Assembly: GCF_018704065.1 (NCBI RefSeq)
Contig: NZ_JAGUQP010000020.1
Span: 1 to 55,875 of the forward strand
Reading direction: 5' to 3'
Length of the DNA: 55,875 bases
DNA from: Desulfovulcanus ferrireducens
Lineage (GTDB): Bacteria; Desulfobacterota; Desulfovibrionia; Desulfovibrionales; Desulfonatronovibrionaceae
Shown here: piece after piece, positions 1 through 55,875 of the stretch
Layout: every line of letters starts with the position of its first letter
Numbering within the stretch: position 1 is the stretch's first letter
Notes under the pieces: model-generated
Database searches by the model: none
The model's input: only the letters and a program-made list of their open reading frames with translations
Told to the model about the DNA's origin: nothing
Program-made: the position numbers and the translations under genes

Positions 1-1
1 C

Positions 2-88
2 AATCTAGATCACTTAAATTTGCTTGATAACTCTATCTTATCTGCTCTTTTGGTTAAATTTAAACCGGACACTAGTGATATTTTTTAA
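2..88 (+). CDS. 3' end of an unidentified gene (partial)
   Basis: An open frame enters from the left edge and ends at TAA 86-88, giving 28 residues that finish in KPDTSDIF. It looks like an ordinary hydrophilic protein tail, but it is too short to assign to a family. It would be the gene upstream of the chemotaxis operon. It could also be a chance open frame in AT-rich DNA. Confidence 0.3.
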   Translation, partial: NLDHLNLLDNSILSALLVKFKPDTSDIF

Positions 89-369
89 TAATTGCAGTTT
101 ACAAAATTATTTCAACAATAATTATCCCTAATTTATTTTTTTGTTTTGTATTTAGAAAAGTTATCGTTGAGTCCGTGAAGCATTATTTTTATTTCTATTT
201 AATCTAAAGTTAAATTTTATGGTTTCAATAGGTTAGAAGTTAGTTTGTTCAGGAAAGTTTAACTCGCAATACTCTTTTTCTTTTAGAAGAAATGAATTGA
301 TGAAGGTTAATACATATTATGGTTGTATTTTTTTTGAAAAATGTGTATACGTAGAATATGGAGACAGCT
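89..369. other. AT-rich intergenic region before the chemotaxis operon
   Basis: No coding frame is convincing here; the minus-strand frame overlapping it is AT-rich and antisense to the first chemotaxis gene. The region presumably holds the operon promoter, but I see no clear sigma-28 or sigma-54 box. Confidence 0.5.
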
Positions 370-2166
370 ATGAATGAAATAAACTCCACAAAAAGAGTAC
401 AAGATTTTATTTTTAGATGTAAAATTTTGCCTAAACTCGGCCAGGGTTTGGCCAGTTCCATTCAAGACAGGGAAAAAGATTTCCTCATGTTGGGGGAAAA
501 TCTTCAGCGTATAAACTCAGAAATTTTAGCTTTTAAAGAACAGACCGAGGTGTTGGTCGGAGTTGCTGGGGGAGAAAAAATTGAAGACATAGTTAAAGGC
601 CTGGAACAAGGGTTGGATAGGCTGAGAAAAGGTTATGTTCAGACGAGTTACGATCGTGTTATTTCAGGTATGGCCAAAGAGCTAGGGCAGGTTAAGGAAC
701 TTGGTTCTTATGTCTTAAATTTTAAAAAGATTGTGCGCAGGCTACAAACTTTGGGGGTTTTTACTAGAATTGAAAGTGCCAGACTTGGTCAAGTGGGAAT
801 TGGCTTTGCAACGTTAGCGGATGATGTTGAAGGACTAGCGCAAAAAATAGTAATCTATGGCCAGGAAATTTTACAAACAGCCCAGTCATTGGGGAAAAAA
901 GTTGATTTGGCTCAGGTACAAACTGTGGGGCTGAAAAACAGGCAAGATAAATTGTTACGGAATGTATTTGTAAACTTAAATGAAAATTTAGAGGTACTAA
1001 AGAATTTGCAGCAGAGTTGTGCGCAAATTGCCATGGAAGTGGAACAAGGAGCAAAAGAAATCGCAAATAAAATCAGTACGGTAGTCGCGTCTATGCAGTT
1101 TCACGACATTACCAGGCAACAACTGGAACATATACAGGAGGTTCTTTTTGAGGTCCACTCTCTGCTTCAAGACGTAGGTCAAGGGGATGAAGAGCATAAG
1201 ATGCTGGAGGTGGTGGCCTGGTTTAAAGAGGTAGGTGAATTACAGCTTAGACAATTAAGATATGCTCGGGATAAATTTTATCAGGCTGTAGTGACTCTAT
1301 TGGATAATTTAACCGGAATTGAAACTGAAATAAGCAAGTTACATAAGAGCTTGGCCCGTACTCATGGTTTTGAAGAAGAAGGCGCGGCTAGCCTTTTGGA
1401 AGGTATAAGTTTGGGCATCAAAAATGTGGCCAAAGACATGCGCATTGCGGTTCAGGAAAATGAGCAGATTTCCGGGATGATGAATAGTGTAATAGAAAGT
1501 GTGAGTCAGATGAACGAGTTTGTTGAATACATAGAAGAAGTGGGCTTGGAGATAGAACTCATCGCTTTAAATGCTAGTATCAAGGCTGCCCACACAGGAG
1601 ATAAAGGAAGGGCATTGGGTGTGCTGGCGGTGGCTACTCAAAAGCTGTCCATGGAGGCCAGAGAAAAGACAGATAATATTTCCAAGTTGTTGCAAGAAAT
1701 AGTTAAAAATTCTCAACTTTTAGCAAAAGATGTGGATGAGGCCTTTGACCATGGCCAAACTGATGAACTGATAGATTATTTATCTCATCACATAAGCGAG
1801 CTTATAGGGTTGAATAAACAAGTTCAGGAAAAGTTTTCCCAGAGTTCCCAGGCTAGTGAGGCTGTTTTAAATGAGATAAAAAGGGTTGTTAAAGAGATTG
1901 ATGTCCATGAAAAGGTGGTGGCAGAGCTTGAAGGGGTGGAACAAGAGTTACGTCTTCTAGTCCAGGAAGCTGGAGCCATTGTGCCGGCTGCTTATAGTGC
2001 GGAAAGTTCTGAAAAATTGAAAGGGCTTTTGTCCAAATATACCATGCAAAGTGAACGGTTGATTCATATGGATATGCAGGGAGAAGAAGAGCAATACACT
2101 GTCGATGAAGATGAGAATGTTGAGTTATTTGATGATGACTTTGATGAGAATGTGGAGTTGTTTTAA
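370..2166 (+). CDS. Soluble chemoreceptor-like protein with CheZ-like motif and acidic ELF tail
   Basis: 598 residues with no membrane segment, mostly helical, and first gene of the operon. ATG 370 is chosen over ATG 358 because GGAGA sits 5 bases upstream. Two segments resemble the conserved tip of MCP signalling hairpins: residues about 125-164 (TRIESARLGQVGIGFATLAD) and about 387-431 (IELIALNASIKAAHTGDKG). The second diverges from the usual [15 protein letters not shown], so CheA coupling is uncertain. Between them, MQFHDITRQ (about 242-250) has the D-x3-Q spacing of the CheZ phosphatase site (E. coli D143/Q147). The C-terminus is acidic and contains DENVELF twice, the second at the very end. 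Likely a cytoplasmic scaffold or receptor acting with the CheY, CheA and CheR encoded downstream. The phosphatase or CheY-binding role is inferred from motifs only. Confidence 0.75.
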   Translation: MNEINSTKRVQDFIFRCKILPKLGQGLASSIQDREKDFLMLGENLQRINSEILAFKEQTEVLVGVAGGEKIEDIVKGLEQGLDRLRKGYVQTSYDRVISGMAKELGQVKELGSYVLNFKKIVRRLQTLGVFTRIESARLGQVGIGFATLADDVEGLAQKIVIYGQEILQTAQSLGKKVDLAQVQTVGLKNRQDKLLRNVFVNLNENLEVLKNLQQSCAQIAMEVEQGAKEIANKISTVVASMQFHDITRQQLEHIQEVLFEVHSLLQDVGQGDEEHKMLEVVAWFKEVGELQLRQLRYARDKFYQAVVTLLDNLTGIETEISKLHKSLARTHGFEEEGAASLLEGISLGIKNVAKDMRIAVQENEQISGMMNSVIESVSQMNEFVEYIEEVGLEIELIALNASIKAAHTGDKGRALGVLAVATQKLSMEAREKTDNISKLLQEIVKNSQLLAKDVDEAFDHGQTDELIDYLSHHISELIGLNKQVQEKFSQSSQASEAVLNEIKRVVKEIDVHEKVVAELEGVEQELRLLVQEAGAIVPAAYSAESSEKLKGLLSKYTMQSERLIHMDMQGEEEQYTVDEDENVELFDDDFDENVELF

Positions 2167-2214
2167 CATAGAGAGGTGAGCGGGATAAAAATTCCAAAAA
2201 TTCGCGAGGTTATC

Positions 2215-2568
2215 ATGTGTAAATTTAAGATCATAGATGAGGGAGATAGGGTTTATCTTAAGTTTAAAGGCGATTTGACCATAGAGCATGGAGAAAAGAT
2301 TAAAGAAGCTTTAAATCAGGTTTTAACTCAGGGAAAAGATATTTTTGTGGATTTAGATGACATGATAAAGGTGGATCTGTGTTTTATCCAGGCGCTTTTA
2401 GCAGCACAAAAAAGCGCGTGGAACAGTCAACTGTCCTTTATGGTCAGCGAGAATGAGGTACTAAAAAAGTATGCTCAGAGTTTGGGGTGTATGTTGAAAA
2501 AGATGAAAGTTTTTTCTCCTGAGGTATTAAAGTTAGTAAAGAATAAAACCAACATTAAGGAGTTGTAG
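2215..2568 (+). CDS. STAS-domain protein of the chemotaxis operon
   Basis: 117 residues from ATG 2215, which has GAGG just upstream; GTG 2176 would add 13 unconserved residues and has its purine run too close. The fold matches STAS (anti-sigma-factor-antagonist-like) proteins: a beta strand (VYLKFKGDLTIEHGEKIKEAL), then IFVDLDDM and VDLCFIQALLAAQKSAW. In relatives the position after VDL is normally Ser or Thr, the phosphorylation site; here it is Cys, so classical Ser phosphorylation looks lost. Single STAS proteins often sit in deltaproteobacterial chemotaxis operons, where their role is not well defined. It directly abuts cheY, so the two are probably translated together. Confidence 0.75.
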   Translation: MCKFKIIDEGDRVYLKFKGDLTIEHGEKIKEALNQVLTQGKDIFVDLDDMIKVDLCFIQALLAAQKSAWNSQLSFMVSENEVLKKYAQSLGCMLKKMKVFSPEVLKLVKNKTNIKEL

Positions 2569-2934
2569 ATGGCCAAGAAAATTATGACTGTTGATGATTC
2601 TGCCAGTGTGCGCCAGATGGTTTGCTTTACTTTAAAAGGGGCAGGCTATGAAGTACTTGAGGCAAAGGATGGTCAGGATGCCTTGGCTAAATTAACAGGT
2701 CCGCTAGACTTGATTATCACGGATTTAAATATGCCTAATATGGATGGGATTGAACTTATCCGCCAAGTCAGGTCCAAGCCCGGATTTAAATTTATTCCGA
2801 TTATTATGCTCACCACTGAGTCTCAGACCGAGAAAAAAATGGAAGGTAAAAAGGCTGGCGCTACTGGCTGGATTGTGAAGCCATTTAAACCAGAGCAATT
2901 ATTGGCTGTGGTTAAGAAAGTGTTGAAGGGATAG
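2569..2934 (+). CDS. cheY: CheY-type response regulator
   Basis: 121 residues forming a single receiver domain. The acidic pair is D9-D10, the phosphoacceptor is D52 (ITDLNMP), the switch threonine is T82/T83 and the conserved lysine is K104 (WIVKPFKP). The length equals a stand-alone CheY and there is no output domain. ATG follows directly after the STAS stop codon (TAGATG), with AAGGAG upstream. It should be phosphorylated by the CheA encoded 84 bases downstream and bind the flagellar switch. A decayed cheY lies at 37412-37780. Confidence 0.93.
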   Translation: MAKKIMTVDDSASVRQMVCFTLKGAGYEVLEAKDGQDALAKLTGPLDLIITDLNMPNMDGIELIRQVRSKPGFKFIPIIMLTTESQTEKKMEGKKAGATGWIVKPFKPEQLLAVVKKVLKG

Positions 2935-3018
2935 GTTATTAACTCGAGTTTCTAAAGATTTATCTGTTTGTTTTTAACCTATTGGCAATCAATAACTTTT
3001 TGCCAAAAGAGGTAAATC

Positions 3019-5115
3019 ATGTCTTTTCAGGATCAGGGTCGACAGGCCTTTCGGGAAGAGGCCTTAGAGCTTTTGGAAGAATTGGAGTCTTCCCTTTTGG
3101 AACTCGAAGAAGACCCGGATAACGAGGAGTTAATCAACAGGGTCTTTCGGGCCATGCATACTATCAAGGGCTCTGGGGCCATGTTTGGCTTTGACGACAT
3201 CTCTAAATTTACTCACGAGTTGGAAACTGTTTTTGATCAGGTCAGGGAAGGTAAAATCAAGGTCGGCAAAGATCTTTTAGACCTGACTCTTAAGGCCAGA
3301 GATTTGATTTTGGCTATGCTTGAAGGCCGTGAAGCGGAATCTGAACTTCAGGCCGAAGAAATAATTGCTGGTCTGCGTATGATTGTACCAAGTCAAGTAA
3401 AACCTGACGGCGATGATAAAAAAGACTTGGAGAAGGTTAGGGCGGCAGAAGAGATTCGGTCTTATAGAATCATGTTTAAGCCACAGAAGGAGATTTTTTT
3501 AACCGGATCTGATCCTGCAGCCTTGATAGAAGAACTGTGTGTTTTGGGTCGGTGTAGGGTAGTTATGCATACTGGGGATATTCCTGGACTGGACGATTTT
3601 AATCCGGAATTATGTTATGTGTGGTGGGATGTGATTTTAACTACCGATCAGGGGTTGGACGCTATCAAGGATGTATTTATTTTTGTAGAGGATGATTGCG
3701 AGCTAAAAATTGAACAAATTGATGTCCAGGATGTCGAAGGGAGAGGATATAAAAAAATAGGTCAAATTTTGGTAGATCGGGGAGATATTAGCCCTGAAGT
3801 GGTACAGAAATTTTTAAAACTTCAGAAGCCTCTTGGTCAGCTTTTGGTGGAAGCTGGTTTATTATCACCTCAAAAGGTGGAGGCTGCTTTAGCGGAACAG
3901 GAGGAGGTTCGCCAGGCACAGATTCTGAAGAAAAAAAGCAAGTCAGCCATTGTTTCCAGCATTCGCGTGCCAGCTAAGAAGTTAGATTATCTGGTAAATT
4001 TGGTGGGGGAATTGGTTATTGTCCAGGCCAGGCTCAGCCAACTAGTTTGTTCCATGCAAGATCCGCAATTAACCACTTTGGCCGAGGAATTGGAGAGGTT
4101 AAGTGATGAACTGCGAGATAGCACATTAGAAATAAGAATGCTGCCTATAGGAACTATCTTTAGTAAGTTTAGGCGGTTGGTCCGCGATCTCTCTCGGGAT
4201 CTGGATAAAGAAATTGAATTGGTAACAAAAGGGGAGGAAACAGAGCTGGATAAGACGGTAATTGAACGTTTGAATGATCCCTTGGTCCATCTGCTCAGAA
4301 ACAGTATCGATCATGGTATAGAGACGCCTGATGTGCGCATGGCCAAAGGCAAACCTCCCCAAGGAACTGTGGTTTTAGCTGCAGAACACTCTGGCGGGGA
4401 GGTGATTATTCGTATCATTGATGATGGGGCTGGGATAGACAAGGAAAAGGTCAGAGCCAGGGCTATTCAACAAGGTATAATTTCTGCTGATGCAGTATTG
4501 AATGATCAGGAGATTTACGATTTGATTTTTGCTCCGGGATTCTCCACTGCGTCTCAGGTGACTAATGTCTCCGGTCGCGGGGTGGGTATGGACGTAGTCA
4601 AACGTAATATTGAGGCCTTGCGTGGGCGTATTCAGGTGGAGAGTGAATGGGGTAAAGGTACAACCATAACTTTGCGTCTCCCCCTGACTCTGGCCATAAT
4701 TGACGGTTTACAGGTCCAGGTAGGCGAAGATTTTTTTATTTTGCCCCTTTCTGTTGTAGAGGAGTGTGTAGAGCTTAAACGTCAGCATGCAGTAAAGCGA
4801 AAGAAAGATAAGATTATCAATTTAAGGGGAGAGATTGTTCCTTACATAGTTTTGCGGGATTGTTTTGATATACAAGGAAGGCCGCCAGAAATTGAACAGG
4901 TGGTCATCACTCGCGTCCAGGGGAGCCGCATAGGTCTTGTGGTAGACAATGTTATTGGTGAGCATCAGACCGTAATCAAAAGTCTAGGGAGAGTATATCG
5001 CGATGTACCTGGTATTTCCGGAGCCACAATCAAAGGTGACGGCAACATTGCCCTGATTTTAGATGTGTCCGATTTGATGTACTTAGAGACAGGTATAGAA
5101 AGGACAACGCACTAA
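3019..5115 (+). CDS. cheA: Chemotaxis histidine kinase CheA
   Basis: 698 residues; ATG preceded by AGAGGT. Domains in order: HPt with phospho-accepting H47 (AMHTIKGSG); a P2-like region about 149-235; a double motif about 247-300 (IGQILVDRGDIS and LGQLLVEAGLLS) resembling the N-terminal repeat of type II secretion ATPases; P3 dimerisation helices about 318-375; GHKL ATPase with N box (HLLRNSIDHGIE, about 424-435), G1 (IDDGAGID) and G2 (SGRGVGMDVV); and a C-terminal CheW-like domain about 560-695. All catalytic motifs are intact, so it should be an active kinase phosphorylating CheY. It sits mid-operon. Confidence 0.95.
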   Translation: MSFQDQGRQAFREEALELLEELESSLLELEEDPDNEELINRVFRAMHTIKGSGAMFGFDDISKFTHELETVFDQVREGKIKVGKDLLDLTLKARDLILAMLEGREAESELQAEEIIAGLRMIVPSQVKPDGDDKKDLEKVRAAEEIRSYRIMFKPQKEIFLTGSDPAALIEELCVLGRCRVVMHTGDIPGLDDFNPELCYVWWDVILTTDQGLDAIKDVFIFVEDDCELKIEQIDVQDVEGRGYKKIGQILVDRGDISPEVVQKFLKLQKPLGQLLVEAGLLSPQKVEAALAEQEEVRQAQILKKKSKSAIVSSIRVPAKKLDYLVNLVGELVIVQARLSQLVCSMQDPQLTTLAEELERLSDELRDSTLEIRMLPIGTIFSKFRRLVRDLSRDLDKEIELVTKGEETELDKTVIERLNDPLVHLLRNSIDHGIETPDVRMAKGKPPQGTVVLAAEHSGGEVIIRIIDDGAGIDKEKVRARAIQQGIISADAVLNDQEIYDLIFAPGFSTASQVTNVSGRGVGMDVVKRNIEALRGRIQVESEWGKGTTITLRLPLTLAIIDGLQVQVGEDFFILPLSVVEECVELKRQHAVKRKKDKIINLRGEIVPYIVLRDCFDIQGRPPEIEQVVITRVQGSRIGLVVDNVIGEHQTVIKSLGRVYRDVPGISGATIKGDGNIALILDVSDLMYLETGIERTTH

Positions 5116-5214
5116 AGGTTATTTTTTGACTTAGACTTTGGCTTTTTGGGCAACGATATTTTAAAAGAAATTTTACCTGTAATAGGGACTGTAGTCTCCA
5201 ATATCTTTAAAAGA

Positions 5215-6051
5215 ATGTTTACTTTCCCGCAGATGTCCGATGATGAGTTTGAGCGGCTCAGAAGGTTTATTTATGAACATTTGGGTATAAGTATATCTCC
5301 GGCCAAAAAGACCATGCTACAGGCTAGGTTGCAGAAAAGGCTGAGACATTTGAACCTCAATTCTTTTGAAGAATATTGTAATTACCTTTTCAGGTTAAAA
5401 GGCATTGAATCTGAATTCCCTGAATTGGTGGATGCAGTGACCACCAATACTACGGAGTTCTTTCGCGAACCCAACCATTTTGACTTTCTTGTCAACTCCA
5501 TTTTGCCCCTCTGGCTTAATACCTACGGTTATGAGCGCGCCATGCTTTTGTGGAGTGCTGGTTGCTCCTCAGGTGAGGAACCATATAGTTTGGCTATGGT
5601 CTTGCAGGATTTTGCTGAAAAAAATCCTGGATTTAATTTCCTTATTCTTGCCACAGATATAAATAATAAGGTGCTGCAAAAGGCTGTGAAGGCTATTTAT
5701 CCAGAAGAAAAGGCTTTGAAAATCCCATTGTCTTTAAAGAAAAAATATCTTTTAAGGAGTAGAGACAGAAGCAAAAAATTGGTCCGCATTGCTCCAGAGA
5801 TCAGGACCAAAGTTAGGTTCCGGCGGTTAAATTTTGTGCGAGAATTTAAGTTCCGCAAACAAATGGATATTATTTTCTGTCGTAATGTATTTATTTATTT
5901 TGATCGCATCACTCAAAAAAGAGTTATCTTGCGTTTTTGTTCTTATCTCATGCGTGGTGGTTATCTTTTTTTGGGGCACTCTGAAAGTTTATCTGGCATG
6001 CAATTGCCGTTGATGCAGGTTGCTCCTAGTGTATATCAGAAGATAGGCTAA
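5215..6051 (+). CDS. cheR: Chemotaxis protein methyltransferase CheR
   Basis: 278 residues from ATG 5215. An upstream TTG (5146) would add 23 residues without a visible ribosome site, and ATG 5233 is also possible. The N-terminal helical domain (FERLRRFIYEHLGI) is followed by the SAM-binding methyltransferase domain. Visible motifs are TTNTTEFFRE, the glycine-rich SAM loop LLWSAGCSSGEEPYS, ATDIN, DIIFCRNVFIYFD and FLGHSESL. It methylates glutamates on chemoreceptors for adaptation. Its probable substrate is the next gene, whose tail ends EFERF, fitting the aromatic-x-x-aromatic CheR tether consensus. No cheB or cheD is in the window. Confidence 0.93.
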   Translation: MFTFPQMSDDEFERLRRFIYEHLGISISPAKKTMLQARLQKRLRHLNLNSFEEYCNYLFRLKGIESEFPELVDAVTTNTTEFFREPNHFDFLVNSILPLWLNTYGYERAMLLWSAGCSSGEEPYSLAMVLQDFAEKNPGFNFLILATDINNKVLQKAVKAIYPEEKALKIPLSLKKKYLLRSRDRSKKLVRIAPEIRTKVRFRRLNFVREFKFRKQMDIIFCRNVFIYFDRITQKRVILRFCSYLMRGGYLFLGHSESLSGMQLPLMQVAPSVYQKIG

Positions 6052-6277
6052 TTTTTTTATGTAAAAACATGTCTTGTACAAGTTTTTGTAGACATTGTTT
6101 ATCAATATAACATCACTAAGACTATCTCTTACACATTAAAAACCCCACAAAGGCAATGTTGGCCGTATAGACTTCTCCCGTTGGAGATGTCTTTTGAGAA
6201 AGTATCAAAGAGCCAATTCTTTTTTGGGGAAGCTAGATAAAAAAGTTTACCATTTTTCAACTTGAAAGGAGGAAGAA

Positions 6278-8332
6278 ATGAAAAATGTCAAGTTGGGAGT
6301 AAAATTGATCGGTGGCTTTATTTTTACGGCCATCATTGCTCTAGGAGTGGGTTTGGTCGGGGTTTATGTAACTAAAAACCTCGAGAGACACATCGAAGAT
6401 GTTGGCAAGGTAAGTCTGCCCGGTGTGCGGTCCATGTTACAGATTAAAAGTGAAACCACAGCTATAATGGAGGCTGTGCGAACTTTGACTTCCCCTGATC
6501 TGACTAGCGAAGAACGCGATGTAGAATATGAAAATATAAGCAAGGCCAGAGAAAGATATCGGAAGGCCTGGGCAGTATATGATGGACTGCCAAAACACTC
6601 TGATGACGAAGCATTATGGACAAAACTTGCATCAGAGATCAAGGAATGGGTAAAAATTAATAACAAAATCATTGGGTTGTCCAAAAAACTGCAGGAAATG
6701 GATGTGTTAAATCCATACAAATTGAAAGAAGAGTTACAGCGTTTTCGAGGCGAGCATTATAGACTTTTGGTACAGTTGAATGAGTTTATTCATTTTGGTC
6801 ACGAATTAGAAGGAGGAGAGGACCCAACCAAATGTGATTTAGGACAGTGGATACTTGGCATAGACACCAAAAATGAGCACATTAAAAAGACTGTCCAGCT
6901 AATCGAACATGTTCACAATACGCTCCACCAGAGCGTGGCTCAAGTAAAATCATTGGTGACCCAGGGTAATATTGAAGGTGCGGAAGCTGTTTTTGTAAAT
7001 ACTATTTACCCGGCTGCTAAAAAGACTTTAGAGTATATTCGTGAATTAAGCGCAGAGGCTCGAAAGGCAATGGATATTTATGAACAGATGAATAACTTGA
7101 TGTCGATTGAGTCTGAGAGCCAAAGTAAAGAAGTTTTTAGTTTGATAGATAAGCTTGTTGACTTAAATATTCAAGACAGTGATCGGGCAGTCGAACTTTC
7201 TGAAGCTGACAGCGGAAAAGGTATGACCATAATCATTATAGGTGTGGCTATAGGCGTAATTTTTGCCTTGCTATTGGGTATAGTTTTAACCAAATCTATT
7301 ACTAATCCAATTTTTAAAGGAGTTAGGTTTGCTCAAGCCATGGCAGAAGGTGATTTTACCCAGAAATTGGACATCGATCAGAAAGACGAAATCGGTATTT
7401 TGGCCAAAGCATTAAATGAGATGGTGGATAAACTGCGGACAGTTGTGGCAGAAGTCCAGTCAGCCAGTGAGAACGTGGCCTCAGGCAGTGAGGAATTAAG
7501 TACTTCTTCTGAACAGCTCTCTCAGGGGGCCACAGAACAGGCTGCAGCCTTGGAAGAGGTGTCGACGAGCATGGAAGAAATGGCAGCAAATATCCGCCAG
7601 AATGCGGAAAACGCCCAGCAAACAGAGAAGATAGCCCTAAAAGCGGCTCAGGATACCCAATCCGGTGGTAAAGCTGTACAGGAAACAGTGACGGCCATGA
7701 AAGAGATTGCTGAAAAGATTTCAATTATTGAGGAAATTGCCCGGCAGACGAACTTGTTGGCTTTAAATGCTGCAATTGAAGCGGCCAGGGCAGGGGAGCA
7801 CGGCAAAGGTTTTGCGGTAGTAGCTGCAGAAGTACGCAAATTGGCGGAGCGAAGTGGGGCTGCAGCAGCAGAGATCAGTGAACTGTCTTCTAGCAGTGTA
7901 GATGTGGCTGAAAGGGCCGGGGAAATGCTACAAAAGATTGTTCCGGATATTCAAAGGACAGCGGAGTTGGTTCAGGAGATCACTGCAGCTAGCAATGAAC
8001 AAAATACCGGAGCTGAGCAGATCAACAAGGCTATCCAGCAGTTAGATCAGGTGGTGCAGCAAAATGCCTCTGCCGCAGAAGAAATGGCTTCTACTTCACA
8101 AGAAATGGCTTCCCAGGCACAGCAGTTGCAGGCTACCATGTCTTTCTTTCATATAGATAGGGCCTCGCATAGCCCAGTCAATAAAAAGCGACCGGTACAA
8201 CAGGCATTTTCTACTTTAAAACAGACAGGTACAATGCAGCCAGCCTCGTCTACTAAGTCAGCTCAGGCTCCTGAAGGGATAGATTTACAATTGGACGGTG
8301 ACGAAGATGATAAAGAGTTTGAGAGGTTCTAA
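6278..8332 (+). CDS. Methyl-accepting chemotaxis protein with periplasmic CZB-like domain
   Basis: 684 residues, with the strong ribosome site AAAGGAGGAAG. TM1 is about 8-30, a periplasmic helical sensor is about 31-315, TM2 is about 316-340, then HAMP to about 395 and an intact signalling hairpin ([20 protein letters not shown]). The sensor includes H172, H175, C186-D-L-G-Q-W191, H201 and H211/H213, the pattern of the chemoreceptor zinc-binding (CZB) domain. That domain is usually cytoplasmic and C-terminal, but here lies before TM2. The C-terminus EFERF matches the CheR-binding pentapeptide consensus. Gene position between cheR and cheW suggests it is the main receptor of this array. Zinc or redox-linked oxidant sensing is possible but unproven. 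Confidence 0.92.
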
Positions 8333-8411
8333 GTGTTTTAGAGGGGAAGGGATTATGAGTAAAGAGGTAAGATTCTAGTTAAGTAATAGGATAAACAATG
8401 AGGTTATAAAT

Positions 8412-8939
8412 ATGATCGAAGACAAGGGCATAGCTACAAATCAGTATCTGACCTTTTTTTTGGATGAAGACCTTTTTGCTTTGGATATTGCTTCTGTGCG
8501 TGAAGTTCTAGATTATACGAATATTACTCGCATTCCCAAGACACCAGAATTCATGCGCGGAGTGATTAATTTACGAGGCAAAGCCGTCCCTGTCGTGGAT
8601 TTGCGTTTGAAATTTGGTATGGGCGAGACTGAGCGGACCGTGAATACTTGTATCATAATCGTAGAAGTCGAAATTGATGGAGAGAAAACCATCATGGGTG
8701 CCTTAGCAGACTCTGTGCAAGAGGTTTTTGAGCTTGATCCGGAAACTATTGAACCTCCACCAAAATTGGGAACTAAAATTCGCAGTGATTTTATCAAGGG
8801 TATGGGTAAATATAATGATAAATTTATAATAATTTTAGATATAAACAAAGTATTTTCAGTTGAAGAGCTGTCTCTGGTCCAGGATGTTCAAGGGGAAAAC
8901 AAAGAGCAGATTGTTCAATGTGAAGAAAGTGAAGTATAG
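8412..8939 (+). CDS. cheW: Chemotaxis coupling protein CheW
   Basis: 175 residues. The CheW fold runs across most of the protein: YLTFFLDEDLFALDIASVRE, the conserved MRGVINLRGKAVPVVDLR, then VQEVFELDPETIEPPP and IKGMGKYNDKFIIILDINKV. It links CheA to receptors in the signalling array. GAGG precedes the ATG. Last gene of the operon, followed within a few bases by a strong terminator. The roughly 20-residue C-terminal extension is acidic and shows no motif. Confidence 0.94.
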   Translation: MIEDKGIATNQYLTFFLDEDLFALDIASVREVLDYTNITRIPKTPEFMRGVINLRGKAVPVVDLRLKFGMGETERTVNTCIIIVEVEIDGEKTIMGALADSVQEVFELDPETIEPPPKLGTKIRSDFIKGMGKYNDKFIIILDINKVFSVEELSLVQDVQGENKEQIVQCEESEV

Positions 8940-8943
8940 GTGC

Positions 8944-8973
8944 AAAAGCGGGGGCACCACCCCCGCTTTTTTT
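8944..8973 (+). terminator. Rho-independent terminator of the chemotaxis operon
   Basis: An 11-bp perfect stem (AAAAGCGGGGG / CCCCCGCTTTT) with a 5-base loop runs into a T7 tract, four bases after the cheW stop. It should end the operon cleanly. Confidence 0.93.
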
Positions 8974-9249
8974 GTATGTGGCTATTATCTTGATTTTAAA
9001 ATTTAGTTTTAAAATTTGGTGATACAAATTATTTTGTTTTAATATTTAGTTTCTAGAGCATAGCGCTTTCTTTTCCTGAATATAGGTAATATATTCATAG
9101 GAAAACTCTAATTCTGTCTTGACTAAGAAATTATCTGTCAAGTTTCAGTCAGAAGAAAAGTTGGAAACCAGGTTGTAATTTTATCATATCTGTAAATAGA
9201 TTGGTGTACAGGTAGAGTTTTTATCGGATAAGGTAAAGGGGATTGCTTG
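8974..9249. other. AT-rich intergenic region before the c-di-GMP/KaiC-like cassette
   Basis: No gene is visible. The tail (AAGGTAAAGGGG at about 9231) supplies the ribosome site of the next gene. A promoter for the cassette must lie here, but I cannot name its boxes with confidence. Confidence 0.5.
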
Positions 9250-11022
9250 ATGAATGTTATAGAGGCTCTTAATATTATAAGAGATTTTACGCCAATAAGT
9301 TCATTTAGCCCAACCGTTACTCATGAACTTATTTTAAAAGAACCATTTGAGAGTCTTTTCCAAAAGTTGAATATAGATTCCTTAGCATTTACTTTTAAGA
9401 CAAAAAATCAAATAGAAATGTTGTTTGTTTTGCCACGCAATGAAATAGATGGTAAATCAGATAATTTAGAAATGAAGAAAAACATAATGTTGGAACATAT
9501 AAAATTTATAGGATTTGATATTTATGAAGAAAATAAAAAGTTGACTGAAGAAATAATAAATCTAGAAATAAATAAAAACAATAAAAATAAGACAGGAATC
9601 ATCACCATACCATATGCGTTACCGAATATGGAAACTGAGTTTTTTCTTTCTGTTTTTGTAGACGATTCTGGGGTTGATGAAGTAAGTTTAGTTATTCTGT
9701 CAAATATTGGTTTACAATTAGGTTTTATGTTTTTGGTGAGATCCACTGGTAAAAAACTAGCCGCTGTAAGTGAGAGAGATACTCTTACTGGATTTTATAC
9801 TAGAGAAACATTATTTAAACTGATAGAGTTTGAAATCAAAAAGGCTAAAACTGCTGATCAGCCTATGAGTATTGCTCTTTTAAATATTGATAATATTCAA
9901 CTTATAAATGCCAAATATGGAGTAATAGTAGGGGATAACGTAATAAAAGCTGTCGGTAATATGATTAAGAGCTATTTAAGAGAAACTGATATTGTTGGTA
10001 GGTTTGCCGGCGATGAGTTTTTGATATTAAGTCCTTTTACAAGCGTTGAGGAAGCTTATGATTTTTTTGAACAATTTAGAAAAAGGGTGGAGAAAGCTAA
10101 TATATTAAATGATAAGAAAATTAGGATAACCGTAAGCATGGGGTTAATAGAGGTACCAAAGACAATAGATAGTTTGGGAGATGTTGAGTCAGCTTTACGT
10201 GTTGCCGTAAAAAAAGCAAAAGGGCGAGGAAAAAATAATGTCCAGGTACTAAAATCGAAAGATGAAATCAAAAAATTTCACAAAAAAATTGTTAGTGGGT
10301 TTGAGTTTATAAAATCGAAAATTTTAAACAAAGAAGTTTATCCTTTTTTTCAGCCAATACATAATCTTAAAAGTGGAAACATTTTGGGATATGAAGCTTT
10401 GGCGAGGGTTAAAGTAGATAATGAGTATAAATCCATATATGCTTACTTTGAAATTTTGGATGAACTTGGACTATGGGGTGAATTAGATAAAATAATAATA
10501 GACAAAGTTTTTCGCTTAAAGAAAGAGACATCTCTTTTTAATGGAAAACGGATTTTTATAAATCTTTCCGGCAGATTTTTACTCTTTGATGAAAATAGAA
10601 AATGGTTTTTAAATATAGAAGAAGAGTATCATATAAATCCAAAACAAGTTGTTTTAGAAATAACCGAAAGAGAATATATAAATGATATTTTTACGATAGC
10701 TACTTTTTTAAACCAATTAAAAGAAAAAGGTTATAATATAGCTATTGATGACTTTGGAAGTGGCTATTCATCTTATGAATACATAAAGCTTCTAAATCCA
10801 CACATAATAAAAATAGACGGTTCGTTAGTTAAAGATTGCGTAAATCAACGTATAGACTTAAAAATCATTTCTAACATAACATCGCTTTGTAAAGAACTGG
10901 GAATATCTGTTGTTGCCGAGTGGATAGAAAACAAGGCTATACTTGATAAATTAAAAGAGGTGGATATTGACTATGGCCAAGGATTTTATTTGTCACGTCC
11001 ACAGAATTTATTTGGAGATTAG
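9250..11022 (+). CDS. GGDEF-EAL c-di-GMP cyclase/phosphodiesterase
   Basis: 590 residues; ATG 9250 is used, with GGGG upstream (TTG 9247 directly precedes it). Residues 1-165 form an unrecognised N-terminal region, perhaps GAF-like. The GGDEF domain (about 170-335) has active-site AGDEF at 253-257 and an inhibitory I-site RETD at 244-247, five residues before it. The EAL domain (about 355-590) keeps EAL (382-384), NLSGRF, LEITERE, DDFGSGYSS, KIDGSLVK, VAEWIE and QGFYLSRP, so phosphodiesterase activity is expected. No membrane segment or signal peptide. The gene is strikingly AT-rich with many AUA/AGA codons, unlike the chemotaxis operon, which suggests acquisition. It is followed after two bases by a small gene. 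Confidence 0.93.
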   Translation: MNVIEALNIIRDFTPISSFSPTVTHELILKEPFESLFQKLNIDSLAFTFKTKNQIEMLFVLPRNEIDGKSDNLEMKKNIMLEHIKFIGFDIYEENKKLTEEIINLEINKNNKNKTGIITIPYALPNMETEFFLSVFVDDSGVDEVSLVILSNIGLQLGFMFLVRSTGKKLAAVSERDTLTGFYTRETLFKLIEFEIKKAKTADQPMSIALLNIDNIQLINAKYGVIVGDNVIKAVGNMIKSYLRETDIVGRFAGDEFLILSPFTSVEEAYDFFEQFRKRVEKANILNDKKIRITVSMGLIEVPKTIDSLGDVESALRVAVKKAKGRGKNNVQVLKSKDEIKKFHKKIVSGFEFIKSKILNKEVYPFFQPIHNLKSGNILGYEALARVKVDNEYKSIYAYFEILDELGLWGELDKIIIDKVFRLKKETSLFNGKRIFINLSGRFLLFDENRKWFLNIEEEYHINPKQVVLEITEREYINDIFTIATFLNQLKEKGYNIAIDDFGSGYSSYEYIKLLNPHIIKIDGSLVKDCVNQRIDLKIISNITSLCKELGISVVAEWIENKAILDKLKEVDIDYGQGFYLSRPQNLFGD

Positions 11023-11024
11023 AT

Positions 11025-11318
11025 ATGCTATTGGAGATAGAGAAATTAAACTTCATATTTGATGAGTTGGGAAAAATGGTTGGAACAATTTCAACATTTA
11101 CACTTTTTCAGAAAGCTCGTGAAGTAGAGGTTAAAAAGGAAAACAGCTTTGCTTCTTCTATGACAATAACCGAGAGAGGACTATTATTTTTAGGAGAACA
11201 GAGTTTTTCTTTGGAAGAGATAGAAGGGTTCAAAGAAACGTTATTCGAAAAGATAAAATTAGCCATCGGCGTTTCTTTTGCTGAAAAGATTGAAAGATGT
11301 CAGGAGAAGACAAAATGA
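11025..11318 (+). CDS. Small unknown protein of the c-di-GMP/KaiC-like cassette
   Basis: 97 residues that I do not recognise. No membrane segment, signal peptide or cysteine motif. It is a mixed alpha/beta-looking protein: an N-terminal helix (MLLEIEKLNFIFDELGKMVG), a central polar stretch with SMTITERGLLFLGEQ, and a long C-terminal amphipathic helix. It starts two bases after the GGDEF-EAL stop, and its TGA overlaps the ATG of the KaiC-like gene (ATGA), so the three genes are very likely one translationally coupled unit. It could be an adaptor between the cyclase and the ATPase, but that rests on position only. Confidence 0.7.
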   Translation: MLLEIEKLNFIFDELGKMVGTISTFTLFQKAREVEVKKENSFASSMTITERGLLFLGEQSFSLEEIEGFKETLFEKIKLAIGVSFAEKIERCQEKTK

Positions 11319-12694
11319 TTTTAGATATACCGTATCTTCAAGACAAGATATTAAACCAACAAGTAATTGAAAACTCTCTTGTAGTTATAAAAGGTGAACC
11401 GGGAACAGGGAAAACTACTTTTTGTTTTCAATGGATGTTTAATCTTGCTAGGATTAGGCAAAAATCACTTTACATAGGGACAGTTTCTGAGCCATCATTA
11501 AAGCTTATATTCGATATGTCCAATTTCACGTTTTTTGATAAAAAGTTATTGGATTGTATCAATGTTGTTTCATTGGAAAAAAATATTTTTTCAGATAGTA
11601 ATAAAACGAATTTACTTAATACCATAGAAGAATTAGTGGTTGGATATGATCCAGATATAATATTTATAGATAGTTTTAAGGCGTTGGAAGATTTATTAAG
11701 ACAGGATGAACTTGTGAGGAAGATAGTATATACTTTATCTATCAAATCTTATCTTGAAAATAAAACTGTTGTGTTGGTAGGAGAGTATGCAGATAATCAT
11801 TCTTCAGTATTTTCTATAGCAGATATAATTTTTAATATGGAAAAAACTAGTGTTGCAAATACAGAAAGACGATATTTTAGTATAGATAAATTTAGGGGCA
11901 GTGATTTTTACCAAGGTAAACATCCTTTCATCATAACAGAAGAAGGAATAAAAGTTTTTCCAAGGCTAAAATCTTCCCCCTATAATAAAGAAATATCAAT
12001 AAGAGATAGGTTAAAAGTTGGGATACCTACTCTGGATAAGTTGCTTGGAGGTGGCTTAATCAAAGGAACAATAGCACTTATAAAGGGAGAACCGGGAACA
12101 GGGAAAACTACTTTTTGTTTTAAATTTTTAACTGAAGGGGCAAAAAAGGGTAAAAGAGGGCTGCATATATCGTTTCAGGAGTCATCGCCCTTAATTATTG
12201 AGTTCATGGAAAATCTAGGAATGAATGTAAGAGAATATGTCGATAAGAATATTCTTGATATTAAATTTATAAGTCCTGTTGAAGTAGATCCGGATATTGT
12301 TTCCTTTGAAATAATAAAGTTGGTTAAGGAAGGAAACTATAGCAGGGTAACTATTGATTCTATATTCGATCTTGTTTCAAGGGTAATAGATCCGTTAAGG
12401 ATGAAGGATCTTGTATATTCTCTGGTTCATGAATTCAGAAGACTAGGCATAACAGCTATTTTTACCAAAGAGATTGTTCCGGGACATGTTGAAGATTACG
12501 GTATATCTTATATAGCAGACACCTATATTCAGATGAAATACTTAGCCTCGGATGCCGAGATAAAAAGAGTGATTGGTGTAATCAAATCAAAAGGGAGTGA
12601 TATAGATAACCACTTTTATGAGTTTAAGATAGAGAAAGGTGGTATAAATATACTTCATCCTATAAATTCGGATATTAATTGGTCTATATTTTAA
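11315..12694 (+). CDS. Double-domain KaiC-like ATPase
   Basis: 459 residues. ATG 11315 is preferred over ATG 11297 because AGGAG lies 8 bases before it and it overlaps the preceding stop. It has two RecA/KaiC-type domains. Domain 1 has Walker A GEPGTGKT at 28-35 and Walker B IIFIDS ending at 120. Domain 2 begins with the family signature GIPTLDKLLGGGLIKG and has Walker A at 258-265 and Walker B RVTIDS at about 344-349. Acidic residues follow both strands after Walker A (TVSEP; FQES), while classic KaiC has paired Glu (EE). Domain 1 lacks the LD-LLGGG signature. No KaiA or KaiB is nearby, so a clock role is unlikely; a signalling ATPase linked to c-di-GMP is more plausible. AT-rich like its partners. 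Confidence 0.88.
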   Translation: MILDIPYLQDKILNQQVIENSLVVIKGEPGTGKTTFCFQWMFNLARIRQKSLYIGTVSEPSLKLIFDMSNFTFFDKKLLDCINVVSLEKNIFSDSNKTNLLNTIEELVVGYDPDIIFIDSFKALEDLLRQDELVRKIVYTLSIKSYLENKTVVLVGEYADNHSSVFSIADIIFNMEKTSVANTERRYFSIDKFRGSDFYQGKHPFIITEEGIKVFPRLKSSPYNKEISIRDRLKVGIPTLDKLLGGGLIKGTIALIKGEPGTGKTTFCFKFLTEGAKKGKRGLHISFQESSPLIIEFMENLGMNVREYVDKNILDIKFISPVEVDPDIVSFEIIKLVKEGNYSRVTIDSIFDLVSRVIDPLRMKDLVYSLVHEFRRLGITAIFTKEIVPGHVEDYGISYIADTYIQMKYLASDAEIKRVIGVIKSKGSDIDNHFYEFKIEKGGINILHPINSDINWSIF

Positions 12695-13097
12695 ACAAAA
12701 TAATAGTAGAAAATCTAAACGCAGGGATTTTCAAGGTGCACCCGCTGGATATTTCACTCCAAAAAGTTTTCTCTTTCCCGTCATTTACGAGTGCCGCTTT
12801 AGGCTGGACTCTTTGGCGGTAAAGAGGGGTGCATCCGATGGCTGTACTTGCTATTTATGAAAGCATTTTAACCGCAGACGAACGCAGATGGACGCAGACA
12901 AGCGAAAACAACGTTTAATATTAGATTTTGTTTTTTGACAGACAGTTCATACCTTGTCCTGCTTGAAGAAGTAGCCTATAAGTAACCTTGCTTTTGACAT
13001 TAATCTGGTTCAGGGCAATTTTTACCATAAAAGGTGAAAAGAGAATAGATGATAACTTTAACGGATCATGAAGCACGAATCATTGGAGGAAGGTTGG
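12695..13097. other. Intergenic region with short repeats
   Basis: About 400 bases without a convincing gene. A stretch at about 12826-12862 (GGTGCATCCGATGG ... TTATGAAAGC) resembles one edge of the dispersed repeat at 16714. A 10-bp tandem repeat follows at 12873. The end carries the glnS ribosome site. Confidence 0.5.
12873..12902 (+). repeat. Three 10-bp units based on CGCAGA
   Basis: CGCAGACGAA, CGCAGATGGA and CGCAGACAAG follow each other at 12873, 12883 and 12893. Similar CGCAGA-type runs are known as short dispersed repeats in many bacterial genomes; function unknown. Confidence 0.75.
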
Positions 13098-14798
13098 ATG
13101 ACCAAGAATGAGAAACCAAGGCCATCAAATTTTATTCGGGATATAATTGAAGAAGACTTGAAGACCGGAAAGCATAAGACTGTTATTACCCGTTTTCCGC
13201 CAGAACCCAACGGCTATCTGCATATTGGCCATGCTAAGTCTATTTGCCTTAATTTTGGCGTGGCCAGGGATTATGGGGGTCGGTGCCATCTGCGTTTTGA
13301 TGATACCAACCCTAAGAAAGAAGATCCTGAATATGTGCGGTCGATCATGGAGGATGTCCGCTGGTTGGGTTTTGACTGGGGCGAGCATCTCTACTTTGCC
13401 TCGGATTATTTTGATAAAATGTATGCGTATGCAGTAGAACTCATTAAAATGGGAAAGGCCTATGTTTGTCACCTGAGTCCGGAAGAGATGCGCCTTTATA
13501 GAGGTACTTTAACCGAGCCAGGAAAAGAGAGTCCATATCGAAATCGCAGTGTTGAGGAAAATCTGGACCTTTTTGAGAGGATGAAAAACGGGGAATTTGC
13601 TGAAGGCGAATGCGTACTACGTGCCAAGATTGATATGGCCTCGCCAAATATCAATATGCGCGATCCGGTAATCTATCGTATTGTTAAGGCTAGTCATCAT
13701 CGCACAGGTGATAAATGGTGTATTTATCCTACCTATGACTTTGCCCATTGCCTGTCAGATTCCATAGAGGGTATTACTCATTCCTTGTGTACTCTGGAAT
13801 TTGAAGATCACCGGCCTCTTTATGATTGGTTTCTAGACGAATTAAAGGTTGAGTGCCATCCCCAGCAGATCGAATTTGCCCGTCTGAATTTAAACTATAC
13901 GGTTTTGAGCAAGCGTAAGCTCTCTCAACTGGTTGATGAAGGGCATGTTCAGGGCTGGGATGATCCAAGAATGCCCACTATTTCCGGTATGCGCCGCAGA
14001 GGCTATACTCCCGAGTCCATCCGGGACTTTTGTGACCGAATTGGTGTGGCCAAAAGTGATAATATCGTGGACATGGCCCTTTTGGAGCATTGTATACGCG
14101 ATGATTTAAACAAAAAAGCCCCAAGGTTTATGGCCGTGTTAAATCCTCTAAAGGTCGTTATTACCAATTATCCGGAAGATGTTGTGGAAGAACTGACAGC
14201 GATCAATAATCCGGAAGATGAATCCATGGGGACCCGCAAGGTACCCTTTTCCAGGGTAATTTATATAGAACGCGATGATTTTCGCGAAGACCCTCCCAGA
14301 AAGTTTTTTCGTCTGGCTCCTGGAAGAGAAGTGCGGTTAAGGTATGCTTATTACATTACCTGCCAGGAGGTAGTCAAAAATGAGCAAGGCGAGATTGTTG
14401 AGTTAAGATGTACTTATGATCCGGCTACCAAAGGAGGATATTCGCCTGATGGCCGTAAGGTCAAAGGCACCATCCATTGGGTCAGTGCTGAACACGCTGT
14501 TAAGGCGGAAGTGCGTCTTTATGATCGCTTGTTTATTAAACCTAACCCTGCTGAAGATGAGAAAAAGGGGATTAGTTTTAAGGAATATATCAATCCTGAT
14601 TCCTTAAAGATACTTAAAAACTGTTTATTGGAGCCAAATCTTGCCCAGTGTAAACCGGGTGATAGGGTGCAGTTTGAGAGGTTGGGATATTTTTGTGTTG
14701 ATCCGGACTCGCAAGAGAATCATCTCATATTTAACCGCACCGTGACTTTGCGTGATTCCTGGGCCAAGATTGAGAAAAGGCTAGCAGGGAAACGGTAA
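13098..14798 (+). CDS. glnS: Glutaminyl-tRNA synthetase
   Basis: 566 residues from ATG 13098, preceded by GGAGGAAGG; ATG 13068 would add ten residues absent from the family (E. coli GlnS is 554). The class I catalytic core has HIGH at 42-45 ([15 protein letters not shown]) and the KMSKS-equivalent VLSKRK. The LRFDDTNP and YPTYDFAHC blocks are typical of GlnRS rather than GluRS, and two C-terminal beta-barrel anticodon-binding domains follow. It charges tRNA-Gln directly in the cytoplasm. Many deltaproteobacteria use the GatCAB amidotransferase route instead, so GlnRS here points to an inherited transfer from a gamma-proteobacterial or eukaryote-like source. Confidence 0.96.
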
Positions 14799-14883
14799 AG
14801 CGGTCGAAGCGGGGGAAGATAGTATAGTATAGAGAAAAAGGTTATAGAGTTTATTGGTGTTGTTAAGATTTTAGAGGTTATCA

Positions 14884-16245
14884 ATGCAGCCAAAATGTAT
14901 TCTGACTATTGCTGGCTCAGATTCTGGCGGTGGCGCAGGAATTCAGGCCGATTTAAAGACCATTACTGTCCTGGGTGGCTATGGTTTATCAGTTATTACT
15001 GCCTTGACTGCTCAAAATACAAAAGGAGTTGAGGGAATATCTGCAACTGAGCCCGGATTTGTGTCAAAACAATTGCAAACAGTACTTTCAGATTTTCCTG
15101 TGGCCGCAGCCAAGACAGGGATGCTTTACTCTTGTCAAGTTATTGAAGAAGTCAGTCAGGGTTTAAAAGATAAAGACTTTCCTTTGGTAGTAGACCCGGT
15201 CTGTGTAAGTGGGTCAGGGCAGAGTCTTTTAGAGAAAAAAGCAGTCTGGTTATTGAAGGAAAAGATTTTGCCCCTGGCTGATTTGCTTACCCCGAACAGG
15301 TTTGAGGCAGAGATTTTATCGGGAGTCGCTTCTATTGAGGGGGAAGAGGATCTGTTTTTGGCTTTAGAAAGATTGCTTGCCTTAGGCCCCGGAGCTGTAC
15401 TTTTAAAAGGAGGGCATTTTGAGGGGCAGGAGATGGTTGATTGGCTGGCCATAAAAGGTAAGGCCCCTGTGCCTATCAAGCGTCTCAAAATTTTTACCAA
15501 AAATACTCATGGTACGGGATGTACCTTGTCTGCAGCTATCGCCACGTTTTTAGGTCAAGGACTTGAACTTTTCCCGGCAGTGGAAAAGGCGCGTGATTAT
15601 TTACAACTTACGCTAAACGCTGGTTTTGATCTGGGGGCAGGAACTGGGCCGGTTAACCATCTGGCACCTCTTATAAAGCTTAAGCTTAAGAAGCGGGTGA
15701 CTAAAGAACTTCTAGAGGTGAGACGAGAGATATTAAAACGGGATAATTTTCATCTTCTTATTCCTGAAGTGCGCATGAATATTGCCCTAGCGTTGCCCTG
15801 GCCGGAAAATATAGATGATGTGGCTGCTTTTGAAGGACGTATCTCCAACACATCCGACGGACAGGTTATTGTGGGCTGGCCGGCATTTGGGGCGTCCAGC
15901 CACATGGCTAAAGTCGTTCTGGCCGCCAACAGAGTTAATCCTAGGGTCCATTGTGCAGTAAATATCAGATATAACCAGCAGATAGTAGAGGCAGTAGAGA
16001 AGGCTGGTTTTACTTTGGCCTGGTTTGACCGTCTGGATGAACCCAAGGAGTTAAAGGAAAAAGAGGGTTCTACCCTGGAGTGGGGCACGTATGCGGCGTT
16101 ATCTAATCATCCTCATCCGGAGCAGGTTGTAGCCGTCGCGGACAAGGGAGAAGTAGGTAAAGAGCCCATGATCAGGATAGTGGGTGAAGATACAAAAGAT
16201 ATCGTTCAAAAGTTGGATAAGATACTTCTAAGGCTGAATGGTTAG
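14884..16245 (+). CDS. thiDN: Bifunctional HMP(-P) kinase / thiamine-phosphate synthase (ThiD-ThiN)
   Basis: 453 residues; GAGG precedes the ATG. Residues 1 to about 260 are ThiD: LTIAGSDSGGGAGIQADLK, ALTAQNTKGV, PVCVSGSGQ and NTHGTGCTLSAAIA (anion hole and catalytic region). Residues about 275-450 are a ThiN domain (FHLLIPEVRMNIALALPWP, VAAFEGRIS, FGASSHMAKVVL), the archaeal-type thiamine-phosphate synthase that replaces ThiE. The protein would phosphorylate HMP-P to HMP-PP and couple it to thiazole phosphate. No TPP riboswitch is recognisable in the 85-base leader. Other thi genes are not in the window. Confidence 0.92.
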   Translation: MQPKCILTIAGSDSGGGAGIQADLKTITVLGGYGLSVITALTAQNTKGVEGISATEPGFVSKQLQTVLSDFPVAAAKTGMLYSCQVIEEVSQGLKDKDFPLVVDPVCVSGSGQSLLEKKAVWLLKEKILPLADLLTPNRFEAEILSGVASIEGEEDLFLALERLLALGPGAVLLKGGHFEGQEMVDWLAIKGKAPVPIKRLKIFTKNTHGTGCTLSAAIATFLGQGLELFPAVEKARDYLQLTLNAGFDLGAGTGPVNHLAPLIKLKLKKRVTKELLEVRREILKRDNFHLLIPEVRMNIALALPWPENIDDVAAFEGRISNTSDGQVIVGWPAFGASSHMAKVVLAANRVNPRVHCAVNIRYNQQIVEAVEKAGFTLAWFDRLDEPKELKEKEGSTLEWGTYAALSNHPHPEQVVAVADKGEVGKEPMIRIVGEDTKDIVQKLDKILLRLNG

Positions 16246-16285
16246 AGTATGTTGTTAAAAAAACAGACAGTAACAGGGAAAAGCC

Positions 16286-16630
16286 ATGGACTCAAAGTAT
16301 GATAAACTAAAGAAAATTTTTGACCAGTGTGAGTGGACAGAGAAGTACTTTGAAATTCTCCCCGAGAATAGAGATGAAGTGCGTTATGAATGGCTGGAAG
16401 AGGATGCCGATTATGCCCGTCCGTTTTTTACTACCGGAATTTTAAAAGAAAAGACTTCTGCGGTTAAAAGAAGTCTTTATCTTGGTCAGGATGAAAATGG
16501 GGCCTGGAAATTGTGTGTACGCGAAGTTACATGCGATGACTTTGATCCCAGGGAGGTTGCCAGGGGACTCGTTCGCATGATGGATGTTTCCAAAGTCGTT
16601 GAGGCAAATAAAAATAAAGGGCTGCACTGA
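16286..16630 (+). CDS. Unknown small soluble protein
   Basis: 114 residues, acidic and hydrophilic, with no membrane segment or recognised domain. Regular codon use, a plausible start (AGGGAA upstream) and a terminator formed from its last codons support a real gene. It lies 40 bases after thiDN and may be co-transcribed. Features include tryptophan/aspartate-rich stretches (YEWLEEDADYARPFF) and a basic C-terminal end. Function unknown. Confidence 0.75.
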   Translation: MDSKYDKLKKIFDQCEWTEKYFEILPENRDEVRYEWLEEDADYARPFFTTGILKEKTSAVKRSLYLGQDENGAWKLCVREVTCDDFDPREVARGLVRMMDVSKVVEANKNKGLH

Positions 16631-16652
16631 TTGTAGCCCTTTATTGCCTTTT
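16613..16652 (+). terminator. Terminator overlapping the end of the small unknown gene
   Basis: An 11-bp perfect stem AATAAAGGGCT (16613-16623) / AGCCCTTTATT (16635-16645) with an 11-base loop is followed by GCCTTTTT. The gene's TGA (16628-16630) is inside the loop. Confidence 0.88.
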
Positions 16653-16713
16653 TATGCATTCAAGAAACCAGGATTTTCAATTTGGCGGTCAAAACGGGAT
16701 TTGACCCAGATTC

Positions 16714-16960
16714 GGGCGCATCCGCTTTTTGTACTGATTTTTGAGAAGCCTTAATTTTGGCATTGCATCTGCAGATTGTTTTCTCTTTTTTTGTTCAATT
16801 TAGCAAAATTTTGTCATAATTAAGTAATCAAACCTGTGCAGTGGCAATAATCCAGAATCTGGCGGCAATCAGGGGAAAATTCTACTACGGAATCCCATAC
16901 CCACTGATCATCCTAACCTAGTCAACAACTCACCTACTCAACTACTCAACCCAAGTGCAG
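16714..16960 (-). repeat. Dispersed repeat family 1, copy a
   Basis: About 245 bases that match, in inverted orientation, the copy at 43231-43504, with shared blocks such as TAGCAAAATTTTGTCATAAT, CTGGCGGCAATCAGG and CTACTACGGA. One end is a GTTGAGTAG-type run that also forms the last codons and stop of proC. A third, partial copy is at 22728-22790. No coding capacity or transposase is seen; the copies may be derived from a non-autonomous element. Confidence 0.88.
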
Positions 16961-17791
16961 CCCATCGCATGCTCCCACCAGACTATTTAGTCCCCCAATT
17001 TCCTTGCTTCTCTTACAGGCTGCCTCTACAGCTTCGATGATAGCCGCCTTAACTGCCTTTTGATCCAGTTTGTTTAACCCGGCAATAGTGGTTCCGCCCG
17101 GGGAGGTAACCATTTCTTTTAATTCAGCCAAATGCCGGTCACTACTGTTTTGGACCATGTGCATCGAGCCTTCAAACAGTGCATAGACCATTTTTCTGGC
17201 CATGTCTCGAGGCAGGCCAAAGGTAAGACCTGCATCTATAAAACTGTCCAAAAGATAAAAAACATAGGCTGGCCCGGAACCAACCAGCGCGGTGAAGATA
17301 TCGAAGTATTCCTCTTTAAGGATATGTACCTCTCCTAAAGTGGCAAATAAGGAGGTGATAAAATTTTGATCGATGTTTTGGGTCAGGTCATGATCAAAAC
17401 ACAAGGCAAAAACTCCCTTGCCCACAAGGGCTGGAGTATTGGGCATCACCCGTACCACAGGGCAAATATTATTGCTCCACTTGATCAGATTTTTTAGTTT
17501 TATCCCCGCAGCAATAGAGATAAGGCATTTTTTTTCATTTAGATGGTCTTTGATCTCCCGAACAACATCTTTTAGTACCTGCGGTTTTACTGCCAGAACG
17601 ATGTAATCGGAATGCTCGATCAAATCGGTTATGCTTTGCCAGGAAGTGAACTCAATATTTTGAGCAAGGTTGTTTATTTTCTCCTGGTCTAGATCAAAGG
17701 CGTGAATTTCCAGGTCTTCTCGGGGGGCAAGGCCCCTTATGAGGGCCCCGCCCATATTTCCCGCACCAATAAAGCCTATTTTTTTTATCAT
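16946..17791 (-). CDS. proC: Pyrroline-5-carboxylate reductase
   Basis: 281 residues (E. coli ProC is 269). The N-terminal Rossmann motif GFIGAGNMGGALIRG binds NAD(P)H. VRVMPNTPALVG, LVGSGPAYVFYLLDS and TSPGGTTIAGL are the substrate-binding and dimer motifs of the family. It makes the last step of proline synthesis. ATG overlaps the ndk stop by one base (TAATG), so the two are translationally coupled. The last codons (about GLHLG and the TGA) lie in the edge of a dispersed repeat, so the natural C-terminus may have been altered. Confidence 0.95.
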   Translation of the reverse strand: MIKKIGFIGAGNMGGALIRGLAPREDLEIHAFDLDQEKINNLAQNIEFTSWQSITDLIEHSDYIVLAVKPQVLKDVVREIKDHLNEKKCLISIAAGIKLKNLIKWSNNICPVVRVMPNTPALVGKGVFALCFDHDLTQNIDQNFITSLFATLGEVHILKEEYFDIFTALVGSGPAYVFYLLDSFIDAGLTFGLPRDMARKMVYALFEGSMHMVQNSSDRHLAELKEMVTSPGGTTIAGLNKLDQKAVKAAIIEAVEAACKRSKEIGGLNSLVGACDGLHLG

Positions 17792-18210
17792 TAGCCAACT
17801 ATCTCCAACTGGTTAAAGAAGTAGGCAATCTCTGTGGCTGCAGTTTCCGGGGCATCAGAACCATGTACGGAGTTTTTTTCAATATCCAGAGCAAATTTTT
17901 TGCGGATAGTCCCTTCCTCGGCATTGGCTGGATTGGTTGCGCCCATGAGCTGTCTGTACTTATTGATGGCATCTTCACCTTCCAGGACAGAAACAACAAC
18001 AGGACCAGAGGACATATATTCTGTTAGACTGTCAAAAAAAGGTTTGTCTTTGTGCACGGCATAAAAGCCTTCGGCTTCTTTCTTAGTCAGTCTGATCATC
18101 TTCATGGCAACTATTTTCAGGCCAGCATCCTGAATCATCTTTAATATCGCCCCTTGCAGATTCCTCTGCACAGCATCCGGTTTAATAATAGAAAGAGTTC
18201 TCTCGACCAT
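17791..18210 (-). CDS. ndk: Nucleoside diphosphate kinase
   Basis: 139 residues from ATG 18210, preceded by GGAGGATAAA; a longer frame to 18267 adds a basic stretch not found in the family. It starts [13 protein letters not shown]. The catalytic histidine is H116 in NSVHGSDA, and the nucleotide-binding residues around [14 protein letters not shown] are intact. It balances NTP pools using ATP. It is the fourth gene of an envelope-plus-metabolism operon ending in proC. Confidence 0.96.
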
Positions 18211-18337
18211 TTTATCCTCCGTTAAGTTTTTTTTGCGCTTCCTACAAAGTGTTGGCTGAAAGTGCAAGTTTTGTATCTTGTATCTGAAGATTCCGTTCCA
18301 TTAACGTTTCTTAATTACTCAACGATTTTATATAAAC

Positions 18338-19606
18338 TCAGAATCCGGAACTTTTAATTCTTAGCAGGTCTCGGACCTGAACTATTTGCACGGATGTATT
18401 CCTTATCTTTTCCCACTCCTGGAGGGCTTTTAATGTTTGAGCATAGGGATGACCTATGGCTATGGCCGTACCTTTTCTTAAGGCGATGTTCTCAGCCTTT
18501 TGTAATTGAAATAAAATAGCCTTTTCTTCTTGAACATTATCCAGAAAGACGTGACGCTGTAAATAGGGGATATTTTTTTCTCTGGCCAGGATTTTGGCTA
18601 CGCTTTTGGAAGTTGTCAGGCTGTCTACGAAAAAAAGTCCTTTTTTCTTGATTTCATCGAAGAGCACACCCATGCTTTCTTTGTCACTGGTAAAGCGAGA
18701 CCCCATATGGTTATTTATACCTACTGCGCCATGAACCTGTTGTAGATCATCGATAAAAGTTGATTTTATTTGCACGGGCCCTAGATGTACAAACAACGCG
18801 CCTGGTCCTGGATTTGCCCGATCAGGATATCCATTCGGCTCCATGGGTAGGTGAAGCATGACTTCAATTTGCAACCTTTTTGCCAGAGAACATACTTCTT
18901 TGGTCCTGGTATTATAAGGTAGCACTGAAAACGTGATAGGAAAGTCAAGGTTGGCCAGACTCTGGGCATAATGGACGCTTTCTCCCAGATCATCAATAAT
19001 GATGGCTAAATAACCGATTTTTTCACCGGGAGAAGGATGAAAGGGCTCAATTTCTATATTTAGAATATGTGTTTTTTGACCATCTATGACAATGGCCCAT
19101 TGGTGGCGATTTTGTGATATCAGCCTGGTATTACCAACAAAGTCATTCAAGTTTTTTTGTAATCTTTTAAAAAAGATAGAACTTTTTACAGGGAGATAGA
19201 CAGATATATTTTGAAAATGAAACGGGCTGCCGTGAAAATATCTGGTTTCAATATTTTTATGTTCAAGCTTAGCCCCTTGTTTGGACCAGGTAACAATGGT
19301 CTGCAAAATAGCCAGGTCTGCCTGACGGACTTTTGCATCATATTCCTGGCCGATTTTTTCTTCATAGACATACGGTTTCTTTTTTGCCGGAGAGAAGGGT
19401 TTGGGAGTCTTATATGGAGAACTGGATTTTGTGCTTTTTTTGATTTGGGTGGAATGGCGGGTGGTTTTGTGTTTTGGGGGCAGCAGAAGAACAGTAACCA
19501 GAGCAACAAAAGTTAAGCCCACGATGGAAATAAGTAAAAAATTTTTGAACTTGTTGGATTTATTTTTTTTGCGCGAGGATTTTTTTTTAGATGACTTGGC
19601 TGGCAT
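18338..19606 (-). CDS. Divergent polysaccharide deacetylase (YibQ-like)
   Basis: 422 residues. A lysine/serine-rich cytoplasmic start and one membrane segment (about 24-45) are followed by a proline/lysine-rich linker. The C-terminal domain (about 200-420) belongs to the divergent polysaccharide deacetylase family: LAIIIDDLGES, ITFSVLPY, EVMLHLPMEP, GINNHMGSRFTSD, FFVDSLTTSKS and AIAIGHPYAQTL. These retain family Asp and His residues. It is probably an inner-membrane-anchored periplasmic hydrolase acting on cell-wall or surface glycan. In enterobacteria yibQ also lies beside envC, as here, which supports a cell-separation or envelope role. Substrate unproven. Confidence 0.88.
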   Translation of the reverse strand: MPAKSSKKKSSRKKNKSNKFKNFLLISIVGLTFVALVTVLLLPPKHKTTRHSTQIKKSTKSSSPYKTPKPFSPAKKKPYVYEEKIGQEYDAKVRQADLAILQTIVTWSKQGAKLEHKNIETRYFHGSPFHFQNISVYLPVKSSIFFKRLQKNLNDFVGNTRLISQNRHQWAIVIDGQKTHILNIEIEPFHPSPGEKIGYLAIIIDDLGESVHYAQSLANLDFPITFSVLPYNTRTKEVCSLAKRLQIEVMLHLPMEPNGYPDRANPGPGALFVHLGPVQIKSTFIDDLQQVHGAVGINNHMGSRFTSDKESMGVLFDEIKKKGLFFVDSLTTSKSVAKILAREKNIPYLQRHVFLDNVQEEKAILFQLQKAENIALRKGTAIAIGHPYAQTLKALQEWEKIRNTSVQIVQVRDLLRIKSSGF

Positions 19607-19633
19607 TGTATAAGCTTTAAGTTCAAAGGTAAT

Positions 19634-19678
19634 TGCTGAAAGCTGAAAGGATACAATGCTTCCTTCCAGCTTTCAGCT
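19634..19678 (-). repeat. Inverted repeat between ctpA and the deacetylase gene
   Basis: GCTGAAAGCTG and CAGCTTTCAGC face each other across about 22 bases, within a GCTGAAAG-type short repeat. On the operon mRNA it can fold into a hairpin; there is no T tract, so it is more likely an mRNA stability element or a relic of short repeats than a terminator. Confidence 0.6.
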
Positions 19679-19705
19679 TAGGGCGTCTTTTTCACGCTTT
19701 AATAT

Positions 19706-20989
19706 TTATTTGGTTTTTAAAGCCTTTATAGTAGGCAGAGTCTTGACAAGTTCGAGAGCCATACGCAGTTGATTGTCTTTTTCCAACATTTCCTTAGCTT
19801 TTAGTTTCTCTCTCTTTTCTTTTTCTTTATCATTTTTCTTATCAGGATTTTCCAGGTGTTTGGTCAGGTTTTCTTCTCTGAATGCATGGTTATTGGTATC
19901 TTTTGGGCGAGGTGGTTCAAAGGGGATATTCAGGTCCGGTTCAACGCCTTCGGCCTGAATGGACCGACCTTTGGGAGTGTAATAGAGAGCGACAGTCAAC
20001 TTAATGGCGGAACCATCAGATAAAGGAATAATAGTTTGTACCGACCCCTTGCCAAAGGTCTTTTCTCCCAGAAGTAAAGCTCTTTTCTGATCTTTTAGGG
20101 CTCCGGCCACAATCTCAGATGCAGAAGCAGAACCAGCATTGATGAGCACAATCAAAGGACAGGTAACATCATCTTTTTGTTTGTGGGCAAAATATTCTTT
20201 TCTGCTCTCTTTATTTCGCCCCTGGGTGTAGACAATTAACCCGTCTGATAAAAAGAGATCAGATACAGACACAGCTTGATCCAACAACCCTCCAGGATTG
20301 TTGCGGAGATCTAAAATAATACCCTTTAAGTTCTGTTTTGTTGTATATTTTTGAATCTCTTTTTTTAGTTCTTTTGTAGTGTTGGCCTTAAAGTCAATGA
20401 TGCGTAAATAGAGATAACCTGGTTCCAATTCTTTGCTTTTAACCGAGTGAATGGGAATGGTATCGCGAATGATCTTGACCTTGACAGGTTTTTGCGCGTC
20501 TTTGTGCAAAATCGTCAGTTCTACAGGTTCTCCTTTGGGGCCACGGATTTTGTTCACTGCTTCTGTCAGGGTTATGCCTTGAGTTGATTCTCCATTAATT
20601 TCCAGAATAAGATCGCCAGCTTTTAGGCCGGCCTTATAGGCAGGTGTATCTTCAATGGGAGCAATAACCATTAATTTTTTATCTTTCATACCAATGTGGA
20701 TACCTATTCCGCCAAACTCGCCAGAAAACTCTTCCTGCATGAGCTTGAATTCATCTAAATCTATGTAGGATGAGTGCGGGTCCAATTCCTGAAGCATCCC
20801 CTGAATGGCGCCTTTGATTAGCTCCTGACGATCCTTTTTCTGGACATAATTTTGTTCAATGAGGTGCAGAACCTGACTGAAACGTTTTAGAGCTTCATAA
20901 TTACTGCTATTTTTTGCTAAGCTGGAACCTGGAGTAAGACTAAAAAGAACCAAAAGAACTATAGTTCCCAGGATGTGACCCAAACGCAT
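19706..20989 (-). CDS. Carboxy-terminal processing protease (S41, CtpA-type)
   Basis: 427 residues from ATG 20989 (GGAGGAAATT upstream); an earlier start at 21028 would add 13 residues before the signal peptide. Signal peptide about 1-25 (LGHILGTIVLLVLFSL ... SLA). The PDZ domain (about 90-170) has GGIGIHIG and AYKAGLKAGDLILEINGE. The S41 core has the nucleophile Ser in NAGSASASE and the Lys base in GEKTFGKGSVQ. The C-terminal tail is a very charged Lys/Glu stretch. It is a periplasmic processing or quality-control protease. The neighbours EnvC and YibQ suggest work on cell-wall hydrolase control. Confidence 0.94.
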   Translation of the reverse strand: MRLGHILGTIVLLVLFSLTPGSSLAKNSSNYEALKRFSQVLHLIEQNYVQKKDRQELIKGAIQGMLQELDPHSSYIDLDEFKLMQEEFSGEFGGIGIHIGMKDKKLMVIAPIEDTPAYKAGLKAGDLILEINGESTQGITLTEAVNKIRGPKGEPVELTILHKDAQKPVKVKIIRDTIPIHSVKSKELEPGYLYLRIIDFKANTTKELKKEIQKYTTKQNLKGIILDLRNNPGGLLDQAVSVSDLFLSDGLIVYTQGRNKESRKEYFAHKQKDDVTCPLIVLINAGSASASEIVAGALKDQKRALLLGEKTFGKGSVQTIIPLSDGSAIKLTVALYYTPKGRSIQAEGVEPDLNIPFEPPRPKDTNNHAFREENLTKHLENPDKKNDKEKEKREKLKAKEMLEKDNQLRMALELVKTLPTIKALKTK

Positions 20990-21197
20990 AATTTCCTCCG
21001 TTTTCATAAAGTTAGTCACAATGTTCAATGTTACAAAGCATAGGGTATAAAATTTAAGGAATAAGACTCATGGTCTAAGGCTTAAGATAGTAGAATATAA
21101 AATTTTAAAAGCGTTTGAGGGTGAAGTGCTGCGCCAATCCTCCAAGTTTTAAACTCAAATTCCTTAACTTCCCCCTTCATACCTTTCACCGCTCTGT

Positions 21198-22355
21198 TCA
21201 GCCGAGCCAATACAAAGGGTTAATCGGTTTTTGGCCAAAACGCAATTCAAAATAAAGTCCGCTCTCTTTGAGTTGCGGATAGAAACCACAGACTCCTATA
21301 GGCTCCCCTTTTTCTACCTCTTGGCCGAGCTGGACAAACGTTTTGGCCAGAAACGCATACAAACTATAATAGTTTCGACCATGAAAAATAATGACCACTT
21401 TGCCAAATCCGCGTAAAGTATCGTTATGGACAACTTTGCCCCAGGAAACAGACTTGATGGTGGTGTTGGGGGGCAGGGCCAGGCTGATCCCCCTTTGTGG
21501 TGGTCTGGCAGATAGATTGAATCGTTTTTTTATTTTGCCTTTGGCCGGCCAAGGCAAATAGCCTTTAAGTCGGGCAAAATCTCTGGTGGTGAGAACTTTT
21601 AACTTGTAATTAAGAGAGTGAATTGTAGATAGAATTTCCTGGATTCTTTCCTCTTGGGCCAGTCTTCGGGCTCTGATTTCCTGAACTCTTTGCAGATAAG
21701 TTAATTTTTCTTTTAGCAGTTTGTCTTTTGTGTGATTGATTTTTTTTACCTGTACCAAAGCCCTTTCTTTTACTTCCTGGAGTTGGGCTAACCTGGCAGA
21801 AATTTGATTTGACTGTGATTTGAGTTTGGCAAATGTGGACCGAGCATGGGTATAGAGATTTTTTAGCCACACAATATACCGGTCTGCCTCAGCCCAATTT
21901 TGGAGCTGACCAAGATTTGGGGTCAGGTTTTGCAGGTAAATGGGCCATAAAGTAAACAGAATTTGATTAAGTCTTTTTTGGGTCTTTTTTTGCCTCGTAA
22001 TTAGATGTTGGTATTCTTTTAAAATCGAGGCCTCTTTGGTTTTTATGCTTGAAAGCTCTTGTTCCTGGGTCATTAACTGTTGGGTAATATTTTGTACTCT
22101 AGCCTCGATTTTGGCCAGTTGTGTATACAAACTTTTTTCTTTTTTTGATAATTTTTTAATGATTTGTTTTTCATTGCGTAAGGTTTGTTTGTTTTTTTGG
22201 ATTTTTAGCTTCAAGGCTCCTGGCTCAAGACTGAACCCCAGGTTAGGTGAAAGTAGGAAATAAAGAGATAAAAAATAGATTATGAAGGGTGAAAGTCTGG
22301 TGTGTAGTTTATAACAGGTTGTCATTTTGACTAAAAACTGTTTTGTGGTAAGCAT
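21198..22355 (-). CDS. envC: EnvC-like murein hydrolase activator
   Basis: 385 residues. Signal segment in about the first 43 residues (LSPFIIYFLSLYFLLSP), then a long coiled coil to about 255 and a C-terminal M23/LytM-type domain (about 275-385). The domain keeps the fold (GISLALPPNTTIKSVSWGKV, LGQEVEKGEPIGVCG, LYFELRFGQKPINPLYWL), but the peptidase His of YAHL is Phe (YAFL), so metal binding is lost. That is the hallmark of EnvC, which activates amidases during cell division rather than cutting itself. The start is uncertain: neither ATG 22355 nor ATG 22325 has a good ribosome site. It probably heads the minus-strand operon. Confidence 0.88.
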   Translation of the reverse strand: MLTTKQFLVKMTTCYKLHTRLSPFIIYFLSLYFLLSPNLGFSLEPGALKLKIQKNKQTLRNEKQIIKKLSKKEKSLYTQLAKIEARVQNITQQLMTQEQELSSIKTKEASILKEYQHLITRQKKTQKRLNQILFTLWPIYLQNLTPNLGQLQNWAEADRYIVWLKNLYTHARSTFAKLKSQSNQISARLAQLQEVKERALVQVKKINHTKDKLLKEKLTYLQRVQEIRARRLAQEERIQEILSTIHSLNYKLKVLTTRDFARLKGYLPWPAKGKIKKRFNLSARPPQRGISLALPPNTTIKSVSWGKVVHNDTLRGFGKVVIIFHGRNYYSLYAFLAKTFVQLGQEVEKGEPIGVCGFYPQLKESGLYFELRFGQKPINPLYWLG

Positions 22356-23103
22356 ATAATTATCTGAAATTATTAAAAATATTTGCCGTGTACATCTCAG
22401 GCAGCAAAAAGTGTTCGCTCCCCGTCAGTTCATCAGTAAGAGTAATTTCTTAATTTTTTCCAACCTTGGCCTAGATACTGGAAATAACCTTAATATTCAA
22501 GCTGCATACATCCTTTATCGGTAGGAGCCTCGGGGGATCCAAAAAATGTGGTTGTTATGATACGATTTGACGAAGTTTTTGCTCTAAAGTAATTGGCTAA
22601 TTTTCTTGGCTATTTATGGGATTGGAATATTTTCAACTCGAGCAAAGACACTTGTTGTTCGTTAATCAATTAAGGAAAGCTTTGCTCGGCTAGGCCTTTT
22701 AAATGGTCTGTTACCAGACAGTCTATGGGGTACTATCCGATCGCTGCACTTTGGTTGAGTAGGTGAGTGGTTGAGTAGGTAGGATGGTAAAAGGAAAAGG
22801 CTATCGGCTATCCTTGTAACCTCAATGTCATTTTGAGACTTACTAAATAAGTGCCCTTACTAGTACTTGAAGAATAAAATATTTTCAAAGCCACGGAGTA
22901 GTTTTCTGTCTCTCTGCTTCAGCTTAATCAAGAAAAACATCAATTCTCGTTGCAAGCAGAATGTAATAAACGATGAATAATCCTGGATAAATGCATCAAA
23001 AATCTATAATGTTGGCTACCTTTGAATGTAGGATTTACTTTGAGGGGTAAAGCATAATTAGAAAAATTTGGCCGTTAGATTTTTGTCTTTGGAGGAGATA
23101 TTT
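22356..23103. other. Long intergenic region between divergent operons
   Basis: About 750 bases between envC (minus) and the hybrid kinase (plus). No convincing gene in six frames. It contains a partial copy of dispersed repeat family 1 at 22728-22790. The rest is AT-rich and presumably carries both promoters. Confidence 0.6.
22728..22790 (+). repeat. Dispersed repeat family 1, partial copy c
   Basis: TATCCGATCGCTGCACTTTGG followed by GTTGAGTAGGTGAGTGG matches the edge of copies a (16714-16960) and b (43231-43504). Only the GTTGAGTAG-type end is present; the inner 180 bases are missing. Confidence 0.8.
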
Positions 23104-25788
23104 ATGAATAGTAATTTGGGCAGAAAGTTAGAAAATAAGGCTGTCCAAAATGCCAATTTGAGGCAGATCGTCAAACGAATTGACGATCTGCCTGTTGTTC
23201 CGGCTGTAGCAATCCAGGCTTTGAAACTCTCTCTTCAAGATGATGTTGACCTTAAAAAGCTTGGACAGGTTGTTGAAACAGATGCTGTTTTAACCGCCAA
23301 AATCTTGAAGCTAGTCAATAAGGCTTCCATGGGATTGAGTCAAAAAAAGGTGATTTCAGTTCAACAGGCAATTAATCTGATTGGCTTGAATGCCTTGCGC
23401 AGTGCCCTGTTAGGAGTAATGATCAAGGAATATTTAGTTGGAGATGATAAGATTGTTTCTAAAAATTATAAAGAATTATGGGCGCATAATTTGTTATGTG
23501 CCATTTTGGCCCAGGAAATTGCACAAAAAACGTATCCTGAGTTGAAAAACACCTCCTTTGTGGCTGGACTACTTCACGACATGGGTAAGTCAGTCATTAT
23601 GGATGTCTTTCCGGAGAAATATGAGCAGATAAAAGAGAGTCAAGATAAACTTAAGATATCCCAGTTTGAAGCCGAACAAAAGCTCTTGGGAACCAACCAT
23701 TCTTTGGTAGGAAAGATTTTGGCCAAGAATTGGAAACTTCCTGAAGAATTCATTGATTGTATATGGTTTCATCATCAGCCAATAGATTCTATCCAATGCC
23801 TGGAGGCAGGAAAGGAGCTCATTTATATTGTAATTATGGCTGATATCCTGGCCCATGAGATTTTTTGTGATCAATCTCTAAGTCGGGATACTGCGATTTG
23901 TCTTGATAAGTTAAAGAAAATTTTACGTTTAAATGACCAGGAAATTGAACAAATTAAATTAGAAGGGGCCAAGACTTATTCTGAAAAGGCAGGTCTTTTT
24001 TCTTTAGATAGTGATTTTTACAAAATTTTTCATGAAATTATCCAACGTGCCAATAAAAAATTGTCAGAAATGGCCTTGGAGGTGGAACATAAAAATGTTC
24101 AGCTTGCCCGGACCAATAAAATCCTTCAACTTGCCCACAATCTGAGTCTCAATCTGACTTCTGTCCTGACGTTGCAGGAGTTGTTTCAGGGAGTGGTTAA
24201 GGCTTTTCAATGTGTTCCGGATATTCAGGTAGGGATAATTTATATAATCGATTTGGATACCAGGGAGTTAGAAGGACAGATATGGTTAGATTCGCATCGT
24301 ACAAGAAATTTACTCTGTTTTTTAGATAAAGAAGGGATACCGGTCTGGGAACATGATGACCAGAGCATACCCGAGGAGTTAAAAAGAGCCATTTGTATGT
24401 ATAAAGCCCGCTCCGGTAGTGATGTCTCAAAAGTTAGCTATGATTTCTCTCCTCCGTTTCATATATTCAATTTTTGCACTAAAAAAAGTTTGATTGGAGA
24501 ACTATGTTTAGTTTTTAAAAAGGGCCTGAATGAACTCTATTCGCGCGAAAAGTTAATCTTTAATCAAGTCTCTAATCTCATTGCTTCAACTTTGGAAAGG
24601 ATTTTTATCTATGAAAAGCTGGAAAAGCGCTCTGAAGAATTAAGTCAGGCCTTGTGGCGGAATCAACAGATAAACTTACAATTACTGCAAACTGAGCGAT
24701 TGGCTGCAGTTGGTCAATTGGCAGCTGGAGCAGCCCATGAGATCAACAACCCTCTGGCAATAATTTCTGCCAGGGCTCAACTTTTACAGTTTAAAGAAAC
24801 TGACGCCAAGAAAAAGAAAGAGTTGGCTCTTATAACAGAACAAATTGAGAGAATAAGCCGTATTTTGTCCAGCTTAATGGATTTTGCTCGCCCAAGTCCG
24901 CCTAAGTTGACAGATGTAAATCTGCATGAGATTTTGGATAAAGTTTTAGAATTCGTTAGTAATGGGCTAAAAAAGCATAATATATCTATTATTAAGAATT
25001 ATGATAAGAATTTGCCAGTAATCAAAGCTGATCCTGCCCAGTTGGAGCAGGTTTTTTTGAATTTATGTATCAATGCACAGCATGCTATGGAGAAATCTGG
25101 GGGTAACTTGACTCTGGTTACCGAACATTCAGAAGACGGGCAAAATGTAATCATTAAAATCATAGACCAAGGAGAAGGAATTCCTAAAGAAAACTTAAAT
25201 AAAATTTTCGATCCTTTTTTTACGACCAAGGAGGAGGGAAAAGGGACAGGGCTTGGGTTGTCTACTTCATTTGGAATTATCAACAATCATTTTGGAACTA
25301 TAAGAATTGATAGTGAAGTGGGTAAAGGGACTACAATTACCATCGAATTACCGGTCAATATTGAGAGTTTGAGACCTGTCGATCAGGATATTTTGGATGC
25401 AAAATTAAAGGCTGTTGGAGGAGTCAAACCTAAAGTTTTGGTTGTCGATGACGAGGAGCATATTCGAGACATCCTCAAGGAGACTTTAGAGGGCGAGAAT
25501 ATGCTTGTGGATACAGCCGACAACGGCCAGGAAGGTTTAGAAAAATTGTTGACAGAGAAGTATGATCTCCTTCTTTTAGATATAAGGATGCCTTTGCGGG
25601 ACGGGTTGTCGTTGCTGCGGGAAATAAAAAAGCGAGACAAGTCTTTACCAGTTATAGTCATAACAGGTATGGCTACTCATGAAGAGATGGAAGAGGCGCT
25701 TGCTCATGGTTCCTGTAAATGTATACGAAAACCTTTTCATATCAAAACACTTTTAGAGGAGATTCATAAGTCTCTAACCGGAGAGTAA
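23104..25788 (+). CDS. HDOD-histidine kinase-receiver hybrid sensor
   Basis: 894 residues from ATG 23104 (GGAGGAGA upstream). HDOD domain about 18-230: LPVVPAVAIQAL, then H158-D159 in GLLHDMGKS. A GAF-like region lies about 345-500, with a short coiled coil to 530. HisKA has phospho-acceptor H545 (AHEINNPL). The HATPase has QVFLNLCINAQHAM, DQGEGIP, FDPFFTTK and GTGLGLS. The C-terminal receiver has D782/D783 and phosphoacceptor D826 (LLLLDIRMP). No membrane segment, so it is a cytoplasmic sensor. HDOD proteins often regulate motility or c-di-GMP networks. It overlaps the MinD-like gene by one base, suggesting one pathway. Confidence 0.93.
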   Translation: MNSNLGRKLENKAVQNANLRQIVKRIDDLPVVPAVAIQALKLSLQDDVDLKKLGQVVETDAVLTAKILKLVNKASMGLSQKKVISVQQAINLIGLNALRSALLGVMIKEYLVGDDKIVSKNYKELWAHNLLCAILAQEIAQKTYPELKNTSFVAGLLHDMGKSVIMDVFPEKYEQIKESQDKLKISQFEAEQKLLGTNHSLVGKILAKNWKLPEEFIDCIWFHHQPIDSIQCLEAGKELIYIVIMADILAHEIFCDQSLSRDTAICLDKLKKILRLNDQEIEQIKLEGAKTYSEKAGLFSLDSDFYKIFHEIIQRANKKLSEMALEVEHKNVQLARTNKILQLAHNLSLNLTSVLTLQELFQGVVKAFQCVPDIQVGIIYIIDLDTRELEGQIWLDSHRTRNLLCFLDKEGIPVWEHDDQSIPEELKRAICMYKARSGSDVSKVSYDFSPPFHIFNFCTKKSLIGELCLVFKKGLNELYSREKLIFNQVSNLIASTLERIFIYEKLEKRSEELSQALWRNQQINLQLLQTERLAAVGQLAAGAAHEINNPLAIISARAQLLQFKETDAKKKKELALITEQIERISRILSSLMDFARPSPPKLTDVNLHEILDKVLEFVSNGLKKHNISIIKNYDKNLPVIKADPAQLEQVFLNLCINAQHAMEKSGGNLTLVTEHSEDGQNVIIKIIDQGEGIPKENLNKIFDPFFTTKEEGKGTGLGLSTSFGIINNHFGTIRIDSEVGKGTTITIELPVNIESLRPVDQDILDAKLKAVGGVKPKVLVVDDEEHIRDILKETLEGENMLVDTADNGQEGLEKLLTEKYDLLLLDIRMPLRDGLSLLREIKKRDKSLPVIVITGMATHEEMEEALAHGSCKCIRKPFHIKTLLEEIHKSLTGE

Positions 25789-27146
25789 TGGCAGATTCTA
25801 AAACCAGGATTATTTCCATCGCCAGCGGAAAAGGAGGGGTGGGGAAAACCTCGTTGGCCCTCAATCTCTCTTGGGCTTTAGCTCACTTGGGTCACAAGGT
25901 ATGTCTTTTGGATGCTGACCTTGGCCTGGCCAACGTGGATGTTTTGCTTAAGATAACACCACGATTTACTTTGGAAGATGTAATCCTTAATAATTTACCC
26001 TTGTCCAAGGCTTTAAACAGCGTACATCCACGTTTGGATGTTATTTCAGGGGGCTCAGGGGTGGCGGCTTTGGCTGATTTGTCCAGAGAAAAACGCATCT
26101 ATCTGGTTGAGCAGTTTAAATCTCTACAGGACTATGATTTTATAATTTTAGATAATTCACCGGGAATTAATAGCCAGGTTATATCTTTTTGTCTTGCTTC
26201 CAAGGAAATAGTTGTTGTTATAACCCCTGAACCAACTTCTATTACTGATGCTTATGCTTTGACTAAGGTATTGAAAAGTAAGGGTTTGCAATTTCCACCT
26301 CTTCTGCTCTTTAATCGGGTAAGGCCAGATATTAACGTTTTAACTATTTTTGAAAAGTTAAATAATACCAGTAAAAAATTTTTAAATATTCCCCTGTTGT
26401 TTTTAGGAGAAGTAAGTGAGGATCAAATTTTTGCCCAGGCCATAAATGAAGGTCGTCCTATTCTGGAATTAGATAAGACAGGGGAGAGCTCACAAAGTAT
26501 TTTGGCCATTGCCAGACGGCTTGCTCAGAGACCTCGTTCCAGATTATTTCAAACAAAGCCAGAGGAGTTTTGGGAAAAGTCTGTTATAAATTATTTGTGT
26601 GAACAGGACCAAAGCATTGCGTCGGGCTGTAAATCAGAAAGTTTATCCATTCAAGACTCAGTAAAAAAGATTGAACTTTTAGTGCATGATTTGTCGAACC
26701 TTGATTCAGTTAGATTAGCTGAAGTTAATGACTTAAAAAGACGCCTCGCTGCAATTGAGGCCAAACTGAAAGATGTGATGAGCAAAATATCAGAGGGCGA
26801 GGATAAAAGTGGTCTTATTCCCATTGGCCTAATTTGCCCAGACTCCTATATGCGAGAGACATTGGAATATCTTCTGAAGGAGCAAGGATATTTAGGAATT
26901 AATTTAATGACCGAAAAAAATAAGGACATTAATCTCTATATAGCTTGTCTGCAACGCTATGAGCCAAAGATAATAAATCTTTTAAAAGAGTTAAAAAGTG
27001 TCCCCTGTATCTGGTTAGCTGAATTTTCGGAAGATATACCCTTTTGGGTTCAGGATTTAAATGTTGTGAAAGTCTTTAAAAAGCCTTTTGATGTACAAAA
27101 TATTTTTCAGGCCATGGTAGAAACTTTGCAAGGCAAGATTGTTTAG
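25788..27146 (+). CDS. MinD/FlhG-type ATPase with degenerate receiver-like tail
   Basis: 452 residues; ATG overlaps the preceding stop by one base (TAATG). The N-terminal 270 residues are a deviant-Walker P-loop ATPase: KGGVGKT at 15-21, LLDADLGLANVDVLL and IILDNSPGI. The pattern TLEDVILNNLPLSKAL and SGGSGVAAL is like FlhG/MinD. A coiled coil (about 285-335) leads to a 110-residue C-terminal domain (IPIGLICPDSYMRETLEYLL ... VVKVFKKPFDVQNIFQAMV) that looks like a receiver fold with the KPF end but no phosphoacceptor Asp. It likely positions flagella or a signalling complex under control of the upstream kinase. FlhG normally sits beside flhF; no flhF is here. Confidence 0.86.
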   Translation: MADSKTRIISIASGKGGVGKTSLALNLSWALAHLGHKVCLLDADLGLANVDVLLKITPRFTLEDVILNNLPLSKALNSVHPRLDVISGGSGVAALADLSREKRIYLVEQFKSLQDYDFIILDNSPGINSQVISFCLASKEIVVVITPEPTSITDAYALTKVLKSKGLQFPPLLLFNRVRPDINVLTIFEKLNNTSKKFLNIPLLFLGEVSEDQIFAQAINEGRPILELDKTGESSQSILAIARRLAQRPRSRLFQTKPEEFWEKSVINYLCEQDQSIASGCKSESLSIQDSVKKIELLVHDLSNLDSVRLAEVNDLKRRLAAIEAKLKDVMSKISEGEDKSGLIPIGLICPDSYMRETLEYLLKEQGYLGINLMTEKNKDINLYIACLQRYEPKIINLLKELKSVPCIWLAEFSEDIPFWVQDLNVVKVFKKPFDVQNIFQAMVETLQGKIV

Positions 27147-27194
27147 CTTCGAACTTGTACCTGAATTGAGCGATTTTTTTGCAGTTCAAACCTT

Positions 27195-27283
27195 GAGATT
27201 GTTTCGCTTCACTTTTTTTCGCTCGCAATGACAAATTTCGCCCCTGTCATTGCGAGGGCAGCGAAGCCGCCCGTGGCAATCTC
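27195..27283. repeat. Palindromic dispersed repeat (TCATTGCGAG type)
   Basis: Left arm GAGATTG...TCGCTCGCAATGACA and right arm TGTCATTGCGAG...GGCAATCTC form an imperfect 89-base palindrome. Elements with the core GTCATTGCGAG...GCGAAG are seen in many bacterial genomes as small non-coding palindromic repeats. It lies just after the MinD-like gene and could fold in mRNA. Confidence 0.82.
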
Positions 27284-27327
27284 ACCCATTTGGATGATAA
27301 TCTATGACTCAATATTATTGATTTATA

Positions 27328-27384
27328 GAGTCTGTGGCTCAACCCTATTTTGACTACCGATTAGAAATCCTGGTTTCTTGAAAG
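27328..27384 (+). repeat. Dispersed repeat family 2, copy
   Basis: GAGTCTGTGGCTCAACCC, TTTTGAC and AAATCCTGGTTTCTTGAA recur, more or less complete, at 16661-16708 (inverted), 46693-46736 and 55716-55732. The family is short and non-coding. In the 16.7-kb region it lies directly beside family 1. Confidence 0.7.
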
Positions 27385-27417
27385 CCTTGCAAAGGGCTGG
27401 GTAAACCATCTTAGCGA

Positions 27418-27546
27418 AGCTTGCGGATAAGCAGAGCATCGGGGTGACAAAGCTAAATATCTGGGACTATTTGCCATAACTATCGACAATAAAAAGACTG
27501 TTCATTTATCCCAAATGTACCATTATGCTCTGCCCGCAAGCAAGCT
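27418..27546. repeat. Possible small inverted-repeat element
   Basis: An imperfect inverted repeat (AGCTTGCGGATAAGCAGAGCAT at 27418 and ATGCTCTGCCCGCAAGCAAGCT at 27525) brackets 85 bases without coding capacity. It lies in the 490-base gap between the MinD-like gene and the methyltransferase. It could be a miniature element or a structured RNA. Nothing else is seen in this gap besides the two repeats upstream. Confidence 0.45.
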
Positions 27547-27635
27547 ATAGATGGGTCCAGGCATTTGCACCAGCTTGCAGGATTGAAAAAAAATTATGAA
27601 AAATTGTCCGCTGAGTAAGGTTTGGCCACAGGCTT

Positions 27636-28358
27636 TTATAAAAATTGACAAAATTCTCTAGCCTGGTCAGTTAATATATTGGCAGGTCCATCCTTATACA
27701 GGATAAGGGGTGGTTCAAGACAAAGACCGGGACCACCATTTTTTACGGCTTGTAGAAGAAAAAGTTTGGCCGGCTTATTCATGCGACCATATACGGGACG
27801 CATTTTTTTTGGAGTTAACCTGTTTGCTTTTAGTTCCGTCATCACTTCAGCCAGCCTTTCTGCCAAATAGATAATCCCGACCATTTTTTTGTTTTTAACT
27901 GCAAACCTGGCTGCTTGGACAAAAGTATTCAGCGTGGCTGAGGTCTCAAAGCGGGCAATGTTTTTTTCTTTATATGGGGATATTCTGCCCTGGCCATGGG
28001 GGCGATAAGGCGGGTTCATCAAGACCAGGTCAAAGCTTTCCGCCTCAACCGAACTGCGGTTGATCTGTTTAATATCCAGGAGAAGGGTCTGGTACCTGTC
28101 TTTAACGCCCAAGTTTTTAGCGTTTTCCTCGGCGCAAGAGATCATTTGTGGATCACAGTCCACACCTGTTACCTTCAGATTTAGATCGGGATTGGCTAGT
28201 ATTATGCCCAGTCCAATAATTCCGCAGCCACACCCCAAGTCCAGAATTTTCCAACCCTCTCCGGGACGAATAAAGGTGGATAGAAGCAAGGCGTCAACAG
28301 AAAAGCGAAAACCCTTCTCAGGTTGCTTGAGGCCGCGGGGGAAGTGTTTAATGTTCAA
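27636..28358 (-). CDS. tRNA1(Val) adenine-N6 methyltransferase-like protein (TrmN6)
   Basis: 240 residues. The opening FPRGLKQPEKGFRFSVDALLL and the SAM motif KILDLGCGCGIIGLG are typical of the TrmN6/YfiC family. DLVLMNPPYR is the NPPY catalytic motif of N6-adenine methyltransferases. Family members methylate A37 of a tRNA; the exact target here is inferred. The only available upstream start is TTG 28358, because an in-frame TGA lies two codons before it, and no ribosome site is visible. The start is inside a GTTCAAGG-type short repeat. Confidence 0.85.
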   Translation of the reverse strand: MNIKHFPRGLKQPEKGFRFSVDALLLSTFIRPGEGWKILDLGCGCGIIGLGIILANPDLNLKVTGVDCDPQMISCAEENAKNLGVKDRYQTLLLDIKQINRSSVEAESFDLVLMNPPYRPHGQGRISPYKEKNIARFETSATLNTFVQAARFAVKNKKMVGIIYLAERLAEVMTELKANRLTPKKMRPVYGRMNKPAKLFLLQAVKNGGPGLCLEPPLILYKDGPANILTDQAREFCQFL

Positions 28359-28405
28359 AGTTCAAGGGTCAAGGTTCAAGGTTCAATGTTTAATGTTCAA
28401 GGTTG
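28347..28405. repeat. GTTCAA-type short tandem repeat at the methyltransferase start
   Basis: Degenerate 7-9-base units (GTTCAAA, GTTCAAGG, GTCAAG, GTTCAAGG, GTTCAATGTTTAA) run for about 60 bases across the start codon of the minus-strand methyltransferase. Similar STRs (GTTGAGTAG, GCTGAAAG) occur elsewhere in this window. Confidence 0.8.
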
Positions 28406-28438
28406 TCTTTCGCCTTTAGCCCATAGCCTTTCGCTTTT

Positions 28439-29659
28439 TTAATGCCAGAGATAAAAAAGCAGTCCGGTTGGCAGTTTAGGGTAAAAATAGGTGGATTTTC
28501 TGGGCATAACCTGACCGGACTGACAAACAGTCTGTAAAATAGACATGGACACAGGTTTCAATAAAAAGGCGGCCTGGATATTTCCCTGGTCAACCTTGGT
28601 TATGGCTTCGGAGGCAAAGGGAGTATAGCTCAAGAAACTTCCCGAAGAGAGTTCCTGCTCAGTGAGCCCCAGGGTTTGACGCAAAAAATATTTATCTAAA
28701 ACATGGGCTCCGATCTGATCAAAGGTGTTTTTTGACTCGCCTTTTGGTTGCAGGAGGTAGTAGCTTCCAGGAATGTAAAGGATACAACCGGCAGGATTTG
28801 TGATGTTGTCTAAGCTGTCCTGATGGTCAACTTTTTGGATAGAATAATTTTTCTCGGCTATTTTTAAGATTTCCTGCCAAGAATACATCTTTTCCCAGGA
28901 CAGCATGCGATGGTACGGGAAAATCTCCAAACCAGGTGAGGAGATATTGCTCAAGTAGGTAAATACATAATCCCAAGGTTTAGGGTCTTCTATGGTGCCA
29001 GGACCTTGTTCCTGCTGAAATTTCAAGGCTGTTTCGTATCGATGATGACCGTCGGCAATATAAATTTTCTGGTTCTCGAGCAAACTGGCAATTTTTTCAT
29101 TTTCTTTTTTCGGGACGAGCCAAAGCCGGTGGCGGATATTTTCCTCCTGAACAAAGTCAACTATGGGAACACTATTTTGAAGTTCACTGCCTATTTTGGT
29201 AAGGGTAAGCTCCGGATCATCATAAATTCCAAAAATAGGGCTTAACTGGCCCCCGGTAGCCCTCATTAGTTTTAACCGGTCAGCCTTGGCTTTAGGATAG
29301 GTCTGTTCATGAGGGAAGACCTGCCCTTGCCCAAAAGGGGTTAATCTCAGACCTCCCAGTATCCCCCACCTGGTATGTGTTTTACCGTCTACAGTATAAT
29401 CAGTGGCCAGAATATAGAAGTGGGGATCATTGGTTTTAGAGATAATTCTTTCAGCTTTCCAGGCGGTTAAGATGTTCGCGGCTTGATCATAACTTTCTGG
29501 TAAGTCTATATGCACGGCATTATACGGGCTTTGTTTGGCCAGGTTCTGGCGAGCAGGAGCAGATAGGACATCATAAGGGGGAGCTATAACCTGCTCAGGT
29601 TTTAAGGCTGGATTGGACCAAGAATAAGAATAAAAGTTTAAAGGTATAAATTGGGGCAT
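28439..29659 (-). CDS. DUF1015 family protein
   Basis: 406 residues, soluble, with no signal peptide. It has the DUF1015 signatures: VIAPPYDVLS near the start, GQVFPHEQTYPKAKADRL, and IADGHHRYETALKF in the centre. The DGHHR block looks like an active site, but the biochemical role of the family is not established here. It lies 80 bases upstream of the methyltransferase on the same strand, so they may be co-transcribed. Confidence 0.9.
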   Translation of the reverse strand: MPQFIPLNFYSYSWSNPALKPEQVIAPPYDVLSAPARQNLAKQSPYNAVHIDLPESYDQAANILTAWKAERIISKTNDPHFYILATDYTVDGKTHTRWGILGGLRLTPFGQGQVFPHEQTYPKAKADRLKLMRATGGQLSPIFGIYDDPELTLTKIGSELQNSVPIVDFVQEENIRHRLWLVPKKENEKIASLLENQKIYIADGHHRYETALKFQQEQGPGTIEDPKPWDYVFTYLSNISSPGLEIFPYHRMLSWEKMYSWQEILKIAEKNYSIQKVDHQDSLDNITNPAGCILYIPGSYYLLQPKGESKNTFDQIGAHVLDKYFLRQTLGLTEQELSSGSFLSYTPFASEAITKVDQGNIQAAFLLKPVSMSILQTVCQSGQVMPRKSTYFYPKLPTGLLFYLWH

Positions 29660-29828
29660 TTGACAATAACTCTCCTTGTTAAATTTTAAGTAGGAGCGCT
29701 GCTAGTGAGCGCGGTCCTGCTTTTTAGCCACACATATCTCTGGCTTAAGGGTTGAGGAACACTCACAGGATGTTTGTTCGATACCAATATCAATTGAGGA
29801 AGTAAACCAGCACATATTGTCCCGGGAA

Positions 29829-31370
29829 TCATGGATTACGGATTAAAGCTCGCCATAAAATTTGGCCGGGGGAAATTTTTAACAGCAAACTGGAATAAAA
29901 ATAACCCAAGGCCCAGAGTGGGATAGACAAAAGTGCTATCCATTGAAAACTGGCCAGGGCTGTTACGCCGGCAAGAAGCGCAAAACTTAAAAGAATCATT
30001 TTTAAGATTTCACCAGCCCCTGTAAACCAGGGACCGATTTTTTTGCGTAAATAAAAACCCAGGAGCAGAACATTGACCCAGGAGGAGATGCTTACAGCTA
30101 AAGCCAGCCCAACATGAACTAGTTTTTGCATCAGAAAGTAGCCTAGAGTTATATTGATAAGCATACATATAAAAGCAATTTTAACTGGAGTTTTTGTATC
30201 TTCTAAAGAGTAAAAAGCTGAAATTATAGACCTAACACAGGAAAAGGCCGGAAGACCAATGCAATATCCAACCAGAGCGTTGGCAGTGGCCTGGACTGCA
30301 TGCGATGAAAACGCGCCATGGCCAAAGAGAACTTTGACTAGTGGATAACTTAGCCCAATAAGACCAGCAGTGGCTGGCAGACTGATAAACAGAGTTAAGC
30401 TCAAGGATGAGTTTAAGGTATTTTTAAAAGCATCCATGTTTTGTTTAGTGGCCAGTTCGGATAAAGAAGGCAGTGCTGCAGTGCTTACGGCTACTCCAAA
30501 GACCCCCAGTGGAAACTGGACCAGGCGGTCGGCATAATAAAGATAGGAGATGGATCCCAGAGGTAAAAAAGAGGCCAGTATAGTGCTAAAAACTATATTT
30601 AATTGATAGACAGCAGCCCCCACAATGGTAGGCAGCATTAAGTGGCCTATTTTTTTTACGCCTTTATTTCGCAAGTCAAATGGACCCTTCCATTTAAAAC
30701 CAATGGTTCGGAGGAAAGGCTGCTGCAGGAGCCATTGACCAAGGCCTGCTACCAGTACCCCGATAGATAGAAATAAAGGGACGCTGTCGCTGCTTAGATG
30801 TAAGAAGTAGGCCAGCAGGGCAAAGGAGATGAGAACAATGTTCAGGATTGAGGGGGCCAGTGACGGGGCCAGGAAGTGATTCATGGAATTTAATATACCC
30901 ATGCATAGGGCAACAGAAGAAATAAAAATAATATAGGGAAAACAGATGCGCACAAGCCTCACAGTCAAGGCAAACACCTCGGGATTTTTTTTGAATCCCG
31001 GGGCAATAATTGAGGTTATGGGGTTGGCTAAGAATATACTTAAGCAAACAATTATTCCCAGGATTATTAACAGCCAGACTTGAACAGAGCGGGCCAGTAA
31101 AAATGCCTGGCCCAAGCCTTGTTCGTTTTTGGTGCGGGTAAAGACCGGGACAAAGGCCATGGTCAGAGAGCCTTCTGCAAACAGGCGGCGCAACAAATTA
31201 GGCAGTCGAAAAGCTACAAAAAAGGCATCCGCAAAAGGGCCTGCGCCCAAGGCAAATGCAATGATTAGATCCCGGCCGAGACCAAGTATCCGGCTTATGA
31301 GGGTAGCCCCGGCCACCAGGCTGGCATTACGAGCCAGAGAATGGATAGAAGAACTTTGGCTTTTAGTCAC
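29829..31370 (-). CDS. murJ: Lipid II flippase MurJ (MviN)
   Basis: 513 residues with about 14 hydrophobic segments. N-terminal ASLVAGATLISRILGLGRD, FADAFFVAFRLPNLLRRLFAEG and AFVPVFT are the hallmark MurJ start, including essential arginines. It flips the peptidoglycan precursor lipid II across the inner membrane. The start is GTG 31370 with no strong ribosome site; 24 bases separate it from livF, whose transcript may read into it. Length is standard. Confidence 0.95.
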   Translation of the reverse strand: MTKSQSSSIHSLARNASLVAGATLISRILGLGRDLIIAFALGAGPFADAFFVAFRLPNLLRRLFAEGSLTMAFVPVFTRTKNEQGLGQAFLLARSVQVWLLIILGIIVCLSIFLANPITSIIAPGFKKNPEVFALTVRLVRICFPYIIFISSVALCMGILNSMNHFLAPSLAPSILNIVLISFALLAYFLHLSSDSVPLFLSIGVLVAGLGQWLLQQPFLRTIGFKWKGPFDLRNKGVKKIGHLMLPTIVGAAVYQLNIVFSTILASFLPLGSISYLYYADRLVQFPLGVFGVAVSTAALPSLSELATKQNMDAFKNTLNSSLSLTLFISLPATAGLIGLSYPLVKVLFGHGAFSSHAVQATANALVGYCIGLPAFSCVRSIISAFYSLEDTKTPVKIAFICMLINITLGYFLMQKLVHVGLALAVSISSWVNVLLLGFYLRKKIGPWFTGAGEILKMILLSFALLAGVTALASFQWIALLSIPLWALGYFYSSLLLKISPGQILWRALIRNP

Positions 31371-31394
31371 GAATTACAAATCTTATAATTAAGT

Positions 31395-32105
31395 TTACAT
31401 CCCAAGATATATTTTTTTGATTTCAGGGTTTGTTAACAGGGCTTCTGATTTGCCCTCCATGGCGATCCTTCCCGTATCCAGGACATAAGCATAGTGGGAA
31501 TTTTCAAGGGCTAATTGCACATCCTGTTCTACCAGAAGAACAGTATTACCCTCTTTGTTTATACTGTGAACTATTTCGATCAGGTTATCCACTATTAATG
31601 GTGCAAGACCTAAAGACATTTCGTCCACCAAAAAAACAGTTGGCCGACCCATCAGGCCTCTGGCCATGGCCACCATTTGCTGTTCCCCGCCGGAAAGGGA
31701 GCCGGCCTTTTGTTTTCTCCTTTCCTTTAGTCTGGGGAATAGAGTATAGACATGTTCCAGGTCTTTGGGAATTTCAGGATCTTTTTTGCGGTGATATGCA
31801 CCCATCAGAAGATTTTCTTCCACTGTCATTTCAGGAAACAGCCTTCTTCCTTCGGGCACATGGATGATTCCCCTTTTTACAATTTCATCGGAAGGCAGTC
31901 CTTTTAATGACTCTCCATTGTAAATGATATCTCCTTTTTGATAACTCAATAATCCGGACAATGTCTTCAAAAAGGTTGTTTTCCCGGCACCGTTGGAACC
32001 GACAAGAGCAACAATGGAACCCTTTTCTATTTTCAGATTAATATCCCACAAAACCTGAACATCTCCGTAAGAGACGTCTAAGTCTTTTACTTCTATCAGG
32101 GCCAT
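31395..32105 (-). CDS. livF: Branched-chain amino-acid ABC transporter ATPase LivF
   Basis: 236 residues from ATG 32105 (AAAGGAG upstream); a longer frame adds an unconserved start. It is an ABC ATPase with Walker A GSNGAGKTT, signature LSGGEQQMV and Walker B VFLVDEMSLGLAP, with the LivF hallmark GIIHVPEGRRLFPEMTVEENL. Together with LivG it powers import. Last gene of the livK-H-M-G-F set. Confidence 0.95.
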   Translation of the reverse strand: MALIEVKDLDVSYGDVQVLWDINLKIEKGSIVALVGSNGAGKTTFLKTLSGLLSYQKGDIIYNGESLKGLPSDEIVKRGIIHVPEGRRLFPEMTVEENLLMGAYHRKKDPEIPKDLEHVYTLFPRLKERRKQKAGSLSGGEQQMVAMARGLMGRPTVFLVDEMSLGLAPLIVDNLIEIVHSINKEGNTVLLVEQDVQLALENSHYAYVLDTGRIAMEGKSEALLTNPEIKKIYLGM

Positions 32106-32118
32106 TTTATCTCCTTTA

Positions 32119-32874
32119 TTACGCTGCCAATTGTTTATACCTTTTCCCAAGGTAGGCCTTAATCACTTTCTCGTCGTTCAATACCTTTTCCGGAGTACCT
32201 TCGGATATCTTTTCCCCATGGTGCAGGACAAAGATCCGATCGCATATGGCCTTGATCACACGCATTACATGCTCAATGACAAAAAGCGTTATGCCCTTTT
32301 CGCGGATTTTTAGCATCAGCTCGATAGCCTGGTCTGTTTCGCCGGGGTTTAAGCCGGCCATAACTTCATCAAAAAGGATTACCTCTGGTCCCATGGCCAG
32401 GGCTTTAGCCACTTCCAGCCTTTTTCTCGAAGCCACATTCAGGCTGTCGGCCTTTACGCTTTTATATTTCCCCAGACCAACGAAATCCACCACATCAGAG
32501 GCTATTTCCAGGGCTTGCTTTGTGTTACGCTGTTTACCTTTGCTGCCGAACATGGCGCCGACAGCCACATTTTCCAAAACTGTCATCCCTGGAAAGGGTT
32601 TGACAATCTGGTAAGTCCTGGCGACTCCCAACCTGCCGATCTGGTGGGGCTTGAGTCCCTTTATAGACTGGCCTTTGAAGAAGACATCGCCACTGGTTAT
32701 GGAAATATTACCGGATATCATGTTTACCAGGGTAGTTTTGCCACTGCCATTGGGTCCGATCAGACCCAAAATTTCTCCTTTATAAAGCTCAAAGTCGACC
32801 TTGTTGTTGGCTCTAAGGCCACCGAAGTCTTTTGTTAGTTTTTCTCCCTTTAAAATAGGTTCTTTTTTTTCCAT
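32119..32874 (-). CDS. livG: Branched-chain amino-acid ABC transporter ATPase LivG
   Basis: 251 residues; AAGGGA precedes the ATG. Walker A GPNGSGKTT, GVARTYQIVKPFPGMTVLENV and Walker B VILFDEVMAGLNPGE are typical LivG. The ABC signature is unusual: LNVASRKRLEVAKAL stands where LSxGQ is expected, a variant seen in some LivG lineages. Partner ATPase of LivF; 13 bases separate the two genes. Confidence 0.94.
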   Translation of the reverse strand: MEKKEPILKGEKLTKDFGGLRANNKVDFELYKGEILGLIGPNGSGKTTLVNMISGNISITSGDVFFKGQSIKGLKPHQIGRLGVARTYQIVKPFPGMTVLENVAVGAMFGSKGKQRNTKQALEIASDVVDFVGLGKYKSVKADSLNVASRKRLEVAKALAMGPEVILFDEVMAGLNPGETDQAIELMLKIREKGITLFVIEHVMRVIKAICDRIFVLHHGEKISEGTPEKVLNDEKVIKAYLGKRYKQLAA

Positions 32875-32964
32875 GATAAAATCCCTTTAATTCTCTATTT
32901 TCCCTATTTCCCCCATCAACCCATCAGCCCATTCACTCATCAGTCCATTCACCCATCCACACAC

Positions 32965-33921
32965 TCACACTCTATGTTGCCTTATATTCTCCATGAAATA
33001 GGCCATGCCTATTTTTCTTTTTCCGCTTATAATATCGTATATTCCCTTGGGGGCGAACAGGATGGCAATAATGATTATTGTCCCGAAAAATAGTGTATGC
33101 GCGATAAGAAAGTGATTGGATAAGAACTCGGAGATTAATTCGATGGAAATTGCACCGATTAGGGGGCCGAAAAGGCTGCCAATACCTCCGAAAACAGCCA
33201 TAACAATCATCTTTACTGTTACCCCGACATTAAAAACCGGTTCCGGTTTAATAAAGCCTTGCTGATAAGCATATATGCTTCCGGCCAGTCCGGTAAAGAA
33301 ACCGCTCAGGCAAAAAGCAATGGTTTTGAAGAGGGTTGTGTTTATGCCGGCTGAGGCGGCCGCGTCCTCGTCTTCTCTTATGGCGATAAGTCCGTACCCT
33401 AGTTTGTTTTTCAAAATGAGGAAAGTAACAATAAGTAATACTGCTAATACCCCAAAGGATACAAAGTAGAAAAATTTGTATGTAACATCAACCGTGAAAT
33501 CAGGCATGGGCAGATATAGTCCGGAATTGCCCTCTGTGATTTCCAGGTTCTGGACCAGTGCCTTCATTGCTTCGGCAACACCCAAAGTGGCGATAGCAAA
33601 ATAATGTCCTTTAAGCCTAAGGACAGGCAATCCCATTAAAAGAGCAAACAAGGCGCATCCCAGACCGCTTAACAAAAGGGCGAGAAAGAAATTTATATTT
33701 AACAAGTTCATAAGCAGGGCGGTTAAATACGCTCCTATTCCGAAAAAGACTACGTTTCCGAATGAACCGTAGCCTGTATAACCCCCGATGAGGTTCCAGG
33801 AACTGGCCATTATAGCAAAAAGAATGATATCCGTACAAAACCTGATGATAAAGTTGCCTACAGTAAAAGGGATTGTCAAACCGACCAGGATCAATGCTAT
33901 AATTAAAATATTTTTTTTCAT
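32965..33921 (-). CDS. livM: Branched-chain amino-acid ABC transporter permease LivM
   Basis: 318 residues, strongly hydrophobic (8-10 membrane segments). GGYTGYGSFGNVVFFGIGAY, HYFAIATLGVAEA and AIREDEDAAASAGIN are conserved LivM blocks (the last contacts the ATPase). ATG overlaps the livH stop by four bases (ATGA), giving translational coupling. About 90 bases follow before livG, containing CCCATCA/CCATTCA-type short repeats at about 32910-32970. Confidence 0.94.
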   Translation of the reverse strand: MKKNILIIALILVGLTIPFTVGNFIIRFCTDIILFAIMASSWNLIGGYTGYGSFGNVVFFGIGAYLTALLMNLLNINFFLALLLSGLGCALFALLMGLPVLRLKGHYFAIATLGVAEAMKALVQNLEITEGNSGLYLPMPDFTVDVTYKFFYFVSFGVLAVLLIVTFLILKNKLGYGLIAIREDEDAAASAGINTTLFKTIAFCLSGFFTGLAGSIYAYQQGFIKPEPVFNVGVTVKMIVMAVFGGIGSLFGPLIGAISIELISEFLSNHFLIAHTLFFGTIIIIAILFAPKGIYDIISGKRKIGMAYFMENIRQHRV

Positions 33922-34781
33922 CTTTGAGCTTTCCCCCCTAATATTCCTTTGGGCATAAAGATAAGGACCAGCACAAGTATGGTGAAACTGATCAGGTTTT
34001 CATAGGTTGAGCCGAACCAGTTAGTCCCGATGGCCTCAACAACGCCCAGGGTCAATCCGCCGATTAACGGACCCAGCATGGTCCCCAGTCCCCCGACTAT
34101 GGTTACGACAAAGGATTTCAGAGTAAGGTGACCTCCCATGATCGGATTGACAGGAAACAAGATGGCCCACAAGGTTCCTGCGGCTGCTGCCAGGCTCGTG
34201 CCTATGGCATAGGTTATGGCATAGATATTGGACACTTTAACACCGGCCAGTTTTGCTGCTTCTATATCCTGGGATGTAGCCCTGATAGCCCTCCCCAGCC
34301 GGGTTTTGTTCAAGACAATAAACAGGATGATACTGATTATTATTGCCAGGGCAAAGGCAGCTAGTCTTACATATGGAATTGTTGCTCCCATAAATTCAAA
34401 ATTTGCCGCTGCATAGGCAACCTTGACCTTTCTTACATCGGCAGTCCACAAAATCAGAGCGGCGTTTATGATAAAAATTTCTATTCCGAAAGCCAAAAGC
34501 AGAGTGGTCAAAATTTCAGCTCTGATGACAAGATTGATCAGGTTTTTCTGGATTGCATAACCTATGAAAAACATAATGCCCATAGAGAAGACTAGACTGA
34601 CAAAAGGGTCCATTCCCATCAGTTCAAATAGCCAGTACGATGTATAGGCCCCAAGCATAATAAACGCACCATGTGCGATGTTGATTATGTCCATAACCCC
34701 CCAGATAAGAGACATCCCAAGGGCCATAAGAGCATATAAACCACCTTTTAGTATCCCATTGATAATGACCTGCAAAAGCAT
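33918..34781 (-). CDS. livH: Branched-chain amino-acid ABC transporter permease LivH
   Basis: 287 residues, with about eight membrane segments. GLYALMALGMSLIWGVMDIINIAHGAFIML is the LivH opening (shown in parts), and RAIRATSQDIEAAKLAGV is the ATPase-contacting loop. It forms the channel with LivM. It is separated from livK by a 296-base gap with two strong hairpins. Confidence 0.94.
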   Translation of the reverse strand: MLLQVIINGILKGGLYALMALGMSLIWGVMDIINIAHGAFIMLGAYTSYWLFELMGMDPFVSLVFSMGIMFFIGYAIQKNLINLVIRAEILTTLLLAFGIEIFIINAALILWTADVRKVKVAYAAANFEFMGATIPYVRLAAFALAIIISIILFIVLNKTRLGRAIRATSQDIEAAKLAGVKVSNIYAITYAIGTSLAAAAGTLWAILFPVNPIMGGHLTLKSFVVTIVGGLGTMLGPLIGGLTLGVVEAIGTNWFGSTYENLISFTILVLVLIFMPKGILGGKAQR

Positions 34782-34859
34782 ATTTTTTCCCCTTTAAACT
34801 TGAACCGTCAATCGTGATACAAGATTTTTGGAAAGAGACTTTGAGCGCTTTTTAAGTAA

Positions 34860-34903
34860 GCCAATTATTCTTTTTTGCTATGAGAATTAAAAGAATAATT
34901 GGC
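34860..34903. promoter_or_regulatory. Hairpin upstream of livH
   Basis: A 15-bp perfect stem (GCCAATTATTCTTTT at 34860-34874 pairing with AAAAGAATAATTGGC at 34889-34903) lies about 80 bases before livH on the livK-livH transcript. There is no clean T tract on either strand. It may protect or attenuate the message. Confidence 0.65.
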
Positions 34904-35031
34904 CTGTTTTAACCATATTGCTGCAGGGGTCTCGAATCTTGAATAGACTAAACGTAAAGAGACGCCTGCTGTTTTTTGGGAATAATGAATAATTAAGGTA
35001 AGTTAGGTTTTGAGTTTGAAAAGACTCAAGA

Positions 35032-35065
35032 AATTGTCCGGTGGATGAACATCCACCGGACAATT
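35032..35065 (-). terminator. Perfect palindrome between livK and livH (partial terminator or mRNA barrier)
   Basis: A 16-bp perfect stem, AATTGTCCGGTGGATG / CATCCACCGGACAATT, with only two bases between. It starts 12 bases after the livK stop. On the minus strand TTTCTT follows, a weak terminator tail. Such hairpins after a binding-protein gene commonly keep its mRNA level above that of the permease genes. Confidence 0.75.
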
Positions 35066-35077
35066 ATTTTGCTAGTC

Positions 35078-36277
35078 TTATCTCTCTTTCCACTTTGGAA
35101 TGGGATATACTGGTTTTTTATATTCATGGGGATAGACTTCGTAGACACTGTTGTCCAATATTTGCAACACAACACTTGTGCCTTTTATCTGGCCATTGGG
35201 ATTAAATTCAACACGACCGTAGATGGTATCCAGTTTTGTGGAGGCAATCATTTCCCTCACTTTTTCTCTGTCCAGAGTCCCGGCTCTTTCAATGGCATTT
35301 TTTATGACTGCTACACAAGCAATACCGGCAGCGTTGTGATAGTCAGGTTCATATCCGAATTTTTTTTCAAATATTTTAATAAACTCCTTTGTATCTTTGA
35401 AAATATATCCTTTGAAATTCATCTGGGTAGACCAGGAGGCTACTCCATAAATATAGTTTGCATCTTTGCCCAGGGCCTTTCTGAAATCAGCTTCAGAGGG
35501 ACCAACGGTGAGACTGATCATTTTAGGATTAACGTCCAGTTCTTTTGCCTGCTGGGTGAAGTTCAGGGATTCTTCCGTGTGTCCGGCAACCAACACTACA
35601 TCGGGGTTTTTGGCTTTTATTTTGGTCAACACTGAGGTGAAGTCAGATGTTCCTTCGGCATATTTTTCATAAATAACTACTTCATAGCCCATCTTTTCTG
35701 CGATCTTTTTTGTACCTTTTGCGACACTGACATCAAATTTATCATCGGCAAAAAGAATAGCTATTGTTTTTGGTACAGGGTTGACTGTTTTTAAAAATTC
35801 CAGGGTAGATTTAAAATACTCTCCGGCAGCAGGAAGCAATCCAAAGATATATTTATTTCCTCTGCTAAAAATTTTACCCGAAGCGCCGCCACCTTCTACC
35901 ATAGGAACCCTATATCTTCTGGCAACAAGACTGTCAGGAATGGTGATACCGCTGCTGTATGGTCCAAGCAAAAAATCAACTTTGTCTTCACTGATTAATT
36001 TTTCTACCAGTCTGGAGCTTTCCGTGGCCTCGCTCTTGTCATCATAATATATAATTTCTAATTTATATCTTTTTCCTCCAATCTCAATGCCGCCTTTTTT
36101 GTTAATTTCTTCTACTGCTAAATTGTAGGCATCAACATAGAGTTTACCTGACCTGCTTTTCTTACCGGTAAATGAAATGGCACAGCCTAGTTTAATCACA
36201 TCCTTTGCAAAGCTTAAACTTGAAAAGGAAATCAATAAGGCCAGGCAACCTAGAGTAACTAGAATTTTTTTCACCAC
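35078..36277 (-). CDS. livK: Branched-chain amino-acid ABC transporter substrate-binding protein LivK
   Basis: 399 residues. Start GTG 36277 with GGGAGG upstream. Signal peptide about 1-24 (ILVTLGCLALLISFSSLSFA). Periplasmic-binding fold type I: IKLGCAISFTGKKSRSGK, LIYGPYSSG-like LLGPYSSGITIPDS, and FNPNGQIKGTSVVLQI near the end. It captures the ligand for LivHMGF. Ligand specificity (Leu/Ile/Val or another organic compound) cannot be told from sequence. Its promoter must be in the 300 AT-rich bases upstream. Confidence 0.93.
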   Translation of the reverse strand: MVKKILVTLGCLALLISFSSLSFAKDVIKLGCAISFTGKKSRSGKLYVDAYNLAVEEINKKGGIEIGGKRYKLEIIYYDDKSEATESSRLVEKLISEDKVDFLLGPYSSGITIPDSLVARRYRVPMVEGGGASGKIFSRGNKYIFGLLPAAGEYFKSTLEFLKTVNPVPKTIAILFADDKFDVSVAKGTKKIAEKMGYEVVIYEKYAEGTSDFTSVLTKIKAKNPDVVLVAGHTEESLNFTQQAKELDVNPKMISLTVGPSEADFRKALGKDANYIYGVASWSTQMNFKGYIFKDTKEFIKIFEKKFGYEPDYHNAAGIACVAVIKNAIERAGTLDREKVREMIASTKLDTIYGRVEFNPNGQIKGTSVVLQILDNSVYEVYPHEYKKPVYPIPKWKER

Positions 36278-36940
36278 TTCTACCTCCCTCTGGTTTAGAC
36301 GTTTGTTTAAAGATTAAAGTAGATATTTTTGCCCTTGTATAATTTTTTTCTTAGATTTCAGGTTGTTACGGCAGGGAGAGATACATAGTATAATAAATTT
36401 TTATCATTTTGCAAAGATTTTAAGTAAATCAATTTATCCTGCCCTCGAAGGAGCAGATGTTTTTGCTTTTTGATTGCTAGTTGAAATTAAAGTTTAGGAG
36501 TTAAATTATTTCAATAAATTAAACGAACTAAAAAGAATTGCAGAGTCGTAAATTTGATTTTTTTCAGGCTCATCAAGGTAGTAGCCAATTTTTCTGAGCC
36601 TTTTAGTAAAAACTGCTTCAAAGTCGGAACTTTAATTATAGAAATATTTTTTTTGGTAAAGAAAATATATTTTCGGTAAATGGTTTATAGGAGCAGAGAT
36701 TTGTTCTGAAAATAAGGGGTGTTAGCAGAGAAGTCGATATTTGAGAGAGCATGAGCGGTTCACAAACTTAGCCGGCGCCGGGCAGGGTGATTCTAGGAGT
36801 TGGTTTTCTGAGACTTTATTTCAAGGTATTCTTTTTTTTGTTTGAAATTTTTCATTGTAAATTGACCCACCAATGATAAGGAAGCCTCCTATCGTAGAGA
36901 TAGGAGGGAAGAGAGGTGATAAACATGGAAGATAGGGTTA
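36278..36940. other. AT-rich non-coding region upstream of livK
   Basis: No gene seen. A small hairpin (CCTCCTATC / GATAGGAGG at 36885-36907) lies shortly before the istB remnant. TTGACCCACC at about 36863 resembles the end of some IS21-type elements, but this is only suggestive. Confidence 0.45.
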
Positions 36941-36944
36941 CATT

Positions 36945-37140
36945 GAAATAGGCAAACATGCCGCATCTCTATTCTTTAAGCTCATTTCAAAAAGGTACGA
37001 AAAGACGTCAACCATAGTCACAACTAATAAACCTTCTGCTTGATGAATAGGGAGATATTTTTGGAGATGAAATCGTAGCTGCCGCCATCCTTGATAGTAT
37101 GTAACACCACATGCACTGATATGGTTATGAAATACGTTGT
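36945..37140 (+). pseudogene. Remnant of IS21-family helper gene istB
   Basis: In shifting frames the translation gives SLFFKLISKRYEKTSTIVTT then NK, followed after a frameshift by EIFLEDEIVAAAILDSM and HHMH. These match the C-terminal half of IstB, the IS21 ATPase (SKRYE.STI.TTNK, then EIF.D....AAILDRLLHH). Stops and frameshifts break it, and the 5' half and istA are gone. It shows past insertion of an IS21 element directly before the ParA remnant. Confidence 0.72.
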
Positions 37141-37149
37141 TATGGATAC

Positions 37150-37409
37150 ATCATCCATAGGTCTTATATCTGTCATGTTTGACCGCCGCATCAGCATGCA
37201 CAAACAGGTCATTGAGGATATAATAAAATTGTTTGGTAAAAGAAGGATTTTGCGCGGAGTAAGAAACAATGTGCGTTTGGCGGAGGTATTTAATGCTGGA
37301 AAAACCAAACAGATATTTTGCGCCCAAAAGAATTGGGGCGATGGATTATCATCTGCTGCCCGATGACATTGAAGCCCTCACCAACACAAACACCAACCAG
37401 GAAAGGTAA
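37150..37409 (+). pseudogene. Remnant of a ParA-type ATPase (3' part)
   Basis: The translation FDRRISMHKQVIEDIIKLFG then RNNVRLAEVFNAGKT, and after a frameshift at about 37300 YFAPKRIGAMDYHLLPDDIE, matches the C-terminal third of ParA ATPases (switch to RxNVRLAEAPxxGK, ... GAxDYxxLxxE). It ends at TAA 37407-37409, three bases before a decayed cheY. The N-terminal P-loop part is missing and the istB remnant stands in its place. ParA ATPases that localise chemotaxis arrays are typical in such clusters. Confidence 0.72.
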
Positions 37410-37411
37410 AG

Positions 37412-37780
37412 ATGAAAAAAATAGTTGACTATTCAACTATCTGTTTTAATAAGCATGGAAAACTTTTTTAAAAGGGCGGGTTGCGATGTGCAAAGGGGCA
37501 AAGACGCCAGGGGAGGCCCTGGACGAACTCAACTCTGGTTGCAAACCAGACCTGATTATCACAGACATCAATGTACCTGTTATGGATGGCATGACCTTTA
37601 TAAAAGAAATTCACAAAATAACAGGGTATAAGGGGGTAAATTTTTGCTCATTTTAATGCTCACTACCGAATCACAGCAAAGCAAACGTATAGAAGTCAAA
37701 AAGCAGGGGCAACCGGCTGGTTGGTCAAACCTGTCAAGGCGCAGGACTTATTGGCAGTAATCAAAAAGGTGTTGTCTTAA
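37412..37780 (+). pseudogene. Decayed cheY
   Basis: Starting at ATG 37412 the frames read MKKIVDYSTI (the second Asp of VDDS is Tyr), ENFFKRAGCDVQR, DELNSGCKPDLIITDINVP then VMDGMTFIKEI, MLTTESQQSKR and GATGWLVKPVKAQDLLAVI then KKVLS. Together they are a complete CheY spread over several frameshifts. The phosphoacceptor segment ITDINVP and the lysine KP are preserved, so decay is recent. It precedes the intact chemoreceptor at 37876 and was probably its operon partner. Confidence 0.88.
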
Positions 37781-37875
37781 TAAGTCTTAAGGACCTGATT
37801 ATTTCCCAGGATCATTGAGGATCATTGCAGGCATTTCCCAAAAGACAGCTGGCAAAGAGCAAGAGGAGAGTTGTT

Positions 37876-39372
37876 GTGCACAAGAAAAATTGTTGGCAAT
37901 GGCTTTTTTTCTGCTTTGCATCTGTATTATCATATCTTAGTGGATATGCAACCTTATTCATCCAAAATAAATATAATCTGCACTATTGCTGGTTTTTTAT
38001 ATTATTTATCTTGTTGATATTTTGTATTGCTTCACTATTAAAAAGGAAGTATGAAGAAGATAATAATGAAAAAGAGGAAAAAGAAAAGAAAGCGTTTCAG
38101 CTAATACAAAAAAATCTAAAAAATTTAAATATTGTTATAGACAAAGCGCTCAAATCGTTAAACTGTAATGATTTTAATGACAATCAACAGATAGTATTGC
38201 AATGCTGCTGCAATGGTAGTGAAAAAAGTATAGAGTATAACTATATTTTGTCTAATTTATATGAGATTTCATCAATTTTAGAAATTTTTATTGATAGGGT
38301 TAATCATATTGTAGTATTAAAACATCAGCTTGATGCCAACCATGCTCAGGAACTCACATCGTTGACCAACCAATATGCCACTATGGAACAAATCATAAAA
38401 CAAATAGTTAACGAACTAGCTCTCATTAACAAGATTATTGTCATGCAACAAATTTCTATTACAGATAACACTGACGAAGCTGCCAAAGAAATTATCTCTC
38501 AATTAAACTCCATTGACAATGCAGTCCAGACTATTCTGACCATCGCTCGTGATGGCATTGAACAAATAAATCAAATCGTTGCCCAGGTATCTGACAAAGG
38601 AGCAACAACTTGGAATGATTTGATAAGTTCTCTTACCAGTCATGTTTATGACCAAATGCAGACTATTACCGACAATATAGCCAATGTTCAATCTGTATTC
38701 TCCGAAGTCAAGAATTTAGAAAAATTAATTGATGAAGTTAAACATATTGCTGACCAGACAAAACTGCTTTCCTTAAACGCCGCAATAGAGGCGGCTCGCG
38801 CTGGTGAGGCAGGCAGAGGTTTTGCAGTGGTGGCTGATGAAGTGCACAAGCTCTCCAGTCAGTCTCATGCAACAGCAGAGAAAATGAACAAAATGATTAT
38901 GGGCCTTATAGAAAGCATAGAAAAACGTTTAAAAAATATTATGGCTGAAGCAACAAAACAGCAGTGGGAAAAAGCATTTGAGACCATCAAAAATCAGCTT
39001 AACCAGCTTTTTGAAGTCAACGAAAAAACCAACAGCATCTGCTCTCAGACAATGGGAAAGATGCAAGAACAAACTTCCCTGGCTGCGGATATGATCATGG
39101 AAGCCTTAAGTAGCATCCAGTTCCAGGACATCATCAGGCAAAAAACAGAAAATATCCAGCAGCTGTTAAATGAGGTAAACGATTATTTTAACAACCTGAC
39201 AGAAGCCATTGGCACTCAGGAACCCTCAGAAATTGCTGCCCTGCCCATGCCCTCGGCAGATCAACTCAAGAAAAAATACAAGATGGCTGCTGAACGTAAG
39301 ACCCACGCTTATGCCACAGGTGAAAGCTATTCACTTGATGAAGACGACGGTCCATCAATAGAACTATTTTAA
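37876..39372 (+). CDS. Membrane chemoreceptor with no periplasmic sensor, CheZ-like motif and ELF tail
   Basis: 498 residues from GTG 37876, with GAGGAGA upstream; earlier in-frame starts lack a ribosome site. Two membrane segments (about 8-28 and 37-55) are joined by a very short loop, so it has no periplasmic sensor. The signalling hairpin is canonical ([33 protein letters not shown]). After it comes [15 protein letters not shown], again with the D-x3-Q spacing of CheZ. The C-terminus is acidic and ends [11 protein letters not shown], like the gene at 370-2166. Its upstream cheY and parA partners are pseudogenes, so this receptor may be an orphan feeding the main array. Confidence 0.88.
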
Positions 39373-39523
39373 AAATATATACCTTGTAGTTAGTTCAATG
39401 TTCGAATTTTTTTTAATTTGTGTAACAAGCGATGATAATTTGCTATACGGTTAATCTGGCTAAATTTTTAACTTTTGAAAATTAAAGAAAATCATTTTAT
39501 TAGAACAATCATTGTCGGCCATA

Positions 39524-40303
39524 TTAATTACTCAATTCGTTGTCTATATTACGAATAAACTTGCATTTTGGATAATTGGTGCATCCTATAAATTCTTTAC
39601 CTTTAAACCGGCCTGTTTTTGCAATACGTCTAACCAGTTGATCGCCACATTTAGGACAAGTAGTTGAGTTGGTAGAATATGCTTTTTTTAAATTGTTTAC
39701 ATGTTGTATATCTGTTATTATGGAAGGTTTTAATTGAAATTTTTTAATAGTGCTAATAATATTTAGGACTTCTTCATCAGATAACAATATATATTTTTTA
39801 GATTTTATATAGTTAATATAGTTCCATCCATAAATAACATTTTCAGGCATTTGTGTTTTAAATTCGCTATCGCCAACGAAAACAACAATAGAATGAAAAT
39901 AATGTTCAGGAAGATTTAATAACCTTTCAAGGACTTTGATATGCTTGTAATTTTGATGTAATGGATTTTGAAATTTATTTGTATGTTTATATATTTTTTG
40001 TGTCCATATTTTTTGGTTTAGACCACCAAATATCCATCCTTTCATGTTTTTAGTTTCTATAACAAAAATACCATAATTGGAAACGATTATATGGTCAATT
40101 TGAGTCGTAGCATTGTGATCATTGATGGTTATATTTTTTAAGATATGATACTGATTTTTATCAAGTGCAAAATATGCAGAAATATTAACTAGAAATTCTC
40201 CCAATTTGCCTTTAAAATAAGGCGATTTTAAGAAAGCAATAACTATTACAACAGGAAGAATATATAGAAATATGGAAAAAAATTGATTAAGCAAAATATG
40301 CAT
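39524..40303 (-). CDS. Membrane-anchored NERD-domain protein with topoisomerase-type zinc ribbon
   Basis: 259 residues. One N-terminal membrane segment (FFSIFLYILPVVIVIAFL), then a NERD nuclease-related domain: GKLGEFLV, ATTQIDHIIVSNYGIFVIET and KNMKGWIFGG carry the restriction-like Glu, Asp and E-x-K residues. The C-terminal C4 ribbon (CPKCGDQLVRR ... FIGCTNYPKCKF) is the type found in topoisomerase I. Likely a DNA-processing nuclease near the membrane; role unknown. AT-rich and flanked by decayed genes, so probably acquired. Confidence 0.88.
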   Translation of the reverse strand: MHILLNQFFSIFLYILPVVIVIAFLKSPYFKGKLGEFLVNISAYFALDKNQYHILKNITINDHNATTQIDHIIVSNYGIFVIETKNMKGWIFGGLNQKIWTQKIYKHTNKFQNPLHQNYKHIKVLERLLNLPEHYFHSIVVFVGDSEFKTQMPENVIYGWNYINYIKSKKYILLSDEEVLNIISTIKKFQLKPSIITDIQHVNNLKKAYSTNSTTCPKCGDQLVRRIAKTGRFKGKEFIGCTNYPKCKFIRNIDNELSN

Positions 40304-40684
40304 TATACTTCTTCTTGGCTCTCTATCGTTGTGATTAAGTGATTGGGTAAAATAACATTTCTGAGATGTTTTATCGCTTTAATTTGCTCTTTTTTTTGAT
40401 AAAGATATAACTAAGTTAATAGCAAGGTAACTGAATGCGCCCTGCATATTTGCAAGTCATATTGCATTGTGTGCTGTTATTGAAGATGTTAAAGGTAAAG
40501 CTGCCAATCATTGGACTGTCTGTGCAATTTGCCTAAATAGTTCCCATAGAGGTGATGCAAAAATCTATATCAGGAGAAAGTTGCCCTTTTCAAGGGAAAA
40601 AGTTATTCTTTTTATTATTTACCAAAACGAGCAGCATCACTATAAGATTGCAACCAAGGCCCTGCTAAGTCAGGACCTTTTATT
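40304..40684. other. Region without an intact gene
   Basis: One plus-strand frame (40467-40694) reads open but shows no recognisable domain or ribosome site. It may be a gene remnant. Confidence 0.4.
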
Positions 40685-40914
40685 TTTTCCATAGCTGCAA
40701 TCGTACTGTCTGGTGATGTTTATGTAAACGGTTATTATCGAAAAGGCGGGGCTTATGACAATCACACTACCGTTCCGCCACAAACAACAATGTGTGGGAT
40801 AACTATTCAATAAAAGGCAGCTACAATCACTACACAGGAAAGATAGGAACTAAAAAAACTTATAATTTATATAAAAGCAACTATGGTATCAGGATACAAG
40901 CAGGGCAAACATAA
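40685..40914 (+). pseudogene. Remnant of a small secreted YVNGYYRKDG-type protein
   Basis: DVYVNGYYRKGGAYDNHTTV in one frame, then NNNVWDNYSIKGSYNHYTGK in another, joined by a frameshift at about 40785, and a stop at 40912. The order matches the C-terminal module (xVxGYYRxDGTYVxPHxR ... NxWSxxGNxNPYTGK) seen in many small exported bacterial proteins. The function of that module is unknown to me. Confidence 0.65.
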
Positions 40915-40923
40915 ATTGAGACC

Positions 40924-41094
40924 ATGCGGCCTGAAAATCCATTTGGCCAAGGGCAGAGTTGGGATATTGAGAAAGATGAAGAATTCAGGCCCAATATTGG
41001 TATAAATTCCAGAATAGATGAAGAAGGGTCTGAAACGGGCGGTTTTGATGCGGAGAAGGCTTATCGTGATAATAATGATCTTCTCGCGGTGTAG
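40924..41094 (+). CDS. Unknown short acidic ORF or gene remnant
   Basis: ATG 40924 opens 56 codons ending at TAG. The product (MRPENPFGQGQSW, then RPNIGINSRIDEEGSETGGF, then AEKAYRDNNDLLAV) has protein-like composition, but no family I know and no ribosome site. It may be the end of a gene disrupted by rearrangement. Its tail runs into an intron-like 3' end. Confidence 0.35.
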   Translation: MRPENPFGQGQSWDIEKDEEFRPNIGINSRIDEEGSETGGFDAEKAYRDNNDLLAV

Positions 41095-41097
41095 CTC

Positions 41098-41163
41098 CAA
41101 GGAGGATTCGCAGGTCAGGGTGTTGTGGGGAGGGGCGGAAGAAAATCCGTCTTTACGCGATTA
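41098..41163 (+). mobile_element. Putative group II intron 3' end
   Basis: GGTGTTGTGGGGAGGGGCGG followed by AAGAAAATCCGTC and TTTACGCGATT fits the domain V-VI ends of bacterial group II introns (GGTGGTGTGGGxGGGG ... CTACCCGATT). Upstream there is no reverse transcriptase. A second, truncated match is at 41776-41886. Confidence 0.42.
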
Positions 41164-41553
41164 GGACCGAATTTTATAGAATAGATATGGCGCAATAGCC
41201 GTCCATATTAAAACAAATATCCAAACCCTGCCCTTGAAAATATTATAGTCGTGAAGGAGTTTACTCCAGGGATGACTCATCACATAATGACCAAAAAGGA
41301 ACTCAAAAGTAATAGTTAGGATCAGCCAAATAGCACCTATTAAATAAGCCTGCTTTGCTGATTCAATTCGCCAAATTCCTGTGAGAATCCAGATGAAGAA
41401 TCCTAACAGAGCGATCCCAATTAATGTAGACAATTGATGGGCGGACAACTCGTTCATAAATTGCCCATACCCTTTTTCTCTGATGACTCCGTTAATGATA
41501 GCGAGAACGACCAGCCCAATCCAGCTCAGAGCATATTTCATGAGAATGTTCAT
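41161..41553 (-). CDS. Unknown four-helix membrane protein
   Basis: 130 residues with four hydrophobic segments: about 8-25, 43-62, 68-88 and 109-126. ATG 41553 has AGGA upstream at a fair distance. Clean membrane pattern and an acceptable start make it likely real. Family not recognised. It lies directly beside an intron-like 3' end, in an accessory region. Confidence 0.68.
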   Translation of the reverse strand: MNILMKYALSWIGLVVLAIINGVIREKGYGQFMNELSAHQLSTLIGIALLGFFIWILTGIWRIESAKQAYLIGAIWLILTITFEFLFGHYVMSHPWSKLLHDYNIFKGRVWIFVLIWTAIAPYLFYKIRS

Positions 41554-41775
41554 ATCAATCGTGTCCTAACGAGTTTGCAGAAGTTTCCTTTTCGATCCAT
41601 ACGTTTTTGGGGTAAAAAGGGAAGGTTACTACCCAGATTGTTTGCAAGTTTGGCTAAGGCAACCTGAACCTTGAAGCTTGCCACGAAGCTTAAATCCTCG
41701 CACTTAAGAGCCCAGCACAAGACCAGAATGATTCTGCCTATGGCGGGCTGAAAGAGCAGGGGGTAATTTCCGTCA

Positions 41776-41886
41776 AAGAGCTATGGGTGAGAATTCACTC
41801 CGGCTACGGCTCCGTAATTTTGATGAAACGGGTTGTGCGGACCCGTAGCATGGTGGTGTGGGTAGGGCCGGAGAAAAGCACATTCT
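41776..41886 (+). mobile_element. Truncated group II intron 3' end
   Basis: A stem ACGGGTTGTGCGGACCCGT is followed by AGCATGGTGGTGTGGGTAGG and GCCGGAGAAAA, as in domain V-VI of bacterial group II introns. The expected closing CCGGC...TACCCGATT is missing: the sequence breaks off at about 41880. The 41554-41775 stretch just before has no recognisable gene and could be more of the intron. Confidence 0.48.
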
Positions 41887-41893
41887 TATCAAA

Positions 41894-42538
41894 TTATGCA
41901 CTGTTTTTCTTTATAAGGAAAGCAAAAATCACAAAAATCACAAATAGCACCCCAACTGATTTCCAATCCAAATAATTATCAACAACAAAAAACATACTCA
42001 TTACTAAAACTGTATATATAGCACTTACAAGGTCTAACCAAAGCACTTTCTGTTTACACGGAAACAGAAGATATAGATGCAATACGATCAAAGGAATAAT
42101 AAACAAGGCAAGAAAAGCAGACAAGCCAATAAACTGAATTGCATTTAAAGCAAGTTCACTGTGTTTTCCCCCTAGTGTTATGAGCCATAGGCCTAGACCA
42201 ATACCAAGAAGCATACCTGCTGTTATTGCACCAGCAGAAAGACCAGCACGAGACAGCGGCAGAATGATCTTTGTAACAAATGGATGCTTAAGAGCTTCTT
42301 CGCCTTTGATTAGCCTCCAGACGGCAAGAATACAGAGACTAACAATACTTAATAGCCCAAAAGTGTTTATAGATAACGATTCTTCAATTATTTTTAGGTA
42401 TTGACTCGGAAGATTTTTTGTTAAATCAAGACAGACTCCGCCGCCAAGTATTAAAACGAAACCAAATAACAGGAAAACAAAAAAAATTTCCTTAATGCTC
42501 TGCAATCCAATAAGCTTAATAGGATTTTTTTCTTCCAT
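41894..42538 (-). CDS. Unknown multi-pass membrane protein
   Basis: 214 residues with about six hydrophobic segments (for example IFFVFLLFGFVLILGGGVC, LLSIVSLCILAVW, GITAGMLLGIGLGLW-like, FLALFIIPLIVLHLYLLF and VLFVIFVIFAFLI). It keeps a full open frame from ATG 42538, but there is no strong ribosome site. Family not recognised. AT-rich; among accessory material. Confidence 0.68.
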   Translation of the reverse strand: MEEKNPIKLIGLQSIKEIFFVFLLFGFVLILGGGVCLDLTKNLPSQYLKIIEESLSINTFGLLSIVSLCILAVWRLIKGEEALKHPFVTKIILPLSRAGLSAGAITAGMLLGIGLGLWLITLGGKHSELALNAIQFIGLSAFLALFIIPLIVLHLYLLFPCKQKVLWLDLVSAIYTVLVMSMFFVVDNYLDWKSVGVLFVIFVIFAFLIKKNSA

Positions 42539-43088
42539 TCAGTTTTTTTTTTAGTATATAACGAGTTTATAGAAAAAATCAAATACTACATTCTTAATGT
42601 TCGAAGCGACTTCTATCGCTATCTTCTCCATGATAGCAGAATCTAAGACTGTCGCAATTATAGTAAGTCATTATTCGTACCAAGGTGGAGCCTAGTGAAG
42701 TCTAGAGTAATGACATGGATTCCAGCTCCATTGATTAATCATCTTTGCCGTAAGTTATTGTTGACTTTGATCAACATACTAAATATTAGTTAAACAAAAT
42801 TATAGTCCTTAAATTCTTTTTGTGTCAAGAAAATAGTAAAAAATTTTTGTAAATTTAATCTAAACCCGTAAATTCTTTATAAAAAGATAGTGAAAGAATT
42901 TTTGTGTAAGCATTGTTTATGCTTAAAAATATAGAGCATCATTATTGATTGGTTTTGCGCGTAAACAAAGTAATTGTCATAAGAGGATATTGCGCCATGC
43001 TTAAATATAAAGCATGAAAGATAAAGAGCCATAACGCCTTGTATATATTAACTATTTTGCTAATTATTACCTTTATTTTGCCTCTTAT

Positions 43089-43244
43089 TTATTTTTTTAT
43101 CTCTTCCACCCATTTAATCTCAGCACCGTCCATATCTGCCTGTCCTGGGCTCGAATTGATAGGCGAGATATTTTTATCAAGTTCACAAAGACTTTCAGCC
43201 AAATCAACATTTGGCAGTAGTAGCTCCGGGGTGTATCCGACAGG
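43089..43244 (-). pseudogene. C-terminal remnant of an unidentified protein
   Basis: The minus frame reads APVGYTPELLLPNVDLAESL, ELDKNISPINSSPGQADMDG, AEIKWVEEIKK and stops at 43089. The composition is protein-like, but the reading is cut at its 5' side by repeat family 1. The family is not recognised; the NVDLAE motif is seen in flagellar proteins, but the rest does not match. Confidence 0.35.
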
Positions 43245-43504
43245 TGCACTTTGGTTGAGTTAGTTGAGTAGGTGAGTGGTTGAGTAGTTAGGATGGTCAG
43301 TGGATATAGGACTCCGTAGTAGAATTTTTTCCTGATTGCCGCCAGATTTTCGATTATTACCACTGGACAGAGTATCTGTACAGGTTTGATTCCTTAATTA
43401 TGACAAAATTTTGCTAAATATGAACAAAAAAGAGAAAACAATTAGCAGATGCAATGCCAAAATTAAGGGTTCTCAAAAATCAGTGCAAATAGCGGATGCG
43501 TCCG
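43231..43504 (+). repeat. Dispersed repeat family 1, copy b (full)
   Basis: The reverse complement matches 16714-16960 over its full length, with small insertions (for example about 10 extra bases in the middle). It starts TATCCGACAGGTGCACTTTGG and continues with GTTGAGTAG repeats, CTCCGTAGTAGAATT, the CTGATTGCCGCCAGAT block, the AATTATGACAAAATTTTGCT block and GCGGATGCG. Confidence 0.88.
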
Positions 43505-43804
43505 TTCTTATTTGACATCAAAAATACAAAAATATTTTTTAGAAAATCTGTAGATACAGAGAAGAAGTCTTTGGATTCAAGTCGTTAAGTTGTTGTTTAG
43601 CCCGGATAAACTGATATATTTTGAAATAAGGCATAAAAAACATAACCGTTGCTCACTGAGCAATATCTTAAAAGATGTAAAATTTGTATCAAAAAAGGAC
43701 TAAAAAATAATTTTTCTCATGTTGCCTCATTATCTTTTTTGATATAGAGATAAAAAAGTTGTGCGTTGTATAATAAAAATAAGTTATTTTATAGGGAGGT
43801 AATT

Positions 43805-44200
43805 ATGGAAGATAGTCTAAAACAGGCCTTGGAGATTGTTAAAGCTCAGGCAGGCGTGCGTGTTATGTCAGCGGAAGAGATGGTTTCCATGATAGGGGCC
43901 ATTGCTGAAAGTATTAGCAAAGTGGGCAAGGCAGAGATTAAGGAGGAGAAGCCACCTGTTGATCCCCAAAAAGCCATTCGTGAAAAGAGTGTTATTTGTC
44001 TTGAGTGTGGTAAGGCATTCAAGGTGCTGACCAAAAAACACTTGGCTTCACATGACCTTACTCCAGAGGAATACAAGGAAAAGTGGGGTTATAAGAAAGG
44101 TATTTCCTTAGTAGCTAAAAGTTTGGCCAGGGAGAGGCGTAAAAAAATGCAAAGCATGAAGCTTTGGGAAAAGAGAAAGATGAGTAAAGGGTTAGCCTAA
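43805..44200 (+). CDS. MucR/Ros-family zinc-finger transcriptional regulator
   Basis: 131 residues from ATG 43805 (GGGAGG upstream). The C2H2 zinc finger is CLECGKAFKVLTKKHLASHD, followed by LTPEEYKEKWG as in Ros/MucR. An alpha-helical N-terminal region (about 1-60) probably oligomerises, and a basic C-terminal tail (SLARERRKKMQSMKLWEKRK) may bind DNA. Family members repress exopolysaccharide, motility and virulence genes in alpha-proteobacteria. Monocistronic, with a strong terminator. TATAAT at 43769-43774 is a plausible -10. Confidence 0.9.
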   Translation: MEDSLKQALEIVKAQAGVRVMSAEEMVSMIGAIAESISKVGKAEIKEEKPPVDPQKAIREKSVICLECGKAFKVLTKKHLASHDLTPEEYKEKWGYKKGISLVAKSLARERRKKMQSMKLWEKRKMSKGLA

Positions 44201-44210
44201 CTTAGACGGA

Positions 44211-44249
44211 AGATAAAAAAGCCATCCCTACCGGATGGCTTTTTTATCT
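44211..44249 (+). terminator. Terminator of the MucR-like gene
   Basis: A 17-bp perfect stem, AGATAAAAAAGCCATCC / GGATGGCTTTTTTATCT, with loop CTACC, ten bases after the stop codon. The T-run lies in the 3' arm, so it could also work in the opposite direction. Confidence 0.9.
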
Positions 44250-44370
44250 TTTAAAGCTCTAACTGCTCAGTCATTTTGAGCCTTCAAAATTTGCATGAAC
44301 CCAGAGGCGTGTAAGCTTGTTAGGATGAAGTGTAGGAAAAAAAAATCCAAGGAAAGTTTTTATCTTATAA

Positions 44371-44407
44371 TAAAAAAAGAGCCTCTAACCAGGATGGATT
44401 AGAGGCT
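44371..44407 (-). terminator. Terminator of tRNA-Arg
   Basis: On the minus strand AGCCTCTAA / TTAGAGGCT forms a 9-bp stem and is followed by T7. It lies 75 bases after the tRNA 3' end. Confidence 0.82.
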
Positions 44408-44481
44408 TGAAACAATTTGCCAACCAAAAAAGTCACACGGCACCGGCATTTCTTGGATTATCAAATTTATTGAGAAATTAT

Positions 44482-44558
<77 letters not shown>

Positions 44559-44672
44559 TTACTTAAAAAAGAATCTTCTATTCTTAAGACCATTGCCTTG
44601 TCAAGTGAGTAAAGATAACCTAGTATACTTTTAATTAACTGGTCTTGCTTAAAAAATTTAAGAACTAAACGC

Positions 44673-45263
44673 ATGAACACAATACCAAATAGATACGTTC
44701 TGGCCATAACCGGAGCCAGTGGCATGCCTTATGCCCTAAAGCTCATCCAGGAGCTCAAAAAAAATCCTGGCCTGGAGCTGCATCTTATTATTTCCAATGC
44801 GGCCAAAGATATTTTGCCTATGGAGTCACGTGGTTGGGAAAAGATAGTAACCCTTGCAGATCACGCTTATGCCCAGGATCAACTGACCGCTCCTATGGCC
44901 AGTGGCTCCTGGCTGCATCATGGGATGGTTGTCTGTCCCTGTTCTATGGCAACTTTGGCGGCCATAGCCAATGGCCTTGGCAACAATCTTATTCACCGCG
45001 CTGCAGATGTGTGTCTGAAAGAAAACAGACCCCTTGTTTTGGTTCCCAGAGAAACTCCTTTAAACGCCATCCATTTGCAGAATATGTGCAAAGCTCAACA
45101 GGCCGGGGCGGTTATCCTTCCCCCTTCCCCGGGATTCTACCACCAGCCGCAGACTATTGATGATTTGATTAGCCAAATTGTCAGCAGAATTATGGATCAC
45201 CTAGGTATAGAGAATAATATTTTTAAGCGTTGGGGAACAGAGATGTTTGAGTTTAAAGTTTAA
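44673..45263 (+). CDS. ubiX: Flavin prenyltransferase UbiX
   Basis: 196 residues. N-terminal AITGASGMPYALKLIQEL is the FMN-binding start; VVCPCSMATLAAIANG and VLVPRETPLNAIHLQNM are the hallmark UbiX motifs. It makes prenyl-FMN, the cofactor of UbiD-type decarboxylases; no ubiD is in the window. It is 12 bases upstream of the hydrolase gene, so probably an operon. Confidence 0.95.
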   Translation: MNTIPNRYVLAITGASGMPYALKLIQELKKNPGLELHLIISNAAKDILPMESRGWEKIVTLADHAYAQDQLTAPMASGSWLHHGMVVCPCSMATLAAIANGLGNNLIHRAADVCLKENRPLVLVPRETPLNAIHLQNMCKAQQAGAVILPPSPGFYHQPQTIDDLISQIVSRIMDHLGIENNIFKRWGTEMFEFKV

Positions 45264-45275
45264 AAGGAGGTTAAT

Positions 45276-45968
45276 ATGGGCAACAAACTTACCTGGCATG
45301 GTCATGCTAATTTTGAGATCGCTACTCCCAAGTTAAATATCCTCATTGACCCATGGTTTGAGGGCAATCCTTCTGCTGTGAGCAAATCTTCTTCTTTAAG
45401 TAAAGTGGATCTGGTTCTGGTCACTCATGACCATGGCGATCATATGGGGCAGGCCATTGAAATATGTAAACAGACAGGGGCTCATCTTGGCGCCATTGTG
45501 GAGGTTGCCAAACATTGCATTGCTCAAGGGATTAGTCAGGACAAAGTTCTTAATGGCATCGGTTTTAATATTGGTGGAAGCATTGATTTTAATTCCGTAA
45601 AAATCACCATGGTCCAGGCATTTCACTCCTGTGAACGAGGCTTCCCCGTAGGCTATATCGTAACACTCGAAGATGGCTATACAATTTATCATGCCGGGGA
45701 CACAGCTATTTTTTCCAGTATGGAGTTATGGGGCCAGCTCTTTGACATTGATTTGGCTTTGCTCCCCATTGGGGGGGTGTTTACCATGGACCCCAGGCAG
45801 GCAGCATTGGCCTGTAAACTTCTAAAATGTAAAAAAGTGGTTCCCATGCACTGGGGATCTTTTCCTGTTCTGGAAAAAGATACGAAAAATTTTCAAGCAG
45901 CACTCAAAGAATATGCCCCCCAGACAGAATTGCTGGAAATGTCTCCGGGTCAGACCGTTGAGTTGTAA
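45276..45968 (+). CDS. UPF0173-type metal-dependent hydrolase (beta-lactamase fold)
   Basis: 230 residues. Metallo-beta-lactamase motifs: [10 protein letters not shown] (HxHxDH pattern), a later His at [14 protein letters not shown] (Asp ligand) and [10 protein letters not shown] at the C-terminus. UPF0173 family; the substrate is not established. AAAGGAGG precedes the ATG. Confidence 0.92.
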
Positions 45969-45974
45969 CTGTTC

Positions 45975-46009
45975 AAAAAAATAGGCCCTGAATCAGAAAT
46001 TCAGGGCCT
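45975..46009 (-). terminator. Terminator between the hydrolase gene and cheX
   Basis: A 10-bp stem AGGCCCTGAA / TTCAGGGCCT with a 7-base loop. T7 follows on the minus strand, so it ends the cheX transcript. It also lies 14 bases after the hydrolase stop and may stop that one too. Confidence 0.88.
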
Positions 46010-46032
46010 TGAAGTCTAAGTTTTAAACTTGG

Positions 46033-46512
46033 TCAGGCAAAACAAACTTCCACAGTGAGATCTCCAAACTGGGTAGTAAAAGGGATGGCCAGGACAGCCG
46101 AACTAGACACGTGGCTAATAGAGTGGTTTTTTCCGGTAACGACTGAAGGGATGGCACCCTCAAATGGCATGCCAATATCGGCCAGTCCCTTTCGGGCCTG
46201 ACCGCAAATCATATTTGTTAGCTCACCTACCGCATCAATAATATCCTGTGAAACTTCTGAGTACTGCTCGCCCAGCAGATTTCCGATTATCCCCAGGGCG
46301 CTTTGTTCTGTAAAGGTAACCGACATTGTCCCTTTGTTTTTGCCATTAGGGCTGGAAAAGCCAATCACCCCCGAGACATCACCTCTAGCAGTGTGGTCTT
46401 TTTTTACATAAGGCTTTCCCGGTTTAACTTCGACCATTGCCATTGTCCCTAATACATTAACTACGGCATCAACGAATTGCTTGATGATCTGCTTGACCTT
46501 ATCGTCCATCAT
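46033..46512 (-). CDS. cheX: CheY-P phosphatase CheX
   Basis: 159 residues. The CheX/CheC family signature DAVGELTNMICGQARKGL contains the E-x2-N phosphatase residues. A single such site and this length are typical of CheX. AAGGA lies before the ATG (46512; ATG 46509 is an alternative). It dephosphorylates CheY-P. Separate from the main chemotaxis operon and apparently monocistronic. Confidence 0.93.
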   Translation of the reverse strand: MMDDKVKQIIKQFVDAVVNVLGTMAMVEVKPGKPYVKKDHTARGDVSGVIGFSSPNGKNKGTMSVTFTEQSALGIIGNLLGEQYSEVSQDIIDAVGELTNMICGQARKGLADIGMPFEGAIPSVVTGKNHSISHVSSSAVLAIPFTTQFGDLTVEVCFA

Positions 46513-46692
46513 TGGATCCTTATTTTTTGAGGTGACCGAATTGATCTAAAGTACAACATCTTCAAATAAATAAATTTTTGCTTAATAAATTCTCTCTATC
46601 TTTTCAAGATAATGTATTTTGTCCTCGGGGAACGATCATTTTGTTTATGTCGTATTATTTCACTGTCTATTCCTCCCCAAAAAACAACATGG

Positions 46693-46736
46693 TTAAGAGT
46701 CTGTGGCCAAACTCCGTTTTGACCACAGACTCTTAA
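46693..46736 (-). terminator. Inverted repeat of family 2 at the pgpA stop
   Basis: TTAAGAGTCTGTGG and CCACAGACTCTTAA are perfect 14-base inverted arms with a 16-base spacer. The pgpA TAA is in the arm, and TTGTTTTTTGG follows on the minus strand. This repeat-family copy could act as the operon's terminator. Confidence 0.72.
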
Positions 46737-47188
46737 GTAATTCTGATTATTATGAACAAACAAAGTCCGGCATAAATCCCTGCTAAAAGATCATCAATCA
46801 TGATTCCGAATCCATTTTTGAGCCATTGCTCGGATTTGCGAATGGGGAAGGGTTTTAAGATGTCAAAAGCACGAAAAAGAAAGAACCCCACAAGGAGCGT
46901 GAACCAGGTTCTTTGAGTTAAGGTCAAAAAAGTAACCCATTGTCCGAGCAATTCATCAATAATTACGCACCCCGGATCTTTGTAGTTGTAGCTCTTTTCA
47001 GCCAGGCTGGCTGAATAAGCGCCGAGAAAAAAGATTATCACCAAAACGAGAATTTTAAGGGGGAAACTCAAGGGGATAAAGGTGAAGGGGGCAAGGAGAG
47101 TGGCAGCTAAAGAACCCCATGTACCTGGGGCTTTAGGTAGATGACCTATAGGGCCAAGAGTGGCCAACTTTATCCACATTGAGTTCAT
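46733..47188 (-). CDS. pgpA: Phosphatidylglycerophosphatase A
   Basis: 151 residues with about four membrane segments. GHLPKAPGTWGSL, DPGCVIIDELLGQWV, FRAFDILKPFPIR and MIDDLLAGIYAGL are conserved PgpA motifs with the acidic residues. It makes phosphatidylglycerol from PGP. Two bases after maf; last gene of the gcvH-to-pgpA operon. Confidence 0.94.
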   Translation of the reverse strand: MNSMWIKLATLGPIGHLPKAPGTWGSLAATLLAPFTFIPLSFPLKILVLVIIFFLGAYSASLAEKSYNYKDPGCVIIDELLGQWVTFLTLTQRTWFTLLVGFFLFRAFDILKPFPIRKSEQWLKNGFGIMIDDLLAGIYAGLCLFIIIRIT

Positions 47189-47190
47189 TG

Positions 47191-47835
47191 TTAGCGTTGG
47201 TTTTGGGAGATATCAGAGGCTAATCTAATCGCCCCGACTTTTTCAAGGTGCTCTACAAGCTCGGTCAAGGGCAGGCCAACCACATTGGTATAGGAACCAT
47301 TGATTCTTTGCACTAAAAAAGCTCCTACGCCCTGGATACCGTACGCTCCGGCCTTGTCCAGAGGTTCTTTGGTCTGCACATAGCTCTTTAGCACCTCTTC
47401 GGAAAACTTGGCCATAGTTACAAAAGATTTACAGGCAAAGGAGATGTTGATTTGCTTTTGTTTGTGCACGAGCACTACTGCGGTGATTACTTCATGTGTC
47501 TGGCCGGATAGATTTTTTAGCATTTCAATGGCCTGGGTCTCTGATCTGGGCTTGCCCAGGATATCTCCGTTGAGGACTACAATGGTGTCTGCTGCCAGAA
47601 TAAGGCTATCGGGCCTTTGCTGGCATACATCTTCAGCCTTAAGCCCGGCGAGGTACGTCGCGTATTGCTCTGGGTTTTGTCCGGGCTTTGGCGGAGGCTC
47701 TTTGATTTTGCTGGGCAGAACATAGAAATTTAGACCCAGTAAGGAAAGCAGAGCCTGTCTGCGCGGAGACTTTGAGGCCAGCACAAGGTCCATTTCGCCC
47801 CGAAATGGACCTTGCGGGAGTAATTCACTATACAT
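47191..47835 (-). CDS. maf: Maf-type nucleoside triphosphate pyrophosphatase
   Basis: Up to 214 residues. LVLASKSPRRQALLSLLGLN, ADTIVVLNGDILGKPRS and GAYGIQGVGAFLV are family motifs. It hydrolyses modified or excess NTPs to NMP and may restrain septation. ATG 47835 overlaps lpd by eight bases. The family-typical start is Met-15 (ATG 47793), which is hidden in a 14-bp hairpin (47784-47814); either start is possible. Confidence 0.91.
   Translation of the reverse strand: MYSELLPQGPFRGEMDLVLASKSPRRQALLSLLGLNFYVLPSKIKEPPPKPGQNPEQYATYLAGLKAEDVCQQRPDSLILAADTIVVLNGDILGKPRSETQAIEMLKNLSGQTHEVITAVVLVHKQKQINISFACKSFVTMAKFSEEVLKSYVQTKEPLDKAGAYGIQGVGAFLVQRINGSYTNVVGLPLTELVEHLEKVGAIRLASDISQNQR
47784..47814 (-). 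promoter_or_regulatory. Hairpin covering the internal maf start
   Basis: CAAGGTCCATTTCG (47784-47797) and CGAAATGGACCTTG (47801-47814) are perfectly inverted with CCC between. The right arm on the mRNA carries ATG 47793, so initiation there would need the hairpin opened, for example by ribosomes reading through from lpd or the upstream ATG. Confidence 0.7.
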
Positions 47836-49171
47836 TTAAAAGTGCTTCTTTCAAACTTTCATCTAGAGTTGGATGAGCAAAAATGTGTTTAGACACCTCT
47901 TCTCTTGTCCAGGCCTGATCGACAATGATTTGGGCCAGGGTGATGAGATGGGAGACATTGTGGCCTATAGCACTAATGCCCACCACCCTGTCTTCAGACC
48001 AGAACACCTTGATCAAACCATGTCCAGCACCATGTGCCTGGGCAATGGGATTGGCTATCAAATTGGCTTTGGTAACAGTAAATTGTTTGCCTTGGGCCTC
48101 AAGTTGCGAGGTGTTAAGGCCTGCCCGAATAATTTCCGGAGAACCGTAAATACAGGCTGGAACCGGATTTTGAGGATAGGGTTTTTTGTTATGACCCATA
48201 ATATGGTCAATACAGTATTCTCCCTGATCTGAGGCTGCATGGGCGAGAAGAGTGAGGCCATTGACATCGCCAATAGCATAGATATTGGGTGCAGCTTGCA
48301 AATAGTCGTTGGTTTTAATCCAGCCTGGGCCAAAGGTTTCAATATTTGCACTGTCCAGGCCTAAATTTTCACTATTGGGTTTGCGGCCAATAGCAACTAA
48401 ACACTTGTCTACCTGAATTTCTTCGTCAGGCAGGTGGAGAGATACGCCATCTGCACTGCTTTCCAGCTTTTGAACAAGGGTCTTGGTTTTTATAACCCAT
48501 TTTTCCCTTTTTAAAATTTTCTCCAGTTCCCTCGATATCTCCGGGTCTTCAGTGGGAACAATCCTGTCTTTAGCTTCAATGAGAAATATTTTACTTCCCA
48601 AACGGCTAAAGAACTGTCCGAGCTCAATGCCTATTGCACCAGCACCAATGACGGCTAAAGTTTCCGGGACAGACTCAAGGTCTAAAATATCATTGGAATC
48701 GAGAATGTTTTTGTGATCAGGCTTTAGGCCCGGCAGGTCCGCATTTTTAGAGCCTGTGGCAATGATCAAACGGTCAAACTTTATATTAAGCTTATCTTCC
48801 CCAAAGACTTCCAGGGTTGAAGAATTTAATAATCTGGCCTGACCGGAAATTAAATCCACGCCAAGCTTTTTTAAACTGGCCGCCATGGCCTTGTGCGTGG
48901 CTGAAACCAGGCTTTTTTTGCGCTGCTGCAGTTTTTTCAGGTCGATTTTAATTTCGCCGGAGGCCAGGCGCAGCCTTTGTTGTGCTTTTAGGCCGGCAAT
49001 GGGTTCGGTTGCACCTAAGAAAAGCTTGGTAGGGATACAACCACGGTTCAAGCAAGTTCCACCCAAGGAGCCGGCCTCAATCAGGGCTGTTTTTAATCCG
49101 TTTTTTGCACCTTTAAGGCAAGCTGCATAACCACCTGGGCCTGCGCCAATGATTACTAATTCGTATTGCAT
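47828..49171 (-). CDS. lpdA: Dihydrolipoyl dehydrogenase (glycine cleavage L protein)
   Basis: 447 residues. FAD motif IGAGPGGYAACLKG, redox disulfide GGTCLNRGCIPTK, NAD motif AVIGAGAIGIELG, second FAD segment IYAIGDVNG, and C-terminal HAHPTLDE catalytic His. It reoxidises lipoyl-GcvH with NAD+. Placed between gcvPB and maf, with short spacing. Confidence 0.94.
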   Translation of the reverse strand: MQYELVIIGAGPGGYAACLKGAKNGLKTALIEAGSLGGTCLNRGCIPTKLFLGATEPIAGLKAQQRLRLASGEIKIDLKKLQQRKKSLVSATHKAMAASLKKLGVDLISGQARLLNSSTLEVFGEDKLNIKFDRLIIATGSKNADLPGLKPDHKNILDSNDILDLESVPETLAVIGAGAIGIELGQFFSRLGSKIFLIEAKDRIVPTEDPEISRELEKILKREKWVIKTKTLVQKLESSADGVSLHLPDEEIQVDKCLVAIGRKPNSENLGLDSANIETFGPGWIKTNDYLQAAPNIYAIGDVNGLTLLAHAASDQGEYCIDHIMGHNKKPYPQNPVPACIYGSPEIIRAGLNTSQLEAQGKQFTVTKANLIANPIAQAHGAGHGLIKVFWSEDRVVGISAIGHNVSHLITLAQIIVDQAWTREEVSKHIFAHPTLDESLKEALLNV

Positions 49172-49221
49172 ATGGTTTTAATCTTCAATGATGGTTTAGG
49201 GTTTAAGTGTGTCGAACTCGA

Positions 49222-50664
49222 CTAGTCTTTTAACTCCATTTTTTTGGCAGCTCTTACTTCATCCAACCTTCTGACCGGAGTAGTTACCGGAGCTTGTTGA
49301 ATGAGTTCCGGATTTTTTTCAGCGATGTTTAATATTTCGATCAGGTCATCAACAAATTGGTCCAGGGTCTCCTTACTTTCAGTCTCTGTTGGCTCGATCA
49401 TTAAACATTCTTTAACAATCAGAGGAAAGTAGATAGTGGGTGCATGATGTCCCTTATCCAGGAGAGCCTTGGCAATGTCCAGGGCACGTACTCCGTTTTT
49501 GGCTTGCTTCACTGCCGAGGCCACAAATTCGTGCATACAGGTGCGATTATATGGGATGTGCAGATAGTCTTCTAATTTTTTGCGTAAATAATTAGCAGCC
49601 AGAACTGCGTTTTCTGAAACACGGATCAGCCCCTCGCGACCAAGGCGCAGGATATAAGCATAGGCTTTTAAAATGACCCCGAAGTTACCATAAAAGGGGG
49701 CGATATATCCGATGGAATGGGGATAGTCATAATCCAGGAAAAACTGGCCGTCTTCTAATTTGACTACCCTGGAAATTGGCAAAAATGGTTCAAGTTTTTT
49801 ATTTACACCCACCGGACCGGAGCCTGGTCCGCCACCGCCATGCGGGGTTCCAAAGGTTTTGTGTAAGTTTAGGTGGACCACGTCAAAACCAACGTCGCCA
49901 ACACGCATTTTGCCTAAAATGGCATTTAAATTGGCCCCATCATAATAAAGCAGTCCATCCACCGAGTGCACTAGCTCAACAATTTCTGGCAGGTGCCGTT
50001 CAAAGAGACCTAAAGTATTGGGACAGGTCATCATAACACCGGCCACTTCATCGTCTAAGGCAGCCTTCAGGGCTTCAGGGTCAATGATGCCGTCTTTGGA
50101 TTCAATGCTAACAACATCGTATCCGGCAATCGCAGCCGAAGCCGGGTTAGTGCCATGGGCTGAGTCAGGAACTATAATTTTAGTTTTTTTGTTACCTTTA
50201 TGATTGTGATAGGCTGCAATGAGCATGACACCGGTTAGTTCCCCGTGGGCGCCGGCCAGAGGCTGGAGAGTAAAGGCATCCATTCCGGTTATGGCGCAAA
50301 GGAGTCTTTCCGTCTCATAGATAACTTCCAGTGCCCCTTGGGTATAATGTCCAGCCCCACGTAGCTGTGGCACCAGAGGGTGAAGCTCTGTAAAACCAGG
50401 CAGGCTTGCTATGTCTTCCATGAATTTGGGATTGTACTTCATGGTGCATGAGCCTAAGGGATAGAAATTGCTATCCACGCCAAAATTGCGCCTGGACAAG
50501 AGGGTAAAGTGACGGACTACATCCAGTTCTGATTGTTCTGGAAGTCCTGGGGGTTGTTCACGCAATAAATCTTCAGGGACAAAATCGGTGATCTGGCCTT
50601 CAGTTTCTCCAGGCCAAACACCTTTTCGACCAGGAACTGATTTAGCAAAAATTGTTTTCATCAT
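49222..50664 (-). CDS. gcvPB: Glycine decarboxylase P protein, subunit 2
   Basis: 480 residues. The C-terminal half of P protein, carrying the PLP lysine in LNLHKTFGTPHGGGGPGSGP. Other blocks are NFYPLGSCTMKYNPK, LQPLAGAHGELTGVML and SAHGTNPASAAIAGY. Works as an alpha2-beta2 enzyme with GcvPA to decarboxylate glycine onto GcvH lipoate. ATG with no strong ribosome site (the ATG 50661 next to it is an alternative). Confidence 0.96.
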   Translation of the reverse strand: MMKTIFAKSVPGRKGVWPGETEGQITDFVPEDLLREQPPGLPEQSELDVVRHFTLLSRRNFGVDSNFYPLGSCTMKYNPKFMEDIASLPGFTELHPLVPQLRGAGHYTQGALEVIYETERLLCAITGMDAFTLQPLAGAHGELTGVMLIAAYHNHKGNKKTKIIVPDSAHGTNPASAAIAGYDVVSIESKDGIIDPEALKAALDDEVAGVMMTCPNTLGLFERHLPEIVELVHSVDGLLYYDGANLNAILGKMRVGDVGFDVVHLNLHKTFGTPHGGGGPGSGPVGVNKKLEPFLPISRVVKLEDGQFFLDYDYPHSIGYIAPFYGNFGVILKAYAYILRLGREGLIRVSENAVLAANYLRKKLEDYLHIPYNRTCMHEFVASAVKQAKNGVRALDIAKALLDKGHHAPTIYFPLIVKECLMIEPTETESKETLDQFVDDLIEILNIAEKNPELIQQAPVTTPVRRLDEVRAAKKMELKD

Positions 50665-50763
50665 GATAATGTTTTAAGTTTTTAACTGTTAAGTTATTTT
50701 GTTAAAGCTAAGTTAAAAGGAATAAAAATAACATTTTAACCTTTCAAGCTTTTCCGCACTTAC

Positions 50764-52098
50764 CTAACTCAACGCCCCTCGCATGAGTTCGGCTAATATA
50801 CCAATATCCTGTTTAGTTCTTTTTTCTGTACACGCAATGAGCAGGCAGTTTTCCATTCCTTGGTAATAACGGCCTAAGGGAAATCCCGGTACATAGCCAT
50901 GGGGTATTAATTTGTCGATGATATCGTAGGCACTTACTGGCAAACGTAAGGTGAACTCATTGCCAAAGGGTGCATCATTTAAAAGTGTCACTCCATCAAT
51001 TGAGGTGAGTTTTTGCGCGGCATAATGGGCTAGTTCTATACAAGAGCCTGCTGTTCTTTTCAGACCTTTGGGTCCGAGAAGAGAAACATAGACGAGTGAC
51101 TGCAAAGCGCACAGAGATTGGTTGGAACAGATATTGGACGTGGCTTTTTGCCTGCGGATATGCTGTTCCCTGGCCTGCAGAGTGAGCACAAATCCTTCCC
51201 GGCCATCTTTATCCACTGTTTTGCCTACGATTCGGCCAGGCATCTGACGGATTAACTTCCCTCTACAGGTCATAATCCCCAAATACGGGCCTCCGAAACT
51301 AAGAGGCAGGCCCAAACTCTGGCCTTCGGCTACTGCTATGTCTGCGCCCATCTGGCCCGGAGTTTTTAAAACTGACTGCAAAAGGGCATAGACAGAAATG
51401 ATACTTAAGGCTCCATTTTCCTTGGCTTTAGCAAACAGAGGAGTAAAATCATTGATGCAGCCAAAAAAATTAGGATTCTGGACAACCACTGCGGCTGTGT
51501 GTTCGTCAATCTGATCCATCAGTCCTTGGATATCTGTCTGGCCCTGGTTATGAGAAACGGTAACCAGCTCAAGGTGTAGATTGGTTGTATAGCAGTCAAG
51601 CATGCAGCGATAGATGGGACTCAAGTCTTCCGAGACAATGATTTTTTTTCTTTTTGTGGCCCGTACAGCCATCATGATAGCCTCGTAAATGGCAGTACCA
51701 CCATCATATAAAGAGGCATTGGCATAATCCATATCCATGAGTCGGCACATTGCAGTCTGATATTCAAAAATTGCCTGCAGGGTGCCTTGGGAAGCTTCAG
51801 GCTGATACGGGGTATAGGCAGTGTAAAATTCAGAGCGAGAAAGGATAGCTTTTATAGCCGAAGGGATATAGTGGTCATAAAAGCCAGCGCCCAAAAAGGT
51901 GGTTAAGTCAGTATTATTTTTGGCTGCCAGCTTTTCCAAATGGTTGCGTACCTGCATTTCGCTTTGGCCCTGGGGCAGATCAAAACTTTTGGGCCTTAGC
52001 TCAGGAGCAATGTCTGTAAACAGGTCATCTATGCTGGACACGCCAATGGTGTCCAGCATTTCCTGTTGTTGTTTAGGAGTGTGGGGTATGTATGGCAT
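50764..52098 (-). CDS. gcvPA: Glycine decarboxylase P protein, subunit 1
   Basis: 444 residues. The N-terminal half of P protein: MPYIPHTPKQQQEMLDTIG, FLGAGFYDHYIPSAI, YTPYQPEASQGTLQAIFEYQ and YDGGTAIYEA. It lacks a PLP lysine and pairs with GcvPB. 94 bases downstream of gcvH. Confidence 0.96.
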   Translation of the reverse strand: MPYIPHTPKQQQEMLDTIGVSSIDDLFTDIAPELRPKSFDLPQGQSEMQVRNHLEKLAAKNNTDLTTFLGAGFYDHYIPSAIKAILSRSEFYTAYTPYQPEASQGTLQAIFEYQTAMCRLMDMDYANASLYDGGTAIYEAIMMAVRATKRKKIIVSEDLSPIYRCMLDCYTTNLHLELVTVSHNQGQTDIQGLMDQIDEHTAAVVVQNPNFFGCINDFTPLFAKAKENGALSIISVYALLQSVLKTPGQMGADIAVAEGQSLGLPLSFGGPYLGIMTCRGKLIRQMPGRIVGKTVDKDGREGFVLTLQAREQHIRRQKATSNICSNQSLCALQSLVYVSLLGPKGLKRTAGSCIELAHYAAQKLTSIDGVTLLNDAPFGNEFTLRLPVSAYDIIDKLIPHGYVPGFPLGRYYQGMENCLLIACTEKRTKQDIGILAELMRGALS

Positions 52099-52192
52099 AG
52101 CAAATAATTAAGGTTTAAGGTTAAATTCAAAATGTCTGATTATATATGTCAATTTATATATGTCAATGAGTACCAAAATACAAATTATGAGA

Positions 52193-52573
52193 CTAGTGGT
52201 CTTCTTCAGCCACTATTTGAGCATATTCTTCGCTATTTAGCAGACCTTCAGCAGGAGATGATAGTTTGAACTTGGCTATCCAGCCCTGTCCATAGGGGTC
52301 TTCATTTATTTTTTCCGGAGCATTTTCCAGCTCTTCATTGACAGCTATTACTTCTCCTGTGACCGGTGAGTAAATTTCACTGGCTGCTTTAACAGACTCA
52401 ATGCTGCCCATTTCATCGCCAGCATTGAGTTTTTGTCCAATTTGGGGCAGTTCAATAAAGGTGATGTCACCGAGTTGTTCCTGGGCAAAGTGAGTAATGC
52501 CAATTACTGCTTCATCTCCTTCTATCTTTGCCCATTCATGGGTTTTGGAGTAAAGTAAATTTTCAGGTATCAT
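52193..52573 (-). CDS. gcvH: Glycine cleavage H protein
   Basis: 126 residues. Lipoyl-attachment lysine in [32 protein letters not shown] and [11 protein letters not shown] are standard. AAGGAGGAAATC precedes the ATG. It heads the operon gcvH-gcvPA-gcvPB-lpdA-maf-pgpA; gcvT is not in the window. The 155-base leader shows no glycine riboswitch pattern. Confidence 0.96.
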
Positions 52574-52669
52574 GATTTCCTCCTTGAAAGCTTTTGTAAA
52601 AACAAATTTTTTCTTTCATATAACTTCTACTCAAAAAGGGCAATGGTAGATTTTGGACAAAATTCGGCC

Positions 52670-52699
52670 TTGTCAAAGTAGGCTATATAACACTATAAA
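52670..52699 (+). promoter_or_regulatory. Candidate sigma-70 promoter for the glycosyltransferase gene
   Basis: TTGTCA (52670-52675) and TATAAA (52694-52699) with an 18-base spacer, 30 bases before the ATG. Consistent with a housekeeping promoter; not tested further. Confidence 0.45.
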
Positions 52700-52729
52700 A
52701 CGCAGTAAACTCGATAAACCAAAAGGCTT

Positions 52730-53752
52730 ATGCGAATTTTAAATCTTGAAGGAGAATACTTTGTCCCTGCTTTAAAGAAAGCCGGGCACAAGGTTTTAAG
52801 CATAGGCTATAGTGAAAATTGTGACCTGAAGTTGAAAAAGTTCTTGGGTCCCAAAGAACTGATAAGTTTTTTAGACAGCAAAGGTTTTGTCCCGGACCTG
52901 ATCTTATGGAATGATCTGTGTCGTCCTCCCGGGGTAGTTGGTTTTGAAAAATTGCCTTGTTTGTGCATGGGTTTCTCCATTGATCAATACTGTAACCCCT
53001 GGCAGGTACCATTTTCAGCTTGTTTTGATTTATTTTTAGTGGCTCAAAAAGACTATCTGCCACTTTTTATGGATCTTGAACTGCCGAGACCTGTCTTGTG
53101 GTTTCCTCTTTTTTTTGATCCGGGCAAAGCTTTTGACGAAGGTCTGTCGCGAGATATTCCCATCAGTTTTGTGGGGACTCTTGATGGTGTGTACAATCAG
53201 AGTCGACGAAAATTTTTACTGGCTTGTCAGAAGAGACTTCCTTTAATCATCAGACAGGGTGCTTACCAGCCTATTTATGCCAGGAGCAAGATTGTCCTTA
53301 ACCAAAGTGCAGCAGGGGAGCTTAATTTTAGGATTTTTGAAGCAGCTGCTTGTGGAGCAGCGGTTTTGACTGAAAATGTGGACAATGGATTGCGTGATTT
53401 GTTTGTTCCCGGGGAAGAGATTCTGGTTTACGAGCGGGGAAACGTTACCAGCGCTGTTACTGTAGCCAGAAAGGCTCTTGAAAGTAAGGAGTTGCAAGAG
53501 ATTGCCCTTGCGGGCAAGAGAAAGGTGCAGCGGGAGCACAGTATTGGAGCAAGGGTGAAGACTATTATAGAACAGGCTAAAGAGCTTTTAGCACAAAGAG
53601 CATATCAGTGGCGGATAGAGAATAAAAAGTTTGTAGCAAAGGAGTTGGCCAAGACTTTTTACTTTTTGTCTGTGGACGAGAATTTGAATTTACCTCTTGA
53701 TTTGAGACAAAAGTACCTGGAAGCAGGGTGTTTTTACAGGGAATTATTATAG
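52730..53752 (+). CDS. CgeB-like glycosyltransferase
   Basis: 340 residues, soluble. Opens MRILNLEGEYFVPALKKAGH as in CgeB-type proteins; the C-terminal half has a glycosyltransferase block (RSKIVLNQSAAGELNFRIFE then AAACGAAVLTE) with a conserved FE-A--CG. Probably GT-B fold, acting on a surface glycan or flagellar protein; substrate unknown. It is followed two bases later by the ABC-F gene. Confidence 0.83.
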   Translation: MRILNLEGEYFVPALKKAGHKVLSIGYSENCDLKLKKFLGPKELISFLDSKGFVPDLILWNDLCRPPGVVGFEKLPCLCMGFSIDQYCNPWQVPFSACFDLFLVAQKDYLPLFMDLELPRPVLWFPLFFDPGKAFDEGLSRDIPISFVGTLDGVYNQSRRKFLLACQKRLPLIIRQGAYQPIYARSKIVLNQSAAGELNFRIFEAAACGAAVLTENVDNGLRDLFVPGEEILVYERGNVTSAVTVARKALESKELQEIALAGKRKVQREHSIGARVKTIIEQAKELLAQRAYQWRIENKKFVAKELAKTFYFLSVDENLNLPLDLRQKYLEAGCFYRELL

Positions 53753-53754
53753 CT

Positions 53755-55710
53755 ATGCTTAAAATTTGTGCGCAAAAAATCCATAAAACTTATAATGCTC
53801 AGGATTTATTCAAAGATTTAAGTTTTGAACTTAGTTCTGGCATGCGTTTGGGGCTAGTTGGTCCCAATGGATGCGGCAAAAGTACCTTACTTAAGATTTT
53901 GGCTCGTGAAATACTTCCTGACAGTGGACAGGTGGTTTGGCCCAAAGGGGCCAGGCTAGGCTTTATGTATCAGGAATTGGGAGAAGATGACCTGGAAAAG
54001 GAGCTTTTAACATTTGTTTTGGAGGCCGTGCCAGACTGGAATGAGTTTTGGCTGGAATGGAAAAGGGCAGTCCTTGAAGATAACAAAACAAAGCTTCTTC
54101 AATTAAGCAAGGTGCAACAGGAACTGGAGCATAAATTCGGCTATAATCCGGAATGTCAGGCCGAAAAGATACTCATGGGGTTAGGGTTTGATAAAGACCT
54201 CCTGACCAGGCCTTTAAAGGTTCTCAGCGGAGGATGGAGAGAACGGGTCAAGCTGGCCCGTGTGTTGATTCAGGGGGCAGATGTACTTTTTTTGGACGAG
54301 CCGACAAACCATCTTGATCTTGAGGCAGTGCTTTGGCTGGAGAACTATCTTTTAAATTTCAAGGGCATTTTGGTGTTTGTGGCCCATGATCGCTTTTTTT
54401 TGGACAAGGTTAGTACCCATGTCCTGGTCCTGGGTTTGTCAAAACCGTATTTCAGGCCTGGAAATTTTTCACAGTTTTTAACTTGGCATAGTCAGAACCA
54501 GGCACAGGTCCAGAAGCAGGCTGCTAAGTTGCAAAAGGAAATACAACACAATCAGTCCTTTGTGCAGAGGTTTAGATACAAGGCATCAAAGGCCAAACAA
54601 GCCCAGGCCAGGCTGGGTCAGATAGAAAAACTGAAAAATAAACTTAACGAACTGAATTTCGAGGATAGGTCAAAAGCCCTTTCTTTCTACTGGCCTAAAC
54701 CGCAAAGGGGCAATAAAATTGTGCTCAGTGCAGTAGATGTGGACTTTAACTATACTGGTCATGAGCAAAAAATTTTGTCCAAGATAAATTTCAATCTATT
54801 GCGTGGACAAAAGATTGCAGTGGTTGGACCAAATGGAGAAGGTAAATCAACCCTTTTACGTCTTATCGTAGGTGAGTTAACTCCAAGTTCAGGATATATA
54901 AAATTAGGCTCTAATATTATTGTAGGCTATTACAGTCAGCACCAAACCGAAATTTTGAATATTCAAAATTCCGTGTTACAGGAAATCAGAAGACTCAGTC
55001 ATCCTTCAACAACAGAAGAAGAGCTTCGGTCTGTACTGGGTTTATTTTTGTTGAGCCAGGATTTTTGGGAGCGAAAAGTAAAAGACTTAAGCGGAGGAGA
55101 AAAGTCCAGGCTGGTATTGGCCAGTTTATTTTTAAAGCGGGCCAATTTTTTGGTCCTGGATGAACCGACTAACCACCTGGATTTAGAGAGCCGAGAGGCC
55201 TTGATTCAGGCTTTAATTCAATTTCAAGAGACCATTATTATGGTCGCCCATGATCGCTATCTCCTCAGTTCTGTAGCTGAGGAAAATTGGATCTTAAAAA
55301 ATGGTCAAATTGAGCAAGGCGCTTATAATTTTGACTCTTATTTGCAAAAGTTGACAGGAAAATGTGATTCTGTTGACGTTACTGATCAGCAAAAGACTTT
55401 AAAAAAGAGAGAAATAACCAAGAAACTAAAAAGAGCTCGAGCCGAAAAAAGAAATGAGCTTTACCGTAAGCTGAAACCATTAAAAGATAATTACGTTCAG
55501 TTAGAGGCGTTGTTGGAAGAAAATTTGCGCCAGCAGGAAGAGTTGGAAAACAAGTTGGCTAATCCCAGTACTTATACCAGCCCTGAGCAGGTAAAAGCGT
55601 TGAATGTAGAGTATGCAAATCTTCAAAATCAGGGTGAAGAGCTAATGTCCAAGCTGGAGGTTCTGGAGCAAGAAATCAATCGTCTTGAACAGGAAAAACA
55701 GAAGTATTAG
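53755..55710 (+). CDS. ABC-F family ATPase (Uup/YheS-like)
   Basis: 651 residues from ATG 53755, two bases after the glycosyltransferase stop (an upstream GTG 53728 gives an extra nine residues). Two ABC modules: Walker A GPNGCGKST and GPNGEGKST, signatures LSGGWRERV and LSGGEKSRL, and Walker B LFLDEPTNHLDLE twice, the second as LVLDEPTNHLDLES. The inter-domain linker (about 245-330) is charged and helical, with RFRYKASKAKQAQAR typical of ABC-F. A C-terminal coiled coil from about 560, as in Uup. Soluble; such proteins act on ribosomes rather than transport. Confidence 0.94.
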   Translation: MLKICAQKIHKTYNAQDLFKDLSFELSSGMRLGLVGPNGCGKSTLLKILAREILPDSGQVVWPKGARLGFMYQELGEDDLEKELLTFVLEAVPDWNEFWLEWKRAVLEDNKTKLLQLSKVQQELEHKFGYNPECQAEKILMGLGFDKDLLTRPLKVLSGGWRERVKLARVLIQGADVLFLDEPTNHLDLEAVLWLENYLLNFKGILVFVAHDRFFLDKVSTHVLVLGLSKPYFRPGNFSQFLTWHSQNQAQVQKQAAKLQKEIQHNQSFVQRFRYKASKAKQAQARLGQIEKLKNKLNELNFEDRSKALSFYWPKPQRGNKIVLSAVDVDFNYTGHEQKILSKINFNLLRGQKIAVVGPNGEGKSTLLRLIVGELTPSSGYIKLGSNIIVGYYSQHQTEILNIQNSVLQEIRRLSHPSTTEEELRSVLGLFLLSQDFWERKVKDLSGGEKSRLVLASLFLKRANFLVLDEPTNHLDLESREALIQALIQFQETIIMVAHDRYLLSSVAEENWILKNGQIEQGAYNFDSYLQKLTGKCDSVDVTDQQKTLKKREITKKLKRARAEKRNELYRKLKPLKDNYVQLEALLEENLRQQEELENKLANPSTYTSPEQVKALNVEYANLQNQGEELMSKLEVLEQEINRLEQEKQKY

Positions 55711-55875
55711 TTATTGAGCCTGTGGCCGAACCTTTTTATCAACTTAATTTACTCAACTTTCTCGTATGTTTACATCACCTGTTTTCAAATTTAAGAGATA
55801 AAGAAATAAGAATTTAGGCGTGACAGACCGTTCAACTTTCTGGTGCATCAAGACACCGTAACTCAGCTTTTGGTC
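55711..55875. other. Non-coding end of the window
   Basis: No gene seen. A short match to repeat family 2 (GAGCCTGTGGCCGAACC at 55716-55732) lies right after the ABC-F stop. Confidence 0.5.

Follow-up and report, generated by a model that had tools for sequence, protein, structure and literature searches.

Sequence comparisons place a CheZ-type active-site helix within a soluble chemoreceptor-like protein of Desulfovulcanus ferrireducens

The stretch of DNA analyzed here (the window) comprises 55,875 nucleotides of the Desulfovulcanus ferrireducens contig NZ_JAGUQP010000020.1. Close to its start lies a run of chemotaxis genes that opens with a receptor-like protein of 602 amino acids. A preliminary description of this DNA had placed the start of the gene at 370. 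The open reading frame actually runs from 358 to 2166 on the forward strand, and a start at 370 omits four amino acids. The proposal that the gene heads the che operon held, as it is the first of the run and is followed by STAS, CheY, CheA, CheR, MCP and CheW genes. The last of these starts at 8412, after the membrane MCP. The features that the text refers to are the following.

358 to 2166, forward strand: receptor-like protein, soluble, with two fused MCP-type hairpins
757 to 828, forward strand: first (N-half) diverged MCP hairpin tip, residues 134-157, VFTRIESARLGQVGIGFATLADDV, conserved
1090 to 1134, forward strand: CheZ-type active-site helix SMQFHDITRQQLEHI, with D250 (1105-1107) and Q254 (1117-1119)
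1561 to 1647, forward strand: second (C-half) diverged MCP hairpin tip, residues 402-430
1894 to 1929, forward strand: second copy of the D-x3-Q helix, degenerate and without the Q (EIDVHEKVVAEL)
2035 to 2067, forward strand: Y[TK]M..[EQ]R..H helix before the tail, conserved in 34 sequences; Y, M and R also occur in membrane paralogues
2110 to 2163, forward strand: very C-terminal end of the protein, with the tail motif twice (DENVELF-DDDF-DENVELF)
2176 to 2568, forward strand: STAS-domain protein (PF13466, 37.3 bits), retained between receptor and CheY at many loci
2569 to 2934, forward strand: CheY, the proposed substrate (PF00072), with N, E and W aligned to E. coli N59, E89 and Y106
3019 to 5115, forward strand: CheA kinase with Hpt, H-kinase_dim, HATPase and CheW domains
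5146 to 6051, forward strand: CheR methyltransferase (PF01739, 199.9 bits)
6278 to 8332, forward strand: membrane MCP with the CheR-tether-like C-terminal pentapeptide EFERF (class 34H pentapeptide EFEKF in PMC2577667)
37825 to 39372, forward strand: membrane-anchored paralogue whose MCP tip is intact, with the helix FQDIIRQ and the tail SIELF; a lone gene far from the che operon

Further signalling genes were noted in the window. Downstream of CheW, 9247-12694 encodes a GGDEF-EAL-like protein and a KaiC-like double ATPase, as read from the translation. The CheA of the operon (3019-5115) contains an MshE-type c-di-GMP-binding motif at residues 271-296, scoring 39 bits against an NCBIfam cut-off of 38 bits (region 247-307), and among 65 CheAs from related loci at least 7 have similar [VL]GEILVERGD...[RP][IL]GE[VL]L inserts. 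This CheA may sense c-di-GMP, as a candidate only. A CheX-like protein (ELTNMICG) was identified by eye from the sequence at 46033-46512 on the reverse strand.

The 602-residue protein was compared with the Pfam model PF00015 (MCPsignal) and scored 63.5 bits, above the gathering score of 34.6, with its best stretch at residues 366-515. All 54 aligned family members matched this model at E <= 1, the best at 6e-20. No stretch resembling a membrane span was found in the 602 residues, where the highest 19-residue mean hydrophobicity was 0.96. The same measure gave 2.7 and 3.2 for the two membrane receptors encoded in the window. These results support the earlier assignment as a soluble receptor-like protein. 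Like the soluble chemoreceptors of T. maritima (2ch7, 3g67) and R. sphaeroides (TlpT), it has an MCP signalling hairpin without membrane spans. In contrast to these proteins, it is made of two hairpins in one chain and has diverged tips, a D-x3-Q helix and a [VI]ELF tail.

The two halves of the protein were compared with each other at the profile level. Here, hhalign gave a probability of 98% over 234 columns, and the two tips paired with each other. In the same alignment, FHDITRQ of half 1 pairs with IDVHEKV of half 2, in which the Q is lost. Tip and motif are about 105 residues apart in both halves. Based on the alignment of the halves and the equal spacing, we read the protein as a tandem duplication of an MCP hairpin plus D-x3-Q helix, the second helix being degenerate. 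The tips have diverged from the canonical MCP tip and read STRIESARLG..G.GF.TLA and LIALNA.IKAAHTG.EG.ALGVLA. An AlphaFold model consists of long helices throughout (mean pLDDT 86, pTM 0.62), with a poorly defined tail. The solved structures closest by sequence are the chemoreceptor cytoplasmic domains 2ch7 and 3g67, which are also among the fold matches. The model further matches a designed helical-bundle protein over 192 residues at 2.6 A. This match extends across model residues 83-468 and suggests that both hairpins may pack together within one chain. A CheZ structure is absent among the fold matches listed, which are mostly long helical bundles of many kinds and are uninformative either way.

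The motif MQFHDITRQ with its D-x3-Q spacing, pointed out in the preliminary description, is present at residues 246-254 (nucleotides 1093-1119). Conservation of D and Q in orthologues had been set beforehand as a test. A whole-protein search of 394 genomes of the phylum gave matches in 48. The window protein was aligned with 33 orthologues found by the whole-protein query, mostly 23-36% identical. In this alignment, all 34 of 34 sequences have the Q, H, D and Q that make up Q-x-H-D-x3-Q. A His four residues past the Q is likewise invariant, as are the final Phe and, in the YTM helix, the Y and the M. D250 and Q254 passed the test, and their invariance rules out a chance motif. In a subset of 18 sequences, 6 of the 27 columns that are invariant among 602 fall inside the 12-residue motif stretch (P = 3.5e-6). 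A larger set of 114 sequences was in part gathered by means of a pattern that includes the motif, so that the 34 alone are the unbiased test; neither D nor Q was lost in any of the 114, H was replaced by N once and R by S once. Four orthologues (L025, L033, L034, L158) have longer open reading frames of 813-996 amino acids, the receptor part being preceded by up to about 350 additional residues.

CheZ is the phosphatase of phosphorylated CheY (CheY-P) and ends the chemotaxis signal; it is treated as a separate soluble enzyme. In E. coli CheZ, as reportedly described by Zhao and colleagues in 2002 (cited in PMC5231405), Q147 positions the water and D143 contacts CheY. For comparison, the family profile was cut into sliding windows of 45 columns, and these were aligned by hhalign with 15 CheZs. 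The motif window scored 28.6, with 43 ungapped columns placing FHDITRQ over FQDLTGQ. Windows away from the motif reached at most 18.4 (median 12), and the degenerate copy of half 2 landed in the same CheZ region and register with a score of 17.9. As controls, the reversed profile gave 19.3 and shuffles of seven-column blocks gave up to 28.0, the latter being a weak control as the blocks can keep most of the motif. The whole N-half aligned with CheZ at a probability of only 23-33%, because the tip has to be skipped.

The second decisive comparison, besides the sliding windows, used a profile (A4) made of four membrane-receptor modules, from which both CheZ and the window protein were left out. 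Searching this genome with A4 at E <= 1e-8 recovered the two seeds that come from it, the true CheZ (8.3e-10) and the window protein (3.4e-12); no other receptor and nothing further was found at this threshold. Over 5,135 open reading frames, 22 of the 24 matches listed at E <= 10 were CheZ frames, some of the 24 being overlapping copies of one gene. The best CheZ had 2.4e-10, with FQDxTxQ aligned, and ten were at 4e-5 or better. None of 46 ordinary MCPs was matched, even at E <= 10. Judged by sequence, the D-x3-Q helix of half 1 is homologous to the CheZ active-site helix, and the proposed match to the CheZ active site stands, in register and ungapped.

The HMM search with PF04344 that had been suggested as a check went the other way. 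The window protein gave no match at E <= 1, nor did residues 229-303 alone. Members of both subfamilies reached E-values of 1e-4 to 1e-3 (the best 1.4e-4 to 1e-3, at about 19-22 bits), and no family member reached the gathering score of 30.7 bits. Such matches below the cut-off are insufficient alone, since coiled-coil families give a similar background. Among the CheZs, four (L091, L093, L096, L106) have a hairpin interrupted by an insert of 100-300 amino acids, partly with repeated YQFPLDxVFQTxYELCTN-like segments.

The CheZ-type helix occurs in two kinds of receptor-like protein, namely membrane receptors with intact tips and the soluble tandem ones. Membrane paralogues have a Q where the soluble family has the H before D. 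Two related genomes (L204, L205) have the membrane module in separate frames of 93-96 and 144 amino acids, probably as the result of a frameshift in the gene.

The duplicated DENVELF was found as described earlier, at nucleotides 2110-2130 and 2143-2163, with DDDF between the copies. These have 19 of 21 nucleotides in common and both differences are synonymous; for this reason the doubling is probably a recent micro-duplication of one conserved tail. All 34 aligned proteins end in [VI][ED][LF]F, and most orthologues have the single-copy form GDN[VI][ED]LF. The exact doubling is peculiar to the window protein, while in several other lineages an additional copy exists upstream in degenerate form. 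In this genome, all three receptors with the D-x3-Q helix bear a [VI]ELF tail (NVELF in the 602-residue protein, SIELF at 37825-39372 and QIELF in L002), compared with 0 of 10 other MCPs (P = 0.0035). A DNA pattern for GDN[VI]ELF followed by a stop gave 26 matches in 296 genomes, 25 of them within this receptor family, and the reversed pattern gave none in the same genomes. Distant membrane versions vary the tail as [IV]-x-[LFY]-F (NVVLF, DITFF, DVTYF, NVVFF). By these sequence counts, the tail belongs with the D-x3-Q helix and not with receptors in general.

The preliminary description had likened the tail to the CheY-binding ends of CheZ and FliM. The CheZ-type CheY-binding peptide DxLLxxLGF was looked for and is absent from the window protein, whose tail reads NVELF; the true CheZ of this genome ends in VDELLAQLGL. 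What remains of that likeness is a conserved tail linked to the helix. It is neither the CheZ peptide DxLLxxLGF nor a FliM peptide, and its doubling is lineage-specific. Since the Pfam cut-off and the CheZ-type tail were both tested and the protein has neither, we do not file it as a CheZ, and by its sequence class it as a member of the MCP superfamily carrying a CheZ-type module. Common to it and CheZ are the D-x3-Q active-site helix, in register for about 43-90 residues, a helical hairpin and a flexible C-terminal tail with a hydrophobic last residue. It differs in that the helix lies within a hairpin of chemoreceptor type that has an MCP tip, duplicated in one chain, and in having a near-invariant H before D (Q in CheZ), its own type of tail and a Pfam score under the cut-off.

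The expected neighborhood of cheY and cheA was recovered at most loci of the family, where CheY lies a short way downstream of the receptor gene, often after STAS, and is followed by CheA. The membrane versions L002 and L202 also adjoin a CheY, L202 near a STAS-like gene. At the aligned positions of E. coli N59, E89 and Y106, receptor-adjacent CheYs have N in 60, E in 63 and W in 63 of 63 sequences. The other CheYs of the same loci have N in 5, E in 6 and W in 4 of 42. This signature fits a CheZ-sensitive CheY; it may also be plain orthology.

The family is present in Desulfovibrionales, Geobacterales and other groups, with carriers such as Nitratidesulfovibrio, Solidesulfovibrio, Geobacter relatives, Syntrophorhabdus, Candidatus Kuenenia and Nitrospirae bins. 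A plasmid search with the module gave no matches. Among the genomes covered, four carriers have a CheZ as well (G000, G031, G068, G098), and five have none above the cut-off (G039, G041, G076, G102, G103). A simple replacement of CheZ was rejected, as this genome and at least three others hold both a family member and a true CheZ. The present genome may hold three candidate phosphatases, namely CheZ, the CheX-like protein and the receptor-embedded module.

Based on these comparisons, we lean towards reading the protein as a cytoplasmic chemoreceptor-like protein with a CheZ-type CheY-P phosphatase module and a tail that tethers CheY. The two hairpins would pack as an intramolecular four-helix bundle mimicking a receptor or CheZ dimer, and this pseudo-dimer would have only one live active site. 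Docking into the CheA/CheW receptor array would be through the diverged tips, and the flexible acidic [VI][ED]LF tail would tether CheY, the product of the second gene downstream. CheY-P would be dephosphorylated with Q254 placing the water and D250 contacting CheY, in the manner of Q147 and D143 of E. coli CheZ. Termination of the signal would thereby be located in a receptor-like protein at the array. Against this reading we count the PF04344 misses, the H in place of the CheZ Gln, the non-CheZ tail, the true CheZ in the same genome, the possible orthology behind the CheY signature and the AlphaFold pTM of only 0.62.

In a rival reading the protein is a non-catalytic scaffold, left over from a soluble receptor, that would shape the CheA/CheW array while its helix docks CheY or CheA and its tail binds an array partner. 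In favor of this, the second half lacks the Q, the H is near-invariant too although D and Q would suffice for catalysis, and the genome has its own CheZ and CheX-like gene. We nevertheless consider a scaffold unlikely. D and Q are never lost over the 114 sequences, a partly motif-selected set, which goes beyond the usual demand on a docking surface, and the match is specifically to the active-site helix of CheZ.

It is more improbable still that the tail is a CheR or CheB tether, comparable to the NWETF-like pentapeptides, and that the protein is an adaptation helper and not a CheY binder. The tail does sit at the extreme C-terminus behind a flexible linker, its N-x-E-x-F resembles NWETF, and a CheR gene is part of the same operon. 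However, tether classes follow xWxxF and x[FY]xx[FY] (PMC2577667), and NVELF with its V at position 2 fits neither. The membrane MCP of the operon already bears EFERF, close to the tether consensus EFEKF (PMC2577667). The association of the tail with the D-x3-Q helix, and not with receptors generally, also argues against a tether.

That H249-D250-x3-Q254 is a HisKA_3-like phosphorylation site and the protein a phosphotransfer sink is very hard to credit and such an origin was rejected: HisKA_3 kinases such as NarX and DesK have exactly this H-D-x3-Q string, but the motif window gave 0.3% in hhalign, out of register, versus 61% with CheZ, PF07730 gave no match at E <= 1, and the membrane paralogues have Q for H and one orthologue N. 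In NarX and DesK, a glutamine on the helix of the acidic residue serves dephosphorylation of the receiver domain (PMC5231405). The proposed phosphatase likewise has a glutamine and an acidic residue on the same helix; it differs from these kinases in lacking profile similarity and a kinase domain. CheA3 of R. sphaeroides is described as a His domain and a phosphatase domain that acts on CheY6 (PMC6829392). The two cases are alike in that a CheY phosphatase, putative here, is part of another core protein of the chemotaxis system, CheA there and, with a CheZ-type module, a receptor-like protein here.

In the literature searched, which left out most subscription journals, we found no description of the family, of NVELF tails, of CheZ-like domains or of a receptor-embedded CheZ. 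Geobacter genomes were reported in 2008 to be without cheZ, which was taken as a CheZ-independent mechanism (PMC2577667). As the family is found in Geobacter relatives, it would, if active, be a candidate CheY-dephosphorylating protein in Geobacter-type pathways without cheZ. Activity would further suggest a common origin of CheZ and receptors, or an exchange of parts between them. A receptor pseudo-dimer in one chain with one active site would also be convenient for structural work. On strong sequence evidence, the receptor itself may be able to erase the signal. A more tentative idea, which we regard as possible but rather doubtful, is an output through the phosphatase branch, in which the stimulus or the state of the array alters the pairing of the fused hairpins and so switches CheY-P dephosphorylation. 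If true, receptor-controlled signal erasure would stand beside receptor-controlled kinase activity.
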